Shown here piece after piece: positions 1 to 64,000 of a stretch of 64,000 bases of DNA (within the stretch, counting starts at the first letter, position 1; every line of letters starts with the position of its first letter). The DNA comes from Congregibacter litoralis KT71 (lineage in GTDB: Bacteria; Pseudomonadota; Gammaproteobacteria; Pseudomonadales; Halieaceae). Below the pieces are notes generated by a model, which did not search any database, was not told the DNA's origin, and worked only from the letters and a program-made list of their open reading frames with translations. The DNA is taken from assembly GCF_000153125.2 (NCBI RefSeq), contig NZ_CM002299.1, positions 3,697,238-3,761,237 of the forward strand, in the 5' to 3' direction. The position numbers and the translations under genes were made by a program.

Positions 1-52
1 GTTGAGACTGTGCGAGGGTTTCAAGCGCAACCAATGACGGCCAGGATCTTTT

Positions 53-586
53 ATGAAACGCAACACTACCATTGCACTTTTGTCTCTCTGCCTATTTATA
101 GCCTTTTCAAAAGCTGCTGTTGCCCAGGCCGATATTATTGGGAAGGTTGTCTCTGTGACTGACGGCGATACGATCAAGGTTCTAGACGGCTCCAAAACAG
201 AGCATAAAGTTCGCCTGACGGGCATAGATGCCCCCGAAAGAGGCCAGGCCTTCGGCACCAAATCACGAGATCATCTTTCTTCACTAGTGGCCGGCAAAGA
301 GGTTCGCGTAGAGTCGGACAAAAGCGACCGATATGGCCGAACTCTCGGCAAAGTATGGGTGCAGCCTGTAGATTGCACTCATTGCGGCAAAACACTTGAC
401 GCAAATCATGCGCAACTTTTATCGGGAATGGCTTGGTGGTATCGGTACTACGCAAAGGAGCAGTCGCCCGAAGACCGCGGGCGCTATGAATCCGCTGAAG
501 ATCAGGCAAAAGCCAGGAAGCAAGGGTTGTGGGCTGACTCCCATCCAATCAACCCCTATGACTGGCGAAAGGGAAAGCGCAACTAA
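53..586 (+). CDS. secreted thermonuclease-family (SNase-like) nuclease
   Basis: A 177-residue protein with a cleavable signal peptide (residues 1-25, KAAVAQA end) followed by a staphylococcal-nuclease-type OB fold. The visible SNase signatures are GDGDT-like TDGDTIKV (about 37-44), VRLTGIDAPERGQAFG (53-68) carrying the arginine and glutamate expected at the active site, and DRYGRTLGKVWV (about 92-103) with the second catalytic arginine. A CTHCG pair near 109-113 could form a disulfide. Family members are Ca-dependent nucleases of DNA or RNA; here the product would act in the periplasm or outside the cell. The next gene starts 26 bp downstream on the same strand. Assignment to the SNase family is firm; the substrate is not known. 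Confidence 0.9.
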   Translation: MKRNTTIALLSLCLFIAFSKAAVAQADIIGKVVSVTDGDTIKVLDGSKTEHKVRLTGIDAPERGQAFGTKSRDHLSSLVAGKEVRVESDKSDRYGRTLGKVWVQPVDCTHCGKTLDANHAQLLSGMAWWYRYYAKEQSPEDRGRYESAEDQAKARKQGLWADSHPINPYDWRKGKRN

Positions 587-612
587 CGCCCCAATATCAA
601 GTCGAGTTCTTC

Positions 613-927
613 ATGAAAAAGCATAGTATCGCAGCCCTAACCTTACTCGCTGCATTACTTGCTGCACCAACTGTCTGGGCAGATTCGGCTGAGGGGTTCG
701 ATATATGCCGAGCCAATTCGGACGAGTTTGTCCGCTACGTCAATAAAGCGCTATCCGGAGCAAACATTACCGCCCATGTGGCTGGCACCTCCGTGCCGTT
801 TATCGTTGCTGAAAATACCGCCCTCGTCATAGCCTCACCTGCCGTTGCTGCAGCTTCCGGGTATGCGGTTATAGGAGCAGGTGGTGTTTTCGTTTTTTTG
901 AATGCGTACTGCAACACCCCAGGATAA
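613..927 (+). pseudogene. N-terminal part of a secreted-protein gene split by IS256 copy 1
   Basis: The reading frame starts with a clear signal peptide (KKHSIAALTLLAALLAAPTVWA) and contains a hydrophobic alanine/glycine-rich stretch at about residues 75-97. The last native codons encode YCNTP; the stop at 925-927 lies inside the inserted IS element. The 8-bp duplication CACCCCAG at 915-922 is repeated at 2285-2292, and joining 922 to 2293 restores an open frame to 2489, giving a 168-residue protein. The function of the intact protein is not recognised. It follows the SNase gene by 26 bp, so the two may have been an exported pair. The ribosome binding site is weak. Confidence 0.8.
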
Positions 928-2284
928 CGTAAATTATCTTTCGCACTTTTGAAGAGGGGCGGTGATCCCCCGAGTTGATAAGATTGAGTTGCGATGCTTA
1001 ATCCGACAACAAAGGAAGATCACCACCATGAGCAACAATAGCGAGACAAAGGACTTGGGTAAAGTCGTTCAGATCAATGATGCCAGGATACAGGATCACC
1101 TCGGTGAGCTTGTTCGAGGCACCGTTGAGGAGACGCTGAACGCGATGCTGGACGCAGAGGCAGACGCCATGTGCGGAGCGCAGCGTTATGAGCGCAGCCC
1201 CGACCGGGTCGATACCCGCGCTGGTCACTACGAGCGCACCTTCCACAGCAAAGCCGGCGAAGTGAAGCTGAAGATGCCGAAGCTGCGCAAGCAGACCTTC
1301 GAGACGGCGATCATTGAGCGCTACAAGCGGCGAGAGACTTCTATCGAGGAAGCCCTGATGGAGATGTACCTGGCTGGCGTCTCGGTCCGCCGGGTCGAGG
1401 ATATCACCGAAGCCCTATGGGGCACCCGCGTCAGCTCCGGCACGGTCAGCAAGCTGAACAAAAAGGTCTACAAACATATTGAGACCTGGCGGAATCGGCC
1501 GATTCAGGGTGAATATCCGTACGTCTACCTGGACGGGATCGTATTGAAGCGCAGCTGGGCGGGCGAGGTGCGCAACGTATCTGTACTGGTCGGTATTGGT
1601 GTTGACCAGGATGGCTACCGCCATATTCTCGGCGTTCAGGAAGGTCACAAGGAGGATAAATCGGGCTGGGGAAGCTTTCTTGAACACCTGAAGTCCCGCG
1701 GCCTGAAGGGAGTGCGTATGATCATCTCCGATGCCTGCATGGGGCTCAGTGAATCAGCCGCAGAGTACTTCCCGGAAGCAGACTGGCAACGCTGCACCGT
1801 TCACTTCTATCGAAACGTCTTCAGCCATGTGCCACGGGCGAAGATGCCGCAGGTGTCAGCCATGCTCAAAGCCATTCATGCTCAGGAGAGTCGAGAGGCC
1901 GCGCAGGACAAGGCGGTGAAGGTTGTGGAATCACTCAGAGCCATGCGGCTCCAGAAAGCCGCTGACTTGGTGGAGCGCTGTATTGACGAGACGCTGGGCT
2001 TCTACAGCTACCCTCAGACTCACTGGCTAAAAATCCGCACCAATAACCCGCTGGAGCGCATCATGCGGGAGATACGGCGCCGCACGCGCGTCGTGGGTGC
2101 ATTCCCTGACGGAGAGTCAGCAGTGATGCTGGTCGGCGCTAGGCTGCGGCACATCGCCAGCACCAAATGGGGAACCCGCAAGTACATGTCGATGGACTGG
2201 TTGCGGCAGCAAGATATGGAAACTCAGCAGTCAGCTTGAGGGGCACCGTCCCAAAGAAAAGTGCGAAAAAATATTTACACTACC
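923..2284 (+). mobile_element. IS256-family insertion sequence, copy 1 (1362 bp)
   Basis: The limits come from comparison with the identical copy at 22578-23939 and from an 8-bp target duplication, CACCCCAG, at 915-922 and 2285-2292. The terminal inverted repeats (923-950 and 2257-2284) match at 22 of 28 positions and share GTAAAT and TTTCGCACTTTT blocks. One transposase gene fills the element. An 8-bp duplication and a Mutator-type DDE transposase fit the IS256 family. Identity of the two copies and intact duplications indicate recent activity. Confidence 0.95.
1028..2239 (+). CDS. IS256-family (Mutator-type) transposase, copy 1
   Basis: A 403-residue DDE transposase. The start is put at the ATG at 1028, after an AAGGAAGATC purine stretch, rather than the GTG at 962, because residues before MSNNSETKD look non-coding and lie in the left-end region. 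Catalytic acidic residues are visible in YVYLDGIV, IISDACMGL and TNNPLERIMREIRRR, the last being the typical C-terminal glutamate helix of the IS256 group. The CxxH-type segment WQRCTVHFYRNV is also typical. The protein is identical to the copy at 22683-23894. It mobilises the element through a circular or copy-out intermediate, as known for the family. Confidence 0.95.
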   Translation: MSNNSETKDLGKVVQINDARIQDHLGELVRGTVEETLNAMLDAEADAMCGAQRYERSPDRVDTRAGHYERTFHSKAGEVKLKMPKLRKQTFETAIIERYKRRETSIEEALMEMYLAGVSVRRVEDITEALWGTRVSSGTVSKLNKKVYKHIETWRNRPIQGEYPYVYLDGIVLKRSWAGEVRNVSVLVGIGVDQDGYRHILGVQEGHKEDKSGWGSFLEHLKSRGLKGVRMIISDACMGLSESAAEYFPEADWQRCTVHFYRNVFSHVPRAKMPQVSAMLKAIHAQESREAAQDKAVKVVESLRAMRLQKAADLVERCIDETLGFYSYPQTHWLKIRTNNPLERIMREIRRRTRVVGAFPDGESAVMLVGARLRHIASTKWGTRKYMSMDWLRQQDMETQQSA

Positions 2285-2292
2285 CACCCCAG

Positions 2293-2489
2293 TGGCCATC
2301 GACGTAGGCTCAGCACTTTACGAGTCGGCCGTATCGAAAACCGTAGATGTGATAGAAGTCGGTGATGGGACTTATAAAGTGGCGATCGAGCGAACAGCGG
2401 ATCAAATGGAAGGTGCGAGCACCTATGCAGGCCGTATTCGTCGCTCACTAACTGATCTTTCTTGCGCTTGGGGGAAAACCTGTAGCTAG
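2293..2489 (+). pseudogene. C-terminal part of the IS-split secreted-protein gene
   Basis: This is the continuation of the frame that begins at 613. Read after the duplicated target site it gives VAIDVGSALYESAVSK onward, ending DLSCAWGKTCS, with two cysteines near the C-terminus. The GTG at 2292 could act as a start only by chance, and no ribosome binding site precedes it, because the upstream sequence is the IS end. It is therefore best read as the severed C-terminal 65 residues of a once continuous 168-residue exported protein. No family was recognised. Confidence 0.75.
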
Positions 2490-2522
2490 TCTGGGAATAG
2501 ATCGAGGATTCGGGAATCGACG

Positions 2523-2693
2523 CTAGTGTCTAATACCAACTCCATTGTCCAATGCCATTTGCTGTGTGGCCAAATCGGCAGCGCTCTCGAGACGCTTGTA
2601 CCAATCAGTGTTCCTAAACTCCTGAATGTTGCTCAAGACTTCGAGTGCTTCCCAAAGGTCTTCTGTAAATACTATTGCGGTCCCTTCTGTCAT
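2523..2693 (-). CDS. small hypothetical protein (56 aa)
   Basis: The start is the ATG at 2693, because it is preceded by AAGGAGAGTGAG, a strong ribosome binding site; the longer in-frame reading upstream lacks one. The product begins MTEGTAIVFTEDLWEALEVL and is acidic with a predicted helical middle (EALEVLSNIQEFRNTDWYKR). It contains no known motif that I recognise. It stands alone between the IS-split gene and the OLD nuclease gene, about 310 bp downstream of the latter on the same strand. Function unknown. Confidence 0.55.
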   Translation of the reverse strand: MTEGTAIVFTEDLWEALEVLSNIQEFRNTDWYKRLESAADLATQQMALDNGVGIRH

Positions 2694-3004
2694 CTCACTC
2701 TCCTTGTTCGAGCATCCTAAAGGCCTCCAATCAGAACGTCGAATATCTATCGATGGAACTCTAAAAGCACCGAGATCCGACGTGATCATACTAACGGTCT
2801 CGCGACCCGCTTAAAAATGCCGGTAAAAAAAACTTAAGAATCCCAAAATCACTGCGAACATCTGACGTCCTCCGCCTTATCCGGATCGCGATAGATTTAA
2901 GAAGATGACGCACTTTTGTGAGGATAAGTCATGATAAACATGGCACCGAAGAAAGGATTGATCGGGTCCTCGTAAGCACCCTGCCTCTTTGGATAAATAG
3001 CCTT
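2694..3004. other. intergenic stretch without recognised features
   Basis: About 310 bp of AT-rich sequence between the small minus-strand gene and the OLD-family gene. Short open frames on the plus strand overlap the small gene and have no ribosome binding sites. I see no repeat, tRNA or convincing hairpin terminator. Confidence 0.5.
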
Positions 3005-4858
3005 TCATAATCTGGCTATCTTCAATATTTGTTTTACCGCCAAGTTGATGTCTGTCCTGCTGAACCCCCCGTTTGAATCTACAGCATCAACCACGTCAAC
3101 TAAAATTTCAGGGGCACTCGATAAACTGTGGAGACTGTTTACAACAGCTCTTTCATAGCCAGGAGAACCCGGTAGCGCATTAAGTTTGTTAAACCGCCTA
3201 AGAATAGGATCAATAACTGGCAGATTTCCGTTGTTTCTCCCGACCAGTGTGTACTCCAAGTCTGGCCTTATCAACCATATGCCTCTAGCGCTTAAAATCT
3301 GTCGAATAACTTGTATCCTTCCATTACGTATCGCCGATTTTAGTGCTGCTGCGCTTCGACCCGATATTTTATGCACTCTCTCCATCATGTCTTGCAACGT
3401 GGAGTTGTCGTAAAACTCGGATTTCGGAATTCCGTCCTCAAGTTCCTTCTTTATTAACTCAAACTGGGTTCTTGCTTTTCGACCCCGCTTTTGATGAGTG
3501 TCAATATCCGCGAGGATATTATCGATTGCATCTAGAGCATCAACAACTTCGGGGAAACCCATCCCTCCTAGGGTAATTGGCACAGAGCTTGTAGTGAGAG
3601 CCGCATCAAAATCGAAAATCGCAATCCACTTTACGCCAAGTTTCTGCAATATTTCAGCAATGTCTACGATGTTTTCTTTTCCAGTTGCAGGCACTAACAA
3701 CAAGTCCATTTGGTCTGATGATTTCCCTGATCTAATCTCAATCAAACGCCCAACTACAATTGCATCTGTCCCGCCCTCGACTATGACAACCAGTTTGGAG
3801 AACAGAGCCTCTGTCACCCTAAGGCCGTACTTTAATAAACGGTGATTTAACTGTGTTTGAGAAAGGCCAGACAAATTCGAATCGGCAACTTTGGTTCCTG
3901 TATTGTTATCAATCTTGAGATGGAGCGCTTTTTCCAGTCCAAGTTGGCTCAGCAGAATAGGTGAATGCGTGGAAACAACCACTTGAGAACTGATTGATAT
4001 TTGATCCAGTTGCGAGCCAATTGCCCGAATAGTGGGCGGGTGCAGATGCGCATCAGGTTCTTCGAAAAGATAAGTTGTTTGACCTGGTGAGTTTTCGCCA
4101 AACTGTTTGTAAAGGTTAATAATTACAGCGCTCTGATGCCCTGTCCCCAGATACTCCATTGGTAACGTATTTCTGGAGCTGTCTTTGATTTGCAGTTTCA
4201 GGTTGTCGTAGAGATCGTCCAATTCGATCTCTGCGGTGCTTAGCTCTATTGCCCGAGCGTTGAGTATATTTTGCACAACCGCCTTTTGCTCCCCAAGTAT
4301 TAATGCGGCCTTCTTCGATAGAGTCGTTTTAATATCCGTAAGGTGCCTGGTTAGCTCTCTACCACCGCGGGCGGTTTGTATCGTTTTTTTAAAGAGCTCC
4401 AAAAATGGCCGTAAGCCATCATTTTCTAAATCTCTTATCGTAGGTATGTATACGATGGAGAATTTTTCGGAAAGTTTTTTGAAGGACTCGTCATCTAGCT
4501 CAATGCGTCCTAGTTTGCGAGTGACATTCCCGCTTTTTGTCAGCTTAAACTTGTATACGATCGGCTTGACTTTGGTCTCTTGCGCGATTGCTAAAACCGA
4601 TATCGGTGCGTCCGAAAACCATAGTTCCACCTGAATAGAAGCGGAACTATTTAGCTTGGATTTAGTTATGTTATCTCTAACGAATTGCCCAACGACCCTT
4701 TTATCTAATGAAATATCACTGAAAGCGAGAGTAATCGCTTTCAGAATATTGGATTTCCCTGAACCATTTGGCCCACATAGCATGGTCAGGCTATCAAGCC
4801 TTGTATTCAGTGACTCAATAGATCTGTAGTTCTTTATCTTCAGATTTGTTATTCGCAT
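3005..4858 (-). CDS. OLD-family ATPase with C-terminal TOPRIM nuclease domain
   Basis: A 617-residue protein of the overcoming-lysogenisation-defect (OLD) family. The N-terminal ABC/SMC-like ATPase starts with KIKNYRSIESL and the Walker A GPNGSGKSN (about 29-37). A later YLFEEPDAHLHP and VVSTHSPILLS give the Walker B and the histidine switch. The C-terminal half has TOPRIM motifs: VIVEGGTDA (about 356-364) with the conserved glutamate, and IFDFDAA (about 411-417) with the metal-binding aspartates. Known OLD proteins, including Gabija GajA, are ATP-regulated DNA nickases or nucleases in phage defence. No UvrD-like helicase (GajB) lies next to it, so it looks like a stand-alone class of OLD nuclease. 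The AT-rich composition matches the island. Confidence 0.9.
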   Translation of the reverse strand: MRITNLKIKNYRSIESLNTRLDSLTMLCGPNGSGKSNILKAITLAFSDISLDKRVVGQFVRDNITKSKLNSSASIQVELWFSDAPISVLAIAQETKVKPIVYKFKLTKSGNVTRKLGRIELDDESFKKLSEKFSIVYIPTIRDLENDGLRPFLELFKKTIQTARGGRELTRHLTDIKTTLSKKAALILGEQKAVVQNILNARAIELSTAEIELDDLYDNLKLQIKDSSRNTLPMEYLGTGHQSAVIINLYKQFGENSPGQTTYLFEEPDAHLHPPTIRAIGSQLDQISISSQVVVSTHSPILLSQLGLEKALHLKIDNNTGTKVADSNLSGLSQTQLNHRLLKYGLRVTEALFSKLVVIVEGGTDAIVVGRLIEIRSGKSSDQMDLLLVPATGKENIVDIAEILQKLGVKWIAIFDFDAALTTSSVPITLGGMGFPEVVDALDAIDNILADIDTHQKRGRKARTQFELIKKELEDGIPKSEFYDNSTLQDMMERVHKISGRSAAALKSAIRNGRIQVIRQILSARGIWLIRPDLEYTLVGRNNGNLPVIDPILRRFNKLNALPGSPGYERAVVNSLHSLSSAPEILVDVVDAVDSNGGFSRTDINLAVKQILKIARL

Positions 4859-5127
4859 GTGATTTAGAAGGCAACTCCGTTTTCGGATGACTCAATAAGC
4901 ACGTCTTGAACAGGAGACCGTAAAGCAACGTTGCCGCACCAATATCCGCATGCACAAGGAGCCGCCCCAGCGACCTCAATTCTTGGGCTATATTTTCACT
5001 AATAGCACCACTGATGCAACGTCAGGGTCTTTCTGGCGGTAAATCGAAACTTCTTCATACAGACGCCGCTGCTCGTGACTTCATGATAAAAACCTCTACT
5101 CAAAACCTCGATTGCTTTTTTGGGTGT

Positions 5128-5138
5128 GGGGGGGGGGG
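5128..5138. repeat. G11 homopolymer just downstream of the DUF262 gene
   Basis: Eleven consecutive G residues lie two bases outside the stop codon (5140-5142) of the minus-strand DUF262-DUF1524 gene. On the transcript this is a run of C. It is outside the coding frame, so length variation would not shift the protein. The surrounding 4859-5139 interval has no other recognised feature. Confidence 0.9.
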
Positions 5139-5139
5139 A

Positions 5140-7686
5140 TTACATGCTAACGCCAAGCCAATTGCCGGCCTCGGTACTGACCGGCGATTCCAGCCAGCCC
5201 TGCATCTGACTATGCAGCCAGAAAAGCCTGCTATCACAGAACGCGCTGTAGAGCCCAAGCGCGTCAGTCTGATTGTCACGCCACGATTCGGCACTCATGA
5301 TTTCTCGTAGATCTTCGTAAAGCTCAAGCACATCGCTAGAACTACTGCCCTCAACTGTTTTGGCAAGAAAGCCACGCGCCTGCAGATTCTCGGCGTCCGT
5401 TTCCCTATCCATGACTGCCCATCTATCAGAGAGTGCATCCAAGCCATTCTGACGGCGACTCAACCAGGTCAAATTTCCAATTGCGTTAGACGCGGAAGCC
5501 GTAGACCTTGAGCCACCTTTTCCTACAACCTGTCGAGCAACTGCAAACGGCACAATGTGCTGTTTTTCTGGGTACAGGCTAGCTCTCAAGTCTCCGCTCC
5601 AGCTTTTCAGCAACTCCTCCCTTCGATCGGACGCCGTCGCGGGGGGCACTCCACACGCCGCGCTAGACTGAATGTAGCCTTCGGACTGGGCATGCCAAGA
5701 AAATTCTCGAGCACGCCCTCGTCGCTCTATGGCGTAAACCCACCCCACCGCCGGATGCTGTAGTGATCTGGCGCTGTTGATTTCGCGCCAGAAAGAATCA
5801 AGTGCCAGTTGATTTAAGATGTCGACAAGTGTTTTGCCCTCTAATTCTTTGGCGCCTATGTCTACCTGCTCATGACCAGAAGAACGTGAACCGCCCCAGA
5901 TTTTTATCAAGCATTTTTGATACCTCTGGAAAGCATCGCGCAGAGCAGCATCGATACCTGAAGCATGGGGACCCCAGTCGCCAATAGGCGCGGCACGCTC
6001 CCGTGCGCGCTCCTCATCAATACCATGCACTTCGACAATCAATTGCTCCAGATCAGGCTGATCAATATAGGGGCCTAACATAGTCCAATGCAGCAACTGT
6101 CCGACGGCTTCAAGAAATGAACAGTCTTCTGACAGCCTTTTCAGATGAGTCGCAGGAATACGATAAAAAAGGTCAATGAGAGGCAGGAGGAACCGTGGAG
6201 CTGGTCTCGCCATTCGGTGGTCGAATCCTAGGTGCTCGGATAATGCACGGTCAAGAAGAAGCAGCGCCGCCGAAGTCTTCGCAGCCGCCTCCTGAATCAG
6301 CTCGGCGGGGTCGTCGTAGTCCGGCTTCGCCCAGGTTGCCTTACCGGTCTCTGATTCTCGTGGACCAACTCGATCCAGCCGGTAAACGAACGTTTCCTTG
6401 TCGATCGGCGAGGTACCTAGCCATTTGCGACAGTAATCTCCCAAAAGTGCCAGAGCGGTGTAGCGAGTCAATGTTGCCATCCACAACCCGAATCCCATCT
6501 GCTTTTCGGAGTCGTGCGTCAACAGAGCCCTTTGATCCGGATGTTCCTCCCCTCCGTCTCTGTCCTTTGAAAATTTAGCCAGGTCATCCAGAAGATTGGG
6601 GCGCGCCCGGGAAAGCACCGCGAGAGCTCGCTCTTCGGCGCGCACTCGTATCCCTGCACGATTAATTCGGACGTAGGCATCAATCGCCACACTCACATTA
6701 CTCGGCGGGAGCCATCCAACCGCAAAGCGATTGCCTGTGAACATTCCACGGAACCGCATAAACACGGAAAGCCATTCGGGCTCAAACAGTCCCGTGAGCA
6801 AATCGATCATTTCTCGGACTAACCATTCATCTCTGCGAGAAAAGACATCGGCCCAACGCAATGGCGATGATGACTTTCCGGCCTCTACTCCACCGTCGAA
6901 AGCATGACCGGTAACGAAGTGAGGCCCCCATGGCAGCAACTCGTCCAACACTGGTAGCGAGTCAACAGAGAATCTTCGTAACGCAGATAAGGCTCGGATT
7001 TTTTCGTCACCCGGGCTAAGTACGCTCGAAGGAGAGAGCAAGGCCGCAAGTGGAATTGATCCCAAGGGACTAGGCGGTACGGGCCGACTTTGGCCCTTCG
7101 AGTCAATGCGGGTGCGCGCCAGAGGCGTAAGTCTCCTAAAAACCGACCCACGCCGAATGTTTTGAGCCTCACTGTGACGCCCAAAGTATGGCCGCTCCTT
7201 GTCAAACTCGCGCAACGCTGGAAGAACAGCCAGCCATATACCCGTAGGCTCTTCGACACTGATCTCATCGTTAGATCCCCGACTAGTATGGTCAGGCATT
7301 TCGGGTCCTATTGACCGCAAAGCCTCTAGGTCCGCAAGACGGGTGAGTACCATGCCCTCTGCTACATAAGAAGATGCGATAATTTGCTGGAACGTATCCA
7401 GCAATGCGCGCGTACGTTGCTGGCCATCCACAAGCCACATAGGTTGCTTTTCCAACGCGAACTCTCTGATTGGGACGCCATGACTGCGAGGGTCTTCCGA
7501 AACCTCGTCTGGCACCCACAACACAAACGAACCGCAGGGAGACTGCTCATAAACCGACTCCAAAAGAGCAGTGCGATTGCCCGCGCTCCAGACAGCACCT
7601 CGCTGAAAATTGGGCACGCCCAGCTGATCTGACCGGCGAACGACGTCAGCCCACGACCACCAACTAGGTTCGATATCGAGACTCAT
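5140..7686 (-). CDS. single-chain DUF262-DUF1524 (GmrSD-like) type IV restriction protein
   Basis: An 848-residue protein. The N-terminus is a DUF262 (ParB/GmrS-like) domain: PNFQRGAVW (about 25-33) and the signature WLVDGQQRTRALLD (about 82-95), whose DGQQR motif is tied to nucleotide hydrolysis. A long variable middle follows. The C-terminus has a DUF1524 HNH-type nuclease signature: KQHIVPF (about 709-715) and NLTWLSRRQNGLDALSDRW (about 737-755), the His and Asn expected of the beta-beta-alpha-metal fold. In the family, GmrS/GmrD fusions cut DNA with modified (glucosylated hydroxymethyl) cytosine from phages. It lies 281 bp upstream of the OLD gene on the same strand. The domain call is firm; modification specificity cannot be read. 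Confidence 0.9.
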   Translation of the reverse strand: MSLDIEPSWWSWADVVRRSDQLGVPNFQRGAVWSAGNRTALLESVYEQSPCGSFVLWVPDEVSEDPRSHGVPIREFALEKQPMWLVDGQQRTRALLDTFQQIIASSYVAEGMVLTRLADLEALRSIGPEMPDHTSRGSNDEISVEEPTGIWLAVLPALREFDKERPYFGRHSEAQNIRRGSVFRRLTPLARTRIDSKGQSRPVPPSPLGSIPLAALLSPSSVLSPGDEKIRALSALRRFSVDSLPVLDELLPWGPHFVTGHAFDGGVEAGKSSSPLRWADVFSRRDEWLVREMIDLLTGLFEPEWLSVFMRFRGMFTGNRFAVGWLPPSNVSVAIDAYVRINRAGIRVRAEERALAVLSRARPNLLDDLAKFSKDRDGGEEHPDQRALLTHDSEKQMGFGLWMATLTRYTALALLGDYCRKWLGTSPIDKETFVYRLDRVGPRESETGKATWAKPDYDDPAELIQEAAAKTSAALLLLDRALSEHLGFDHRMARPAPRFLLPLIDLFYRIPATHLKRLSEDCSFLEAVGQLLHWTMLGPYIDQPDLEQLIVEVHGIDEERARERAAPIGDWGPHASGIDAALRDAFQRYQKCLIKIWGGSRSSGHEQVDIGAKELEGKTLVDILNQLALDSFWREINSARSLQHPAVGWVYAIERRGRAREFSWHAQSEGYIQSSAACGVPPATASDRREELLKSWSGDLRASLYPEKQHIVPFAVARQVVGKGGSRSTASASNAIGNLTWLSRRQNGLDALSDRWAVMDRETDAENLQARGFLAKTVEGSSSSDVLELYEDLREIMSAESWRDNQTDALGLYSAFCDSRLFWLHSQMQGWLESPVSTEAGNWLGVSM

Positions 7687-7794
7687 AGCGCCTCACTGCC
7701 AGTCGGCTGTATGTGTGAAACTCATTGATCCCCTCACCGACGCAACATCGGAATGACACTTTGATTTGTCTCGCGCAAGAAGCGCTCAGAACCA

Positions 7795-8079
7795 CTAGGT
7801 TGGCTTTACGTGTAGGTACATCCCAGACTCCACATTCCCGACCACCATCGCCTTGCCTTCCGTAGGGTCAACAAAACCCGAAGGAAACGCGGCACACTGA
7901 TTATTGGCCACGGTGATGGCCAAATCATCCAGCGTGTCACACAAATGCACCGAGCGATCACACTTACTACAGTATTTTTCGACCGAGCTATCGGTAACTA
8001 TGAGCGAATCCCATGTTTGCTCGCACTTAAACCCCCAAGAACAATTTCTTAATTCGTACTCTGCATTTGATTTTCTCAT
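7795..8079 (-). CDS. small zinc-ribbon-like protein (94 aa)
   Basis: The start is the ATG at 8079, preceded by a GGGGG purine-rich stretch; the longer frame overlaps the phosphatase gene. The product begins MRKSNAEYELRNCSWGFKCEQTW and carries four well-spaced cysteines: C..W...C..TWDSL, then KYCSKCDRSVHLC. The pattern W(x)nC..W..L..T...KYC..C...V..C resembles a small family of zinc-ribbon-like proteins of unknown role, often ending in a C-A-x-P turn as here (QCAAFPSGF). It is the last gene of the ADP-ribosylglycohydrolase operon, 19 bp after the phosphatase stop. It could be an adaptor or a nucleic-acid-binding partner; this is inference. Confidence 0.75.
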   Translation of the reverse strand: MRKSNAEYELRNCSWGFKCEQTWDSLIVTDSSVEKYCSKCDRSVHLCDTLDDLAITVANNQCAAFPSGFVDPTEGKAMVVGNVESGMYLHVKPT

Positions 8080-8098
8080 CGAGCCCCCAATACAACCT

Positions 8099-8677
8099 TC
8101 AATCATGTGCAATCGTAGTAAATCGATCCCAGACTTTATCAAGGACATAGCGTTTTTGCTCGGTTGTTTCTATCGCCCCTGGCCGCGCCGAACGCACCCG
8201 TTTTATTGCCACATCGGGTGACAGTCCGAGGTCGACAAGAATGCGTGCCGCGACTAAACCTGTTCTGCCTAAACCGCCCCGGCAGTGAATGACAAGATTT
8301 TCTTCAGCGCTCAATAAATTAACCATCTGCCACCAGGATTCATGCCAAATCATCTCAAATTCTTTCGTTGGTATCGAAACATCAACAATCGGCATATGCC
8401 ACCAGCTCAGACTATGAGCATTAGAACGCCCCCCAAGGTCCGGCACGCCCAGAGAAACCAGTTCATCGGTTTCCATCAATGTGATCAACCCGCATGCGCC
8501 CCAGTCGCAGATCGCCTGCAAGTCTTGATCAAGGTCGCGAGCCCAGGCGCCGGTCATGGCATTGGGGTCACACTTTCCCGGGCAGAACGTGAGCCCGAGC
8601 CTTCCGCCTATGGGGGTTTGCACAGCCGCGATGACTAATGGATCACTCAGACTCGATCTAGCAGACAGACGCGTCAT
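8099..8677 (-). CDS. dual-specificity-type (CDKN3-like) protein phosphatase
   Basis: A 192-residue cysteine phosphatase. The catalytic P-loop HCRGGLGRTG (about 130-139) has the Cys-x5-Arg-Thr signature of tyrosine and dual-specificity phosphatases. Upstream, TLMETDEL and a WWHMPIVD segment match the general-acid region of CDKN3-like enzymes. The protein lacks a signal peptide and should be cytoplasmic. It overlaps the upstream ADP-ribosylglycohydrolase gene by four bases (8674-8677), so translation is coupled. The phosphatase of ADP-ribosylglycohydrolase/ARPP neighbourhoods is described as a Rhodanese-Phosphatase superfamily member, which this fits. The substrate may be a phosphorylated ADP-ribose product or a protein; the sequence does not decide. 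Confidence 0.85.
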   Translation of the reverse strand: MTRLSARSSLSDPLVIAAVQTPIGGRLGLTFCPGKCDPNAMTGAWARDLDQDLQAICDWGACGLITLMETDELVSLGVPDLGGRSNAHSLSWWHMPIVDVSIPTKEFEMIWHESWWQMVNLLSAEENLVIHCRGGLGRTGLVAARILVDLGLSPDVAIKRVRSARPGAIETTEQKRYVLDKVWDRFTTIAHD

Positions 8678-9636
8678 AGTGATAGCGACCTATGCATCTC
8701 CCCAGCCACAAGTAGCCTCTCGGCTAGTTCAGTCAGGTGCTCGCACGCATGCAGTCGTTCTACCCATTCCAGAGGAATACCCGCACATCCGTAGTGGGCT
8801 CCTGCCAATTGTCCATAAATAGCACCGGTCGTATCAGCATCGTCTCCAAGATTCACAGCGGCCAAGGCTCCATCTCGAAAGTTTGTGGTGCTCCAAAAAG
8901 CCCAAAGCGCCGCTTCGATGGCATCGACAACGTAGCCTGTCCCACGGATGGAGCCGGCGGGTTTGCGCTTGAAGGAGCCTCCTGCCACTTCAGCGACCTT
9001 GCTTGCGAGGTCGGCCGGGTCCCAGAAATCCTTTGAGGGATGCCAATAGCTACCGCACAAGGCATCTTTTGATTGTCCATTGAGGGCACCCACAATTAGT
9101 CCCGTGTAATAACGGCAGGCATCAACGGCTTCATCCGCGCCATGGGTGGTACGAGACATCTGCGCTGCGCGTTCAATCGCCGCCGAGGGGGAGTTCGCAT
9201 AGAACAGTGGTATTGGCGCTAAGCGCATCAAACTGCCATTGCCAGCGGTTTGTGGATCTACAGACCCCGCCATAGGATCCCCCGTCTGCTCAAACTTAAA
9301 AAGCGCGCCGAGTACGGTGTTGCCAATATCAAAACAGGTTCCGGTGCTGCTTAGATATCCTTCGTGCCACCAACGACAGTACCGCTGCATCTGATCGGTA
9401 GCATCAAAGCCTTCACTCTCAATCAGACTCGCTGCAAGGCACAGCGCCATCGACGTGTCGTCAGTCCATTGCCCTGGCTTAAGACCGAAAGGCCCACCGC
9501 CCATCATGTCGCTGATGGGCTCGAAGGTACCCGGCGACTTAAATTCCAGGGTTGTCCCCAGCGCATCGCCCACCGCGAGTCCCAGTAACGCGCCCAGACC
9601 ACGGTCTTTGATATCGACGCTTATTAGCACAGGCAA
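8674..9636 (-). CDS. ADP-ribosylglycohydrolase (DraG/ARH family)
   Basis: A 320-residue ADP-ribosyl-acceptor hydrolase. Family signatures are all present: LGLAVGDALGTTLEF near the N-terminus (about 17-31), GQWTDDTSMAL (about 55-65) with the metal-binding TDDT, and NLGDDADTTGAIYGQLAGA (about 260-278) with the second metal-binding aspartates. These bind two Mg or Mn ions and remove ADP-ribose from modified targets. No partner ADP-ribosyltransferase such as DraT or DarT is encoded nearby, so the target may be supplied by a phage or be a free nucleotide. It overlaps the phosphatase gene by 4 bp and the nuclease gene upstream by 13 bp, in one operon. Confidence 0.93.
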   Translation of the reverse strand: MPVLISVDIKDRGLGALLGLAVGDALGTTLEFKSPGTFEPISDMMGGGPFGLKPGQWTDDTSMALCLAASLIESEGFDATDQMQRYCRWWHEGYLSSTGTCFDIGNTVLGALFKFEQTGDPMAGSVDPQTAGNGSLMRLAPIPLFYANSPSAAIERAAQMSRTTHGADEAVDACRYYTGLIVGALNGQSKDALCGSYWHPSKDFWDPADLASKVAEVAGGSFKRKPAGSIRGTGYVVDAIEAALWAFWSTTNFRDGALAAVNLGDDADTTGAIYGQLAGAHYGCAGIPLEWVERLHACEHLTELAERLLVAGEMHRSLSL

Positions 9637-10415
9637 TCGTATACCTGCGAGATAAAAGGCCAGTACTCGCAGTCAACATCGTGATCTGGACATTCCGAGC
9701 CTTCCAGAATGAATTTGGCTTCCGTCAAGGTATCTTCGACCCAGCTGTCGTCACCCACATACACCAATAACGATGTAGCGAATCGCATCGATGCATAGCG
9801 CGGATTCTCTTCCAGCATCCCACTCATACCCACATGCAGGCCATCGACGTATACAAAATAGGCCGTGTCTGACACGTCGAATCCTTTACGTCGCAGGATC
9901 CACTGGTACATCTCTATCTGGCGCTTATACCCCTCCTTCCATTTTCCGGCCAGAGACACTGGCTTTGGATCCTTTGACTGATTGGAGGTGCTTTTGTAAT
10001 CGACGATGTGAAGCTGTCCCGTGGTCACATGCTCCCAGATATCGTCGATGCCACCGCCAAAGCGGATATTCGTTTCGTCGTGGACGACGCTGAAGTAGTC
10101 GTCGCCCGACCCGAAGTGAAGCGAACTCATCCAACGTTCAAGATCGGGGTGTTCAAATGGCTTCAGGTTGTCCAAGCCGTGATGAACCATAAACGGGTGA
10201 GGACCAAATCCTCGAACGCTATCAAAGTCCCGTTTAAGCAACCGATCCGTGTTGGAGTTGATGTTAAACGGCGGCATGCTCGGAAACTTCACGCCACCGG
10301 CCTTCTCAAGCCAAAAGCAGCCCGGACATCGTATGAACGACTCCAGCTTCGACCGTGAGAGCTCGTAGGGCTCTGGATTGTTGGGGTCAAAAGCCCCGCG
10401 GTGCCGCGGCATCAC
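9624..10415 (-). CDS. PD-(D/E)XK nuclease-superfamily protein (Cas4/AddB-like)
   Basis: A 263-residue protein of the PDDEXK_1 type. The N-terminal YELSRSKLESFIRCPGCFW (about 17-34) is the usual S-x-S-x-L-x-x-F-x-x-C-P opening of RecB-like nucleases. Catalytic residues fit in GGGIDDIWE (about 117-125) and LHIVDYKSTS (about 135-144), i.e. D...(D/E)xK, followed by a YKRQIEMYQWIL helix with the motif III glutamine and tyrosine. Cysteines C30 and C33 plus the C-terminal CPDHDVDC could hold an iron-sulfur cluster as in Cas4 and AddB. It starts by a 4-bp overlap with the small gene upstream and ends inside the ADP-ribosylglycohydrolase start, so it belongs to the same operon. Confidence 0.82.
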   Translation of the reverse strand: MMPRHRGAFDPNNPEPYELSRSKLESFIRCPGCFWLEKAGGVKFPSMPPFNINSNTDRLLKRDFDSVRGFGPHPFMVHHGLDNLKPFEHPDLERWMSSLHFGSGDDYFSVVHDETNIRFGGGIDDIWEHVTTGQLHIVDYKSTSNQSKDPKPVSLAGKWKEGYKRQIEMYQWILRRKGFDVSDTAYFVYVDGLHVGMSGMLEENPRYASMRFATSLLVYVGDDSWVEDTLTEAKFILEGSECPDHDVDCEYWPFISQVYDCLC

Positions 10416-10597
10416 GCCTCTCCCAATTTGTAAAAATTAAGCGGGCGAATGTTACTGGCTAGCTCAAGCGAAACCCGTGGGAGCATGCCGATGAGCGGTG
10501 GTAACGCCCTATCGTCTGCTATCCAGTGGGCGCGCCCTCTAGCGCCGCCAAGGGATGCTCTTAAATTTTGTGCCCGAACCCGCTTGTCGATAGCCAC
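10412..10597 (-). CDS. small hypothetical protein (61 aa), possible continuation of the upstream ORF
   Basis: Begins with GTG at 10597 after a TAGGGAG purine stretch that includes the stop codon of the preceding gene. The stop overlaps the nuclease ATG by four bases (10412-10415), which argues that this frame is translated. The product is basic at its N-terminus (DKRVRAQNLRASLGGARGR). It lies in the same frame as the gene at 10601-10867, separated by one TAG codon, so it may be the second half of a formerly longer protein. No family recognised. Confidence 0.45.
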   Translation of the reverse strand: MAIDKRVRAQNLRASLGGARGRAHWIADDRALPPLIGMLPRVSLELASNIRPLNFYKLGEA

Positions 10598-10600
10598 TCC

Positions 10601-10867
10601 CTAAAATCCAAACACGCTGCAGGCAAGCTCGCCGGCCAGTTCAATCGTGTCGCTTGGCAGCGCCATCAAGAATGCGGCCAGGTCGAGGTCGGCCAATTGC
10701 GACAAGGCCTCCAGCGAACACTCGTTCGTGAGCAGAGCAAGCACGGCTTCCGGGTTAGCCCCCGCGTTGACTGCAGCGATGTAAAGTTCCTGATCGCAGG
10801 CAGAGAGACACAAGAATTCGCTGGCTTCCCGGTTCCACTCGATCAGGTCAGGACTTTGTACTGGCAT
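10601..10867 (-). CDS. small alpha-helical hypothetical protein (88 aa)
   Basis: Starts at the ATG at 10867, preceded by GAGGGAGAAAGTG, a good ribosome binding site. The sequence (PDLIEWNREASEFL, then AALLTNECSLEAL-like helices and QLADLDLAAFLMALPSD) is rich in leucine and alanine and looks fully helical. It ends with TAG directly followed by the GTG of the next small gene in the same frame. It sits between the NPYG-repeat exported protein and the nuclease in the ADP-ribosylglycohydrolase operon. Function unknown. Confidence 0.6.
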   Translation of the reverse strand: MPVQSPDLIEWNREASEFLCLSACDQELYIAAVNAGANPEAVLALLTNECSLEALSQLADLDLAAFLMALPSDTIELAGELACSVFGF

Positions 10868-10918
10868 CACTTTCTCCCTCTGTTGTTGCTCATAGCTTCA
10901 CGGCTGCGCAACCCAAAA

Positions 10919-11380
10919 CTATTGCTCGCCAATGATCTTTAACCCCTGCCCAAAGGGATTGGTCGGACTATCGGGCGAGAAAGGGTTACCGGCGCCATAG
11001 GGATTGTTAATAGAGTCTGCTGAATAGGGACTGCCGTAGCGCCCATAGGGGTTGCTTACTGAATCGGCATCGTAAGGATTCGTGCTCAACTTGCCGCGGT
11101 AGTTGCCACTGCTGTCATACAACTTGGGCGCATCCGTTGCATACGGGTTGGTGGCCGACTGATTGCTGTAAGGGCTCCCATAGCGACCGTACGGGTTGGC
11201 AATGCCGTCAGCCTTGTAAGGACTTCCCGCACCGTAAGGGTTACTCACGGAATCTGGATCAAAGGGATTGGCGCTCAGGTTGCCAAGCTCCGTTTGGGCA
11301 CCAACTGTACTGGCCGCCAGAAGCGCCGTGAGTACCAGGGTAACTAACACTTCCTGGCGTATATCGTTGTTCATCGTCAT
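10919..11380 (-). CDS. secreted NPYG/SPYS-repeat protein
   Basis: A 153-residue exported protein. The ATG at 11380 follows GAGGAAACGACAA and is followed by a signal peptide (LVTLVLTALLAASTVGAQ). The mature part is almost entirely a short tandem repeat: SNPYGAGSPY, ANPYGRYGSPYS, TNPYATDAP, NPYDADSV, NPYGRYGSPYS, NNPYGAGNPFS, TNPFGQG. These proline/tyrosine/glycine repeats are the kind found in small secreted bacterial proteins of unknown function; there is no enzymatic motif. It lies between the ARPP-1 gene (50 bp) and the small helical gene. An exported repeat protein is unexpected among cytoplasmic nucleotide enzymes. Confidence 0.8.
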   Translation of the reverse strand: MTMNNDIRQEVLVTLVLTALLAASTVGAQTELGNLSANPFDPDSVSNPYGAGSPYKADGIANPYGRYGSPYSNQSATNPYATDAPKLYDSSGNYRGKLSTNPYDADSVSNPYGRYGSPYSADSINNPYGAGNPFSPDSPTNPFGQGLKIIGEQ

Positions 11381-11429
11381 TTGTCGTTTCCTCGTGAATA
11401 TCATCGTCGATCAATACATTTACCGATTG

Positions 11430-12416
11430 TCAGAAATCCAGTTCCATAGTTTGCTGCCGCTGTCGGGTGGAACTGCCCGTATCCATCGCAAACGCGCATA
11501 AGTGCACAATCCGATCTTTGGCGAACAGCCCACCGCCGCTGAGACTGTCTTCCACGACCCGTAAGTCACTGCCCTCGCCCAAGGCTTCGAACCGCTCAAC
11601 ATGCGCCGACGCCACGCGGTCCAGAAACTCACGTGCAGCCAACTCGGGTTGGGCGTCAGCGGAATCACCCGCTGGCGCATCCAGCCTGTCAGCGCGCAGC
11701 GCATCGATGGCATAGCTTCGCAGCACCTTGGGCATGAGTGCCTGCCAGGTGCTGGTCGCATCAAAGAGCTCCATACCGCGAACTTCTCCATCAATGGCAA
11801 AGACCGCACCCACCTGACCCTCGGTAATAGCAAACGCTTGCTCAAACTCATCAAGCGACCCTGACTGGCTGTCGTACAGGGCCGATACCGCGCTTGTCTC
11901 AGACGCCACTTTGAAATCACTCAGTGCAAACGACACGTCATCCCAAACCGCACCCTGATCTGTTCGTCGGGAGCCGCTGGTACCCATATGCCCTGTGACA
12001 TCGGCCGACTTTCTGGCGCGGCCGCTGGCAAAAAACGTGCGGTCCGAACTCTTGAAGGCCTCACTGTCATAATTCCAGCGTCCCGCTTCCACACAACTCA
12101 CGGGAATGGTTTGCTTGGTACCGCCCGGCACGAGCAACGACAGGTTCACAATGCGGTTCTGCTTGGCGCCGAGCAGTTCTTCGCCATCAAGCAAAAACAG
12201 TGACAGCTCACTGGCGTTATCGAGCAGCAACTCCGGCACACTCCCGCCCTCGGAGATCTCCGATACGGTCGCCAGGCCCTCGGCCTGCGCACTGTCGAGC
12301 AGCGTGTAATCCGCGATCGTAGAAACCGACGACAGCAGCGGAAACACACTCAGCCGTCCTGATCGTTGTACCTGCCCCACACTGATGTGCTGAAGCGTTT
12401 CTTGAAATACTGTCAT
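11430..12416 (-). CDS. ARPP-1 (DUF6569) family protein
   Basis: A 328-residue protein. The ATG at 12416 (MTVFQETLQHISVGQVQ) is chosen; the longer frame runs into non-coding sequence. The signature block VPELLLDNAS, LFLLDGEELLGAKQNRIV (about 93-110) and IPVSCVEAGRW (about 120-130) matches the family that I know as ARPP-1, for ARG and Rhodanese-Phosphatase-superfamily-associated Protein. That name comes from its recurrent linkage to ADP-ribosylglycohydrolases and Rhodanese-Phosphatase enzymes, and both are present here downstream on the same strand. No catalytic activity has been assigned to it as far as I recall. It is probably the first major gene of the operon running to 7795. Confidence 0.88.
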   Translation of the reverse strand: MTVFQETLQHISVGQVQRSGRLSVFPLLSSVSTIADYTLLDSAQAEGLATVSEISEGGSVPELLLDNASELSLFLLDGEELLGAKQNRIVNLSLLVPGGTKQTIPVSCVEAGRWNYDSEAFKSSDRTFFASGRARKSADVTGHMGTSGSRRTDQGAVWDDVSFALSDFKVASETSAVSALYDSQSGSLDEFEQAFAITEGQVGAVFAIDGEVRGMELFDATSTWQALMPKVLRSYAIDALRADRLDAPAGDSADAQPELAAREFLDRVASAHVERFEALGEGSDLRVVEDSLSGGGLFAKDRIVHLCAFAMDTGSSTRQRQQTMELDF

Positions 12417-12600
12417 AGGGTCCCACCATATTCTTTCCACTCGTTTGAGCAGGGGAATCAATCCTAGACCGAAAAAAAATAAGCGCCATCGTGTATGGAT
12501 TCACATGTCGCCTCACTACGCGTGTTTTTTGAAAAAGTGACCAAAGAGTGTGTTATCGATCACAGAAACATCCGTCAATCAGGCTTGGGGGTGCAAGCGC

Positions 12601-12858
12601 TTACCGCCGATGCCGGCGGGGAGCGTCATCAACTGACTCAGAACTTGACGCCCAGACATTTGTCACGAGATCGCAATCAGCCTCCGCCGTCCCACACACC
12701 TCTTCCGCCAGGGTGAGTAACTGGTCACGCAGAACCGCAGGAGGCATATCAGACGGGAAAACCTCTCGAAGCAGAAAATAGGTGTCGGACAACTGACGAC
12801 GCGCCTCACCAATGAACTGCGGTTGCTTGCGCTCACCACCTTTAATGTGTCGAAACAT
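12601..12858 (-). CDS. small hypothetical protein (85 aa) upstream of ARPP-1
   Basis: Starts at the ATG at 12858, preceded by AAAGGAGAGCATCGT, a strong ribosome binding site. The sequence has a basic N-terminus (MFRHIKGGERKQPQF), a helical middle (ARRQLSDTYFLLREVFPSDMPPAVLRDQLLTLAEEV), and an arginine-rich tail. It lies 184 bp upstream of the ARPP-1 gene on the same strand and 103 bp from the divergent HEPN gene. It may be the first gene of the cluster. No family recognised. Confidence 0.6.
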   Translation of the reverse strand: MFRHIKGGERKQPQFIGEARRQLSDTYFLLREVFPSDMPPAVLRDQLLTLAEEVCGTAEADCDLVTNVWASSSESVDDAPRRHRR

Positions 12859-12961
12859 ACGATGCTCTCCTTTGATCGTTATTGGCTACACACACGTGCA
12901 CGCCTGCTTTTAGTTGGGGCATACTTGTTATCGACCTGCAAACTATCGATCGGGACGAGAC

Positions 12962-13612
12962 ATGGATTACACGACACTCAAGGCCCGTCACCGGCAGGAA
13001 CGCGATAGCTGGCCCAACAATCTGAGTCTTCGGGTCCACCGAGCCCTTAGCTGGCTTGAACGGTCAGAGCAGTGCGACGATGCGGACGGGCGGTTTATCT
13101 TTTTGTGGATAGCCTTCAATGGCGCCTATGCTCAGGAATTGGGGTCACTGCATGGCGGCACGGAGCGAGAGCGTTTTGGTCTCTTTCTGGCGAAACTTGT
13201 AGAACTCGACACTAGCAACAGGCTTCATCAACTCCTTTGGGACACCTATAGCGGCACCGTGCGAGTGCTGCTCGACAATAAGTATGTGTTCCAGCCCTTC
13301 TGGGATGCGCACCATGGGGATGAATCAGCTTCTGACTGGGAAACACGCTTCGTCGAATCAAAGTCAGGTGCTCATAGAGCACTGGCACGTAGTGACACGG
13401 CTACGGTTTTGAGCATTGTATTGACTCGACTCTACACACTGCGGAACCAATTAATGCACGGCGGCGCCACCTGGAACGGCAGCATTAATCGCGATCAGCT
13501 GCGGGACTGCTCAAAGTTTCTGGGTGAACTAGTGCCCACGATGATATTGGTAATGATGGAGCACCCGAATACTTTGTGGGGGGATGCGTGCTATCCCGTG
13601 GTTGAGAGCTAG
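12962..13612 (+). CDS. HEPN-domain protein (predicted RNase or toxin-like)
   Basis: A 216-residue, mostly helical protein. The ATG at 12962 is chosen because it begins MDYTTLKARHRQERDSW; the upstream extension reads through a promoter-like region. The C-terminal third has the HEPN signature TRLYTLRNQLMHGGATW (about 155-171), i.e. R-N-x4-H, the catalytic motif of HEPN ribonucleases. An N-terminal helix (RFIFLWIAFNGAYAQEL) is also typical of Apea-like HEPN proteins. It is transcribed divergently from the ARPP-1 operon. HEPN proteins are frequent in defence and toxin-antitoxin loci; whether this one cuts RNA is inferred from the motif only. No antitoxin-like partner is adjacent on its strand. 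Confidence 0.75.
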   Translation: MDYTTLKARHRQERDSWPNNLSLRVHRALSWLERSEQCDDADGRFIFLWIAFNGAYAQELGSLHGGTERERFGLFLAKLVELDTSNRLHQLLWDTYSGTVRVLLDNKYVFQPFWDAHHGDESASDWETRFVESKSGAHRALARSDTATVLSIVLTRLYTLRNQLMHGGATWNGSINRDQLRDCSKFLGELVPTMILVMMEHPNTLWGDACYPVVES

Positions 13613-13653
13613 CATGTCCAGGTGCTGATACTTTGTCGCCCTCGCACTGACCG

Positions 13654-14211
13654 CTAGCCCATAACTATTCTCACGCCCGTCTGAAGGCGGTTCAGTCGAT
13701 GCTGCAACAGGCTGACATCCAGTGCCGTCGGTAACTCAACACCTTTGTAGTCGTTGCCTGGGCATGGACCATTAATAAACCTCACCTCTCCTATCGGTGA
13801 ATCGATTGATGAATTTGGACCTAGATCCAGATCACACAGCAACTCATACGCACGGGCATTAGGGCTGTCATGCAGACACCAAGCGTCGCAAACGGTAGAC
13901 CAATCCAGCGTGTCATCAGGCTCGATGCCAGTGTCCGCCCATTCCGCCAACGCCTCTTCAACCGGCTCAAAAGAATAGCGCTCGACAAACTCCCGTAGCG
14001 TCATCTCCGGCGGCTCCTCGGACGGGTTACCCAGGTAAAGCGTGAAATTGTCGGTGAAGTCACGGGACGCAATGACCGTCGTATGCGCCTCTGTCGATGC
14101 CTGAAGCAGCGCCTCGCCGTGATTTTCGAATACACTCAATGCCCGTTCAAAGAATCGTGGCAACACAAACCCTGTCGCGGTGCCGAGAAGGAACTGTCGT
14201 CGTGAGATCAT
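13654..14211 (-). CDS. Tat-exported hypothetical protein A
   Basis: A 185-residue protein starting with a twin-arginine signal (ISRRQFLLGTATGFVLP), so it should leave the cytoplasm folded. The mature part has acidic stretches (SEEPPEMTLREFVERY, TGIEPDDTLDWSTV) and three cysteines (VCDAWC, LLCDL, NGPCPGND). No known fold is recognised. Its ATG overlaps the stop of the upstream zinc-finger gene by four bases (14208-14211), so the two are translationally coupled. A second Tat protein in an identical coupled arrangement lies at 15933-16523. Confidence 0.75.
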   Translation of the reverse strand: MISRRQFLLGTATGFVLPRFFERALSVFENHGEALLQASTEAHTTVIASRDFTDNFTLYLGNPSEEPPEMTLREFVERYSFEPVEEALAEWADTGIEPDDTLDWSTVCDAWCLHDSPNARAYELLCDLDLGPNSSIDSPIGEVRFINGPCPGNDYKGVELPTALDVSLLQHRLNRLQTGVRIVMG

Positions 14212-14915
14212 GGCGTCTCACCCTCACAGCCTTTGCCAGCGTCCTCCGACGCTCTACCCCGTCCCCTCCTTTCATCTACAAAGGTGCGCAGTTCGTCTTC
14301 TCCGCCCTTACGACGGCAGTAGCCGCAACCAAAAGAGTTGGACGCCGTGCTGATGTAGAGCGAATGGTTTGTCTCCGGACAACGGGCCCGCCACGCAGTT
14401 GGGGCGGTGCCTGTGGGTTCAGGCTGCAGACGTAGCTCCCGGGCAGCGCGCACCACCGAGGTTTCCTTAGCAGACGCCTGAATAGCCATCGCATCGCCCT
14501 CTCGCTCCAGCCCTGCAACGGTCTCCTCATAAACTTGTTCTGAAAACACACCCGCCAGATACAACCTGCCGGGCCAAGCATGCCCCCAGCGGGAACGTAC
14601 CAACGTAATGAATAGGTTCTGCGCAACGTCATCTGTGTTGGTGGAACAAAGCGCCCGCACTGTCAGGCCCTGCCTACAGGACACCGGCAGGGTTGCTGGC
14701 GATGCCGGCTCAAAATCGAGGGCGTCGGGGTGCGCAAGCCAGAGTTCGGCATGATCACCGAGTTGTCTTACATATAGCGCCTCGTTAACGGAGGCGACCC
14801 CCAAATTGAGGCTGTATACACAGACCAGTAAAGCGCCCCGGGGGACTGCCGCCCCATGACGCTTGACCCACGGGTCAACGTACACGACTTCGAACGCGTG
14901 ATTCTCTTTAGACAT
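14208..14915 (-). CDS. protein with N-terminal VDPWVK motif and C-terminal zinc-finger-like motif
   Basis: A 235-residue protein. The ATG at 14915 is chosen because GGGGAGTAGGAGATTTGAC precedes it. The N-terminus reads FEVVYVDPWVKRHGAA and shares the VDPWVK motif with the 52-residue gene at 15153. The C-terminus has ARCPETNHSLYISTASNSFG and then CGYCRRKGG, a C..H...C..C arrangement resembling the CHC2 zinc finger of DNA primases, although no primase catalytic domain follows. The tail is charged and low-complexity (ERRGRGRASED). It may be a DNA- or protein-binding factor coupled to the exported protein behind it; function not known. Confidence 0.7.
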   Translation of the reverse strand: MSKENHAFEVVYVDPWVKRHGAAVPRGALLVCVYSLNLGVASVNEALYVRQLGDHAELWLAHPDALDFEPASPATLPVSCRQGLTVRALCSTNTDDVAQNLFITLVRSRWGHAWPGRLYLAGVFSEQVYEETVAGLEREGDAMAIQASAKETSVVRAARELRLQPEPTGTAPTAWRARCPETNHSLYISTASNSFGCGYCRRKGGEDELRTFVDERRGRGRASEDAGKGCEGETP

Positions 14916-15152
14916 GTCAAATCTCCTACTCCCCAAGGATAATCGGCATAAATCAGCTCGGGGATCAGGAGCCAGATCAGCCGCTTTAGCTGCATTTTTA
15001 TCCCGCCCGCAAGTTGGTGCTTAAATCGGCGGCTGTACTTCAATGTTGTGAATCGTTGAGCGTTGAGTACGGTACAAACCATTCGCTAACTCGAAGTCAT
15101 AAACAGGGTCATCTGAGGCATTCAGCCATTTAGAAAATCAGCAGCTCCACAT

Positions 15153-15311
15153 TCATCCATTGGAAAGAAAAGTCATCTCGACGATCCCGTTGGACTTAAA
15201 GGAGATAGCTGTAATCAACTGCGCACTTTCTGGACTCCGCAGTCGATTGTCGGCCTGCTTCACCCACGGATCGACGATCTGCGCCCTGTCATCTTCTGTT
15301 TGATTCTGCAT
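15153..15311 (-). CDS. small protein (52 aa) with VDPWVK motif
   Basis: The start is the ATG at 15311, preceded by GAGTAAAGGGTAATTTT. The product begins MQNQTEDDRAQIVDPWVKQ. The VDPWVK segment followed by a charged loop and a short hydrophobic strand (ISFKSNGIVEMTFLS) parallels the first 50 residues of the zinc-finger protein encoded at 14208-14915. It may be a stand-alone copy of that N-terminal domain. The 237-bp gap between them holds no recognised gene. Confidence 0.55.
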   Translation of the reverse strand: MQNQTEDDRAQIVDPWVKQADNRLRSPESAQLITAISFKSNGIVEMTFLSNG

Positions 15312-15409
15312 AAAATTACCCTTTACTCGTTTCAGCACCGCGCCAATGCACTTACGGCCGCTAAACCTCTGGAGTTAGGGTCAGATGCCATGCGAGTTAG
15401 TGCGTTTTT

Positions 15410-15898
15410 CTAAACGTGATAGTCCGGCAGCGATCGCCGGTAGGCCGCTTCCAATACGCCAGGATCTTTAGCGGCTGAGGTACAGAGGTATTCAGGGTTG
15501 GGCCTGATTCCAACACGCCCAAGATCGAGTCGATCTGCATCCCAGCAAGTCATCACCGTGATGTCGGCTTCTGTATACCCCTCGCTATGCTCTCTACACG
15601 CATCGGTCAGTTTTTTCAGCTGAGATCGTTTCAAGTCAATAGTTTGCGGACATAGCGAAAAAGCAAACTCTGCGGCCCGCTCGCCATGCCATGGGTCATA
15701 GTCGTCATTGACGCGAGCCACATCGTGAACAAACGCGAAGTACTCCACGACAGCCACGTCGGCTCCGGTGCTCTGCGCAAGTAGCAACCCATTGCGTCTG
15801 ACTCGTGCCCAGTGACGAACTCCGTGAATACCGTGCCAATCCAACTCAAATCGCGATCGCAGTAAGCCCAAAAGTGGCTTCGAAATGCGACTGTTCAT
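15410..15898 (-). CDS. HD-domain phosphohydrolase-like protein
   Basis: A 162-residue cytoplasmic protein. Metal-binding residues of the HD superfamily are visible as HGIHGVRHWARV (about 22-33), FAFVHDVARVNDD (about 54-66) with the HD pair, and CWDADRLDLGRVG (about 117-129) with the distal aspartate. Small HD proteins hydrolyse nucleotides or phosphorylated small molecules. The gene stands just downstream of the Tat protein gene at 15933 on the same strand, in a cluster of island-specific genes. The family is clear; the substrate is not. Confidence 0.82.
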   Translation of the reverse strand: MNSRISKPLLGLLRSRFELDWHGIHGVRHWARVRRNGLLLAQSTGADVAVVEYFAFVHDVARVNDDYDPWHGERAAEFAFSLCPQTIDLKRSQLKKLTDACREHSEGYTEADITVMTCWDADRLDLGRVGIRPNPEYLCTSAAKDPGVLEAAYRRSLPDYHV

Positions 15899-15932
15899 GA
15901 TGAGCAGCCTTCATAGCATCCCACAAAGCACC

Positions 15933-16523
15933 TCATGCCCAGACATCCCAGGTTGTATACACGTCGTAAATACGATCGTCCGGGGCGCATTCGACATAAT
16001 GACCTGTGAGAAGGTCAACGTTGACCCACTTGATACTAAGGTCATCCCGTCGGTCTCGGTTATATCTCGGCACCAACCCGTGAAAGATATCCCAAGATCT
16101 TGGGGCCTTCACGTACCGCGGGATGATGCCGCGCATGCCGGGCGCCAAGAAAAATATGCGTCCGTAACATTCCTTCCAAGGGTACCCATCAAGAACTCCA
16201 GATGGCGCACCGATACCATCCCATTCGGAGTCATCGAATTCGATTTCGTTGCACCACCAGTTCGCTAGGGGCCAGGCATACATAGGATCATCTGCTTCCA
16301 ACAAATCGTAGTGACCCGTCTGCAAATCAACGTCCGCCCAAAGCACCCTATATTTTGGGTAGAACTCCCAACGCGGGTCATCGTCATCGGGCGTCATCTG
16401 AACAGTGACAAACCGATCCTTTGGCGGTGTATACAGCGGTCCATCTGTCGACTGCTCTGAACACACGACAGAGGGGGCGGCGAGAGAGAAAGCGCTACCC
16501 CTAAGAAAATCACGACGCCTCAT
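15933..16523 (-). CDS. Tat-exported hypothetical protein B with an internal repeat
   Basis: A 196-residue protein with a twin-arginine signal (MRRRDFLRGSAFSLAAP) that ends near PSVVCSEQ, where a cysteine could be lipidated. The mature region has a twofold repeat: VDLQTGHYDLLEADDPMY (about 66-83) and VDLLTGHYVECAPDDRIY (about 169-186), each a D-L-x-T-G-H-Y plus D-D-x-x-Y unit. Aromatic content is high. No catalytic family is recognised. Its ATG overlaps the upstream small gene by 4 bp (16520-16523), the same coupling seen for Tat protein A. Confidence 0.75.
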   Translation of the reverse strand: MRRRDFLRGSAFSLAAPSVVCSEQSTDGPLYTPPKDRFVTVQMTPDDDDPRWEFYPKYRVLWADVDLQTGHYDLLEADDPMYAWPLANWWCNEIEFDDSEWDGIGAPSGVLDGYPWKECYGRIFFLAPGMRGIIPRYVKAPRSWDIFHGLVPRYNRDRRDDLSIKWVNVDLLTGHYVECAPDDRIYDVYTTWDVWA

Positions 16524-16732
16524 AACTCACAAACCAATGCAGCGGGCGCGTCCATCACAATGGCGAATTCACTATGCGCAAGAGCACGGTGCCGAGCGAT
16601 CAACGGCCATGGATTGGGCAAACGCTTGCGGATGGAGCGAACACGCTCCCCTGCGTAAAAGGCTTTTAAGGACTGCAGCTCGTCATCACTGAAGGGTGAT
16701 TGAGCAATAACAACAGGCAAAGGGGTATTCAT
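16520..16732 (-). CDS. small hypothetical protein (70 aa) coupled to Tat protein B
   Basis: The ATG at 16732 is preceded by AAAGGAGACCTGCC, a strong ribosome binding site. The sequence starts MNTPLPVVIAQSPFSDDELQ and has a basic helix (GERVRSIRKRLPNP). The stop overlaps the start of the Tat gene, so both are probably expressed together. No known family; it might be a chaperone-like or regulatory partner, which is inference from position only. Confidence 0.6.
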   Translation of the reverse strand: MNTPLPVVIAQSPFSDDELQSLKAFYAGERVRSIRKRLPNPWPLIARHRALAHSEFAIVMDAPAALVCEL

Positions 16733-17079
16733 GGCAGGTCTCCTTTATGTTCCATGTCTGCAATGCAGAGCCATTGGCGCATCATTTGGACCACCGTTCC
16801 CGGAGTGGGCGGTTGGTGGGGCTATGCCCCTCTTGATGCAGTCGGGAGAGTTACAGTTTTACGGGGAAAAGTAAACCCTCACGGACTTAAGGACTGATCT
16901 CGATCACAAAATTTCAGTCTAAAGCAATTTTGCAACCCAACTATAAAACCAATGAGGGCGTGCCAAACGCGAGCTTCTTACATGAATCCGCGTGAGGCCT
17001 GTGCAGTGGTTAACTTCGGACCGCAATCCATACCAATGTGCATAGCTAGCGGACGGAGCCGTAGCAGTCGTCTGTGACT
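16733..17079. other. intergenic stretch, no supported gene
   Basis: About 350 bp between the small coupled gene and the in-frame-stop gene. It should contain the promoter of the minus-strand cluster ending near 15410. A plus-strand open frame (16700-16897) begins inside the coding sequence on the other strand and has no good ribosome binding site. No tRNA, long repeat or clear terminator is visible. Confidence 0.5.
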
Positions 17080-17793
17080 TTATCCCTTTAAATGGTCCTC
17101 TACTCGAAACTTAGCCACCCATCCATTCGCATAGGAAAGTGGGTGAAAAGGATCTGAAGAGCACCCAACAAATGCTTTCAGGGCTATTCTCAGCTTACTT
17201 ATAACGTTCTTATCGGCAATGGTAGGCTTCATGCCACCTCTTCGGGAATAACGAGGCTTAGACGCTAACTGCAGTAGAACTGCACCAGCCTTGCTAAGTT
17301 TCTTTGTTCGGTCATCCAGTAACTCAGTCTGATGAAGCTCGAAGGTTCCCAGCTGCCTCTCATTGATAAATATTTCGACTCTGTTCTTTGAACAGAGCTT
17401 CACCACCACATTCTCCCACTCGACCATCAAGTTATCCCTATCTAAGATAGCGCAACCCCCAACGAGAGCTTTGTTTAAATCACCCTCCATCCCTGATACG
17501 CAACTTCAGCGTATTCTTGCCTTCATGCTAAGAGTATCACTGATAAGTAATGTACCGAGAAGCCCTCCAAGCTTGAAGGAAATGTGTTGGGACGGGTCGC
17601 CATCCACAATTAAGTCGTAACGCCTATGCTCTTTTTGAATCTGCCGTGCTGACGACCCATTGATCAGCGGAGATACATCTATCGATAATTCAAGGGGCAT
17701 TGGACTGACATTTGGCTCAGGGGCTTCATGTCCAAAAAAACCCTCGCTACGGCGAGCCTTACCCAAAAACACTACATAGCAGAGTGTTGGCAC
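17080..17793 (-). pseudogene. hypothetical gene interrupted by one in-frame TGA
   Basis: Two open frames, 17506-17793 and 17080-17490, lie in the same reading frame and are separated by a single TGA (17506-17508) and five further codons. Read through, they encode about 237 residues: PMPLELSIDVSPLING and YDLIVDGDPSQHISFKLGG in the first part, then VVKLCSKNRVEIFINERQLG and YSRRGGMKPTIADKNVI in the second. The second ORF has its own ATG at 17490, so two genes remain possible. The first ORF starts at a GTG with AGAGGGA just before it. No family recognised. A nonsense mutation in an island gene is the simplest reading. Confidence 0.5.
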
Positions 17794-17904
17794 TCCCTCT
17801 GATGTGTACAGTTTGACTACACGTATTATGCGTACTTGTGTGCACTTACGTGGCTTTTGCCTCCTCTCACTGATATCGTTAGTAAGGACTTTGAGTAGTG
17901 AAAA

Positions 17905-18093
17905 GTGGAAAGAGTGTCAGTGCTGTTGTCAGCAATCGAAGCCGAACGCTTTGAGCAGTATTGCAAGGACAAAGGGCACAAGAAGTTCACGCTTATTGCT
18001 CGGCTCACAAAAGAACACTCTGAAAAACAACAATTTGCAATTCAAGGTCACATTATCGTGAAAGATCGTGATCGAGACACTCCAGGCAAGTAG
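17905..18093 (+). CDS. small ribbon-helix-helix-like protein (62 aa)
   Basis: A GTG-started frame encoding ERVSVLLSAIEAERFEQYC then KGHKKFTLIARLTKEH. The pattern of a short strand, then helix, then K-x-T-L-I-A-R-L-x-x-E-H resembles CopG/Arc-like ribbon-helix-helix DNA-binding proteins. It ends 17 bp before the methyltransferase gene on the same strand, the usual place for a small regulator of a restriction-modification operon. The start is not certain, because the nearest AAGGA lies about 17 bases upstream of the GTG. A controlling role is inference. Confidence 0.6.
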   Translation: MERVSVLLSAIEAERFEQYCKDKGHKKFTLIARLTKEHSEKQQFAIQGHIIVKDRDRDTPGK

Positions 18094-18109
18094 ATGACTA
18101 GAGATCGCA

Positions 18110-19384
18110 ATGAAGATTGCTAAATCAAACCTTTCGTTTAATTCTTTCTTTGCAGGGATAGGTGGTTTCGACTTGGCACTTGAGCGCCACGGATTTCAAC
18201 CACAGATGCACTGCGAAATTAATGCCTATTGCCAAAAAATCCTGAAGAAGAATTGGCCAAACACCGCTCTAGAGAAAGACATCACTACCCTGGGGCCTGC
18301 CTCGATACCTGATGCAAATCTTTGGTGTGGTGGCTTTCCCTGCCAAGACGTTTCTGTTGCTCGCGGCTCTAAGCCAAGACATGGACTGAAAGGGAAAAAT
18401 TCCGGATTGTTTTTCCCATTTGCCGAGCTTATTGAAAAGAAAAAACCGAGAGTACTACTGATCGAAAATGTGCTTGGCCTTTTAAGCTCTCACAATGGGC
18501 AAGACTTTCGAATAGTGTTGGAAACACTATCTTCTATGGGATACAGCATCTCCTGGCGTGTTATGAATTCCAGATACTTTGGCTCACCCCAGTCCCGGCC
18601 ACGAGTTTTTATTTGCGCTTTTCACGATAATGCGAGAGCAGCAGTTTCAACCCTTTACGAAAACGCCGTTGGCTCCAAACCGGCGAATCAGAGAGCGGGA
18701 TTCTTGAACTCAAGTGAATGTACTGTCACTGGAGCAAAGGTAGCTGAAGTTGCTTATTGCCTAGCAGCTACATCAGGAAGACACACAGGAACAGACTGGA
18801 GTCGGACATATGTGTCGTATGATTCAGATGTGCGTCGCCTCACTCCCGTGGAATGCGAGGGTTTACAGGGTTTTCCTCCTGGCTGGACTGAATTAAGTAA
18901 AACTGAAGCTATAGATGTCGCAGATATGGATACACCGCGCTACCAGGCTCTTGGGAACGCCGTTTCGGTGCCGGTAGCAAGCTGGATCGGAAAAAGATTG
19001 AAAACAGAGCTGCAAAGACGCACTAGGCCCGATATTACTGATCCGACAGTAGAATTTGCCGACTTTAAAGCTTCTCGCACTCGACATATGAAGCTTTCGG
19101 ATCTGCACATGTCCACCAAGGCCAATGGATCATATTTGAAATGGCAATCAGGAGGTTTAGTAATTGGCGATGACTGCTGGGACATACCCGCGCCACAAGC
19201 ACCCAGCCAACCGATCCACAAAAAACTGATTGACGTCATCGAAAAGCGACATCCAGAAACAAAGTATTATTTGAGCCCGAATGCTGCTGCGGGGATACTG
19301 CGCCGCGTCAACAGCCAGAATCGCACCCTGTTTGAGCCGATGCACTCGGCTTTAGAAAGGCTTATCGACAAAAGCAGCGTCTAG
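18110..19384 (+). CDS. DNA (cytosine-5-)-methyltransferase
   Basis: A 424-residue m5C methylase. Motif I FFAGIGGFDLALERHG (about 13-28) binds AdoMet, motif IV GGFPCQDVS (about 71-79) carries the catalytic cysteine, motif VI LLIENVLGL (about 116-124) the ENV glutamate, motif VIII-like RYFGSPQSRPRVF, and motifs IX and X RRLTPVECEGLQGFP and YQALGNAVSVP (about 242-286). A C-terminal extension of about 120 residues (from about 305) has no known motif. It is followed by McrB-like and LlaJI-like genes, so it is the protective methylase of that restriction system. Target sequence cannot be predicted. Only one methylase is present, whereas LlaJI has two. Confidence 0.93.
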   Translation: MKIAKSNLSFNSFFAGIGGFDLALERHGFQPQMHCEINAYCQKILKKNWPNTALEKDITTLGPASIPDANLWCGGFPCQDVSVARGSKPRHGLKGKNSGLFFPFAELIEKKKPRVLLIENVLGLLSSHNGQDFRIVLETLSSMGYSISWRVMNSRYFGSPQSRPRVFICAFHDNARAAVSTLYENAVGSKPANQRAGFLNSSECTVTGAKVAEVAYCLAATSGRHTGTDWSRTYVSYDSDVRRLTPVECEGLQGFPPGWTELSKTEAIDVADMDTPRYQALGNAVSVPVASWIGKRLKTELQRRTRPDITDPTVEFADFKASRTRHMKLSDLHMSTKANGSYLKWQSGGLVIGDDCWDIPAPQAPSQPIHKKLIDVIEKRHPETKYYLSPNAAAGILRRVNSQNRTLFEPMHSALERLIDKSSV

Positions 19385-19466
19385 CTAAAACAAGAGCTGG
19401 CAGAATTTGAGGACAACTTTATACTCCTTGGAATTAGACGCGTGGTTCTAATCAAAAGGAATTTAC

Positions 19467-20990
19467 ATGAGCTTCATCTTAGTTCGATTGGGAAAGGACA
19501 GCGTCGACGACATAGAAAAAATCGACTCAACATCTATCGCACCATTCACCCCATTCTCCATCGAATTTACCTGCAAGCAGGTGGAAAAATCTATTCCGCC
19601 TGACTCATACGCACTCATCTACCTAGGCTCTGACAACAGCAAAGGCATTGCTACATCATGGGAACAAGGGCTTCGTGCCCTAGGGAAGATCACGTCATTA
19701 GATTTAGGAGAAACTTTCAACTCCGAGAGCAAGTTGAGCATCGAAATCATCTCCGTATTTGACAAGAGCTATGGCAAAGTGGATTTTCTCGACTCCCAGC
19801 CTGCTCTATACAGCCACTTCTCCGAATACCCCGTTATCGGTGTCACCTCATATCGAAACAACGCCGTTCAGAAAGTAAACGAGAGCCGACGAGAAAACAC
19901 CTCCGCCTTGCTCACTGCACTAAACTTACTTTTTCCCGAGTTTTCCGATCACATAGGTAGCTATGCGCCTGAATTACTTACAAAACTATCGTTCGTACCA
20001 ACCAACAAAAGTGGATCAGCTGATGATGGGCAGGGTAGCCCTGGGATAGGATTACAGGCCATGGCCGGAAGTAACATAATATTTTATGGGGCTCCGGGCA
20101 CAGGGAAGAGTTATACAATTGACCAATCGGTGATAGCAGAGTTTGCGTTCAAGACGGTTTTTCACGCTGAGACAATGAACGCAGATTTTTTAGGATCAGT
20201 AAAACCAACAATGGGAGAGGATAGTAGTGGGAGTCAACTGCTGACCTATGAATATATGCCTGGGGCATTTCTGCGTGCACTAACTAGTGCAATCGAAAAC
20301 CCCGAAAATCACTATTGGCTGGTTATTGAAGAACTTAACAGAGCACCTGCAGCTGCTGTTTTTGGAGAAATATTCCAACTACTCGATAGGCGTTTAGATG
20401 GCCGCAGCACGTACGAAATCGACTTTCCAGATGCGCTTTGTGAAAAGTATGTGAACTCCCGACTGAGCACTTCAATTGATCGGCTTTATATCCCCTCAAA
20501 CCTTAGTTTATACGCCTCCATGAATAGCAGCGACCAGGGAGTGCTACCTCTCGACACAGCGTTTAAACGCAGGTGGATTTTTCACTATATACCGTTAGAT
20601 TTCGATCAAGGCTGCACCGAGTGTGACTTAGAGATAGTCTTCGAGGATAACGTTTTAAAAGTCGTGCCATGGCGTCGTCTAGCCGAAGCAATAAACGTCT
20701 TGCTATCCGATATTGATATTCCTGAAGATAGGCATCTGGGCCCGTATTTTATTTCTGTCAATGACTTGAAGGAAACTGAACGACTGCTCACAGGAAAGCT
20801 ATTTATGTATTTGTGGGACGATGTCTTGCGCCATGGGCTACGTAACACACTATTCCACCCCAGTGTTAAAACCTACGGCCATCTCGTTACACAATGGGGA
20901 GACAGGAAGCGGATTTTCAGCGATGCACTCTTACTGCAGCTGAGGCAATCACTTCCTTCAATGGAAAATGAATTAGACAATGCCAACTGA
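19467..20990 (+). CDS. McrB-like AAA+ NTPase subunit of an LlaJI-type restriction system
   Basis: A 507-residue protein with an N-terminal region of about 190 residues of unknown fold, likely the DNA-reading part, and a C-terminal McrB-type AAA+ domain. Visible motifs are Walker A FYGAPGTGKSYT (about 206-217), Walker B HYWLVIEELNRAPAAAVFGE (about 281-300), and the sensor-like YASMNSSDQGVLPLDTAFKR (about 350-369), which corresponds to the M-N-T-A-D-R-S region of McrB. The family forms rings that translocate DNA or remodel the nuclease subunit with GTP or ATP. It lies 82 bp after the methylase and 48 bp before the nuclease-like gene. Confidence 0.88.
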   Translation: MSFILVRLGKDSVDDIEKIDSTSIAPFTPFSIEFTCKQVEKSIPPDSYALIYLGSDNSKGIATSWEQGLRALGKITSLDLGETFNSESKLSIEIISVFDKSYGKVDFLDSQPALYSHFSEYPVIGVTSYRNNAVQKVNESRRENTSALLTALNLLFPEFSDHIGSYAPELLTKLSFVPTNKSGSADDGQGSPGIGLQAMAGSNIIFYGAPGTGKSYTIDQSVIAEFAFKTVFHAETMNADFLGSVKPTMGEDSSGSQLLTYEYMPGAFLRALTSAIENPENHYWLVIEELNRAPAAAVFGEIFQLLDRRLDGRSTYEIDFPDALCEKYVNSRLSTSIDRLYIPSNLSLYASMNSSDQGVLPLDTAFKRRWIFHYIPLDFDQGCTECDLEIVFEDNVLKVVPWRRLAEAINVLLSDIDIPEDRHLGPYFISVNDLKETERLLTGKLFMYLWDDVLRHGLRNTLFHPSVKTYGHLVTQWGDRKRIFSDALLLQLRQSLPSMENELDNAN

Positions 20991-21038
20991 GCGAGTAAGT
21001 CTCTGCAGTGAGCGGAGTAAAGACTCAACTGCCTCACT

Positions 21039-22343
21039 ATGAATTTCGTAATGCTCCAAGACAGGGATAGCCTTTCTCAACTAGACCCGAAAATTGCCGC
21101 ATTTTTTCTTGATTCAGACCTTTCTGACAATGGGCGAATAACGTTTTGCGGCGTTGCGACATTTGATGATTTAGTGCTCGTGGTTGCTCCGACAAACTCA
21201 CTAAAGTCAGTTAAACAGTTAGAGCTTTCGACTTGCGATACTGCGCTTCTGCTTATTCGCACACTGAACACGTACACTACTCAGTCAGAAAACGCTATTA
21301 AAGAGGGAGACGATTTCGACGTAAGAAGCCAAGGGCTCGGCATTCTTTCTAGTATTTTGTGGCTTTTAAAGGACTACTCCCACAATGGCCTGTACACCAA
21401 GCCCGCGAAGACTCGTGAAATAAACAAAGGAAGGGTCAATTGGCATAGAACAATTGCCAAGGGTTCAGCCTTAAAGGGCATGGGTGGTGTTCCCGTATAT
21501 CTGAGCTTGCATTCGGACAGATTAAGAATTGGCAGTGAGTCGGTCATTTCTCAAATACACGCCGAAATTGTACGTGAGATAGATATTTCCTTCGGGTGGT
21601 TAATCACTGGAAAAGAATCAACTCGGATAGCACGAGAGTTGGATTTCGCAACTTATTCTGCTATGCCTCATGATCTAAAAATTTATCAATTAAAAAGAGA
21701 GCTTGGACAAACTTATGGGGATCGCGACACAGCACTGATAAGAGCTATGATAAGTTTTCTCGAATCTAGATTTAATGGCGTAGCCGGAGAGTACCTGATT
21801 GGGGTGAGTTTCTTTCATTCAATATGGGAAAAGATGCTACGTGCAATTTTGCCAGGCGTAATTGATGTAAATAAAATCTTGCCTAAACCGTCAGTGTACT
21901 TAGAAGATGGCAAATCCTTGATTTATACAAAAGGGATGCTCACTGACATCGTAAGCAAACGAGAAGGCAAAGTTTCAGTAATTGATGCAAAATATTACCG
22001 GGCTACAGGAGCCGAAAGCGTCCCTGGATGGCCCGATATTGTGAAGCAAGTCTATTATGCAAACGCACTCAAGCTTTTATTCCCCAGAGACAAGGTGTTC
22101 AGTTGGTTTGCCTTTCCCGGTTTAACAAAAAAAAAGATCGACGAAGGCCCTGTAAGGCAGATTCGAATTACCAATCCCTCAACAGGGCAGCATCTGGATG
22201 AAGCTTTTCCTCCCATTGGTTGCGGCTACTTTTGCCCAATAGAAGTCATGAGGTTTTACGTATCATCTCAGGAGCTTAGTTTCGACAGTATAAGCACAAT
22301 ATTCGAAGAACTCGTAGAACCCGATTCAGAGGTGGCTAACTAA
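21039..22343 (+). CDS. LlaJI-like restriction subunit (McrC-like, PD-(D/E)XK)
   Basis: A 434-residue protein. The C-terminal half holds a PD-(D/E)XK site, LTDIVSKREGKVSVIDAKYY (about 300-319), i.e. D...(D/E)xK, with upstream VSFFHSIWEKMLRAILPG forming the usual first helix. The order methylase, McrB-like motor, PD-(D/E)XK protein matches LlaJI/BsuMI-type systems, in which two restriction proteins act together. The start is the ATG at 21039; an alternative could lie slightly downstream. It should be the cutting subunit. The gene is AT-rich like its neighbours, which suggests joint transfer. Confidence 0.85.
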   Translation: MNFVMLQDRDSLSQLDPKIAAFFLDSDLSDNGRITFCGVATFDDLVLVVAPTNSLKSVKQLELSTCDTALLLIRTLNTYTTQSENAIKEGDDFDVRSQGLGILSSILWLLKDYSHNGLYTKPAKTREINKGRVNWHRTIAKGSALKGMGGVPVYLSLHSDRLRIGSESVISQIHAEIVREIDISFGWLITGKESTRIARELDFATYSAMPHDLKIYQLKRELGQTYGDRDTALIRAMISFLESRFNGVAGEYLIGVSFFHSIWEKMLRAILPGVIDVNKILPKPSVYLEDGKSLIYTKGMLTDIVSKREGKVSVIDAKYYRATGAESVPGWPDIVKQVYYANALKLLFPRDKVFSWFAFPGLTKKKIDEGPVRQIRITNPSTGQHLDEAFPPIGCGYFCPIEVMRFYVSSQELSFDSISTIFEELVEPDSEVAN

Positions 22344-22368
22344 AAACTGAACACGCTCCGGCCTCCGG

Positions 22369-22557
22369 GTGTTAACCAACATCGACTTATGTCCTCTTTG
22401 TTTTTCGCAACAGGCAACCATGCACTCGAAGTCTGTAAAACGCACTTGCGTTACGGTGACGGGTACGCTTGTCCACTTCCCCGAATCTGAGACATCGTTA
22501 ATTGGAGTTTTTTGTGACAATGAGCACAAGAGGCTGATCTGTGCCCTTTCGGGGTGA
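22369..22557 (+). CDS. small cysteine-containing ORF (62 aa)
   Basis: A GTG-started frame directly behind the restriction subunit (25 bp). The product starts LTNIDLCPLCFSQQATMH and ends VFCDNEHKRLICALSG, so CPLC and a later C...C pair could bind zinc. Because it lies on the same strand and right behind the restriction operon it may be part of it. There is no clear ribosome binding site. The call is weak. Confidence 0.35.
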   Translation: MLTNIDLCPLCFSQQATMHSKSVKRTCVTVTGTLVHFPESETSLIGVFCDNEHKRLICALSG

Positions 22558-22577
22558 ATGTTTCCCTCGAAGAGGTA

Positions 22578-23939
22578 GATAACGTAAATTATCTTTCGCA
22601 CTTTTGAAGAGGGGCGGTGATCCCCCGAGTTGATAAGATTGAGTTGCGATGCTTAATCCGACAACAAAGGAAGATCACCACCATGAGCAACAATAGCGAG
22701 ACAAAGGACTTGGGTAAAGTCGTTCAGATCAATGATGCCAGGATACAGGATCACCTCGGTGAGCTTGTTCGAGGCACCGTTGAGGAGACGCTGAACGCGA
22801 TGCTGGACGCAGAGGCAGACGCCATGTGCGGAGCGCAGCGTTATGAGCGCAGCCCCGACCGGGTCGATACCCGCGCTGGTCACTACGAGCGCACCTTCCA
22901 CAGCAAAGCCGGCGAAGTGAAGCTGAAGATGCCGAAGCTGCGCAAGCAGACCTTCGAGACGGCGATCATTGAGCGCTACAAGCGGCGAGAGACTTCTATC
23001 GAGGAAGCCCTGATGGAGATGTACCTGGCTGGCGTCTCGGTCCGCCGGGTCGAGGATATCACCGAAGCCCTATGGGGCACCCGCGTCAGCTCCGGCACGG
23101 TCAGCAAGCTGAACAAAAAGGTCTACAAACATATTGAGACCTGGCGGAATCGGCCGATTCAGGGTGAATATCCGTACGTCTACCTGGACGGGATCGTATT
23201 GAAGCGCAGCTGGGCGGGCGAGGTGCGCAACGTATCTGTACTGGTCGGTATTGGTGTTGACCAGGATGGCTACCGCCATATTCTCGGCGTTCAGGAAGGT
23301 CACAAGGAGGATAAATCGGGCTGGGGAAGCTTTCTTGAACACCTGAAGTCCCGCGGCCTGAAGGGAGTGCGTATGATCATCTCCGATGCCTGCATGGGGC
23401 TCAGTGAATCAGCCGCAGAGTACTTCCCGGAAGCAGACTGGCAACGCTGCACCGTTCACTTCTATCGAAACGTCTTCAGCCATGTGCCACGGGCGAAGAT
23501 GCCGCAGGTGTCAGCCATGCTCAAAGCCATTCATGCTCAGGAGAGTCGAGAGGCCGCGCAGGACAAGGCGGTGAAGGTTGTGGAATCACTCAGAGCCATG
23601 CGGCTCCAGAAAGCCGCTGACTTGGTGGAGCGCTGTATTGACGAGACGCTGGGCTTCTACAGCTACCCTCAGACTCACTGGCTAAAAATCCGCACCAATA
23701 ACCCGCTGGAGCGCATCATGCGGGAGATACGGCGCCGCACGCGCGTCGTGGGTGCATTCCCTGACGGAGAGTCAGCAGTGATGCTGGTCGGCGCTAGGCT
23801 GCGGCACATCGCCAGCACCAAATGGGGAACCCGCAAGTACATGTCGATGGACTGGTTGCGGCAGCAAGATATGGAAACTCAGCAGTCAGCTTGAGGGGCA
23901 CCGTCCCAAAGAAAAGTGCGAAAAAATATTTACACTACC
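22578..23939 (+). mobile_element. IS256-family insertion sequence, copy 2 (1362 bp)
   Basis: Same sequence and orientation as the copy at 923-2284 over the whole element as far as I compared. It is flanked by its own 8-bp duplication, AAGAGGTA, at 22570-22577 and 23940-23947, so it inserted separately. It went into non-coding sequence between the restriction operon and the minus-strand gene at 24060. Confidence 0.95.
22683..23894 (+). CDS. IS256-family (Mutator-type) transposase, copy 2
   Basis: A 403-residue DDE transposase identical to copy 1, with the same ATG and the same acidic residues in YLDGIV, ISDACMGL and NPLERIM. Both copies look functional, so either may supply transposase to the other. 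It is transcribed in the same direction as the restriction operon before it and towards the convergent gene at 24060-24977. Confidence 0.95.
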   Translation: MSNNSETKDLGKVVQINDARIQDHLGELVRGTVEETLNAMLDAEADAMCGAQRYERSPDRVDTRAGHYERTFHSKAGEVKLKMPKLRKQTFETAIIERYKRRETSIEEALMEMYLAGVSVRRVEDITEALWGTRVSSGTVSKLNKKVYKHIETWRNRPIQGEYPYVYLDGIVLKRSWAGEVRNVSVLVGIGVDQDGYRHILGVQEGHKEDKSGWGSFLEHLKSRGLKGVRMIISDACMGLSESAAEYFPEADWQRCTVHFYRNVFSHVPRAKMPQVSAMLKAIHAQESREAAQDKAVKVVESLRAMRLQKAADLVERCIDETLGFYSYPQTHWLKIRTNNPLERIMREIRRRTRVVGAFPDGESAVMLVGARLRHIASTKWGTRKYMSMDWLRQQDMETQQSA

Positions 23940-24059
23940 AAGAGGTAGGTATTCAAAGGGGTATTTACCGCCAAGAATATGGGGCGGCTCGCCGCACAGC
24001 GGTGAGACGTCCCAGCTTCCCGAAATGGCAGCGACATGATTCGCTTGTTATGTGTTTCT

Positions 24060-24977
24060 TCATGCGCGGAAATCTGCTCTTTTAAGTTTTCCATCTTGAA
24101 AGTGCCGTAGTACTGACGGCCTATCAATCGCAGAGGGACCTTCTGAACGAACCTCATCAATTGCGAAATTGAGATACTCAAACATCGCTTGTGCGGGAGT
24201 CTTTCTGGACACCAATGCTTCATCAAAGCACTGCTGAGCACTATCGCTGAACCTAGCAGCCATTCCTAAGACTGCAACTTTTCCTTGGAGAACTTCTTCC
24301 TTCTGCGCAAATGCCTCGTACACGCCTTCCTCATTCAACTCGTGCTTGTTTTTATAAGCGAAAAGCTTGTGCTCGTGCGAGCTAGGACAGTGATAGCCGA
24401 TCGCTAATTCCGTGTACATTTGACGAAACGAATCTTCATCAAGTTTGTATTTTCTTGCGGATTTTAGGGCGACATTTATTGAGTGCTCGATGGCTTCATC
24501 AATTACTACACCTTCCACCACATTAGTAAGGTCATTGTCGGTAAACATACCCTCATCCCAGGCATCTGTTCCCGGGCGAATTTTCAAAGGGTTTTCCGCA
24601 CAATGACGTACGACGCAATAGCCTTCCTTTTTTCCATCCCTAGGTTGAAAGTGCGTTATCTGCAGATTGCCCAAATGCTCAGTAATTAGGTTAACCACAT
24701 GCTGAGCCGTGAGGGTGCTACCAGCAATGGCGACGAAGCACTCGGATTGATAGTGGATTGACTGATAGTTATGAAAATGTTGTCCAATAAAGTATGGCAT
24801 CCATACTCTAATTGGAATGGCGTAAACCTTCTTGAAGCCACCAAGCAAGGTTTTCCCATTTGAATCGGTAATTGCGCTATCTGAAGCGATGAAAAGACCT
24901 TTTGGTTCGAGCGGAGGATCTTTCTCGCCCCAGGCAAATCCTCTCTCAAAGTTATGGCCAGTGATGATTAACGTCAT
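24060..24977 (-). CDS. hypothetical protein with proteasome/Ntn-hydrolase-like features
   Basis: A 305-residue cytoplasmic protein, not assigned with confidence. GLFIASDSAITDSNGK (about 28-43), GGFKKVYAIPI (about 47-57) and CFVAIAGSTLTAQHVVNLI (about 80-98) recall the beta-strand pattern of proteasome beta and HslV-like Ntn hydrolases (A-x-D-x-x-x-T, K-V-x-x-I, V-A-x-A-G-S). There is no N-terminal processed threonine at the start, so activity would be non-standard. The gene lies between IS copy 2 and the attC-like hairpin, in the same orientation as the HEPN gene upstream. It might be a cassette gene. Function remains open. Confidence 0.6.
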   Translation of the reverse strand: MTLIITGHNFERGFAWGEKDPPLEPKGLFIASDSAITDSNGKTLLGGFKKVYAIPIRVWMPYFIGQHFHNYQSIHYQSECFVAIAGSTLTAQHVVNLITEHLGNLQITHFQPRDGKKEGYCVVRHCAENPLKIRPGTDAWDEGMFTDNDLTNVVEGVVIDEAIEHSINVALKSARKYKLDEDSFRQMYTELAIGYHCPSSHEHKLFAYKNKHELNEEGVYEAFAQKEEVLQGKVAVLGMAARFSDSAQQCFDEALVSRKTPAQAMFEYLNFAIDEVRSEGPSAIDRPSVLRHFQDGKLKRADFRA

Positions 24978-25002
24978 GTTTCTTAGGTAGTTCGATATTC
25001 AC

Positions 25003-25095
25003 ACGTAACGCTGCCGTAACGGACCGGAGAACCGCGCACCGGTTTGAAGGTCCGAGCGATGCGAGGCAACGCGGCAGTTAAAAACCTTGTTAGGC
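25003..25095 (-). repeat. attC-like hairpin (possible integron cassette recombination site)
   Basis: Read on the minus strand this 93-bp segment begins GCCTAACAAGG, the common opening of integron attC sites, directly over the stop codon of the HEPN gene, and ends GCGTTACGT. Inside are nested inverted repeats: CTGCCG (25011-25016) with CGGCAG (25072-25077), CGGACC (25020-25025) with GGTCCG (25049-25054), and ACCGG with CCGGT nearer the loop. The right box GTTACGT departs from the GTTRRRY consensus at one position. No integron integrase gene is in the window. Confidence 0.5.
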
Positions 25096-25764
25096 TTCCA
25101 GCAAGTCGACAACATCTTTATAAAACGCCGCTGCTACCGTTAGAGAGCCAAGCTTTATGCTGAATGTTTGCGCGGGTTCTCTTTTGTACAGCTTCTTTAG
25201 CTGAGCCCTGTCGTTTTCTAAGAAACGGTTAGTCCCACCGCCATGTACAATTGAGTTTCTGCGTGAATACAACCAATCGGCATAACCGGAGATAGAGTAT
25301 GGAATTTTTACCGCGTTTTGGGGCGTTACTTTTGCCTTGATTTTTCCATCTGGCGGATTAACTCTCTGCACCCCGACACAGTTGACTTCAGGCTGAAACA
25401 CTAAGAACAAGGCCGTCAACTTGCGCGAGTGGCGGTTTCGAAGAAGTGTATTTCTTAGCCCACTTTTCAATTTTTCGTCGAGCGCTTCCTGAAGATTGTC
25501 GCCCTGGATTAAAATTTTAACCAGATCGGACTCCGTTACCACGCCAGACATATCGGATAGTGAAGACTCAAAGAACCCCTTCTCTCTACAATTGTCTAAA
25601 ATGAGCGAATCTACCATCGTATCGAAACGGTCGACCATGTTCGTATAGATGAGCTTCTGAATATGTATTCGATTTCGTTCGTCAAGATTCGCCAAATCCA
25701 AGATTGCTGGCTCAATCTCACGCGCGAGATACCTACGAAACTCATCTATGGAATTTATCTGCAT
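25090..25764 (-). CDS. HEPN-domain-like protein (224 aa)
   Basis: A helical cytoplasmic protein. The C-terminal part has ADWLYSRRNSIVHGGGTN (about 158-175), an R-N-x3-H form of the HEPN catalytic motif with the usual surrounding helix and following glycines. The N-terminal half (REIEPAILDLANLDERNRI, then FDTMVDSLILDN) fits the RiboL-PSP/MAE-type HEPN pattern. The stop codon lies inside the attC-like left box, as expected of an integron cassette gene. No partner nucleotidyltransferase (MNT) is adjacent. RNase activity is inferred from motif only. Confidence 0.7.
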   Translation of the reverse strand: MQINSIDEFRRYLAREIEPAILDLANLDERNRIHIQKLIYTNMVDRFDTMVDSLILDNCREKGFFESSLSDMSGVVTESDLVKILIQGDNLQEALDEKLKSGLRNTLLRNRHSRKLTALFLVFQPEVNCVGVQRVNPPDGKIKAKVTPQNAVKIPYSISGYADWLYSRRNSIVHGGGTNRFLENDRAQLKKLYKREPAQTFSIKLGSLTVAAAFYKDVVDLLEA

Positions 25765-25865
25765 GATTGAGCGCCTGTCTCAGGCGAATTAGTATGTTGT
25801 TTATACTATCAGATAGTCGGACCTTGCTGCCTTCATCGACCAGCACTACTCAGGGACAGCACCAA

Positions 25866-26135
25866 GGACATTACTTACCTGCTGTTTTACCTGCTCACCA
25901 CCTTGGCCAAGCTGATGGGACCCGACGGTAGCCGAATTGTCATAGCCGAGAATCCGCTGATGAAGCAGCAGCTGAAACTCCACAATAGGTCGAGACAACG
26001 GGCACCAAATCCTTCAACACAAGATCGCGGCCTGCTCGGATTTTTGTCTCTACTTTTGAATTCCAGACGCATCGGTAAATCAGCGATCATTATTAAGCAC
26101 TCCACCCTAATTTTCGGGCCTGACCGACTGACTTA
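25866..26135 (+). pseudogene. fragment of an rve-type (integrase-core) transposase
   Basis: The frame reads ITYLLFYLLTTLAKLMGPDG, SRIVIAENPLMKQQLKLHNR, SRQRAPNPSTQDRGLLGFLS, then a serine/isoleucine run and SAIIIKHSTLIF before losing similarity. This resembles the N-terminal region of a family of DDE transposases with a C-terminal rve domain, in which M-K-Q-Q-L and Q-D-R-x-L-L-G-F are usual. The catalytic domain is missing. It is a decayed insertion-sequence remnant. Confidence 0.6.
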
Positions 26136-26142
26136 AAGTGCC

Positions 26143-26680
26143 TCATGCCCCGCTCCCGTACTCTTGTTGCCTCATACCCGTAAAGCGAGGCAGGCTCTGT
26201 GATTGTTCGGCACGATTATTCTCATACTGCTTGGTGCTGTGAATCGCCTCTAGGATCAGTTCGCGATGGGTATTTCCATAGCTTCGTAGCTGGTCGGTCG
26301 CGCTTGGCCGGAAGACACACATCAACCACCTCACCGCTCTGATCCACGGCCCGCTAGGGATAATGCCGCTTGCCATTGATTTTTACTGACACCTCATCAA
26401 TGTAAAAAGTATCGCCACAGCCGCCTTGCTTGCGCCTCCGGCGGCGGGCACGAATGGCTCCGAACTTGATGCAGAGCCTGCCCTAAGAGCTTAGCTAGTG
26501 CTTTGGGCACCACAACCGGATCGCTTCGCGGCTGACTATAATGCCCCGCTCACCCAAAAGATCTTCAATATCCCAGTGAGTCAAGTTGAAGCGATAGTAC
26601 AGCTAAACCGCGTAGCGGATGATGTCAGACGGGAATAGGAGGCGTTTGTAGGTGTTCATCGGCCCATTCGACAAATCTGG
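26143..26680 (-). pseudogene. decayed IS6-family transposase
   Basis: Several frames on the minus strand together show IS6-like pieces: SDIIRYAV then a stop then LYYRFNLTHWDIEDLLGERG and IIVSREAIRLWC; then FGAIRARR; FYIDEVSVKINGK; and DQLRSYGNTHRELILEA with NNRAEQSQ. In intact IS6 transposases these parts are continuous. Here frameshifts and stops separate them, so the gene is dead. It marks an old insertion at the inner side of the integration module. Confidence 0.75.
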
Positions 26681-26801
26681 GCAAGTAAACTTAGCGGTAT
26701 CTCTGGGACGTTTGCATCTCTGATTGATCCAACTGAAAAGCCAGAATTCGCGGCTGACCATATAGCTCGAGCCAGCTTGGCTGGTTGAGATTGCAGTTCA
26801 A

Positions 26802-27074
26802 CTAGCGGGTCGATTTCTGATGATACTGCATACCTTCACCATCAAAATCGCCACTGACAATGGAAACACCCACTAATGCGCACATCGACTGCACAACGCT
26901 CTTGGATGTCGATACCAACAACCGTTTGCTCAGCCCCAGAGCTAACCACGTGGCCCAGCAGGAACATTCGGGACTTAGGGTTTTGACACGCTTGTGTAGC
27001 CGACGAAGGTCGCGCACGTAGTACGCGACCACATAAACCCCGAACATGATCATCCAAAAGTTGAACTCGCTCAT
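26802..27074 (-). CDS. small membrane-associated hypothetical protein (90 aa)
   Basis: Starts at the ATG at 27074, directly behind GGGGAGTAGGGG that includes the stop of the upstream gene. The N-terminus MSEFNFWMIMFGVYVVAYYV is one transmembrane segment, followed by the basic DLRRLHKRVKTLSPE. It is the last gene of the integrase operon. Function unknown; small membrane proteins behind integrases occur in mobile islands. Confidence 0.6.
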   Translation of the reverse strand: MSEFNFWMIMFGVYVVAYYVRDLRRLHKRVKTLSPECSCWATWLALGLSKRLLVSTSKSVVQSMCALVGVSIVSGDFDGEGMQYHQKSTR

Positions 27075-27078
27075 GCCC

Positions 27079-27564
27079 CTACTCCCCGTCCATACCATCA
27101 AGAAGGTCATCAAGGAGGTCATCCAGGTTGCCGACTTGGTGATGCGGAACATGCCTGCAAAGATGCTTTTGGACTGCCAGAAACAGTCCATAGTCGCTAG
27201 GCGGCTCCAAGCGTGCCCCTAACTCGTAAAGGTACTGATCAATCCAGAGCGCCGCTGCACTCTGGTTGTCACGCGCATTCGGGGCACCGAATGCACACAC
27301 CAATCCCCTCTCGAACGGGGGGATATGAAAACATCGGCAGACCCAGGTCGCTAACCGGTTCACCTCACGGTTAAAGTGCGATTCCGCTCCCGTTCGGTCG
27401 ATAGTCGCACCTCTCTCCCGTCGCTGGGCGACCGCCAACCACTCTCGGGCATCTTCAAGCGCTGCGTTCGCGGCCTCTAGATCTTCAGCGGCTTCGCATG
27501 TGCGGCTGACCAACCCGCGTGGGTAATTACCGTTACATGAAGACGGATCAACGTAATCGTTCAT
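27079..27564 (-). CDS. hypothetical protein of the integrase operon (161 aa)
   Basis: Begins MNDYVDPSSCNGNYP with a four-base overlap with the integrase stop (27561-27564), so it is translated from the integrase mRNA. It has a coiled, alanine-rich helix (EDLEAANAALEDAREWLAVAQ) and an acidic aspartate-rich end (NLDDLLDDLLDGMDGE). The middle contains CRCFHIPPFERGLVCAFGAP. No family is recognised. The tight coupling suggests a role in island maintenance or excision control, which is inference. Confidence 0.65.
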   Translation of the reverse strand: MNDYVDPSSCNGNYPRGLVSRTCEAAEDLEAANAALEDAREWLAVAQRRERGATIDRTGAESHFNREVNRLATWVCRCFHIPPFERGLVCAFGAPNARDNQSAAALWIDQYLYELGARLEPPSDYGLFLAVQKHLCRHVPHHQVGNLDDLLDDLLDGMDGE

Positions 27565-28760
27565 TGTGAAACTCCTTCGTCAGATGAGTCATCAGACTGG
27601 GTGTGGGTATGAGCAGCCCAGAGCGCGGCGAAGGCCGAGCCATCCTGGCGAGTCAGGTTGGGTATCCACCGCGCGTAGCGCTTGTGGGTGATGGCTGAGT
27701 CGCTATGACCGAGGATCTGAGCGACCCAAAGCGGGTTTTCGCCGGCGGCGAGCCACAGCGTGGCGGCGGTATGGCGCGTTTGATACGGCGGACGCTTTGG
27801 GATCTTTAGTAGCGCCAGCAGTGGGTACCAGACGCGCTTGCAAACGTTATTGATAGACAATGGCTCACCCGAGCCGGTGCAGAACACCAGGTCGAGCTTG
27901 CCGGTGCGCTTGTGTTGTGCCTTTAGCGCTGCGTAGACCTCGTCGGACATGGGGATGTCACGAGCAGACTCCTCGGTCTTCGTGTCGGTCATGGCGCCAG
28001 CGACATAGCTTTCGCGCACCAGAATCATGCGCTGCTTAAAATCGATGTACTTCCACTTCAGGCCGTGGATTTCGCCGGTACGCATGCCGGTAAAGAAGCG
28101 GACGGTCATGTACGCATGAAAGTCCTCTCGAACTCCATCAAGAACCGCTTTCACCTCATCCAACGTGAACGGCTCCACCTTGGTTCTGGGGACCTTGAGC
28201 AGCTTGATACCCTGATAAGGATTGTCGAAGCCAAAGCGCTCCGAGGCCTCTCGCATTATCTGGCGAAGTGGCACCATGACCGTGTTGATTCGGGCAGCTG
28301 ACAGGCCCACCGAGCCGTCCTTGCGAGGAATACGGGCCAGCTGATTACGAAAGGCGAGGATGTCTTCCTTGCTAATCGCACTCATAGGAACCGATCCAAA
28401 CGCGGGTATCACGTGCTTGCTGAGTGAGTGCTCAAGCGTATTGATGTAGGAAGGCTTCCACCCGATACGGTTCTCTTCCATCCACTGGTCGGCAAAGGCC
28501 TTGAAGGTCGGCGTTTTGGCCGAGCGCTGCTCGATCTGCTTGTCGTGATCCGCAAACCGGGCGGCATTAGGCGACTCGGGGAAGTACGCCGCGTAGTCGA
28601 AGGTACCCAGCACGATCTCGCTTTCGACGCGCTGCAGGATGTCTTTCATCCGTTTGCGGTTTGCGGGCTTGTCTTCAAGGTGCGTGTACTCGCGACAGCG
28701 AACACCGCGATACCTGAAGTCGAAGAAGAGTTTGTTGCCTCTGGCGTTGACTGAACCCAT
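27561..28760 (-). CDS. int: tyrosine recombinase / genomic-island integrase
   Basis: A 399-residue phage-type integrase. The N-terminal arm-binding region (FFDFRYRGVRCREYT, about 12-26) is followed by a core-binding SAM-like domain (PTFKAFADQWMEENRIG) and the catalytic domain. Visible catalytic residues are R in FFTGMRTGEIHGLKW (about 221-235), the H-x-x-R-type TRHTAATLWLAAGENP (about 324-339), GHSDSAITHKRYARW (about 351-365) with the nucleophile tyrosine. It is oriented away from the tRNA-Met gene, about 1 kb from it, and lies 10 bp behind the excisionase-like gene. It should insert the island at the tRNA. It is not an IntI, because the IntI-specific extra domain is absent. Confidence 0.93.
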   Translation of the reverse strand: MGSVNARGNKLFFDFRYRGVRCREYTHLEDKPANRKRMKDILQRVESEIVLGTFDYAAYFPESPNAARFADHDKQIEQRSAKTPTFKAFADQWMEENRIGWKPSYINTLEHSLSKHVIPAFGSVPMSAISKEDILAFRNQLARIPRKDGSVGLSAARINTVMVPLRQIMREASERFGFDNPYQGIKLLKVPRTKVEPFTLDEVKAVLDGVREDFHAYMTVRFFTGMRTGEIHGLKWKYIDFKQRMILVRESYVAGAMTDTKTEESARDIPMSDEVYAALKAQHKRTGKLDLVFCTGSGEPLSINNVCKRVWYPLLALLKIPKRPPYQTRHTAATLWLAAGENPLWVAQILGHSDSAITHKRYARWIPNLTRQDGSAFAALWAAHTHTQSDDSSDEGVSQ

Positions 28761-28770
28761 GACCGACCTC

Positions 28771-28992
28771 CTATTGAATGCCGGCCATGAGCTGGCCTAC
28801 GTGACTGGGGCGCTGCATGTCCTCTTCGATGCGTTCCCAGAGGTACAGGATCTTCCGCCCACCAAAGGGCCGGATGTAGTGCACTCCCTCCAGGAGTACG
28901 GAGTCCTTCAGCTGGTTTCGAATGGTTCGCGCGTCGTACTTAATGCGCGATGAGAGTTCCTCAGTCGTGAGGTAGGTCGTTGCTGCGTCCAT
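28771..28992 (-). CDS. excisionase-like HTH protein
   Basis: A 73-residue protein beginning MDAATTYLTTEELSSRIKYD. The pattern (Y-L-T-T-E-E-L-S-x-R-I-x-x-D, then T-I-R-N-Q-L, then VHYIRPFGGRKILYLW) is that of winged-helix AlpA/Xis-like proteins. These bend att-site DNA and favour excision. It is immediately upstream of the integrase and probably shares its promoter in the region up to about 29100. A GGAGATGGACCT sequence precedes the ATG. Confidence 0.78.
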   Translation of the reverse strand: MDAATTYLTTEELSSRIKYDARTIRNQLKDSVLLEGVHYIRPFGGRKILYLWERIEEDMQRPSHVGQLMAGIQ

Positions 28993-29165
28993 AGGTCCAT
29001 CTCCAAAATTCGGCCTATCCGAGCACTGTGCTGCGAATTTCCTGCCGATGAGATGAACCTACCGGTGATACAGAATCCTGCTTGACGGAGGGAAACGGGG
29101 GTAAATCCGAAGGGTTCCCGAGCGTTATTTGGAGCAAAAGCTATATTTTTCACCCACTACATATC

Positions 29166-29194
29166 GCCGCGCGCAACCGAAGGTTGTGCGCGGC
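29166..29194. repeat. 13-bp hairpin GCCGCGCGCAACC / GGTTGTGCGCGGC
   Basis: An inverted repeat with a 3-base GAA loop and one G.T mismatch, between the excisionase gene and the att-like repeats. No run of T follows on either strand, so it is not a classical terminator. It may be a protein-binding or RNA-structure element. Confidence 0.7.
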
Positions 29195-29262
29195 GCGCCG
29201 ACCTATGCAGTCAAGCAGGCACACAATCGATGGGAGCGCGGCGAAGCGGGAAACGCGACGAT

Positions 29263-29734
29263 GGTCTCAATGTGGTCTCAAACTAGAAGAAGCTGGCTGA
29301 GCACAGCAGCATCGATGTTGGGATCAATTTTTGGGTCGCGGTCTCAATGTGGTCTCAGATCAATGGCCCCAAAAGCGCTGACTACAGCACAACAAATGCT
29401 GGGGTCATTTGAAGGTTTATGAAGTCGACACGCGATGACTACAGCACGAAAAATGCTGAGGTCATTTGCGGACTCAAAATCTCAACAAGCGGTGACTACA
29501 GCACGGAAAATGCTGGGGTCATTTCCAGGCTCAAAATCTCAACAAGCGGTGACTACAGCAGGCAAAATGCTGGGGTCATTTCCAGGTCCAAAATCTCAAC
29601 AAGCGATGACTTCAGCACGAAAAATGCTGGGGTCGTTCGCGGGGGGATGGTCTCAGCAATCGATGACTACAGCACAACCCAATGTTGGGGTCACTTTTTC
29701 AAAGTGGTCTCAATATGGTCTCAATTTGGTCTCA
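29263..29734 (+). promoter_or_regulatory. eight GGTCTCA motifs, phased at 11 bp (putative integrase arm sites)
   Basis: GGTCTCA occurs at 29263, 29274, 29340, 29351, 29649, 29706, 29717 and 29728. Within each cluster copies are exactly 11 bp apart, about one helical turn, usually as TGGTCTCAAT. The clusters bracket the tandem core-like sites. This layout matches arm-type binding sites of a tyrosine integrase; the identity of the bound protein is inferred. Confidence 0.6.
29303..29695 (+). repeat. tandem array of tRNA anticodon-stem-like core sites (57-bp period)
   Basis: Seven sites have the form (A/T)CAGCA, 7 or 8 variable bases, TG(C/T)TG(G/A)G(G/A)TC. They start at 29303, 29384, 29441, 29498, 29555, 29612 and 29669; the last six are spaced by exactly 57 bp. 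The adjacent tRNA-Met has ACAGCA-TTCATAA-TGCTGGGGTC at its anticodon arm, on the opposite strand. Loops in the array include CAACAAA, CGAAAAA (twice), CGGAAAA and GGCAAAA. The bases between sites are also similar, with TCAAAATCTCAACAAGCG repeated. Open frames across the array stay open because 57 is a multiple of three. Confidence 0.9.
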
Positions 29735-29800
29735 AACGCAAAATTTGAGATTTGACCGCCGAAAGGAGCGTGCTAAGATACTGAAAATTAAGAAGAAAAT

Positions 29801-29877
29801 TGGTAGCTACGGGTGGACTTGAACCACCGACCCCAGCATTATGAATGCTGTGCTCTAACCAGCTGAGCTACGTAGCC
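29801..29877 (-). tRNA. tRNA-Met (elongator, anticodon CAT)
   Basis: A 77-nt cloverleaf with encoded CCA. The acceptor 5' strand is GGCTACG, the D arm GCTCAGCTGGTTAGAGC, the anticodon arm CAGCA-TTCATAA-TGCTG, the T arm GGTGG-TTCAAGT-CCACC, and the 3' strand CGTAGCT-ACCA. It matches elongator tRNA-Met rather than initiator (no three G.C pairs in the anticodon stem) or tRNA-Ile(CAU). The end pair is G1.U72 instead of G-C. It marks the border between the island (left) and the core chromosome (right). Confidence 0.95.
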
Positions 29878-29892
29878 ACGGCGTTGTACAGA

Positions 29893-29907
29893 CCCCCATT
29901 GCGGGGG
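29893..29907. other. short GC hairpin upstream of tRNA-Met
   Basis: CCCCC-ATTGC-GGGGG forms a 5-bp stem between the tRNA gene and the small locus at 30013. Flanking TGTACA sequences occur on both sides. It could terminate the Fur-regulated transcript or be part of the tRNA promoter region. No T-run follows. Confidence 0.4.
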
Positions 29908-30012
29908 ACGCGAATTCTGTACATTTGGCTCCCGCAAGTCAACCTCCCAAGCTATCAATTTATGCCGTTTGCGGGGCGCTCGGGCTCATGGGGGCCGCCC
30001 GTTCCGAAGCCA

Positions 30013-30213
30013 CTATCGGCAGCTCCGCAGAACGATTAGCTTTAGCTGAGCCGCCGACACCTCGTCCATGCATTGCAGTTGTTCAGCTTTTACCGCGCCA
30101 AGCTTTAGTAAGGTGATGATCAGCGACTCGCTGAGCGAACAGCGAACTGCTCCATCGATGTTGCGCTCCATTTCTACAGGAGACTGCGCCGGAACACCGT
30201 TCAGCGCGTCCAT
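30013..30213 (-). CDS. small hypothetical protein (66 aa), Fur-box-controlled locus
   Basis: Begins MDALNGVPAQSPVEMERN and has a helical half (SLSESLIITLLKLGAVKAEQ) ending VLRSCR. Its ATG overlaps the end of a 25-codon leader ORF by 13 bases, so coupled translation is possible. The leader has the strong ribosome binding site and a Fur-like box lies about 70 bp further upstream. No family is recognised (it is not HemP or Bfd). It is the first chromosomal locus outside the island. Confidence 0.45.
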   Translation of the reverse strand: MDALNGVPAQSPVEMERNIDGAVRCSLSESLIITLLKLGAVKAEQLQCMDEVSAAQLKLIVLRSCR

Positions 30214-30278
30214 GGCAGCCCCAGAATCCCTGCGACTTGTTTTCGACGGCTTTTTGTTTCCGACAGCTTAATAAACAT
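30201..30278 (-). CDS. 25-codon leader ORF
   Basis: ATG at 30278 preceded by AAAGGGAGGGAAG, the best ribosome binding site of the locus. It encodes MFIKLSETKSRRKQVAGILG and five more residues, then TGA, which overlaps the ATG of the 66-residue ORF. It may be a leader peptide, or the two ORFs may have been one gene before a frameshift. Confidence 0.45.
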   Translation of the reverse strand: MFIKLSETKSRRKQVAGILGLPWTR

Positions 30279-30348
30279 CTTCCCTCCCTTTAGGGCCTAC
30301 ACGCTGAGCGCCTCGCGTTTGTGCGTCAGCGCAGCCGCTTCCTTCCAA

Positions 30349-30367
30349 TTTAATGATAACGATTCTT
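30349..30367 (-). promoter_or_regulatory. Fur-like box
   Basis: TTTAATGATAACGATTCTT matches the 19-bp Fur consensus (GATAATGATAATCATTATC) at 13 positions. On the minus strand it overlaps a plausible promoter (TTGTTG at -35, 17 bases, CATTAA at -10) that would drive the leader ORF at 30278. It lies 94 bp before the plus-strand sulfotransferase and could also affect that gene. Confidence 0.6.
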
Positions 30368-30460
30368 ATTTGCAACAATAACTTTACGCCGCTGATGCCC
30401 CAAAGCTCAAGCTTTTGAGAGTTCGGCGACTGGAGTAACGTATGATCGGCACGTAGCGCT

Positions 30461-31669
30461 ATGACGACACCCTATCGATCGATGCTTGCACCAACGCCTA
30501 TTAATCTCTCGAGCCGTGATCATCAGGACATGATTCATATCGTGGGACTGTATAAGTGCGGCACGTCATGGCTCCTGCATATGCTGGCGGCGCACCCCCA
30601 GGTCGTGGGCTGGCGGGAGTTTGATGTGCTGCGCGCTACCTACGCCAGGGATTCATCACTCCTCGCCCTCCCCCGAACTGCCCTGGACTACCTGAACCCC
30701 CGTGTCGAGGACAGCGGGTGGATGCATCGCCAGGAAGCGTTCTCCCTCCGCAAGGCGGATGCGATTTTTCGCGAGATGTTTCTCGGGCGAGGCTGGGTGC
30801 CGGTCATGGGACTAAAGAAACAGCAGCGCGCGAGCGCGCTCACCCCCCGGAACCTTGACGCCATGCTGGAAGAGCTCCTGGCAATAGGTGACTACCGCGT
30901 GCGACCTGCCTCGGCTCCTCCTATTGATCCAAGATCCTGTACCAACAGACTCGGCGTGCAAAGTTTTCGCCGCGACGATTTGCTCACGCTTATGGAAGCG
31001 GTGAGGGACACGCCCGAGCCGCTGCAGATTCCCAAACTGTTTTTTGAGAGCTTACGTTCCCAGGTCGTTCCCGGAAGCCGCATCGCCACCAAGGCAGCGG
31101 ATCAGCTGCTACAACTCTCCGCATTAAAAGCTGCCTCACCGGGCAGCCGGGTCATTGCCATCGTTCGCGACGGCCGTGATGCCACTGTTTCAGCAAAGCA
31201 CTTTGAGGCACTGATGCGGAAGCGCGAGGCGCCCTGGCGCACCCATCATGCGAGCTTCGCCCGCCGCATTCTCGGATGGTCCCTACGCGCAGCCAAGTTG
31301 GCAGAACATGCCCGGCGTGGTGACATAACCGTGCTGCGTTATGAGGATCTGCACAGCAATTTCGCAGAAACCTCTCGCGCCCTTTTTCTGGATCTGGGCC
31401 TTGATGGAAGCGTCGAGGTCATTGATCGCGTTGAGAGCACGACAAACTTCAGCGCTGTTACCGACGGCAGGCAACCCGGCGAAGCATCGGAACATCAGAT
31501 ACGCCAAGGCCGCGTCGGTGAATGGGAGGCAGCGCTAACGACCTCTCAAAAACGCCTCGCCTGGCGCCTGGCGGGCAAAAGCCTCGAGGCTTTTGGATAC
31601 ACCCCCAGCGGACAGGTGGAGCCGTCGCCCCTGGTCCTTGGTAACGCTTCCGATTTAAGCGTGATCTGA
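30461..31669 (+). CDS. sulfotransferase-family protein (402 aa)
   Basis: A cytoplasmic PAPS-dependent sulfotransferase-like enzyme. The 5'-phosphosulfate loop is IVGLYKCGTSWLLHML (about 27-42), with K-x-G-T-S-W, and the 3'-phosphate site VIAIVRDGRDATVSAKH (about 230-246) has the R-D-x-R-D-x-x-x-S pattern. The C-terminal RQGRVGEWEAALT (about 347-359) is the region that closes over the cofactor. Such enzymes sulfate carbohydrates, lipids or small molecules; the acceptor is unknown. The ATG at 30461 is chosen, although an ATG slightly upstream (30441) is in another frame. The gene stands alone and may be influenced by the Fur box. Confidence 0.85.
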   Translation: MTTPYRSMLAPTPINLSSRDHQDMIHIVGLYKCGTSWLLHMLAAHPQVVGWREFDVLRATYARDSSLLALPRTALDYLNPRVEDSGWMHRQEAFSLRKADAIFREMFLGRGWVPVMGLKKQQRASALTPRNLDAMLEELLAIGDYRVRPASAPPIDPRSCTNRLGVQSFRRDDLLTLMEAVRDTPEPLQIPKLFFESLRSQVVPGSRIATKAADQLLQLSALKAASPGSRVIAIVRDGRDATVSAKHFEALMRKREAPWRTHHASFARRILGWSLRAAKLAEHARRGDITVLRYEDLHSNFAETSRALFLDLGLDGSVEVIDRVESTTNFSAVTDGRQPGEASEHQIRQGRVGEWEAALTTSQKRLAWRLAGKSLEAFGYTPSGQVEPSPLVLGNASDLSVI

Positions 31670-31769
31670 CAAACAGGGGTCGCCAAGGGTGGATTACGCG
31701 CGCCTCTGATGTTCGCCAGCGCGGCCCGAATTGCCATTCTGTACTGCCCACGCAGCGCAGGCAGATCCT

Positions 31770-32516
31770 ATGGAATACCCACTTGAGACAAGCGATGAGG
31801 CGCGATCCGAGCCGTCGTCCCCCAAGGCACCCTTCCCAACGAGAAAAGCTCAAAAAGGAGCAGCGTCCCGGGGTTGGAGGCTATGCCTGGTGACTCTGCT
31901 GTTCATTTGTAGCCCCCTACGGGCGAACCCCATACTCACGGAGATCTATTACAACGGGCCTACCCCGGGCAGCGACCCCGATGAGTTCATCGAGCTGAGC
32001 AACCCGACGGATGGAGCCCTGGATCTGACGGGGTGGCGTTTCACCGACGGCATTTCCTACGTTTTCCGCGAAGGGCAAATGCTCGCAGCCCGAGCCTCTC
32101 TGGTACTCGCAAAAGACCCAGCAGGCTTTGGCGCAGCCTTCACGGGATTTACGGACAGCGTCCTGGATTTTTCCGGCGCTCTGTCCAACGGCGGCGAGAC
32201 CATCGCTCTGGCGGATGCCCGGGGGATGGAAGTCTGGGCAATTAGCTACGATGACCATGATCCCTGGCCGTCGACGGCAGACGGACTCGGGGACTCCCTG
32301 CAGCTTTTGCCTATGGCCCTGGATATGAGCGTCATCAGCAACTGGCGCGCCCAGACACCCACGCCGGGGCAGTGGTTTGAGTCGATAACAGACCCCACCC
32401 GTGTACCCATCCCCTCCAGCCTTGCACTGCTGAGTCTCGGCTTACTGGCTCTCAATATCCGCAGGAAAAATCCCCAATTTGTGAGCCTTCGCAAAAAACA
32501 ACGACTGGGAGACTGA
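31770..32516 (+). CDS. exported lamin-tail-domain (LTD) protein with PEP-CTERM-like anchor
   Basis: A 248-residue protein starting at the ATG at 31770. A basic N-terminal stretch leads to a signal peptide (WRLCLVTLLFICSPLRANP). The middle is an LTD fold: LTEIYYNG, EFIELSNPTDGALDLTGWRF and GETIALADARG are the usual strands. The C-terminus IPSSLALLSLGLLALNIRRK is a P-S-S, hydrophobic, arginine-rich tail like a PEP-CTERM sorting signal, processed by exosortase and linked to exopolysaccharide. LTD proteins bind surfaces or DNA or carry nucleases; no nuclease domain is seen here. Confidence 0.8.
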   Translation: MEYPLETSDEARSEPSSPKAPFPTRKAQKGAASRGWRLCLVTLLFICSPLRANPILTEIYYNGPTPGSDPDEFIELSNPTDGALDLTGWRFTDGISYVFREGQMLAARASLVLAKDPAGFGAAFTGFTDSVLDFSGALSNGGETIALADARGMEVWAISYDDHDPWPSTADGLGDSLQLLPMALDMSVISNWRAQTPTPGQWFESITDPTRVPIPSSLALLSLGLLALNIRRKNPQFVSLRKKQRLGD

Positions 32517-32640
32517 AAAGCAGAAGGAATGTGATCTTCGCCCTTCCCTGGCATTGGCATAGGCCCCAGAATTGGCGGCATCAACGCGGAGTCGCCATTG
32601 ACTCCCCGCGTGTCGCCTCTTTTGTAAAGGACCGCTGTCC

Positions 32641-33849
32641 ATGTCCGACTTTTTTATTGCCCGACAACCTATTTTTGATCAGAGCCTCAAGCTATTTGCC
32701 TACGAACTGCTTTTTCGCAGCGCCGACACGGGAGCCGCACCCCAGGACCTCGACGATGATCTTGCCACTGCGCAGGTGCTTAACATCAGTGAGGAAGTCG
32801 GACTTCCAGAGTTGGTGGGTGAGCGCCCTGCGTTTATCAATCTTCCACGCCGGTTTTTATCCGAACCCGAGTTACTACCCTTTGCACCGGACAACGTGGT
32901 CCTCGAGGTGCTGGAACATGTCGAGATAGACGATGCGGTGATCGAGGGCATGAAGGTGCTTGGCGAGCGGGGCTACACCCTTGCCCTGGACGATTTTGTC
33001 TACGACGCGCGCTTCGACGCGGCTCTTAAACACGTTTCTATCGTAAAGCTGGAGATTCCCGAGATAGCACCGGAGAACTGGGGCGCCGAAATCAGTCGGC
33101 TAAAGGATCTGGGGGTGAAGGTCCTAGCCGAAAAAGTGGAAACCAATGAAGAGTTCGAGACGCTAAAAAGCCTGGGCTGTGATTACTTTCAGGGGTACTT
33201 CTTCGCCAAACCCAAGGTCGTCACGGGCAAGCGTTTGGCGGCGAACAAGCTTGCTGTCATGCAGCTGATGTCCCAGATCAACAACCCCGAAACCGAAATC
33301 GAAGATCTCAGCGAATTAGTCAGCCGGGATGTTGCGATTTCTGTCCGCGCTATGAACTACGCCAACTCCCCTGCCGCAGGTTTGAGCCGACAGATCGACT
33401 CCATCCGCGAAGCGGTGATCTATATCGGTCGGGAGACGATCCGGCGGTGGGTAACCCTGCTGATCATGGCAAGGCTGGATGACAAGCCCGGCGAATTGAT
33501 CACCATGACCCTGATACGCGGCCGCTTTCTGGAGCTGATGGCAGAAGAAGCAAACCAGGAGGGCACGGATTCTTTTTTTACCGTGGGGCTGTTCTCGGTG
33601 CTTGATGCACTTATGGACGCTCCCCTCGAGGAAGTACTCCAGACTCTTTCATTGACCGAAGATCTCATGGAAGCGCTGTGTCAGCACCAGGGTGTCAGGG
33701 GCGAGTGCCTGCAGTTGGCAAAAGCCTTGGAGCAAGGAGAGTTATCCGGTTTCGAGCCGTTTCAGATACCGGCGCCCCGGGTGGCGGAACTCCATCAAGC
33801 CGCCACTCAGTGGGCCGACGAGACACTGTCGGGAATGGCGAACGCCTAG
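32641..33849 (+). CDS. EAL-HDOD two-domain signalling protein (YuxH-like)
   Basis: A 402-residue protein. The N-terminal EAL-type domain (about 1-200) has FARQPIFDQ-like FIARQPIFDQSLKLFAYELLFRS, where YELLFR replaces E-A-L, then LEVLEH, LALDDFVYDARF, IVKLEIPE, LAEKVET and DYFQGYFFAKP. Most metal- and substrate-binding residues of c-di-GMP phosphodiesterases are thus kept. The C-terminal HDOD domain (about 205-400) contains SRDVAISVRAMNYANSP and GRETIRRWVTLLIM. YuxH-type proteins regulate motility or virulence. It is followed by a second HDOD gene 89 bp downstream on the same strand. Confidence 0.88.
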   Translation: MSDFFIARQPIFDQSLKLFAYELLFRSADTGAAPQDLDDDLATAQVLNISEEVGLPELVGERPAFINLPRRFLSEPELLPFAPDNVVLEVLEHVEIDDAVIEGMKVLGERGYTLALDDFVYDARFDAALKHVSIVKLEIPEIAPENWGAEISRLKDLGVKVLAEKVETNEEFETLKSLGCDYFQGYFFAKPKVVTGKRLAANKLAVMQLMSQINNPETEIEDLSELVSRDVAISVRAMNYANSPAAGLSRQIDSIREAVIYIGRETIRRWVTLLIMARLDDKPGELITMTLIRGRFLELMAEEANQEGTDSFFTVGLFSVLDALMDAPLEEVLQTLSLTEDLMEALCQHQGVRGECLQLAKALEQGELSGFEPFQIPAPRVAELHQAATQWADETLSGMANA

Positions 33850-33938
33850 GGTTATAAGGTGCCCCAAAATGCGGTAAGTGCTGCTAAACTTAGCCGCGAT
33901 TTTGAGGGCACCAACAATAATCCACAGGAACGGAAACG

Positions 33939-34781
33939 ATGAGTAACCCCGCATTTGAGTTTGTACGCCAGTTGGGCATCGAGCTGGCCGCAGGCGAATT
34001 TGACCTGCCGCCATTTCCCGATACCGCCATGCGCGTCCAGCGCTGTGTATCAGACCCGGACTCAGACATTAACTCCTTGGGGATTATTATTGCCGGCGAA
34101 CCGGCACTGGCAGCAAGACTGATGCGCATGGCGAACTCCGCGATGATGCGTCGGGGCCCCATGGAAGTCACAGACATCAACACTGCCATCTCCCGCGTGG
34201 GTATGGATATGGTGCAAAACGCCGCCGTGTCCTTTGCCGCCAGAGAAGCCTTCAACTTCCCCGCTGGCAGTCCCTTTATTGACGACCTCAACAAGCTTCG
34301 CCAGCACAGCGTCAAAGTGGCATCCTTGAGTTATGTTCTGGGCAAACAAAGCAAGTTTGCGGGAAAACCTGACGAGGCCATGCTTGCGGGACTGTTGCAT
34401 GCAGTGGGCAAGTTCTACATCCTCACAAAAGCTGCAGACCATCCAGAGTTGTTCTCCGATCGCGAGGCCATCGACACTTTGATCGGCCAGTGGCACACCG
34501 GTGTAGCCCGGGCCATTGTGGAGTCCTGGAATTTTCCCGAGTCCATCGCCATCGGTGTCGATGAGCAGGAGCTTAAGGAGCGGGACCGCATATCATCAGC
34601 GGATGTCAGCGACGTTCTGTTCATCGCCAATATTCTCGCTCGTGCCGGAGTAAAGGTTGCTGGCGAACTGAGCGACCTTGATGCGCTGGCGAGGCTCCGT
34701 ATGAACAGCGAGCAATTGGCCAAGGTGCTGGAAGAGAACGAAGAAGAAATCCAGTCAATGGTGGAGGCGCTCACTGGCTAG
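33939..34781 (+). CDS. HDOD-domain protein
   Basis: A 280-residue protein. ELAAGEFDLPPFPDTAMRVQ opens the domain (about 12-31), GEPALAARLMRMANSA (about 50-65) is the core helix, and LRQHSVKVASLSYVLG with GLLHAVGKFYIL (about 145-160) corresponds to the degenerate HD region, in which the metal-binding HD pair is replaced (HAVG). HDOD proteins are non-enzymatic signalling modules. The C-terminus is acidic (LEENEEEIQSMVEAL). It is probably co-transcribed with the EAL-HDOD gene. Confidence 0.85.
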   Translation: MSNPAFEFVRQLGIELAAGEFDLPPFPDTAMRVQRCVSDPDSDINSLGIIIAGEPALAARLMRMANSAMMRRGPMEVTDINTAISRVGMDMVQNAAVSFAAREAFNFPAGSPFIDDLNKLRQHSVKVASLSYVLGKQSKFAGKPDEAMLAGLLHAVGKFYILTKAADHPELFSDREAIDTLIGQWHTGVARAIVESWNFPESIAIGVDEQELKERDRISSADVSDVLFIANILARAGVKVAGELSDLDALARLRMNSEQLAKVLEENEEEIQSMVEALTG

Positions 34782-34796
34782 CAGCACCTCGCGCCC

Positions 34797-34822
34797 CTCA
34801 CGGTAAAAACACAAACCGTGAG
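34797..34822. terminator. hairpin between convergent genes
   Basis: CTCACGGT (34797-34804) and ACCGTGAG (34815-34822) form an 8-bp stem with a 10-base A-rich loop, between the convergent stops at 34781 and 34843. There is no long T-run on either side, so termination is likely but not certain; it could serve both directions. Confidence 0.5.
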
Positions 34823-34842
34823 TTACCTTGAGTGCATCAGAA

Positions 34843-37572
34843 TCAGCGCGGTTTCGACGACAGAGCCGTCCGCAAAAACTTGTCCGATTCAATAACAATA
34901 AAGCTCGGCAGGAAGCACAGCAAAATCACGGGCCACCAGTCCATGGGAAATGGCGCGGTCCTAAACAAAGCAGCTGCCTCCGGGACCAGAGTTGGTATGA
35001 GGCGGATGAGCACGCTGAGCATAATTCCCCCGAGTAGCCAGCGATTTCCGAAGGGGTTGAAAGTAAACGCCGAGCGACGCACGGAACGCGCACTGACAAG
35101 ATATCCAAAGTGCGCCAGAAGAATGCCCCAGAACGCGGCAGTTTGTGCCTGCGTCAGGAGCAAAGCATCAATGATTTCACCCTGGGCGTTCACCGCCGCA
35201 CTGCCGAAGTAGTAGTAGACCAGAAAACCCGGCAGAGCAATTGCCAGCCCAAGGGCCAGGACTCTTTGAAGAAACAAGGTGTCGATAATATGGGTATCGG
35301 CGGCCCGCGGAGGCGCAAGTAACAGGCCTCGCTCCTTTGCCTCAAGCATCAGGGGCATGGTGAGAAGTACCGAGTCCAGTAAGTTTACCCAAAGAATCTG
35401 CACGGGCTCGAGTACAAAGCGCGCCGAAAACAGAGGCACCAGGGAAGCCAGGGAAACTGCTCCCAGGATCAGCAGGGCCTGTGCAGCGTTTGTCGGTAAG
35501 GTATACAGGATCGCTTTTTGCAGATTGTTCCAGGCATGGCGCCCCTCTTCTACCGCGGCGACGATGGTTGCGAAGTTGTCGTCCTCCAACACCATGTCAG
35601 CCGCTTCCTTGGCGACTTCAGTGCCCCCCACGCCCATGGCGATACCGATATCCGCTGCCTTCAAGGCCGGCGCATCATTCACACCGTCGCCGGTCATGGC
35701 GACCACATGGCCGTTTGCCTTTAGCGCTTCTGCAATGGCTTTTTTGTGCTCCGGAGCAACTCGTGCATATACCGAAACTTTTTCAACGGTTTCCCGCAGG
35801 GCATCTTCGCTAAGGACGGATAACTCAACACCCGTAAGAACGTGCGCCCCGTCAATACCCAACTGGTGCGCAACCGCTTGTGCAGTCCCCGGGTGGTCGC
35901 CGGTGATCATCACGGTCCGTATTCCCGCCTGTCGACAGGCGGCGACCGCCTCAATGGCCGACTGTTTGGGTGGATCAATCATGCCCTGCAAGCCCGCAAA
36001 GCAAAGCCCTTCGAGGTCCTCTATGCGCAAGTCCGGCTTATCGGGGGCTACGACCTTAAAAGCAAAACCCAGGGTCCGCAACGCATCGCTGGCAAAGGCT
36101 GTCGCCGTTTGGCTGACACGGGCTTCTCGCAAGGGTGCGGCATCGCCCCTTTCATCGATTTCCTGATCACACATCCCCAGAACAACCTCGGGTGCACCCT
36201 TTACATAGATGCAGCGCTGCCCGTCGCGGTCGACCAGCACCGCCATAAACTTGGTCGACGAATCAAAGGGCATTTCCTCGATACGTCTTACACCCGCGGT
36301 AATCAGACCAGCACGAACCCCCGCGACACGCAGGGCAACCTCCGTGGGATCACCGATAGCATCGCCCCCGTGAACCCGGGCATCGTTGCAGTCATATCCC
36401 ACTTCCAAAACCCGCTGCAAGGCCAAATGATCAGGAACACTGACGGGGCCGTCGAGGCTAAAGGTGCCTTCCAGGGTTTTGCTGCCACCACTGACGGTAA
36501 AGATCTGCCCCCCCGCATACACCCGGGTTACTGTCATGCGGTTTTCCGTGAGGGTCCCTGTTTTGTCAGAGCAGATTACCGACGTTGCCCCCAGCGTCTC
36601 CGCTGCCGGCAGCCGGCGTATCAGTGCCTTACGGCGCGCCATCACCACACCGGACAACGCGAGGACAGAAGTCACCAGTGCGGGCAGCATTTCAGGGATG
36701 GCGGCAACCACTAGAGACACGGCTCCCAGAAAGCTGTAACTGATCGCATAGCCCAGGTAAATGCCCAGGATAAAATTGAAGGCACCCACAGCGAGGATCG
36801 CAAAAATCAGGCTCCGGACGAACTCCTGCAGTTTGCGCTGCAGGGGAGTGGCCTCATTTCCAGCGCTCTTGACCATATCGGCTATCTGGCCAAAAGCCGT
36901 AGCGCCTCCGGTAGCAAACACGGCGGCCCGGCCCGTACCCTGACTCACGTAGGTCCCGGAAAAACCGATATTGCGCTGGTCCCCGGGGACCAGTGATTCC
37001 CCACTCAGCGCAGCTGTGATCTTTTCTACGGGAACGGATTCCCCCGTAAGCGAGGACTCATCGACATGAAGGTTACTGACATCGATGAATCGCAAATCCG
37101 CCGGAATCTTATCCCCCGCCTCCAACACAACGATGTCGCCGGGCACCAACAGTCGGGAGGGTAGTCGTTGACGCTCTCCATCCCGGAGCACCAGACACTC
37201 CGGCACCATCATATTGCGAAGTGCGTCGAGAGCACCCTCGGCCTTGCCCTCCTGCACAAAGCCCAACACCGCGTTCAGAACCACCACGGAAACAATGACA
37301 ATGGTATCGGGGAGCATATGACTGCCAAGAGCGGTCAACACCCCCGTTACAGCCGCCGTAAGCAACAGGATGATGACCATGGGGTCATTGAACTGACGGA
37401 GAAAACGCAGCCACGCAGGCGTCTTCCTGAACGCTATTTCATTGGGGCCATACTTCTCCAGGCGTCTGTCCGCCTGAGCCTGCGTCAGGCCCTCCGCCGC
37501 CGTTTCAAGACCATCAAGCACATCCTCTTCGGACAGTGCATAGGCACGTATCGGTGACTCGGACTGAATCAT
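34843..37572 (-). CDS. P2-type cation-transporting ATPase
   Basis: A 909-residue membrane P-type ATPase. Key motifs are [10 protein letters not shown] (about 172-181) of the actuator domain, the phosphorylation site [15 protein letters not shown] (about 332-346), [11 protein letters not shown] (about 457-467), and the hinge [22 protein letters not shown] (about 623 on, written here only in part). The M4 motif [11 protein letters not shown] resembles the A-I-P-E-G-L-P of Ca and Na/K pumps. Ca, Na or Mn export is likely. Its ATG overlaps the stop of the iron-sulfur subunit gene by four bases (37569-37572), which makes it the last gene of the reductase operon. Confidence 0.92.
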
Positions 37573-38345
37573 AGAGACTCGCGCAACATCGCCCGCCGGA
37601 GATAAGCGATCTGCGTACTCAGGGGGAGATTTTTGGGGCAGACATCCTCGCAGCCCAAAAGACTCATACAGGCAAAAACGCCGTCATCATTCCCAATGAG
37701 TTCGTAAAACGCGGCGTCTTCCCGGTCATCCCTGGGATCCAGGCGATAACGTGCCAGCTTGTTCAGACCCACCGCGGTGACAAAGTCCTCGTGCATTTGC
37801 GCCGTACCGCAGGCAGCTACGCAACACCCGCACTCGATACAGCGCTCCAGTTCGTAGATCTCTTCCGCAAGGGAGGGCTCCATAGGCGCCTCGATCTCGC
37901 AAATATCCCTCTCGGTCGACGCCCCGGTAATCCAGGTCTCCAAGCGCTCGCTCATGCCGCGCATCCATCGACCCGTGTCCACCGACAGATCGCCGATAAG
38001 CGCAAAACCGGGAAGGGGCGCAAGACGCGTGGGACTTGGCAGCTCCGCCAGCAGCGTGCAGCAGGCCAGCCCGGGGCGCCCATTGATCAGCATGGCGCAG
38101 GACCCGCAGATACCGGCACGGCACACAAAATCAAACTGGAGCGACGGATCCTGTTGCTCACGTATTTCTGACAAGGCAATAAAGAGCGTCATACCTTCCG
38201 TCAACTCCACAAAATAGCTCTGCCAGTGCGGCTGATCCGCGGAATCTCCCGGATTGCAGCGGAGAACCTCAAGGGTAAAGAGAGCCTTTCCAGGGGCATG
38301 GCCATGGTCGCTGGCCAAAACATCGCCAGCCTGCGCTGCGATCAT
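37569..38345 (-). CDS. frdB: fumarate reductase/succinate dehydrogenase iron-sulfur subunit
   Basis: A 258-residue three-cluster electron-transfer subunit. CRAGICGSCAMLINGRPGLAC (about 74-94; conserved Cys of [2Fe-2S]) is followed by CIECGCCVAACG (about 167-178) and SLLGCEDVCPKNLP (about 230-243), which hold [4Fe-4S] and [3Fe-4S]. It passes electrons between the flavoprotein and the membrane diheme cytochrome. The gene overlaps the flavoprotein gene by four bases upstream. Sequence features and order cyt b-A-B fit Wolinella-type enzymes; direction in vivo (fumarate reduction or succinate oxidation) cannot be read from sequence. Confidence 0.92.
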   Translation of the reverse strand: MIAAQAGDVLASDHGHAPGKALFTLEVLRCNPGDSADQPHWQSYFVELTEGMTLFIALSEIREQQDPSLQFDFVCRAGICGSCAMLINGRPGLACCTLLAELPSPTRLAPLPGFALIGDLSVDTGRWMRGMSERLETWITGASTERDICEIEAPMEPSLAEEIYELERCIECGCCVAACGTAQMHEDFVTAVGLNKLARYRLDPRDDREDAAFYELIGNDDGVFACMSLLGCEDVCPKNLPLSTQIAYLRRAMLRESL

Positions 38346-40318
38346 GAGTCTTCCTCCGTGCCGATTCTCTTGTTCAATCCCTGATAGCGCGGAGGAAGCG
38401 CGCTGCGAAACGGCATCAATGCCTCCTGTCGGTCCTCCGCCGAACTAAAACGTTCAGCGACAGCGGTTACTTCTTCGCGTCGAGCCGCGGTATCGGGGTG
38501 CGGAATGAAATCCTCTGCACCGTAGCCGCGCCACCCCGGGGGCAGCTCCATGGTCGCTACATCAATGCTTTCATAGTCGAGTACCACGCCTCCATCGCCG
38601 TCTGACCACGTCGCCAGGGTGCGGTTGAGCCACTCACGATCATTCCGTCGTGGGTAGTCTTCCCGATAATGAGCACCGCGACTTTCAGTGCGAGCCAACG
38701 CCCCCCGGGCAACGCAGAGGGCAAGCTTCAACATGCGGGGCAGTCGGTACGCCGCAACCAGCTCAGGGTTTGCCCCGGGACGACTGCTTGCTAATCGGCA
38801 GGAACGGCTTCTCTGGAGCAAGCTCTCGAGTTCTCTGACCGCCTCCTCAAGGGTTTCTTCATGCCGGAAAATACCCACATTATTTGTCATCAGGTTTTGC
38901 ATTTCAGACATGAGCAACAGCGGGTTCGCCGAGTCGCTCCCCGAAACCAGAGACCTGAGGCTGTGGGCTTCGGCGGCGATGGCATCCTGCGCGAGACGGG
39001 GGGATACCCGCAGTTCCCCTTCATTGCTCTCACAGAAGTCAGCCAGGTATTCGCCCACGAGCATGCCCGCAACGACGGTTTCCGCCACAGAGTTCCCACC
39101 AAGACGATTGAAACCGTGGAGATCCCAGCAGGCCGCCTCCCCCGCCGCGAACAGCCCCTTTAATCCGTAAGCCCCACCGCGATAATCGGTGCGAATTCCT
39201 CCCATGGAGTAGTGCTGCGCGGGGCGCACGGGAATCAGCGTCTCCGCTGGATCGATACCCAGAAAGTGCTGGCATATTTCTTTGACTTCCCGGAGTCGGG
39301 AATTGATATGTGATGCACCCAGCAGTCGAATGTCCAGCCACAGGTGCTCTCCAAAGCGACTCCGGGCAGCATGGCCGGCGCGGATATGCTCCTCCATACG
39401 TCGGGACACCACATCCCGCGATGCGAGCTCCATCTTCTCGGGCTCGTAGTCCGGCATAAAGCGATGCCCGGCGCCATCCAGCAGCAATCCACCATCGCCA
39501 CGGCAGCCCTCGGTGACAAGAATGCCCGCGGGAAAAATCCCCGTGGGATGAAATTGCACCGCCTCCATGTTGCCAAGAACGGCACGGCCGCTCTCCAGGG
39601 CAATCGCAGCGCCCATACCCTCGTTAATGATGGCATTGGTAGACACACGGTAGAGACGCCCGAAGCCCCCGGTTGCGATACAGGTTGCGCGCGCGACGTA
39701 AGCAAGCAAACCACCGGATTTCAGATCCCGAGCCACCACACCGCAGCAGCGTTCCCCGTCACAGATCAGTGCCATCGCCTCCATGCGTTCGTGCACCGGA
39801 ATGGACTCGGCCACCGCTCGATCAGACATGGTGTACAACATGGAATGGCCCGTGCCATCAGAGACATAGCTGGCTCGCCAGTGCGCAGTGCCGCCGAAGT
39901 TTCGAGCTGTGATAAGACCGTGGGCCCTGTCGGATTCGGTGATGGTGATTCGCTTGCCATTGACCACCACTTCATGGTCGCCGCGCTCTACACGGTTCCA
40001 GGGCACGCCCCAGGCCGCGAGTTCTCGAATAGCCTTAGGCGCTGTCTCCGCGAACATGCGCACCACCAGCTGGTCGGCACCCCAATCGCTGCCCCGTACT
40101 GTATCCGCAAAGTGCACGCTCTCGTTATCACCGCGTCCCTTACAGCTGTTCCCAAGGCTGGCCTGCATACCTCCCTGGGCGGCCGCTGAGTGAGAGCGTT
40201 TTGGCGGGACCAGGCTCAGAGTCAGCACCTCCAGTCCCCGACGCTTTGCCGCGATGGCTACGCGCAGGCCTGCGAGACCACCGCCTACAACCAGGGTGTC
40301 GGTGTAGATCACCTCCAT
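38342..40318 (-). CDS. frdA: fumarate reductase/succinate dehydrogenase flavoprotein subunit
   Basis: A 658-residue flavoprotein. The N-terminal GGGLAGLRVAIAAKRRG (about 12-28) is the dinucleotide-binding fold, and RSHSAAAQGGMQ (about 40-51) contains the histidine that carries covalent FAD. HPTGIFPAGILVTEGCRGDG (about 253-272) with QHYSMGGIRTDYRG (about 362-375) include active-site His and Arg residues of dicarboxylate binding. The C-terminal GAHYREDYPRRND is also typical. The gene shares one base with the cytochrome gene stop. It reduces fumarate or oxidises succinate on the cytoplasmic face. Confidence 0.93.
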   Translation of the reverse strand: MEVIYTDTLVVGGGLAGLRVAIAAKRRGLEVLTLSLVPPKRSHSAAAQGGMQASLGNSCKGRGDNESVHFADTVRGSDWGADQLVVRMFAETAPKAIRELAAWGVPWNRVERGDHEVVVNGKRITITESDRAHGLITARNFGGTAHWRASYVSDGTGHSMLYTMSDRAVAESIPVHERMEAMALICDGERCCGVVARDLKSGGLLAYVARATCIATGGFGRLYRVSTNAIINEGMGAAIALESGRAVLGNMEAVQFHPTGIFPAGILVTEGCRGDGGLLLDGAGHRFMPDYEPEKMELASRDVVSRRMEEHIRAGHAARSRFGEHLWLDIRLLGASHINSRLREVKEICQHFLGIDPAETLIPVRPAQHYSMGGIRTDYRGGAYGLKGLFAAGEAACWDLHGFNRLGGNSVAETVVAGMLVGEYLADFCESNEGELRVSPRLAQDAIAAEAHSLRSLVSGSDSANPLLLMSEMQNLMTNNVGIFRHEETLEEAVRELESLLQRSRSCRLASSRPGANPELVAAYRLPRMLKLALCVARGALARTESRGAHYREDYPRRNDREWLNRTLATWSDGDGGVVLDYESIDVATMELPPGWRGYGAEDFIPHPDTAARREEVTAVAERFSSAEDRQEALMPFRSALPPRYQGLNKRIGTEEDS

Positions 40319-41109
40319 CAGTGCCGCACCTCCATACCGGGAGGACTGTAGCGGAGCCCTGCCCGCACGGACTCTTCCTGCCCAATGCGCAGATACGCTT
40401 GCTGAGTCGCCAGTCCCAGCAACAAAAAGAAGGCGATCAATGCATAAACCGCGCGACGGAGCCGACGCCGCTTATGTACCGTGTCGCCCCAGCCAAACCA
40501 ACCCCACTTGATGATCAAACGATACAGGCCAACGCCGGCATGCACCTCTACGGACAGGAGCAGCACCAATCCCAGCACCCACCCGCCGTCGGCTATGCGC
40601 GCCGCGGACGCATGCGGCCCGATGTCTGCCGGATGGATAAACAGTTCAAGTAGATGGGCTGTGGCAAAGAACATCAGCACCAGGCCGGTAACCACCTGAA
40701 GAAGCCACAGACTGGTTTCTTCGTGACGCATACCGCGCATGTGGATGATCCATGCCCGCCATTGCCGATACCCCGCCGGAATTTTGCGAAGGGCAAGCAG
40801 CGTATGCGTGACAAACAAGGTAAAAATCGCCAGAGCGACAAGACTCACCAGCCAGGGCTGGGGAGTGGCAAAGAAAAGAGCCCCCTCAAAAAACCGGGTC
40901 ACTGCATACATGGCGGGTTTGCCCAGCAAGATGCTGGATACCGCGAAGAGATGCGCCCACATGAAGATGACCAGCAGGAGACCTGTAAGGCCCTGAAGCA
41001 AATCCAACCACGCTGGCCAGCGCTTATCGGAAGGTACTAGCAAATAAAACCCGCGCCTGAGTCCCTGGGACTTCTGTACTTTATGTATCACAAAGTATGC
41101 GGGTAGCAC
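40318..41109 (-). CDS. frdC: fumarate reductase-type diheme cytochrome b subunit
   Basis: A 263-residue membrane anchor of the single-chain, diheme (B) type. Five hydrophobic segments are seen: LLQGLTGLLLVIFMWAHL, LVSLVALAIFTLFVTHTLLA, LLQVVTGLVLMFFATAHLL, WVLGLVLLLSVEVHAGVGLY and VYALIAFFLLLGLAT. Histidines in MWAHL, THTLL, ATAHL and VEVHAG are candidate heme ligands. Homologues transfer electrons between menaquinone and FrdAB. It is the first gene of the operon running to 34843. Most gammaproteobacterial SDHs use two small anchors (SdhCD) instead, so this one is unusual for the group. Confidence 0.87.
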   Translation of the reverse strand: MLPAYFVIHKVQKSQGLRRGFYLLVPSDKRWPAWLDLLQGLTGLLLVIFMWAHLFAVSSILLGKPAMYAVTRFFEGALFFATPQPWLVSLVALAIFTLFVTHTLLALRKIPAGYRQWRAWIIHMRGMRHEETSLWLLQVVTGLVLMFFATAHLLELFIHPADIGPHASAARIADGGWVLGLVLLLSVEVHAGVGLYRLIIKWGWFGWGDTVHKRRRLRRAVYALIAFFLLLGLATQQAYLRIGQEESVRAGLRYSPPGMEVRH

Positions 41110-41154
41110 CCTGAAGAAATATTGACCTGACGCAAGGAAACGCCTGCCGGGCCC

Positions 41155-42588
41155 TTAAAATGCCTCGTCGATACCCAGACGCGAAAGATTCACCGTCGCT
41201 GCATCGAAATTTGCCTGCGCAACGCGGGTTCGCTGATAGGCATTATAAAAACGCACACGGGCATCCGCGGCGGTTTCTTCTCGAATATTGACGAGAAAGA
41301 AATCACTGGCGCCCTGCTCGAAGCGACGCACCTCTGCCTGCCTCATGGTCTCGGACAGCTCCACGTCCTGTTTTGCCAACTCCATGAGTTCCCGCGCCGT
41401 ATCGAGCTCCAAAAGGATATTGCGCAGCTCAATCTCCACCTGATCCTCGAGGCGACGCTGCTCCTGCCGCAAGGATTCCAGCTCGGCCCGGGCCTGGGTG
41501 ATCTTACCTTTGGCCTGGCGACGCTCCAGGGGCACCGTGAAGGTAAAACCGACAATGGCGTCCGTGCCATCCCGGGATGCACCACCTTCACCGATGGATC
41601 CAAAACCCTCAGCAATCTCGAGATTTAAATCGAGGCGGGGCTTCAATTCATTTTCTGACAGCGCGATTTTCTGCAACGCCCGCTCGGCGCCCGTTTGCAG
41701 AATACGCAGCTCGGGCCGCTGCTCCAGCAGCGCGGGCACATTCAGGGAGGCCTCCGTCGGTACCGGAGGCAAAACACCAAACTGCGTTTCCGCCGGTAAG
41801 CGCTGTACATCGGGGGTCAGGGGCTCTCCGGTTTCATCGCGGAGATAAAAAGCCAGCTGATTAGCCGCCACCTCAAAGTCCCTGCGGGCCGCGGTCATGA
41901 GCGTCTGCCGCCTGGTAATATTCTGCCGGTTCTCGGTAATAAAAATCGCCGCCCTGCGACCGCTGCTCACTTCACGCTCCAGACCGGTTTCCCGCTCCAG
42001 GGCTATACGCAGCAGATTATCATATACCGCGAGCTCCTGGCCCGCAGCGACCCAGCGCCAATAGGCTGCCAGAGCGCGCTGCTGAACACCCACCTTGGTG
42101 AGCAACACATCGAGCTCGGCCTGCTGCAACGCGAGCTCCGCATCGATCTGACCAAAGCGTCGCGCATCAATATCCCGATCGCGGAACACGCTGAACAACA
42201 CGCCGAGCTTTGCCGTACCGCCATTATTGGTGAAATACTGATCCTCATAAATGGGGAAGTCACCATTGGACAGGGAATACTCACCGTACAGCTTTGCACC
42301 GAGGGGACGCAGGGGTTTGATGACCTTGCCTCCCACCGCCGTGCCGTCATAAAAACCATCCACGCGATCAAAACCGTCGGCGCCAAACACGAGATCAAAG
42401 GCACCCAGAGATTCCGTCACCCGGCCGACCGCCGCCTGACGCTGGGCCAGGGCTTTGAGAATAGAAGGAAAGTGCTCCTCTGACGCCGCAAGGACCTCCT
42501 CGGGGAGCAGGGGCATCTGCGCCAAGGGCACATCCGCACGCAGGGACGACGCACCCAAAAGTCCGATAAACACTATGGCGCGAAGCAT
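41155..42588 (-). CDS. TolC-family outer-membrane efflux protein
   Basis: A 477-residue protein from the ATG at 42588 with a signal peptide (LRAIVFIGLLGASSLRADV). Long heptad-like helices (TQARAELESLRQEQRRLEDQ; LELDTARELMELAKQDVELS) and two halves of similar layout are those of TolC-type trimeric channels. The C-terminal ARVRFYNAYQRTRVAQANFD is typical. The gene overlaps the HlyD-type gene stop by one base pair triplet (TGATG at 42586-42590), so the operon is ABC, HlyD, TolC. It would form the outer-membrane part of an export machine. Confidence 0.88.
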   Translation of the reverse strand: MLRAIVFIGLLGASSLRADVPLAQMPLLPEEVLAASEEHFPSILKALAQRQAAVGRVTESLGAFDLVFGADGFDRVDGFYDGTAVGGKVIKPLRPLGAKLYGEYSLSNGDFPIYEDQYFTNNGGTAKLGVLFSVFRDRDIDARRFGQIDAELALQQAELDVLLTKVGVQQRALAAYWRWVAAGQELAVYDNLLRIALERETGLEREVSSGRRAAIFITENRQNITRRQTLMTAARRDFEVAANQLAFYLRDETGEPLTPDVQRLPAETQFGVLPPVPTEASLNVPALLEQRPELRILQTGAERALQKIALSENELKPRLDLNLEIAEGFGSIGEGGASRDGTDAIVGFTFTVPLERRQAKGKITQARAELESLRQEQRRLEDQVEIELRNILLELDTARELMELAKQDVELSETMRQAEVRRFEQGASDFFLVNIREETAADARVRFYNAYQRTRVAQANFDAATVNLSRLGIDEAF

Positions 42589-43631
42589 CACTGGCCTGAC
42601 GTCACCATGGGGTCGCCCTGACCGGGAAAGTTCGGCGGGAAGTTGTTCAGCTGACGCCAGATCTCGTAACCGACGGACACTTCCTCCAAGAGAACCCAAC
42701 CGCGAGCCTTGGAGCCAAAGCGCACAAAGCGCCGGTCCGGCCACGCCACGCCCGTGTCCTCGTCCTCCTCCACGAGGATACGAAAACGACCGTTGGCCTG
42801 CGCCGTGGGATCAATGGCAATCACGTGTCCGCTGAAGGTACCCACCGCCACGGAGGGCCAACCACTGATTTGAATAACGGGCCAACCCTCAAACTGAATG
42901 CGCACCCTGGCGCCTTCCCTTACCAGGGCAATGTCCCGACCATCGATAAACATCTCGATCGCCCGCTCGGCGTTATCGGGCACAAAAGTCGCCACTACCT
43001 GTCCAGCACTGATAAAGGTGGCCGCATCGCCGGCGTTTACGCGCAGGATCGTGCCGTCCCGCGGCGCGCGAACAATCTGTACCGATTGCCGTGAAAGATT
43101 GACGTCCACGCGACTGAGCTCGGCCCCCGCCTGGGCCACATCGGCACGCAGCTGCTCTACGCGAATACGTGCCTGTTCAAACTCCCGGCGCGCCGAGAGT
43201 CCTTCGTCAAACAGTTTTTCCATGCGGCGCTTATCGATCTGGGCGATTTCCAGGGCCGTTTCCGCAGCGGTCAGCTTGGCCAGCACCTGCCCCCGCTCCG
43301 CTTGCAAGCGCTCCAGCAGTTGGGGGTCGTTATCGACGATGCGAACGATGGGATCCCCTACTTTGACCCGGGACCCGTCGCGCACGTACCACTCCTGAAT
43401 CCGGCCCGGCACCAGGGCGTTGATTTCCTGCATGCGATCATTGGGATTCAATGCCGTGACATTACCGGGGCCGCTGGCCGTCTGCACCCAGGGCACAAAA
43501 GTCAGAAACAGACCCACCACGACGAAGAAGAACAGCAGCCCAATGCCCACGGCACGCGCAACGCGGGGAACGCCTATGCCGTTAAGCGTCGTGAATTTCT
43601 CGTTGTGATAATCGAACAAAGGCACGATCAC
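42588..43631 (-). CDS. HlyD-family membrane fusion protein
   Basis: A 347-residue periplasmic adaptor with one N-terminal transmembrane segment (GIGLLFFFVVVGLFLTFVPW, about 28-47). A lipoyl-like half motif (PGRIQEWYVRDGSRVKVGDP, about 70-89) and its partner (IVRAPRDGTILRVNAGDAA) flank a coiled-coil hairpin (ERLQAERGQVLAKLTAAETA and REFEQARIRVEQLRADVAQA). The C-terminal beta domain is present. Its start overlaps the ABC gene stop by four bases (43628-43631). It should link the inner-membrane ABC protein to the TolC channel. Confidence 0.9.
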   Translation of the reverse strand: MIVPLFDYHNEKFTTLNGIGVPRVARAVGIGLLFFFVVVGLFLTFVPWVQTASGPGNVTALNPNDRMQEINALVPGRIQEWYVRDGSRVKVGDPIVRIVDNDPQLLERLQAERGQVLAKLTAAETALEIAQIDKRRMEKLFDEGLSARREFEQARIRVEQLRADVAQAGAELSRVDVNLSRQSVQIVRAPRDGTILRVNAGDAATFISAGQVVATFVPDNAERAIEMFIDGRDIALVREGARVRIQFEGWPVIQISGWPSVAVGTFSGHVIAIDPTAQANGRFRILVEEDEDTGVAWPDRRFVRFGSKARGWVLLEEVSVGYEIWRQLNNFPPNFPGQGDPMVTSGQ

Positions 43632-45385
43632 TGCTCCCCGTTCAATTCGGCGGCGTTCTCGCCGTAAATCGACAGGGGCGTGCGCATGGGATGCTCCTCC
43701 AGCCCCATAAGATCACACAGAGACTCATAGTCCGTCACCATGACCTGCTGCTCAAAACCCAGTTGCAAATAGTGATCAAAACGCAAATCAATATTTTCGT
43801 AGGTGAAGTAGACAATAGTGGTTTCGCAACGTTCCTGAAGGGCCTCCATGGCGCGCAGCAAAAACACTTCCGGCATAGCGTCATAGGCCTGCGTCAGCAC
43901 CAATATGCGGGGCTTGGCGATGATGGCCGCGGCCAGCTTGAGCTGCATCGTTTCCACAATGGAGAGGGGCCAGCCCGTACCCACCAGCTCTGTATCCAGG
44001 CCCTGGGGCAGCTGTGTCACGGTTTCGGCGAGACCCACAATCTCCAGCACCTTCATGACATCTACGGACTCGCTATTGGACGCCGATAGCCGCAGATACT
44101 CCCGAATACTCGCTTCCACGGCATTGGGCCGATCCAGCATGATGATTTCCTGGCGCTTTTCGTAGGCCTTGAGCTCCCGAAGATCCATGCCGCCGACTGC
44201 GATGTAACCGCTGTCAGGAGACTCGTGGCCGCGCACGAGATTGGTAAACACCCGCTGGGCCCGATGGCTGTCAGCGTAGACACAAACCCGCGAGCGGGCA
44301 GGAATCTTGAAATCCAGGGTGATCGAAGGCGCCACCACAACCTTACTGAAACTGAGTGAAGAGTCTCCATCGATTCGCGTATGGGCCTTGTCGGGCATAT
44401 CCTGCTCAACGCGGAAAAACAGCGAGAGCTCGTCCACGGCTCCGCAGACATCGTAGAGATAGCTCAGATAGATCCCCATTTGCGACACCCCGAGGAACAC
44501 CACGGAAAGCACCAGCTCCGCCGCCACCAGCTGCCCCAGGGACAGTTCACCGCTGATCACCAGCCAGCCGCCGAGTCCGAGGAGCGCAGCACTGGCCGCG
44601 GCGTAGATGAACAAAAAGCTCAGGGTCTGGGAAAAATGATGCCGAAAATGCAGGCGATGTTGTTCCATGTAGGAAGCCGTGACGTCATCGGTACGTCGGA
44701 GCGCCTCGGCAATGTGCATTTCACTTTTATAAAAACCATTGGCATGCCCCAATGACTCCAGCCAGGATGCGCTGTAGTGCTTGCGGTGGGAGAGCTCCAC
44801 AGCACTGCGGATACCCCGCCGCCCCCAAATGAACCACACCAGCCAGATCAGCAGCGCGATACCCGCATTAAAGGCCAGCAACACCGGGTGATAAGACGAC
44901 ACCAGGAGGAAACCAACCACAGTCTGAAGCAGGATAGTGAAGCCCCCAACCAGCAGATTGGGCAGCATCTTCATGATAATGACGATATCGAAGTAGCGGT
45001 TGAACAGAGCGCTCTTGCCACGGTCATCAAAATAGGGGTTGCGGGCGTAGATGGTGCGAAGCGCAATCTCGGACACCATACGGGCATAAAATCGGCGCCC
45101 GAACACATCCATGATGTAGATCCGAAGGGCGTTCAGGCTGCCGGCAAGGAGCAGCAGAAAGAACAGCGTCAGCGACAACACCACCAGCGGCGTCGTCAGG
45201 CCGATGTTAGCCACCGTGTTGATCAGCATCTGAACGGACACGGGCGTCGCCAGGGACAACAGGCTGATACCTATGCCATAGATGATGGCCAGCACGTAGT
45301 AGCTGCGCTCCGGCGCCAGAATACCGATAAAAAAGCTAAACAGGGACGAAAGAGAAGTCTCTGATGCGATGTGTTTGTCAGCCAT
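43628..45385 (-). CDS. ABC-transporter-like protein with degenerate nucleotide-binding domain
   Basis: A 585-residue protein. Residues about 1-310 form an ABC-exporter membrane domain with about six hydrophobic helices (YYVLAIIYGIGISLLSLATP; LVVLSLTLFFLLLLAGSLNA; LSFLFIYAAASAALLGLGGW). Residues about 340-560 align in layout with an ABC ATPase, but Walker A reads VYADSHRAQRVFT instead of G-x-x-G-x-G-K-S-T, the signature reads WPLSIVETMQLKLAAAI instead of L-S-G-G-Q, and Walker B reads RILVLTQAYDAMP instead of I-L-L-L-D-E-x-T. ATP hydrolysis is therefore unlikely. It is first in the HlyD-TolC operon. How export is powered is open. Confidence 0.88.
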   Translation of the reverse strand: MADKHIASETSLSSLFSFFIGILAPERSYYVLAIIYGIGISLLSLATPVSVQMLINTVANIGLTTPLVVLSLTLFFLLLLAGSLNALRIYIMDVFGRRFYARMVSEIALRTIYARNPYFDDRGKSALFNRYFDIVIIMKMLPNLLVGGFTILLQTVVGFLLVSSYHPVLLAFNAGIALLIWLVWFIWGRRGIRSAVELSHRKHYSASWLESLGHANGFYKSEMHIAEALRRTDDVTASYMEQHRLHFRHHFSQTLSFLFIYAAASAALLGLGGWLVISGELSLGQLVAAELVLSVVFLGVSQMGIYLSYLYDVCGAVDELSLFFRVEQDMPDKAHTRIDGDSSLSFSKVVVAPSITLDFKIPARSRVCVYADSHRAQRVFTNLVRGHESPDSGYIAVGGMDLRELKAYEKRQEIIMLDRPNAVEASIREYLRLSASNSESVDVMKVLEIVGLAETVTQLPQGLDTELVGTGWPLSIVETMQLKLAAAIIAKPRILVLTQAYDAMPEVFLLRAMEALQERCETTIVYFTYENIDLRFDHYLQLGFEQQVMVTDYESLCDLMGLEEHPMRTPLSIYGENAAELNGEQ

Positions 45386-45450
45386 GAGAAAGAAGGTCAG
45401 GTTCGATAATTATCTATTATACGTAAACCCGATCGTTTTGGTTGGGTATT

Positions 45451-46491
45451 TCAGGGCCCCACAACCACCCGTTCCCACAATCGATCACTCAGGGCCTGCT
45501 GTGAAGCCCGCCGAAGATCACCCTGGGTGAGCCACTGCACAATTTCACTGGCAACATCCGGATAATGAACGCGTCTCACCGGCGTATGGGACGCCAACCA
45601 ATCGCGAATGGGCTCCAGTCGCAAACTCTCCAGGACATCGCCGTATCCCAGCTGCTTTAGCGCAAGGGCGTTGGAAGACTGCTCCATCTGCCGACTCAGC
45701 GGCTTTACCAAGAGGCGTTTACCCAGGGCCAGACACTCGCTGGACAGCTCGAATCCCGCGTTACAGATCACCGCCGCGCAATCGGAAAGATCCGACTGAA
45801 AGCCCTGCAACGATGTGGGCAGGATGTGCAGGTTTGCCCGCCGGGCCGTCTTGTTGCCCGGGGCATAAATGTAAAACTCATACTCCGGTAACTGCGCCAG
45901 AAGCGCCTGCACCTCTTCCTGCTCTTCAAAGGGCAGATACACCACCACCTTGCGCTGCTCACTTTTATCGGCAGCATGCTCCACGTTGACGATGGGTGGG
46001 AGTATGGGTGCTTTAAAACTGTCCCAATGCATGCCGAGGCGGACACTGCCGGGGGCGAACATGCGCATGACCCATTGGGATCTAAAATCGTGGCCCGCGA
46101 CGGGAACCCGATGATCAAAAGCCGGCTGGTGTCCCATGCTGACAACGGTTTTGCCCCGCAGCCAACCGGCCCAGGCGGTAATTGGTTCAAAGTCCGTCAG
46201 CACAAGATCGTAGTCCTGAAGATCCAGTGTCAGTACATCGCGCACAAGATGCCAGTAGTTGTTCCCGAAAAAGGTTTTCAGGTAGGACAAGCGACCGCGG
46301 GAGCTCGCAAAGGTAAGCCCGGGAAGCGTGCGAAAATGCCCGAACGCCTGCATATCAAAGTAGCGTTCAGCGGGGCGACCGCTGAACAGATAATCCACAT
46401 TGATATCCCTGGCGGCAAAGGCTTTCGCCATGGCTCGGGCGCGACTCAGGTGGCCGTTACCTGTGCCCTGAACACCGTAGAGTACTTTCAT
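45451..46491 (-). CDS. MJ1255/VC2487-type glycosyltransferase
   Basis: A 346-residue protein starting at the ATG at 46491 with MKVLYGVQGTGNGHLSRARA, the family opening with G-T-G-N-G-H-x-S-R. Further landmarks are YLFSGRPAERYFD, VSMGHQPAFDHRVP, and CNAGFELSSECLALGKRLL (about 275-293), the nucleotide-sugar site of the GT-B fold. Substrates of this family are not known; GT28-like glycosylation of a lipid or envelope sugar is plausible. It lies 28 bp behind the PAP2 gene on the same strand, which suggests a joint envelope role. Confidence 0.85.
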   Translation of the reverse strand: MKVLYGVQGTGNGHLSRARAMAKAFAARDINVDYLFSGRPAERYFDMQAFGHFRTLPGLTFASSRGRLSYLKTFFGNNYWHLVRDVLTLDLQDYDLVLTDFEPITAWAGWLRGKTVVSMGHQPAFDHRVPVAGHDFRSQWVMRMFAPGSVRLGMHWDSFKAPILPPIVNVEHAADKSEQRKVVVYLPFEEQEEVQALLAQLPEYEFYIYAPGNKTARRANLHILPTSLQGFQSDLSDCAAVICNAGFELSSECLALGKRLLVKPLSRQMEQSSNALALKQLGYGDVLESLRLEPIRDWLASHTPVRRVHYPDVASEIVQWLTQGDLRRASQQALSDRLWERVVVGP

Positions 46492-46519
46492 TACCTGGAT
46501 TGACTGCTGACTTGGATGC

Positions 46520-47035
46520 TTAGGCGAACCACTGCGCCGTCGCCAGAGCGATGGAAGAGCCCAGCATGGCACCCACGACGGTGTCCGTGGGAAAGTGCAC
46601 ACCGAGGTACACGCGGGACATGCCCACCGCCACGCTCCAGGCATAGAGTGGCAATAGCCATAGGCCAAAGTGCAGGACCAGAAGCGTCACAAATAAAAAT
46701 GCGGCGCAGGTGTGCCCCGACGGAAAGCTGAATTCATCCGATGCAATGATGTGGCTTTGAAAGTCGGGTAATGCTGCCGCGGGTCGACGACGCTTCAAAC
46801 TGTTCTTCAGGGTCCAGTAAAGTGTGCGTTCGATGGCGAAGGCGACGAGCATATGGGTCAGGAACTGTTCGCCGCTTTCGGACAGCAGGCCCAGGGCGCT
46901 CCCCAGAACCAAATACCAATGCCCGTCGGCGCTTCGCGAAATGGGGCGACGGTGGCGAGCGCCCCAACTCCGTGACTGCTGGGACAGCAGGAGAGACCGA
47001 TGATCGAAGCCCTGAATAGTTTCGAGAACGCTCAT
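46520..47035 (-). CDS. PAP2-family membrane phosphatase
   Basis: A 171-residue membrane protein from the ATG at 47035. The three PAP2 motifs are KRRRPAAALP (about 85-94), FPSGHTCAAF (about 106-115) with the active histidine, and SRVYLGVHFPTDTVVGA (about 140-156) with the nucleophile. Such enzymes dephosphorylate lipid phosphates or undecaprenyl diphosphate. It precedes the glycosyltransferase, with which it probably forms a two-gene operon. Confidence 0.88.
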   Translation of the reverse strand: MSVLETIQGFDHRSLLLSQQSRSWGARHRRPISRSADGHWYLVLGSALGLLSESGEQFLTHMLVAFAIERTLYWTLKNSLKRRRPAAALPDFQSHIIASDEFSFPSGHTCAAFLFVTLLVLHFGLWLLPLYAWSVAVGMSRVYLGVHFPTDTVVGAMLGSSIALATAQWFA

Positions 47036-47250
47036 ACTGCGAACTCTAGGCTCGGGGGATGACGCTTGTATGACCTGCAAGCCCTCTGCCGTGAATTTTT
47101 TGTGACGGTGAACGTGACGTCGGTGATCCGCTACGGCGATATCCCGGGGTCAAAAGAGGGCTTACCCGGACAGCATACAAAACGATAAGCTTCTTCTCTG
47201 GTATTTTTATACGGCATGGTCCGTACCGCCCAATTTTCTGGAATTCAAGT

Positions 47251-48711
47251 ATGAGCATTCTCTACCGCAGCGCTTTTGGACTCGCACAGGACATCAAGGC
47301 CGGCAAGCTGTCTGCCGTCACGGTGCTTGAGTTTTATCTGGATCGCATTGAGCAATTCAATCCCGGCATCAACGCCGTGGTTGCCCTCGACACGGATCGC
47401 GCCCTTGAGCGTGCCGTCGCCGCGGACAAGGCCGCCGCCGAGAACGAAGATTGGGGCCCCCTCCACGGCGTGCCCATGACCATCAAGGATGCCTGGTGTA
47501 CCGAGGGCCTGGTGACCGTGGGCGGTATTCCGGAGCGCCGGGACTTTATCCCCGAAAAAAACGCGGTAGCGGTACAGCGCCTGGTGGATGCCGGAGCCAT
47601 TATCTTTGGCAAAACCAACGTGCCTTTTATGAGCGCGGATCTGCAGTCATTCAATGAAATCTACGATGTCACCAATAATCCCTGGAACGTGGAGCGCACC
47701 TGTGGCGGCTCCTCCGGCGGTGCGGCCGCTGCGCTGGCGAGTGGCTTAACACCCCTCGAGTTGGGCAGCGACATTGGCGGCTCCATTCGGACGCCCAGTC
47801 ACTTTAACGGCGTTTTCGGGCACAAAAGCAGCTACGAGCTCATCTCCAAACGGGGGCACCTGCCACCAGGCGACAAGGTGCTGTCAGAGCCGGATCTGTC
47901 CTGCGCCGGCCCCCTGGCCACCTGCGTTGATGATCTTGAACAGGCCCTGGCGCTGCTCGCCGGTCCCGCGCCAGACATCACCGCCCACCCCCTGCCCGCT
48001 CTGCCGACGCCGAGCTTTCGCGATGCCTCCCATCTTCGCGTGGCGGTCTGGGCCGATGATGAATTCTGTCGCGTAGATAAGTCGATAGCGGAGCATATTG
48101 AGAGCGCAGCAAAAACCCTGGAAAACCTCGGCGCCCACGTGGACCGTCATGCCCGCCCGGCCATTGATCCCCAGGCCAACCACGAAAACTATCTGCAAAT
48201 CCTTATGTCGGTGATCGGCGCCGATGTACCCGAGGAAGTGCGCCAGATGGCAAGAGATATGGTGGCGGCGGCGGATCCGGATGATCGCAGCGAAGCGCTG
48301 TTACAAATGAAAGGTATCGCAATGGAGCACAGAAGCTGGATCGTGCAGAACGAAATACGCCAGCACACCCGCGTCGCCTGGGAAGCGTTCTTTCGCGACT
48401 ACGACGTGTTGCTCTGCCCCTGCGCTCACGTCCCCGCCTTCGAGCACGATCATCATCCGGATATGCAGGCACGGGTCATCGCCGTCAACGGCGTCGAGCG
48501 TCCCTACACCGACGTTCTTAAGTGGGCGGGGCTTACGCTGAATGCCTATCTTCCCGCCACCGCTGTCCCCCTCGGCACCACCGCCGACGGACTGCCCGTG
48601 GGCATGCAGATCGCCAGTCGCTACCTGGGGGATCGCACGACACTCGCCGTAGCGCGACTCCTCGAAACGCATCACCGCGCCTTCGTACCGCCGCCCGGAT
48701 ACAACGACTAG
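47251..48711 (+). CDS. amidase-signature-family hydrolase
   Basis: A 486-residue enzyme with the amidase signature. The catalytic lysine lies in GVPMTIKDAWCTEG (about 75-88), the cis-serine and nucleophile in CGGSSGGAAAALASG (about 150-165) and GSDIGGSIRTPSHFNGVFGH (about 171-190). The C-terminal LPVGMQIASRYLGDRTTLAV is typical of the group around 6-aminohexanoate cyclic dimer hydrolase and fatty-acid amidases. It lacks a signal peptide and is thus cytoplasmic. It is not GatA, since no gatB or gatC is adjacent. The substrate is unknown. Confidence 0.88.
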   Translation: MSILYRSAFGLAQDIKAGKLSAVTVLEFYLDRIEQFNPGINAVVALDTDRALERAVAADKAAAENEDWGPLHGVPMTIKDAWCTEGLVTVGGIPERRDFIPEKNAVAVQRLVDAGAIIFGKTNVPFMSADLQSFNEIYDVTNNPWNVERTCGGSSGGAAAALASGLTPLELGSDIGGSIRTPSHFNGVFGHKSSYELISKRGHLPPGDKVLSEPDLSCAGPLATCVDDLEQALALLAGPAPDITAHPLPALPTPSFRDASHLRVAVWADDEFCRVDKSIAEHIESAAKTLENLGAHVDRHARPAIDPQANHENYLQILMSVIGADVPEEVRQMARDMVAAADPDDRSEALLQMKGIAMEHRSWIVQNEIRQHTRVAWEAFFRDYDVLLCPCAHVPAFEHDHHPDMQARVIAVNGVERPYTDVLKWAGLTLNAYLPATAVPLGTTADGLPVGMQIASRYLGDRTTLAVARLLETHHRAFVPPPGYND

Positions 48712-48912
48712 CACCACTCAGCGCCCTCAGAACTCTTCGTGACATCCAATGTCATTCCATGCCATGCCATGCACTGGGATGGTGCATTCCCCTGTAAAAA
48801 ATACGGTCAAAATTGCTTGCCTTGGAGCAGGTAATTTACCAAGGATCGAAAACAGGTCGACAGGCTCCTCAGCCCTTCGACTTATAAATATAAAATTACA
48901 AGGGGATCATCC

Positions 48913-51432
48913 ATGTCTGCGACCTTTCGCACGCTGCCGCTCATCGCGGCCGTATCACTGGCGACGCAATCTCTCACCGTCGGCGCACAACAACTCGAAG
49001 AAGTTATCGTAACCGCACAGAAACGCGCGGAGAGCCTTCAGGACGTTCCGATTTCTGTATCGGCTGTTCAGGGCGAGAAGATTCAGGATGCCGGCATTCC
49101 GAATATGGCGGCGCTGGCTGACTATGTGCCTAACCTGCACATCGCCGATGCTCCGGTGAACACCAACATCTATATGCGCGGCGTGGGCTCGGGTAACAAC
49201 CAGGGCTTTGAGCAGTCCGTAGGTATGTACATTGATGGCGTGTACATGGGTCGCGGACGTCAGTACCGCGCTGGATTCCTCGACGTAGAGCGCGTAGAGG
49301 TGCTACGTGGACCTCAGGGCACGCTGTTTGGTCGCAACACGGTCGCCGGCGCGATCAACATCACCACTGCCAGTGCGCGGGCTGGCGATGAGTTTGAAGG
49401 CCAGATTATGGCGTCCGCCGAGTCCTTCGACGGCCGGATCGTCGAAGGCTTTGTAGGCGGCGGCCTCACCGATACCCTCGGGGCGCGACTTGCGGTTAAG
49501 TATCGTGAAACAGACGGTTTTGCAGACAACACTTTTCTTGGCACACCCGAGGGTGGCGTCGAAGAGCTTTCCTATCGTCTGTCTTTAAACTGGCAGCCGA
49601 CTGACAACCTGAACGTTAACTTCAAGTATACCCAGTCAGATTATGAGCGAACCGGCTCAACAACAACGGGCAAGGTGTTTTTAACCAGGGACGAGCGAAA
49701 CGAGTTTGTTCCCAACCGCTCCGCGTTCGCCGACACGGCCTACAGCATCATGGATGTGTTCTACCCGGGTTACAAAGAGCAGACCGGCCGCGAATTCGAA
49801 GTATTTAAGGACAACGGTTTCGGGCGCTCCCAGGAAGACGGCATCGGCATTGGGATCAACCCTGACAGCTCAGACAACGACCTCACCAACATGGTACTCA
49901 ATGTGGACTGGCAGGTCGGCGAATTGACCCTGACTTCTGTCACCGGTTGGTCGGAGTACCAGTACATTGATGGTGCAGACGTAGACTGGTTACCGCTGCA
50001 GTTTATCTCCCGCGACGATGATCAGAGCTTTGAGCAGGTAAGCCAGGAGTTTCGCATCGCCTCTCCGGGCGGTGAGTTTTTCGACTACGTAGCGGGTTTT
50101 TACTACGACCAATCAGACCTCGAGTTTGACCGGCAGGTAGCTATTGATACCAATTTCGACGGACTATTCCCTGAGTTTCTTTCGATTGTGACCCCGGGCA
50201 ATCCTCCGCCGGAAGTACTCCCGCAAAACCTGTTATTTGCCCTTACCCAAGGTGCCTACGACATGAACCAGGTAGCGCGAAATCACAATTATCAGCTGGA
50301 TTCAGACTCCTTGGCGGTGTTCGCCCAGGGTACGTTTAACTTCACTGACACCTTGCGTTTAACCGTAGGGGTTCGCTATACCGAAGAGAACAAGGATGTG
50401 ATCAGCACGCAGTTTCTGAGTGATCAGAATTCAGGGCTCCTGAACCCCGGCGACAGTTATTTCCTTCACTTGATCCAGGCTAACAGCTTCAATGCCTATG
50501 CCTATGATTTCAGGGAAGAGCGCTCGACTGATGCGTTGACGCCATCGTTCAATCTGCAGTGGGATGTTGGTGACGACAGCATGCTCTATGCCAGCTTTTC
50601 CCAGGGCTTCAAATCCGGCGGTTTCACCGCGGCGGATGACCAGAACCCCGGGGATCTCGCACCCACCGCATTCCCCTGCGCACCTAACCCGGACTTTACC
50701 GTTGATCTTGATGCCTGCTATGACCTGTCAAATCCGAATGGAGACTTCGAATTTGGCGACGAAGAGGTGGATGCTTTTGAGTTGGGCGGAAAGCATACCC
50801 TGCTTGATGGCGGCATGACCCTGAACTGGGCCCTGTTCTACACGGAGTACACCGACCTGCAAACTGCTATCTTCGAAGGCCTTGGCTTCGTAGTGAAAAA
50901 TGCTGCCGGTTCAGAGATTTATGGTCTTGAGGTCGATGCTCTTTGGCAGGCTACGGACAACCTCAGACTTGGGGCGAACTTTGCTTACCTTGATGCCTCA
51001 TACAGTGACTTCGACGACGGTCCCTGTACCGCCATTCAATTGGATGCCAATCCTAATTGTTCGATCGAGCAAGGAAACCCGCTGTCTGGTGAGCCTACGC
51101 TGTACGCATCAGATTACAGTGCCTCCTTCTTCTTCGACTATATCCGTCCCGTGGGCCAGATGGAGTTCTTTGCCGGCGGTGAGGTTAATTACCGCGATTC
51201 TTTCCAATCGGCAGGTGATAACGACCCCATTGACCAAATCGACGCCTTCACCAAGACCAACTTACGCTTGGGACTTCGATCAGGCGACTGGGAGATCATG
51301 GCCTATGGACGTAACATCTTTGATGAAGAGGTCTTCATGCAGTCTTATGACACACCAGTCCTTGCAGGTTCGCACTCCAGATACATGGACGAGAGCGCAG
51401 TCTTTGGTGCTCGCTTGAAGTACACCTTCTAA
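48913..51432 (+). CDS. TonB-dependent outer-membrane receptor
   Basis: An 839-residue protein with a signal peptide ending TVGAQQ, a TonB box-like LEEVIVTAQKR right behind it, and a plug domain (about 40-165: SVSAVQGEKIQDAGI, NIYMRGVGSGNNQ, VEVLRGPQGTLFGRNTVAGA). The remaining 670 residues form the 22-strand barrel, ending GARLKYTF with the terminal phenylalanine needed for insertion. The sequence type (E-E-V-I-V-T-A-Q-K-R, G-x-N) is common among Sphingomonas-like and Halieaceae receptors for carbohydrates, vitamins or polymers. There is no Fur box upstream; the ligand is unknown. A terminator follows. Confidence 0.95.
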   Translation: MSATFRTLPLIAAVSLATQSLTVGAQQLEEVIVTAQKRAESLQDVPISVSAVQGEKIQDAGIPNMAALADYVPNLHIADAPVNTNIYMRGVGSGNNQGFEQSVGMYIDGVYMGRGRQYRAGFLDVERVEVLRGPQGTLFGRNTVAGAINITTASARAGDEFEGQIMASAESFDGRIVEGFVGGGLTDTLGARLAVKYRETDGFADNTFLGTPEGGVEELSYRLSLNWQPTDNLNVNFKYTQSDYERTGSTTTGKVFLTRDERNEFVPNRSAFADTAYSIMDVFYPGYKEQTGREFEVFKDNGFGRSQEDGIGIGINPDSSDNDLTNMVLNVDWQVGELTLTSVTGWSEYQYIDGADVDWLPLQFISRDDDQSFEQVSQEFRIASPGGEFFDYVAGFYYDQSDLEFDRQVAIDTNFDGLFPEFLSIVTPGNPPPEVLPQNLLFALTQGAYDMNQVARNHNYQLDSDSLAVFAQGTFNFTDTLRLTVGVRYTEENKDVISTQFLSDQNSGLLNPGDSYFLHLIQANSFNAYAYDFREERSTDALTPSFNLQWDVGDDSMLYASFSQGFKSGGFTAADDQNPGDLAPTAFPCAPNPDFTVDLDACYDLSNPNGDFEFGDEEVDAFELGGKHTLLDGGMTLNWALFYTEYTDLQTAIFEGLGFVVKNAAGSEIYGLEVDALWQATDNLRLGANFAYLDASYSDFDDGPCTAIQLDANPNCSIEQGNPLSGEPTLYASDYSASFFFDYIRPVGQMEFFAGGEVNYRDSFQSAGDNDPIDQIDAFTKTNLRLGLRSGDWEIMAYGRNIFDEEVFMQSYDTPVLAGSHSRYMDESAVFGARLKYTF

Positions 51433-51455
51433 GCGAACGCTCAGCAATACTCCTA

Positions 51456-51484
51456 ATGCCCGCCTAGTGCGGGCATTTTTTTGC
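51456..51484 (+). terminator. rho-independent terminator of the TonB receptor gene
   Basis: GCCCGC, 5-base loop CTAGT, GCGGGC, then A and seven T residues, 24 bp after the stop codon. The perfect 6-bp GC stem and T-run are classical. Confidence 0.9.
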
Positions 51485-51586
51485 CCGCGGGATACTCGTA
51501 ACTTGGAATGAGCGATGGCTCGTCCGGAGCACGGCTTTTTCACAACGCCACTCGATACCGGAGCACGGCCACAACTGTTGTTACGC

Positions 51587-51762
51587 GTCGCGCTGCGCGC
51601 TCCTGATTGCTTCACAACAGTTATGCCCGCACTCCTCAACGCCGTGACCAGAAAAAAACGTACTCAAGTACTGCACGGCACAAGGCGAAGCTCCAGTGTG
51701 TATTGCGTAGCAATCAGGAGCGCGTGAGCGCGACGCGAAGCAATACACACTGGAGCTTCGCC
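51587..51762. repeat. complex of inverted repeats behind the TonB gene
   Basis: A perfect 23-bp inverted repeat lies at 51684-51706 and 51740-51762 (GGCGAAGCTCCAGTG... with its complement), with a 33-base centre. That centre contains AGCAATCAGGAGCGCG, which is itself the complement of the segment at 51587-51612. A degenerate copy of the right arm (GCAATGCATACTGGCGTCTC) follows at about 51797. The 415-bp interval 51433-51847 otherwise has no gene. It looks like nested intergenic repeat units, REP-like in style. Confidence 0.85.
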
Positions 51763-51847
51763 GAATTCATCGATCAATACGCCAGGAGACGCGGAGCAAT
51801 GCATACTGGCGTCTCGCCGGATAGCTGACCTTACGTATAATGCGCTG

Positions 51848-52408
51848 ATGACCGATTCCACCAGCAGGCTCCTCGGCGAGCGCGTCAGCCAGCTCCGGCA
51901 ACTGCAGTCTATGACGCTTGAGCAACTCGCCGCCGCTTCTGGCGTCAGTCGATCGATGCTGAGCCAGATTGAGCGCGGCAAAGCCAACCCGACCCTGGCC
52001 GTGACCCAGCGCATCGCGCAAACCTTTGGCATCAGCATCGGTGAGCTTGTGGATGACCCCAACGCCAGTGCGAGCATCGATGTCGTGCGTGGCGACGATC
52101 CGGGCACGGTGTTTCGCGCCGACAGCGAGTGTGAACTGCGTACCCTCTCGCCCCTGCAACTGGAAAAAAACATCGAGTTCTACGTGATCACCCTTCAGCC
52201 CGGCGCCGAACTGGCAAGCGCCGCGCATTTTGAAGGCACGCGGGAGATGTTCTCCGTGTCTCAGGGGTCTGCGATCGTCGGCACGGGTAACAGTGAGGTT
52301 GTGTTACAAACCGGCGATACGGCGCACTACCGCGCCGATATACCCCATGTGATTCGCTGCAGGGGCCCCGAGGCGCTCAAGGGCTTCCTTGTGGTCAGCT
52401 ACCGTTGA
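51848..52408 (+). CDS. XRE-family regulator with cupin domain
   Basis: A 186-residue transcription factor. Residues about 8-62 form an HTH_3 domain (RVSQLRQLQSMTLEQLAAAS, then VSRSMLSQIERGKANPTL). Residues about 105-180 form a cupin_2 beta barrel (FYVITLQPGAELAS, GTREMFSVSQGSAIV, GDTAHYRADIPHVIRC). Such XRE-cupin proteins sense small molecules and often repress neighbouring catabolic or transport genes. It lies after the repeat region; its 3' end overlaps the convergent heme A synthase gene by 14 bp. Confidence 0.9.
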   Translation: MTDSTSRLLGERVSQLRQLQSMTLEQLAAASGVSRSMLSQIERGKANPTLAVTQRIAQTFGISIGELVDDPNASASIDVVRGDDPGTVFRADSECELRTLSPLQLEKNIEFYVITLQPGAELASAAHFEGTREMFSVSQGSAIVGTGNSEVVLQTGDTAHYRADIPHVIRCRGPEALKGFLVVSYR

Positions 52409-53465
52409 TAGTGGTGTGTCGCCGCAACAGATGTACGGTAAAAAGCAGCACCGTCAGCAGTAGGATCGCTCCCGCCTGATGACCCGCCGCCACGGGAATC
52501 GCCATCCGCGTTAGCAGTGTGCCGATCCCCAGGGTGATTTGCAGCAGTAGCGCTGCCATCACCGCGCCGCCGGCCAGGCGAAGGGCCGTGCCGGACGCCT
52601 TCAACGCAAGAAACAAACCGAAACCGCCGACCAGAAAAAACAGCAGGTAGGCAAACAGGCGATGATTGAACTGAATCGTGGTCACGTCTTCAAAGGCGGC
52701 GAGCCAGGATGGCGTCGCCGCGTACAAGCCAGGGGGAACAAACCCCGGGCCCATCTTCGGCCAGGTTGGGTAGGCGTAGCCCGCGTCCGTTCCGGCTACC
52801 AGCCCCCCTGATAAAATCATCAGATACACCAGAACCACAAGCAGGGGTGACCAGCGCGCAACGCCCGCCAGGGACGCAGTCGACGATGATTTCGAACGGC
52901 GGCCGGCCTTTGGCCACAGATTCAGGAACTGCCAGAGGATAGCCGCGTAGAGTGCCACGGCGAGGCCAAGGTGCGCCGTCAGCCGGTATTGGGAAACACT
53001 GGGGCGGTCCACCAGGCCACTTTTCACCATATACCAGCCCAGCAGCCCCTGGCAGCCTCCCAGGACCAGCAGCACCAGCAAGCGCGGCATGAGTCCCGGA
53101 CGGATGACCCCGCGCAGGGCAAAAAACACCAGGGGGATGATAAACAGGAGTCCGATCAATCGGCCCAGGACCCGGTGGAGATATTCGTACATGAATATCA
53201 CCTTGAATTCATCAAGGCCCATACCCTGATTGATTTTCTGATACTCGGGGAACCGCTGATACTTGGCGAACACCTCCTGCCACGCGGCCTCTCCGATGGG
53301 GGGCCAGATCCCCATGATCGGTCGCCACTCCACCATGGATAAACCCGACTCCGTGAGTCGGGTGACACCACCGAGCAAAATCATGCCGTAGATCACCACG
53401 GCACAGGTGAGCAGCCAGAGAGCCAGCTGTCGGTCGTGGTGTGTTTGATATGCGCGTGAAAACAT
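52395..53465 (-). CDS. ctaA: heme A synthase (Cox15/CtaA)
   Basis: A 356-residue integral membrane protein from the ATG at 53465. Family landmarks are GGVTRLTESGLSMVEWRPIMG (conserved Arg, Glu and Trp; about 30-50, quoted for residue identity only in part), YEYLHRVLGRLIGL (about 97-110) with a heme-ligand histidine, LTAHLGLAVALY, and IQFNHRLFAYLLF. Eight hydrophobic segments fit. It oxidises the methyl group of heme O to make heme A for cytochrome c oxidase. It is divergent from uup, with about 200 bp of promoter region between. An aerobic respiratory life style follows. Confidence 0.92.
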   Translation of the reverse strand: MFSRAYQTHHDRQLALWLLTCAVVIYGMILLGGVTRLTESGLSMVEWRPIMGIWPPIGEAAWQEVFAKYQRFPEYQKINQGMGLDEFKVIFMYEYLHRVLGRLIGLLFIIPLVFFALRGVIRPGLMPRLLVLLVLGGCQGLLGWYMVKSGLVDRPSVSQYRLTAHLGLAVALYAAILWQFLNLWPKAGRRSKSSSTASLAGVARWSPLLVVLVYLMILSGGLVAGTDAGYAYPTWPKMGPGFVPPGLYAATPSWLAAFEDVTTIQFNHRLFAYLLFFLVGGFGLFLALKASGTALRLAGGAVMAALLLQITLGIGTLLTRMAIPVAAGHQAGAILLLTVLLFTVHLLRRHTTINGS

Positions 53466-53664
53466 GTCGATCCTAAAAGTGGCATCGGTACCCGAGCCTC
53501 TGCCCGTCGATGCCTGGCTATAGCCGGATAACGCCAAAAAAAGCGGCGCAATGATAGCGGAATCGACACCGCGACGCCCAGCGCCACCATAATCCCTAGA
53601 AAGTTACGTGGATCTAACGCCGAGCGCGTTAGAATGCGCCCTCATTTTTTACAGCACCGTTTTC

Positions 53665-55554
53665 ATGGATCTTTTGCGTCTCGAGCAGGCAAATCTGCAC
53701 TTCGGCACCCACGTACTTCTGGACAGCGTAGACCTGCAAATCAGCAGTGGTCAGCGCCTCGGACTCTTAGGTCGTAATGGCGAGGGCAAAAGCACCCTCC
53801 TGAAGATCCTCGCGGGCGATCTGGCCCTGGATGGCGGAGAACGCTGGCTGCGCCCGGGCACCCGCATCGCCAGACTGGAGCAGGAGCTACCGGATACCGC
53901 AGACATCACCGTATACGACTATGTCGCCGACGGCCTGGCAGAAACCGGCGCCCTCCTGCGACGTTTCGAGCAGCTTACCTCCTCTGCCGATGCGGATCTG
54001 GTGGAGTTGGAGCGGGTGCAACACGCCCTGGAAGCGGCCGATGGATGGCAATTGGGGCAACGTGTTGAGAGCACCCTCAGTCAACTGGATCTCAGGCGTG
54101 ACACCCTTATGTCCAGCCTCTCGGGGGGCTGGCGTCGCCGCGCGGCCCTCGCCCGTGCCCTGGTGGGCGATCCGGATATTCTTCTGCTGGATGAGCCCAC
54201 CAACCATCTGGACATCCCCGCCATCGAGTGGCTGCAGGAACAGCTCACGGGTCTGCGCTGCGCACTGGTACTCATCACGCACGACCGGCGTTTTCTCCAG
54301 GGCGTAGCCGATCACATCGCGGAGCTGGATCGCGGCAATCTCACGGTCTGGCAGGGAAGCTACGAGGGCTTTTTGAATCATCGGGAGCAACAGCTCGCCG
54401 CCGAGGAGCGAGCGAACGCGCTCTTCGATAAACGCCTGAGCGAAGAAGAGAAGTGGATCCGTCAGGGTATTAAGGCGCGGCGCACCCGTAATGAGGGTCG
54501 CGTCCGTGCGCTCAAAGCCATGCGCGAAGAACGCAGCGCCCGACGCGAGCGCACGGGCACTGCCAACCTCAACGTGGATACGGCGCAGCGCAGCGGCAAA
54601 ATCGTTGCGGAGCTTGAGGACGCCAGCGTCGTCCTCGGCGGCCGGACAATTATCAAGCCCTGTTCGCTGCTACTGCAGCGCGGCGATCGCGTGGGTATCG
54701 TCGGCCCCAACGGCGCGGGCAAAAGCACGCTCATCCGTCTACTGACCGGTGAACTCACGCCGGAAACGGGCACAGTGCGTCTGGGCAGCAAGCTCGAAAT
54801 TGCCTATGGCGATCAGCAACGATCAACGCTGGATCCCACCAAGAACCTTATCGATAACGTCTGCGGCGGCCGGGACTTTATTGAAATCGGTGGCCGTCGC
54901 AAGCACGCGGTCTCCTATCTCGGTGATTTTCTGTTCTCGCCCCAAAGGCTACGCACACCCGTCGGTGCCCTATCCGGGGGAGAGCAGAACCGCGCGGTGC
55001 TTGCCCTGCTGTTCAGCAAACCCGTAAACCTGCTGGTGCTCGACGAGCCGACGAACGACCTGGACATAGAAACCCTGGAGCTTCTGGAAGAGCTGCTCAT
55101 GGAGTTCAAGGGCACGGTATTGCTGGTGAGCCACGATCGCGCCTTTATGGATAATGTCGTCACAAGCCTTCTGGTACTCACCGGCGACGGCAGCATCGAG
55201 GAGCATGCCGGTGGCTTCAGCGACTGGGAAGCCCGAGGCGGCCGCCTCCTGCCCCTGGATGCCATGCCTCATGAGCGTGTAAAAGACACACCTTCGCCTG
55301 CCCCCGCCGCCACGGCCGAAAAAAGCCCCCAAAAGAAACTCAGCTATAAAGAGCAGCGCGAGCTCGATAGCCTGCCCGCAGATATCGAGGCTCTGGAATC
55401 GCGGCAAGGAGAGCTTGAAACCTTGTGCGCCGATCCCGCCTTCTACGAGCGGGATCCCCGGGAGGTGAAAGATCTCCTCGCCGAACTAGCGAGTATTGGC
55501 GGGACACTCGAGGAAAAAATCGAACGCTGGACGGAGCTCGAGGAGCGAGCCTAA
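53665..55554 (+). CDS. uup: ABC-F ATPase Uup
   Basis: A 629-residue soluble protein with two ABC ATPase domains and no membrane segment. The ATG at 53665 (MDLLRLEQANLHFG) fits the family start better than the upstream ATG-less extension. Walker A motifs are GLLGRNGEGKST (about 34-45) and GIVGPNGAGKST (about 343-354); signature motifs are SLSGGWRRRAAL and ALSGGEQNRAVL; Walker B LLDEPTNHLD and VLDEPTNDLD. The C-terminal 75 residues (LSYKEQRELDSL, GTLEEKIERWTELEE) form the coiled-coil DNA/ribosome-binding domain specific to Uup. It acts on ribosomes or recombination intermediates. Confidence 0.92.
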   Translation: MDLLRLEQANLHFGTHVLLDSVDLQISSGQRLGLLGRNGEGKSTLLKILAGDLALDGGERWLRPGTRIARLEQELPDTADITVYDYVADGLAETGALLRRFEQLTSSADADLVELERVQHALEAADGWQLGQRVESTLSQLDLRRDTLMSSLSGGWRRRAALARALVGDPDILLLDEPTNHLDIPAIEWLQEQLTGLRCALVLITHDRRFLQGVADHIAELDRGNLTVWQGSYEGFLNHREQQLAAEERANALFDKRLSEEEKWIRQGIKARRTRNEGRVRALKAMREERSARRERTGTANLNVDTAQRSGKIVAELEDASVVLGGRTIIKPCSLLLQRGDRVGIVGPNGAGKSTLIRLLTGELTPETGTVRLGSKLEIAYGDQQRSTLDPTKNLIDNVCGGRDFIEIGGRRKHAVSYLGDFLFSPQRLRTPVGALSGGEQNRAVLALLFSKPVNLLVLDEPTNDLDIETLELLEELLMEFKGTVLLVSHDRAFMDNVVTSLLVLTGDGSIEEHAGGFSDWEARGGRLLPLDAMPHERVKDTPSPAPAATAEKSPQKKLSYKEQRELDSLPADIEALESRQGELETLCADPAFYERDPREVKDLLAELASIGGTLEEKIERWTELEERA

Positions 55555-55574
55555 ACCCCAGCCTCAGCCTCCAA

Positions 55575-56762
55575 CTACAGCACTTTTGCGATGGAGTCGG
55601 CGAGATAGTCGATGTTTCGGGCGTTCACCCCCGCAACATTGATGCGTGATGAGCCAAGCATGTACACGCTGTAGTCATCGCGCAGGGCCTGCACCTGATC
55701 GCCGCTCAATCCCAGAAAGGAAAACATGCCTTTCTCGGCGCGGATAAATTCAAAGTCGCGCCCCGTGGAGGCCTGGAGTTTTTCCACCAGGTCGCTGCGC
55801 AGGCCGTTGATGCGTGCACACATAGCGTGAAGCTCGGATTGCCAGCTGGCGGTCAACTCGGGATCCGACAGGACGGCACTGGCGAGCAGGGCGCCGTGGG
55901 CCGGCGGCATGGAATACACGCGCCGCGCAGCGACCTTGGCCTGGCTCAACAAGGCGTCGGCACTCTCAGCGTTTTTACCCACAAAGAGCGTGCAGCCCGT
56001 GCGCTCGCGGTAGAGGCCCATGTTCTTGGAGCAGGACGCCGCAATAATCATCTCCGGCAGCCGCTCTGCCAGCTGCCGAAGCCCCGCCGCATCGGCATCG
56101 AGACCATCGCCCAGACCCTGATAGGCAATATCGATAAACGGCATAAAGCCCTGGGCCTCAGCCATGTCACCGATAATCTTCCACTGTTCCTGAGAGAGAT
56201 CCGCGCCACAGGGGTTATGACAGCAGCCGTGCAGAAGCACGATATCACCGCTGGCTGCACCCTTGAGATCCTCCATCATAGCCTCGAAGTTCACTCCATG
56301 GGTCTCGGCGTCGTAGTAACGATAGGTGGAAAACTGCAGACCCACACTCCCCAGCAGCGGAATATGTACCGGCCAGGTGGGATCGGATACCCAAACCTTA
56401 GCACCCGGCGACGCCGCCTGAATAATCTCTGCGCCAATGCGCAGGGCACCGCAGCCCCCCGGCGCCTGAATGCTGCTCACCCGACCATCGGCAAGGGCCG
56501 TGCTGTTTTCGCCCAACACCAGCTTTTGCATGCCGGGATTAAATCCCTCCACGCCGGCGGGGGGCAAATAGGCTTTGCTCGTCTCTTGCGACACCAGGCG
56601 CGCCTGGGCCTGAGTGATGGCATCAAACACCGGGCAAACACCCGACTCATCCATGTAAATCCCCACGGTGAGGTCTACTTTTTTAGGGTTGTCATCGGCG
56701 CGGCACACAGCGGCCAGACCAAGAATGGGGTCATCGGGGAGCAGAGACAGAGCGTCGAGCAT
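55575..56762 (-). CDS. aspartate/aromatic amino-acid aminotransferase
   Basis: A 395-residue fold-type I PLP enzyme; E. coli AspC and TyrB have the same length. The ATG at 56762 is used because AGGA lies nine bases before it. The PLP lysine is in ASCSKNMGLYRERTG (about 245-259), the aspartate that binds the pyridine nitrogen in FIDIAYQGLGDG (about 214-225), and the substrate-carboxylate arginine in SSRINVAGVN (about 374-383). HGCCHNPCG carries the N-P-G turn. It interconverts aspartate, glutamate and aromatic amino acids with their keto acids. It converges with uup. Confidence 0.9.
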   Translation of the reverse strand: MLDALSLLPDDPILGLAAVCRADDNPKKVDLTVGIYMDESGVCPVFDAITQAQARLVSQETSKAYLPPAGVEGFNPGMQKLVLGENSTALADGRVSSIQAPGGCGALRIGAEIIQAASPGAKVWVSDPTWPVHIPLLGSVGLQFSTYRYYDAETHGVNFEAMMEDLKGAASGDIVLLHGCCHNPCGADLSQEQWKIIGDMAEAQGFMPFIDIAYQGLGDGLDADAAGLRQLAERLPEMIIAASCSKNMGLYRERTGCTLFVGKNAESADALLSQAKVAARRVYSMPPAHGALLASAVLSDPELTASWQSELHAMCARINGLRSDLVEKLQASTGRDFEFIRAEKGMFSFLGLSGDQVQALRDDYSVYMLGSSRINVAGVNARNIDYLADSIAKVL

Positions 56763-56960
56763 GGCAAACATTCCTAAACAGGGCAGACGGGACAAGAACA
56801 TCAGAATACGCGACGACGGCAGTGGATAAAACACGGGATTTTTCGGCGCTCAGCGACTTTGTTGCACGGTGCGCATTTTTCACGTTTTTTATGCGGACTT
56901 TTTCCTTGTTGCCAGGCGTCAGAACTCTATTCTGCATTCATAGTAAGAAGGAACACCGTC

Positions 56961-57152
56961 ATGGCCAATAACAGCGACAACACAACATCCCGCGACAGCA
57001 ACAGCCTGGTTGCCTTTCTGGGCGCGATCAAGTTCCGTAAGCCGACCCGGGCTGCGAACGACGTCGATCAGTATTTCGCGCAGCCCCAGCCCCAGGCTCG
57101 TCAGCGTCGTCAGCTTGCCGAAGAGAACTACTGGGTACGCAGCGCCAACTAA
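56961..57152 (+). CDS. small conserved-looking hypothetical protein (63 aa)
   Basis: ATG at 56961 with AGAAGGAACACCGTC in front, a strong ribosome binding site. The product starts MANNSDNTTSRDSNSLVAFL and has a basic, glutamine-rich centre (QPQPQARQRRQLAEENYWV). It probably is a soluble small protein. No known family; transcribed away from the aminotransferase. Confidence 0.65.
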   Translation: MANNSDNTTSRDSNSLVAFLGAIKFRKPTRAANDVDQYFAQPQPQARQRRQLAEENYWVRSAN

Positions 57153-57283
57153 GCTGCCGGCGATGAGAGCACGCTCCCGGGTAGCCATAGCTCGCTAGCA
57201 ATACCAGCGCGGTCACAGGCACCGTTGTTACCCAGAGCACCGTTGTTACCCAGACATGTCACCCAGGCATGTTACCCAAGCGG

Positions 57284-58021
57284 TCACCCACGCAATGCGT
57301 GGGCACGCATTCCCTTGTACAGCCCCTCCGCTTCTTCGCACATCGCTTCCTGCGCGGCCGTCAACGTTTTGGGTCGCTCTGACGATTCAGCCGGGGGTGC
57401 CGCAAACCCTGTGGAAGACCAGACCGAGGCATACCAATGGGGAGCCCATACACCATCGCTGTCCCGGGGCCCTGCGGGCCACTGCAGCATCGCCTCTTCA
57501 AAAGGCAGGGACAAGCGCTGACACAGCTGCCCGAGAACGCCGCGAGGGTTGCTCAGGGTAAGCGCTGCATCGAGCACCGGCGGCACCTCGCCGAGGCGAT
57601 CACATTCGCGATCAAATAGCGCGGCCTGCTGCTCAAAGCCCAGTTCCTCCAGGGTGAAGTCACCGCGTACCCGGGCGTAGGATGCGATGATCCTGCGCGG
57701 CTCGCGAATCAGAAAACAGTTCGTCAGCTTTTCCGTAAAGGACAGATCCATGCCCGGCAGAATGTGCTGGGTCATATGTTTTTGATAGTAGAGCGATGCG
57801 GGCTCTTCACGACACAGGGCGTCGGCTACTTCCCGCCAGTCCTGCGACTGACTGGCGAGGATTTCGGGACCACCGGGATGCTCACGACCCGTTTCGGCGA
57901 GATAGGCGGCATAAAAGGGTTCGTCCACCACCGCGCTGTCACTGCGATTCTCAAAGGATCGCATCATCGCGGTACTGATGTTCCGCGGGCCTGACCACAT
58001 TGCCACGCGTTTTACGCTCAT
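57284..58021 (-). CDS. sulfotransferase-like protein (245 aa)
   Basis: The N-terminus VKRVAMWSGPRNISTAMMRS (about 3-22) is the P-loop-like phosphosulfate site S-G-P-R-N-x-S-T of a sulfotransferase-related family, and NCFLIREPRRIIASYARV (about 97-114) matches the R-x-P-R-x-x-x-x-S-Y second site. DEPFYAAYLAE also occurs in this family. Its start overlaps the aminotransferase gene stop by four bases (58018-58021). Members are often found next to a class IV aminotransferase, but their true substrate is not known. Whether it transfers sulfate is not certain. Confidence 0.8.
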   Translation of the reverse strand: MSVKRVAMWSGPRNISTAMMRSFENRSDSAVVDEPFYAAYLAETGREHPGGPEILASQSQDWREVADALCREEPASLYYQKHMTQHILPGMDLSFTEKLTNCFLIREPRRIIASYARVRGDFTLEELGFEQQAALFDRECDRLGEVPPVLDAALTLSNPRGVLGQLCQRLSLPFEEAMLQWPAGPRDSDGVWAPHWYASVWSSTGFAAPPAESSERPKTLTAAQEAMCEEAEGLYKGMRAHALRG

Positions 58022-58977
58022 GACTCAGTCCCGGCTCCATCCTCGCTGCGACGATGAAGTCGGCCGGGACCCTCGATGTAGTCGGCGACGTAGCGACGGT
58101 AGGCGGATTGCAGCCGGGATACCACGGGCCCCCGCTCTCCCGTGCCGATGGTTCGACCGTCCACCTCACGCACGGGAACCAGACCGGCAAAGGTACCGGT
58201 GACAAAGGACTCTTCGGCGTTATAGACGTCCGTGAGGGTGAAGTTCCGCTCCCTGACCGTCATCCCCTCGGCGGCAGCAATGTTAAGAACCTTGCGACGG
58301 GTGATGCCATCCAGACAGTAATCACCGGTACTGGTCCAGAGCTCGCCCCGGCGAACAATAAAAAAATGCGTGGAATTACAGGTCGCTACAAAGCCGTGGG
58401 GATCGAGCATGAGCGCCTCGTCACACCCTGCCTTGGCGGCCTGAATACAGGCCGTCACGCAATTTAATTTTGAATGGGTGTTCAGCGTGGGATCCTGAAC
58501 ATCGGAGTAACCCCGGCGCACATGCACGGTAAACAGGGTCACGCCCTTTTCCACGGTCTCGGGGAGCGCCGTCTTGTACTCGGGAATAATGACAATAGTC
58601 GGTGGCGTTACGGTCATGCGGGGATCCTGGTAGGGCGTTGACTTCACCCCGCGGGAAACCATGAGTCGAATGTGCACGCCGTCGTGCATGTCGTTCGCTT
58701 GAAGGGCTGCGTAGAGTCGCTGCGTCAGCGCTTCCTTACTCACGGAAATCTCAAAATCCAGGGTGTGCATGCCTTCATAAAGGCGGTCCAGATGCTGCTC
58801 AAGGAAGAGTATCGTGCCACTTTCAACCCGCAGCCCCTCCCACACGCCATCGCCCAGCACAAAGCCCGAATCAAACACCGACACCACGGCTTTCTCCCGC
58901 GGCAACAGCTCGCCGTTTATGTCGATGAGAATGTCCTGATTACGGTCCGCGCCGTCGTATTCGTGAGTGCCCTTCAT
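58018..58977 (-). CDS. class IV PLP aminotransferase (BCAT/D-amino-acid-type)
   Basis: A 319-residue fold-type IV aminotransferase. DSGFVLGDGVWEGLRVESG (about 36-54), the PLP lysine in THSKLNCVTACIQAA (about 164-178), GCDEALMLDPHGFVATCNST (about 182-201) with the E-x-N-type cofactor loop changed to A-T-C-N, and FVTGTFAGLVPVREVDGR (about 259-276) define the family. It is similar to branched-chain aminotransferases and D-alanine aminotransferases or 4-amino-4-deoxychorismate lyase; the specificity is not clear. It is coupled to the sulfotransferase-like gene downstream. Confidence 0.88.
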   Translation of the reverse strand: MKGTHEYDGADRNQDILIDINGELLPREKAVVSVFDSGFVLGDGVWEGLRVESGTILFLEQHLDRLYEGMHTLDFEISVSKEALTQRLYAALQANDMHDGVHIRLMVSRGVKSTPYQDPRMTVTPPTIVIIPEYKTALPETVEKGVTLFTVHVRRGYSDVQDPTLNTHSKLNCVTACIQAAKAGCDEALMLDPHGFVATCNSTHFFIVRRGELWTSTGDYCLDGITRRKVLNIAAAEGMTVRERNFTLTDVYNAEESFVTGTFAGLVPVREVDGRTIGTGERGPVVSRLQSAYRRYVADYIEGPGRLHRRSEDGAGTES

Positions 58978-59110
58978 AGTGTAAATCCCGGATTATGCGA
59001 TGACGAATAAGCGTAAGAAAACGCGGCGCATGCTACCATGCGTGGCTCTTAACGCTGTGCTCCCGGCGCACGGCTAGGCGCCTGAGCTTCTGAATAAAGA
59101 CACCCTTACC

Positions 59111-59857
59111 GTGAGTGATAAGCCCCGACATTCGAATCCCGACACGCTCTTCAGTGATCCTTTACGCGCCCCGGGACCGTTTCGTTTCGATAGCGATGTG
59201 GTATCCGTCTTCCCCGACATGATCCGTCGGTCGGTCCCGGGTTATGAGACCGTCATTGCCATGTCAGGGCTGCTGGCGGGTCGCTTCGCCCGGCCCCACA
59301 GCAATGTTTACGATCTGGGCTGCTCCCTGGGAGCAACAACGCTCTCCATGCGACGCCATATTGAGGTGCCGGACTGCGTGATCGTGGGCATCGACAATTC
59401 CGCCGCCATGATTGCGCGTTGCCGGGAGCTTATCGACCGGGATCCGGGAAGCGTCGCCGTCGAACTCCGGGAAGGCGATATTCTGAAAAGCGACATCGCC
59501 AATGCCTCCATGGTTGTTCTCAACTACACCCTGCAATTTGTGCCCCGGGAGCACCGCCTGGACCTTCTCAAAGGCATTGCCGATGCGCTCCTGCCCGGGG
59601 GAATCCTGGTCCTGTCCGAGAAGGTTGTGTTCCCCGACGAGTCCCTCAACCAGCTCAATATTGATCTTCATCACGACTTCAAACGCGCCCACGGCTACAG
59701 CGACCTGGAGATCGCCCGCAAGCGCGACTCCATTGAAAACGTCCTCGTTCCCGAATCCATAGAACAGCATCGCAAACGTCTCGCGAGCGCGGGTTTCAGT
59801 TCCAGCGACGTGTGGTTTCAGTGCTTTAACTTTGCTTCCATCATCGCCCTCAAATGA
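59111..59857 (+). CDS. cmoA: carboxy-S-adenosyl-L-methionine synthase
   Basis: A 248-residue SAM-fold enzyme starting with GTG at 59111. The opening PDTLFSDPLRAPGPFRFDSD, then NVYDLGCSLGATTLSMRRHI (about 65-84), the D-N-S pair in IVGIDNSAAMIARC, and VVLNYTLQFVP are all diagnostic of CmoA. It makes carboxy-SAM from SAM and prephenate, which CmoB uses to modify uridine 34 of tRNA to cmo5U. The stop overlaps the cmoB start by four bases (59854-59857), so the two are translationally coupled. Confidence 0.95.
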   Translation: MSDKPRHSNPDTLFSDPLRAPGPFRFDSDVVSVFPDMIRRSVPGYETVIAMSGLLAGRFARPHSNVYDLGCSLGATTLSMRRHIEVPDCVIVGIDNSAAMIARCRELIDRDPGSVAVELREGDILKSDIANASMVVLNYTLQFVPREHRLDLLKGIADALLPGGILVLSEKVVFPDESLNQLNIDLHHDFKRAHGYSDLEIARKRDSIENVLVPESIEQHRKRLASAGFSSSDVWFQCFNFASIIALK

Positions 59858-60828
59858 TTGATGTGCGTGCACTGCAGGAGCGCTGGAAAGACGGCCCCCT
59901 GGCGCCCTGGGCCGAACTGCTGCCAGCGCATGTCGAGGCCGGTCTTTCCGTAGCACGGCACGGTGACATCCCCCGCTGGCGTGCGGCGCTGGAGTCCCTT
60001 CCGGACATAGGCACCGACCAGGTATCCCTGAACACCGCAAAGGTGGGCGTCAGCACGGAAAACACCCTCGACGAATCAGGGCGTGCAGCCCTCGAGGCCG
60101 CCCTGCGGGGTCTATGCCCCTGGCGCAAAGGGCCCTATGAGCTGTTTGGTCTCTCCATCGATACGGAGTGGCACTCGGACTGGAAGTGGGATCGTCTCGT
60201 GGGGCATATCGAGCCCCTGAGCAACCGCCGCGTACTGGACGTGGGCTGCGGGAATGGCTATCACTGCTGGCGCATGCGCGGTGCCGGAGCGGACGAGGTG
60301 ATTGGCATCGACCCCTCGCCCTTGTTTGTCATTCAATTTGCAGCGCTCCAACGCTACATACAGGATCCCGCGGTGAGTATTCTTCCCGTTGGAATTGAGA
60401 AGCTACCGCCCGGGCTCCGCGCCTTCGATACGGCCTTTTCCATGGGTGTGCTCTATCACCGGCGCTCGCCCATGGAACACCTGACCACCCTGCGCGATAG
60501 TTTGCGTCGAGGCGGACAGCTGGTACTGGAGACGCTGGTCATCGAAGGCGATGAACGCCAATGCCTGGTACCCCAGGGACGCTACGCCCGCATGGGCAAT
60601 GTCTGGTTTATCCCGAGCTCCGCCATGCTGGTGCTCTGGCTGGCAAAACTGGGATGGAAAAATCCCCGCGTAGTGGACGAGTCCGTCACCACCACGGAGG
60701 AGCAACGCCCTACGGACTGGATGAGCTTTCAATCCCTGGAGCATTTTCTGGATCCTGAGGACCCGTCCCTCACCCTCGAAGGCTACCCCGCGCCGCGGCG
60801 GGCTATCGTGATCGCGGAAGCGCCTTAA
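59854..60828 (+). CDS. cmoB: tRNA U34 carboxymethyltransferase
   Basis: A 324-residue methyltransferase-fold protein. WRKGPYELFGLSIDTEWHSD (about 87-106) and RVLDVGCGNGYHCWRMRGAG (about 124-143) are the substrate and carboxy-SAM sites; MGVLYHRRSPMEHL and RYARMGNVWFIPS also match CmoB. It transfers the carboxymethyl group to 5-hydroxyuridine 34 of several tRNAs for decoding of wobble codons. It is the last gene of the cmoAB operon; two hairpin elements of the conserved-core repeat family follow it. Confidence 0.95.
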   Translation: MIDVRALQERWKDGPLAPWAELLPAHVEAGLSVARHGDIPRWRAALESLPDIGTDQVSLNTAKVGVSTENTLDESGRAALEAALRGLCPWRKGPYELFGLSIDTEWHSDWKWDRLVGHIEPLSNRRVLDVGCGNGYHCWRMRGAGADEVIGIDPSPLFVIQFAALQRYIQDPAVSILPVGIEKLPPGLRAFDTAFSMGVLYHRRSPMEHLTTLRDSLRRGGQLVLETLVIEGDERQCLVPQGRYARMGNVWFIPSSAMLVLWLAKLGWKNPRVVDESVTTTEEQRPTDWMSFQSLEHFLDPEDPSLTLEGYPAPRRAIVIAEAP

Positions 60829-60890
60829 ACCCCTCGCACGGGCCTGTCTATTTCAAGTACTGCTTCGTCAGCTCGGAACAAGCATCGACG

Positions 60891-60963
60891 GCCCGGCACG
60901 CCACAGGAACACTCCCCGAAAAGAATGAGGGGATCGGCTCGCTTATCCTGTGGCGTGCCGGGC
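60891..60963 (+). repeat. conserved-core hairpin element 1
   Basis: Perfect 18-bp arms at 60891-60908 and 60946-60963 (GCCCGGCACGCCACAGGA and its complement) enclose a 37-base centre. The centre has CCCCGAAAAGAATGAGGGGA followed by TCGGCTC, so that CCGA and TCGG form a short inner stem. The same core occurs in elements 2 and 3 with quite different arms. Confidence 0.85.
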
Positions 60964-61033
60964 CTCCTGTCCTGCAAGCGCAGGGGCTCGATTAATGATC
61001 ATGCGTGACCAGGACTAGCGCTACACCCTGCCC

Positions 61034-61131
61034 TGCTGATCACGAGCTACCACTGCGGCCTCCTTCAAAGAGCCGATCCCCCAAATCTTTTCGGCGATTG
61101 AAGGGGGCTGCGGGGCAGCTCGTGATCAGCA
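61034..61131 (-). repeat. conserved-core hairpin element 2
   Basis: Outer arms TGCTGATCACGAGCT (61034-61048) and its exact complement (61117-61131). Inner imperfect arms continue the stem (GCGGCCTCCTTCAA against TTGAAGGGGGCTGC). On the minus strand the centre reads GCCGAAAAGATTTGGGGGAT then CGGCTC, with inner stem GCCGA/TCGGC. The 360-bp space between cmoB and lon holds elements 1 and 2 and no gene. A hairpin this strong may also terminate cmoAB and lon transcripts, although no T-run is seen. Confidence 0.85.
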
Positions 61132-61188
61132 CGCTCCAAGCTGTGCAGGTCTAATCAACACACCACTTGCAGAGGCGTTTCGACACGA

Positions 61189-63690
61189 TCAATGCAGGGG
61201 CTTATCCCGTCGATGATCCTCAAAGACGGTCTCAAAAACATCCCGAAAGGTCCGCGCAAAGTGCACGTTAATGCCTTCTCGCAGGTAATCCGGAAGCTCT
61301 TCAAAATCCCGACGGTTGGCGTGAGGCAAAATCAGCTCCATGATTTTGGCACGCCGCGCCGCGATGACTTTCTCGCGTATGCCGCCGACGGGAAGCACCT
61401 GCCCCGTGAGGGTAAGCTCCCCCGTCATCGCCAGGGGACGACGGATGCGCTCCTTCCGTGCGAGGGACACCAGTGCCGTGGCAATGGTGATGCCCGCGCT
61501 GGGACCATCCTTGGGAGTCGCGCCCTCGGGCACGTGAAGATGCACCATGCTGGTATCGAAAAAGTCCGGATCGCAGCGATAGTCCTTCAGATGGGACACA
61601 ATAAAGCTGTAGGCGATGTCCGCAGATTCCCGCATAACATCACCCAGTCGGCCCGTGAGCTTGAAACCCCGATTCAGGGTGTGTACCCGCGACGATTCCA
61701 CGGGCAGGGTGGCGCCGCCCATGGCCGTCCAGGCAAGCCCCGTTGCCACGCCAATACCCCGCTGGGGCTTCTCCCGCTGAAACAGGGGTTTACCCAGCAA
61801 ATCCTCAATATCCCGCTTGCCGATACGACGTCTCTCAGCGCCTGATTTAGGGGTTTTGGCGGACTGCCGTCGTCCTTTGCCGCGATCTTTTACAAAGTCC
61901 ACGATGGCCTTTCGCATGATGCGTGATAACTGTTTTTCCAGGTTTCGGACGCCGGCCTCGCGACAATAGGACTCAATGACGTACTTGAGGGCCGGATCGT
62001 TAATCTTGAGCTGATCGTTCTCCAGCCCATGACGCTCCAGCTGCTTGGGCCAGAGGTGGTTCCGGGCAATGGCCAGCTTCTCTTCTGCCACATAGCCCGA
62101 CAGACGCAGGGTTTCCATGCGATCCAACAGGGGCCCGGGAATCGTGTCCAGCTGGTTGGCCGTGCAGATGAACAGCACCTTCGACAGGTCCACCCGCAAA
62201 TCGAGATAGTGATCGAGGAACTCACTGTTCTGCTCGGGATCAAGGACCTCCAGCAACGCTGAGGCGGGATCACCCCGAAACGACGCGCCGATCTTGTCAA
62301 TCTCATCCAGCATAATGACCGGATTGGCGACTTTGACTTCCTTCAGCGCCTGAACAAATTTCCCGGGCATGGCACCGATATAGGTGCGGCGATGGCCTTT
62401 AATCTCCGCCTCATCGCGCATTCCGCCCAGGCTGAAGCGATAAAACTCCCGCCCCAGGGCGCTGGCAACGGAGCGTCCGATGCTGGTCTTTCCAACGCCG
62501 GGGGGGCCCACCAGGAGCAGAATCGACCCTGCGATTTCTCCCTTGAAAGAGCCCACCGCAAGAAACTCCAGAATGCGGTCTTTGACGTCGTCCAGGCCAT
62601 CGTGATCCGCATCCAGCACCGTCGCCGCATGTTTGAGATCGAGATTGTCTTCCGAGGTCAGCCCCCAGGGCACCTGCGTCGCCCAGTCGAGATAATTGCG
62701 CGTGACTCCGTATTCCGGGGACCCCGGCTCGAGAACAGAGAGTTTCTGCAGCTCGTCATCGATGCGCTCGCGCACGGCGTCGGGCAATACCAACGCCTCC
62801 AGACGTTCCTCAAAACGCTCAGCGTCCGAGGTGCGATCGTCCTTGGAGATACCCAGTTCCTTCTGGATAACCTTCATCTGCTCGCGAAGAAAGAACTCTC
62901 GCTGCTGATCCGAGACCTTTTCGTTAACCTGCTCGGTGATCTTGCCCCGAAGCTCCGCCACCTCCCGTTCCTTGCCCAGAAGCGTCAGCACTTTCTGCAT
63001 GCGGGACTGCAGGGGCAACGTCTCCAGAATTTCCTGAAGTTGCTCACCCTTGGCGGTCGTCAGCGCTGCAGAAAAGTCCGCGAGGAGGCTCGGCTGATTC
63101 GGATTGAAATTCGCGATGTAGTGGCGCAGCTCTTCGCTGTAGAGGGGGTTCAGGGGCAAAAGCTCCTTAACCGCCTGCAACACCGCCATGGCGTAGGCTT
63201 TTACATCGTCACTTTCCCGATCTCCCTGACTGCGGGGATATTCCACCTGCACGCGGTAGGGCGGCTTGTTATTGAGCCAGCGCACGATACGAAAACGGCG
63301 CACACCCTGCGCCAGAAACTGGCCCGGATTCTCTGCGACCATAGGGGGTCGATGGAGACGCACGACACAGCCGATCTCCGGAAAGTGCTTGGGCTCGGGC
63401 TCGGAACCACTGAGCTGACCGGGGTCCACATAGGCGAGACCCACCACCCCGTTGGAGCTCTCCATGACCTCCTTGATGGTACCGCCCCACTCCTCGAGAT
63501 CCATGCCCACGGGCTGCACCTGACCCGGAAAGAAGGGTCGCTGAGGTACGGGTATCAGATAGAGTGACTCGGGCAGCACATCATCGGCGACCGCGGGCGT
63601 TGACGACTTGAGTACGGCCTCGTCGTTGACGATCTCCGCGCTCAGATCCAGGCCTGGTGACTCCTGCTCATCGGTTTTTTCGTCTTGCAT
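61189..63690 (-). CDS. lon: ATP-dependent Lon protease
   Basis: An 833-residue protein with the three Lon domains: N-terminal substrate domain (about 40-250), AAA+ module with Walker A GPPGVGKTSIGRSV (about 391-404), Walker B PVIMLDEIDKIG (about 456-467), and the peptidase domain with catalytic serine in DGPSAGITIATALVS (about 724-738) and lysine in PVGGIREKVIAARRA (about 764-778). It degrades misfolded and regulatory proteins in the cytoplasm. There is no adjacent clpX or hupB, in contrast to the E. coli arrangement. The C-terminal insert GKGRRQSAKTPKSGAERRR before the peptidase domain is basic. Confidence 0.93.
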   Translation of the reverse strand: MQDEKTDEQESPGLDLSAEIVNDEAVLKSSTPAVADDVLPESLYLIPVPQRPFFPGQVQPVGMDLEEWGGTIKEVMESSNGVVGLAYVDPGQLSGSEPEPKHFPEIGCVVRLHRPPMVAENPGQFLAQGVRRFRIVRWLNNKPPYRVQVEYPRSQGDRESDDVKAYAMAVLQAVKELLPLNPLYSEELRHYIANFNPNQPSLLADFSAALTTAKGEQLQEILETLPLQSRMQKVLTLLGKEREVAELRGKITEQVNEKVSDQQREFFLREQMKVIQKELGISKDDRTSDAERFEERLEALVLPDAVRERIDDELQKLSVLEPGSPEYGVTRNYLDWATQVPWGLTSEDNLDLKHAATVLDADHDGLDDVKDRILEFLAVGSFKGEIAGSILLLVGPPGVGKTSIGRSVASALGREFYRFSLGGMRDEAEIKGHRRTYIGAMPGKFVQALKEVKVANPVIMLDEIDKIGASFRGDPASALLEVLDPEQNSEFLDHYLDLRVDLSKVLFICTANQLDTIPGPLLDRMETLRLSGYVAEEKLAIARNHLWPKQLERHGLENDQLKINDPALKYVIESYCREAGVRNLEKQLSRIMRKAIVDFVKDRGKGRRQSAKTPKSGAERRRIGKRDIEDLLGKPLFQREKPQRGIGVATGLAWTAMGGATLPVESSRVHTLNRGFKLTGRLGDVMRESADIAYSFIVSHLKDYRCDPDFFDTSMVHLHVPEGATPKDGPSAGITIATALVSLARKERIRRPLAMTGELTLTGQVLPVGGIREKVIAARRAKIMELILPHANRRDFEELPDYLREGINVHFARTFRDVFETVFEDHRRDKPLH

Positions 63691-64000
63691 AAGAAATCCT
63701 CTGCTTAGACGAAAGAGATGGGGGTCACAGCGCCGATTTCAACTCATCGCCCTAATAGCGCAGCAATCGAGGCTTGGCGCGGCTACGTTCGAATGAGCGA
63801 ATCACCCGATGCTTTTTCGGGCGTCGAGCGTGCTCGAGCCAAGCTGGGTAAGGGTTAACTGTGCTTTATTTGGATGCGGCCTCCACGCCCGGGTCGTCGA
63901 TCGCCAAAAAAGATTTGGGGGATTGGCTCTTCGACGACCCGGGCGCGGAGGCCTCGTGCCGACGAACGACACTGCTTGAGCTGAGCAGGCTTGGATGGGG
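63691..64000. other. region upstream of lon, no gene
   Basis: The 310 bases upstream of lon should carry its promoter. I see no classical heat-shock (sigma-32) promoter that I would call. The only clear structure is conserved-core hairpin element 3 at 63878-63953. A short plus-strand frame at 63608-63796 is the reverse of the lon start and is not supported. Confidence 0.5.
63878..63953 (+). repeat. conserved-core hairpin element 3
   Basis: Arms of 23 bp at 63878-63900 and 63931-63953 pair with a single mismatch (GGCCTCCACGCCCGGGTCG and following). The 30-base centre is TCGCCAAAAAAGATTTGGGG then GATTGGCTCT, with inner stem GCCAA/TTGGC. Compared with element 2 (GCCGA/TCGGC) one inner base pair has changed on both sides, which supports a paired structure. 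Confidence 0.85.

Follow-up and report, generated by a model that had tools for sequence, protein, structure and literature searches.

The stretch analysed here (the window) comprised 64,000 nucleotides of the 4.35-Mb genome of Congregibacter litoralis KT71 (C1:3697238-3761237). A tyrosine integrase of 399 aa, assigned to the integrases by PHROGs, was encoded on the minus strand (27561..28760). It matched Arm-DNA-bind_2/DUF3596 (PF12167, E 7.5e-25, residues 1-64), a SAM-like domain (PF14659, E 6.7e-12) and Phage_integrase (PF00589, E 6.2e-19), and so carried the arm-binding, core-binding and catalytic domains of a bivalent integrase. A 73-aa ORF from the ORF list lay upstream of the integrase on the same strand (28771..28992). 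Within the E-value limits applied, Pfam, PHROGs, NCBIfam and PDB sequences gave no match to it, and it is a candidate excisionase or HTH protein by its size and place only.

The integration target and int-proximal att junction was a tRNA-Met (CAT; 29801..29877, minus strand; ARAGORN, Rfam RF00005). In an Rfam scan of 28500-30200 this tRNA was the sole match above the gathering score. Two sub-threshold matches, HPnc0260 at 29695-29838 (plus strand; 42.5 bits, gathering 59) and Plastid-ycf2 at 29803-29877, both overlapped the tRNA and are probably due to chance. The 3' part of the tRNA was present at two more places in the genome: a 35-bp probe gave three matches in one orientation (3565475, 3624041 and 3727048), separated by 58.6 and 103.0 kb, the arrangement of tRNA integration with a direct repeat at the far end. 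Two islands appear to be stacked at the one tRNA-Met, each with an integrase of this type adjoining its right end (mutual identity 96%). The stacked islands (C1:3565475-3727082; L013, L016 and window position 29801) had nearly the same integrase and different arm-type repeats.

The junctions were identical from a point shortly outside the 3' end of the tRNA up to the first base past TTATGAA, after which the two left ends continued as CGTGCTGG and TGTGCTGG. The limits of identity between tRNA and left junctions were used to place an inferred recombination core, CGACCCCAGCA-TTATGAA-TGCTGTGCTCT (29828..29856, no strand assigned). These limits would fit an exchange near the anticodon loop rather than prove its exact place. 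The left ends of the islands (1.4 kb each) held no exact arm motif and no right-half copy at ≥9/11 besides the junction, and the accessory sites described below are therefore placed on the integrase side. One left-half match of 9/11 was found in the left-end scan, in L016.

The palindrome array between integrase and tRNA-Met

Between the integrase with its 73-aa ORF and the tRNA-Met, seven two-sided sites of the form TGACyaCAGCA-N7(8)-TGCTGgGGTCA were found on the plus strand (29298-29693). The initial annotation had reported seven copies, six of them spaced by exactly 57 bp; both statements were borne out, the six being copies 2-7. Direct reading and rescans, with mismatches scored against TGACTACAGCA-N7-TGCTGGGGTCA, placed the core-like palindromes at 29298..29326 (degenerate, loop GCATCGA, four mismatches), 29379..29407 (loop CAACAAA, none), 29436..29464 (CGAAAAA, one), 29493..29521 (CGGAAAA, none), 29550..29578 (GGCAAAA, none), 29607..29635 (CGAAAAA, two) and 29664..29693 (8-nt loop CAACCCAA, one). 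The first step was 81 bp and the following five were exactly 57 bp; Tandem Repeats Finder gave a period of 57, 5.3 copies and a score of 354. Since 57 bp amount to ~5.4 helical turns, the units do not lie on one face of the helix. A search for CAGCA-N7-TGCTGGGGTC with ≤3 mismatches gave 16 matches in the window against 2.3 expected (100 shuffles, maximum 7), of which 14 were six array copies and the tRNA, each counted on both strands. No blastn match to the array stretch (29290-29740) was found in phages or plasmids, and the exact palindrome had 0 matches in viral contigs.

As had also been noted, the stem and 3' flank of the units were identical on direct reading to the anticodon arm of the tRNA-Met, with the array on the opposite strand. 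The units are in fact palindromes (TGAC...GTCA) that extend past what had been described. The loops had been said to differ from copy to copy, which holds in that six are distinct, but copies 3 and 6 share CGAAAAA and several loops are A-rich, so that they are not freely varied; a copy with an 8-nt loop was present in the sister element L016 as well. Anticodon loops of tRNAs carry T at position 2 (U33). Because the seven sites have common stems and loops that differ at the usual position of the overlap, they could be taken as a reservoir of att variants for alternative targets or as scars of past integrations into other tRNAs, as the initial annotation had proposed. We regard this as barely credible: T is absent from position 2 of all six 7-nt loops, none of them matches the tRNA overlap TTCATAA at more than 4/7, and the spacer is not copied in relatives (below). 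Functional attB/attP exchange sites were considered and rejected on the same lack of overlap identity in these six loops.

The palindromes were interleaved with short direct repeats. Exact TGGTCTCA occurred seven times in the window, always on the plus strand and always within 29262-29734: as a pair 11 bp apart (29262..29280, starts 29262 and 29273), as the second member of a pair with CGGTCTCA (one mismatch; 29339..29357, starts 29339 and 29350, 11 bp apart), singly within the array (29648..29655) and as a triplet with an 11-bp period (29705..29734, starts 29705, 29716 and 29727). With one mismatch allowed, the motif was not above chance window-wide (42 against 46 expected). The repeats are probably arm-type sites of the integrase.

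Sister elements and association with the integrase

The nearest named relative in the searches was gamma proteobacterium NOR5-3, with two integrases 98-99% identical to that of the window. The array was present in four elements, with seven copies in the window, seven in L010 and six in L009 (both NOR5-3) and two in L016, the second island of the window's genome; the 57-bp steps were retained in the three larger arrays. An inverted repeat of two half-sites around N7 or N8 was found throughout this window family except in one L016 unit, which had a poor left half.

The L016 element and the window differed in one respect that separates the two kinds of repeat. The arm-like repeats of L016 were TGGTCACC, replacing TGGTCTCA, and its integrase was identical to that of the window at 27/35 of residues 1-35, a part of the PF12167 arm-binding domain, and at 355/363 of the rest, while the core-like half TGCTGGGGTCA was unchanged. 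The arm-type repeats thus differed along with the N-terminal domain of the integrase in this single natural pair, on which the dissociation of arm and core is based. Because repeats and N-terminus both changed, the 11-bp-spaced repeats behave as arm-type sites, and because TGCTGGGGTCA is the same in both elements, the palindromes behave as sites of the core-binding and catalytic part.

Conservation within the unit was measured over 14 units (13 distinct) from three elements. Mean column entropy was 0.19 in the left half-site, 0.20 in the right, 0.43 in the loop and 0.67 in the linker (P 0.0004 by column permutation; third, not first, among 57 circular shifts), and neighbouring units had loops and linkers in common. 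These data bear on neutral tandem duplication, by which one core-like site derived from the tRNA or from attP would have been amplified by slippage or unequal crossing-over into functionless copies. The variation in copy number (7, 7, 6 and 2), the 57-bp spacing common to the three larger arrays and the loops and linkers shared by neighbours are what such a process would leave. Against it, half-sites are more conserved than loops and linkers, and islands at other tRNAs have one to three sites at preferred distances (below). Neutral duplication accounts for the amplification, not for a family-wide site, and as an explanation of the whole we consider it improbable.

The array was associated with this integrase in the 140 family genomes checked. 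The two-sided pattern with ≤2 mismatches was found in 5/140, namely the genome of the window, that of NOR5-3, two in which the match was the tRNA-Met itself and one with an isolated match; palindromic arrays occurred only in the two genomes that hold this integrase at ≥96% identity. The array was absent from the congeners G400 and G401 (91 and 89% complete), which are without this integrase, and five further genomes of the family, whose integrases are 48-64% identical, did not have the palindromic form. Relatives of the integrase were found in 53/390 genomes of the order (E ≤ 1e-40), 7/140 of the family (1e-90), 10/369 of the class (1e-110), and 8/18 of one genus and 55/80 of another (both 1e-100), these samples overlapping. 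A search for relatives in viral contigs gave four stretches that fitted a pattern, 0 of them confirmed. Phages yielded 1156 records, all <60% identical (~31% for the best among the matches listed), and plasmids 194 records, one of them in the 60-80% band; phage and plasmid relatives were left out of the att-site analysis.

Half-sites that follow the target tRNA

Most of what follows concerns integrases at other tRNAs that share the PF12167 arm-binding domain and have 45-64% identity to the integrase of the window. From a first set of 68 matches, 53 loci were entered (49 fetched, together with the window, L016, L009 and L010), and from a second set of 81 matches 65 were entered (60 newly fetched and five from before). 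The 126 loci collected were oriented on the integrase; 78 with a complete tRNA facing the integrase were scored, and 48 without a complete tRNA on the expected strand were left out of scoring. The query was 11 nt of the locus's own tRNA, starting at the last base of the loop and covering the 3' anticodon stem and variable loop, and a site was defined as a match of ≥9/11 within 500 bp on the inverted strand.

An own-tRNA half-site was found at 63/78 loci on the inverted strand and at 1/78 on the other. By tRNA, the counts were 24/26 for Val, 30/32 for Gly, 5/9 for Met (window and L010 included), 2/6 for Arg-ACG, 0/3 for Arg-CCG, 1/1 for Lys and 1/1 for Arg-TCG. After removal of near-duplicates and of the window family, 31/46 non-redundant loci had the site on the inverted strand and 1/46 on the other, compared with a mean of 1.8/46 and a maximum of 5/46 in 20 rounds of dinucleotide shuffling. 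The mean best own match was 8.96/11 against 7.96 under permutation of the tRNA labels, the observed mean being reached in 0/20000 permutations; the 18 loci outside Val and Gly alone gave P of about 0.005. An earlier test on 24 loci, window included, had given the same picture. Among the 48 unscored loci, the 3' part of the tRNA was readable in five, of which four had a site on the inverted strand (L016 and three relatives), L101 had none, and 0/5 had one on the other strand. Loci of one tRNA are related, and the 31 sites may therefore represent perhaps four to six independent changes of target. Individual loci illustrate the co-variation: in L140 and L141 both tRNA-Gly and site read AGGTCGGGGTC, and in L095 the tRNA-Val reads TGGTAGGGGTC and the site GGGTAGGGGTC, while in L119, L127, L129 and L132 the site is not an exact copy of its own tRNA.

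The suggestion that the repeats are multiplied core-type sites is supported by this result, since over much of the family the motif changes with the tRNA that the integrase targets. The same dependence led us to discard two candidates. Replication iterons, which the initial annotation had offered as one possibility, should be independent of the target, and there is no reason to expect that sites of an excisionase would vary with the target tRNA.

Not every relative needs the half-site, as 15/46 non-redundant loci were without a ≥9/11 own-tRNA match (3/3 for Arg(CCG), 4/6 for Arg(ACG), 4/7 for Met, 2/12 for Val and 2/16 for Gly). The initial annotation had proposed a search of related islands at tRNA-Met for the array; the sister elements have it (7, 6 and 2 copies), but four relatives of 57-64% identity at the same tRNA-Met had no convincing site. 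L052 (64%) had one 9/11 match, 465 bp away and inside or near a small ORF, which is included in the 31 and by its position is probably due to chance; L053 (63%) had other DNA between integrase and tRNA; L101 (64%) and L102 (57%) had no site. Either, then, the window lineage did not simply receive the site from its nearest sampled relatives or these have lost it. In L053 (G106) the integrase and the tRNA-Met were ~2 kb apart, with a transposase-like stretch, recognised by eye, between them that may have removed the accessory sites.

The shape of the site was examined in 45 sites of non-redundant relatives, excluding the window family and including only matches of ≥9/11, a selection that partly causes the high match inside the half-site and leaves the flanks and the A at the next position unaffected. 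Own-tRNA match exceeded the other-tRNA control over columns 0-6 of 11. Columns 7-10 (GGTC) are common to most tRNAs and do not discriminate, so that the target-specific part amounts to about six or seven positions. The own-tRNA match was limited to the half-site: the spacer side was at background, and the base after the 11 nt was A in 44/45 sites, where agreement with the tRNA was 13%. Flank columns +27 and +29 exceeded the control, for which we can offer no explanation other than relatedness of the loci. Left half-sites were not evident in the relatives, and the two-sided form was seen only in the window lineage. Copying of the half-site without the spacer, followed by A, favours core-type integrase-binding sites over scars of repeated integration, iterons or stored att variants.

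The same property bears on an RNA-level role, in which the minus-strand array would act as a 3' trailer of the tRNA, forming hairpins or pairing with the anticodon arm, and so affect expression of the tRNA or island. Complementarity between the minus-strand array and the 3' anticodon stem and variable loop of the tRNA could be counted in its favour, as could the sub-threshold HPnc0260 match (29695-29838, plus strand; 42.5 bits against a gathering score of 59). An RNA-level element is nevertheless very improbable, given that in relatives the loop is not copied, that A is the next base in 44/45 of their sites with 13% agreement with the tRNA, and that in the Val and Gly loci shown the tRNA is separated from the site by terminator-like hairpins, recognised by eye.

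Positions of the sites recurred among loci. In Val loci the best match lay 189-202 bp from the tRNA in 26/26, and in Gly loci sites lay at 188-191, 254-266, 335-338 and 370-392 bp, most of them at 188-191, 265, 335-338 or ~372 bp, with one at 171 bp and a maximum of three in a locus. The two L016 sites are 77 bp apart, the same step as from 188 to 265 in many Gly loci. In the Val and Gly loci inspected, arm-like repeats came after the site on its tRNA side. A small XRE-type-like ORF, identified by eye, lay between integrase and att in L011, L062, L069, L073, L084 and L085; it was read toward the tRNA, and none was seen in the window.

The main rival to a recombination element is autorepression as in KplE1. 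The array would then be a set of operators from which bound integrase represses the xis-like/int operon, serving promoter control. It lies upstream of the xis-like start, at a distance of ~300-700 bp, and integrases are documented to regulate themselves from att sites, a mode of control predicted to be widespread (PMC2951348). A scan for sigma-70-like promoters over 28900-29900, which is a weak test, gave none on the minus strand and two on the plus strand, and in several Val and Gly relatives the XRE-like ORF separates integrase and site, leaving the site downstream of it and not at a promoter. We consider an operator array unlikely.

Proposed accessory core-type sites and known integration systems

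We favour the reading, at roughly two chances in three and on sequence grounds, that the repeats are accessory core-type sites of the element's own integrase, set inverted in the int-proximal att arm, which would hold the enzyme near attP without productive exchange. In much of the wider family the element takes a simpler form, one to three half-sites of 11-12 bp that resemble the outer half of the core in the target tRNA, which comprises the 3' anticodon stem and the variable loop and mostly ends in GGTCA. In the window lineage both half-sites stand around a 7-bp spacer and are amplified as a 57-bp tandem unit, and the window array is best seen as the amplified two-sided form of an element common in the family, the order in which the two forms arose being inferred. 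The core-binding and catalytic domains of the integrase may dock on the array as on the real core while the N-terminal domain holds the nearby arm repeats. Because the array spacer does not match the overlap of the tRNA, the docked complex would be expected not to undergo productive strand exchange with it. By holding, positioning or titrating integrase beside attP, the array could tune integration and excision. Site and true core face each other across the arm repeats, so that integrase bound to either could reach the same arm sites, and we picture competition or bridging between the two.

A more specific proposal, whose parts we advance jointly and tentatively, is doubtful as a whole. The array might be an integrase sink. 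Its pseudo-core sites, incompetent for recombination, would form a bank that is tunable by copy number and captures the element's own integrase and that of sibling islands stacked at the same tRNA, which would have the same core motif and a different arm motif. Such a bank might set the excision frequency and guard against sibling-driven excision, and the integrase might resize it by recombining units that share a spacer. The proposal further supposes that many such islands carry a target-matched inverted core half-site as an unnamed part of attP.

Compared with known systems, the array is a variation on the bivalent attachment site of tyrosine integrases, with a testable regularity at the level of the family. 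Likenesses to lambda-type att sites are the N-terminal arm-binding domain, arm-like direct repeats near a core inverted repeat, a 7-bp spacer in the core and direct-repeat junctions. The core-type sites known in lambda are only the four half-sites at the exchange point, whereas here extra inverted core-type half-sites lie ~100-500 bp off in the arm, and in the window lineage they form a 57-bp tandem array. The attP of phage HP1 has integrase sites of two sequence types, and HP1 integrase protects core-like sequences outside the exchange core. Annotated HP1 attP showed a 9-bp GATTTTAAA direct repeat, and a repeat search of it gave only two-copy, short or imperfect direct repeats. The core-like sequences outside the core are the point of likeness. 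The window integrase shares with the IntBPP-1 subgroup the PF12167/DUF3596 arm-binding domain; the available part of PMC8138268 describes the proteins, not accessory core-type sites in the attachment regions. In KplE1, the intS promoter overlaps the att site itself, and attL is autoregulated (PMC2951348). That system resembles ours in being a tRNA-linked integrase whose core- and arm-type sites are also regulatory, and differs in that the extra sites here are separate from the core, with no promoter-like site found on the int strand in 28900-29900.

In a search of the open-licence literature with few terms, accessory core half-sites that are inverted and match the target tRNA were not found described, and their occurrence in many related islands points to a control element of DNA integration that has received little description. 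The usual drawing of an attachment site for an arm-binding integrase shows one core with arm sites; a target-matched inverted core half-site that recurs in islands at several tRNAs suggests that the integration machine has a further component. The half-site could help in finding the limits of attP, in predicting integrase specificity from sequence and in choosing a minimal attP for integration tools. Since one genome holds two sister elements with different arm motifs and copy numbers, the role of the extra core sites is directly testable.

Several minor observations concern the ends and contents of the islands. In the inner NOR5-3 element, one end (L009:9030-9051, minus-strand reading) reads GAGCG-CAGCATTATGAA-AACGG, without the tRNA 3' part and flank seen at other junctions, and is an att junction of rearranged or alternative type. 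Island 1 has, immediately within its left end (L016:10290-10885), a ParD-family antitoxin gene (TIGR02606, called on L016), followed by a small ORF that is its toxin partner by position only, and the left end of island 2 (L013:8724-9200) has sequence that is similar by eye to this ParD region. Within the island, an LlaJI-type restriction endonuclease gene (PF09563, window 21039-22343) is followed by one for a Mutator-family transposase (PF00872, window 22617-23894).
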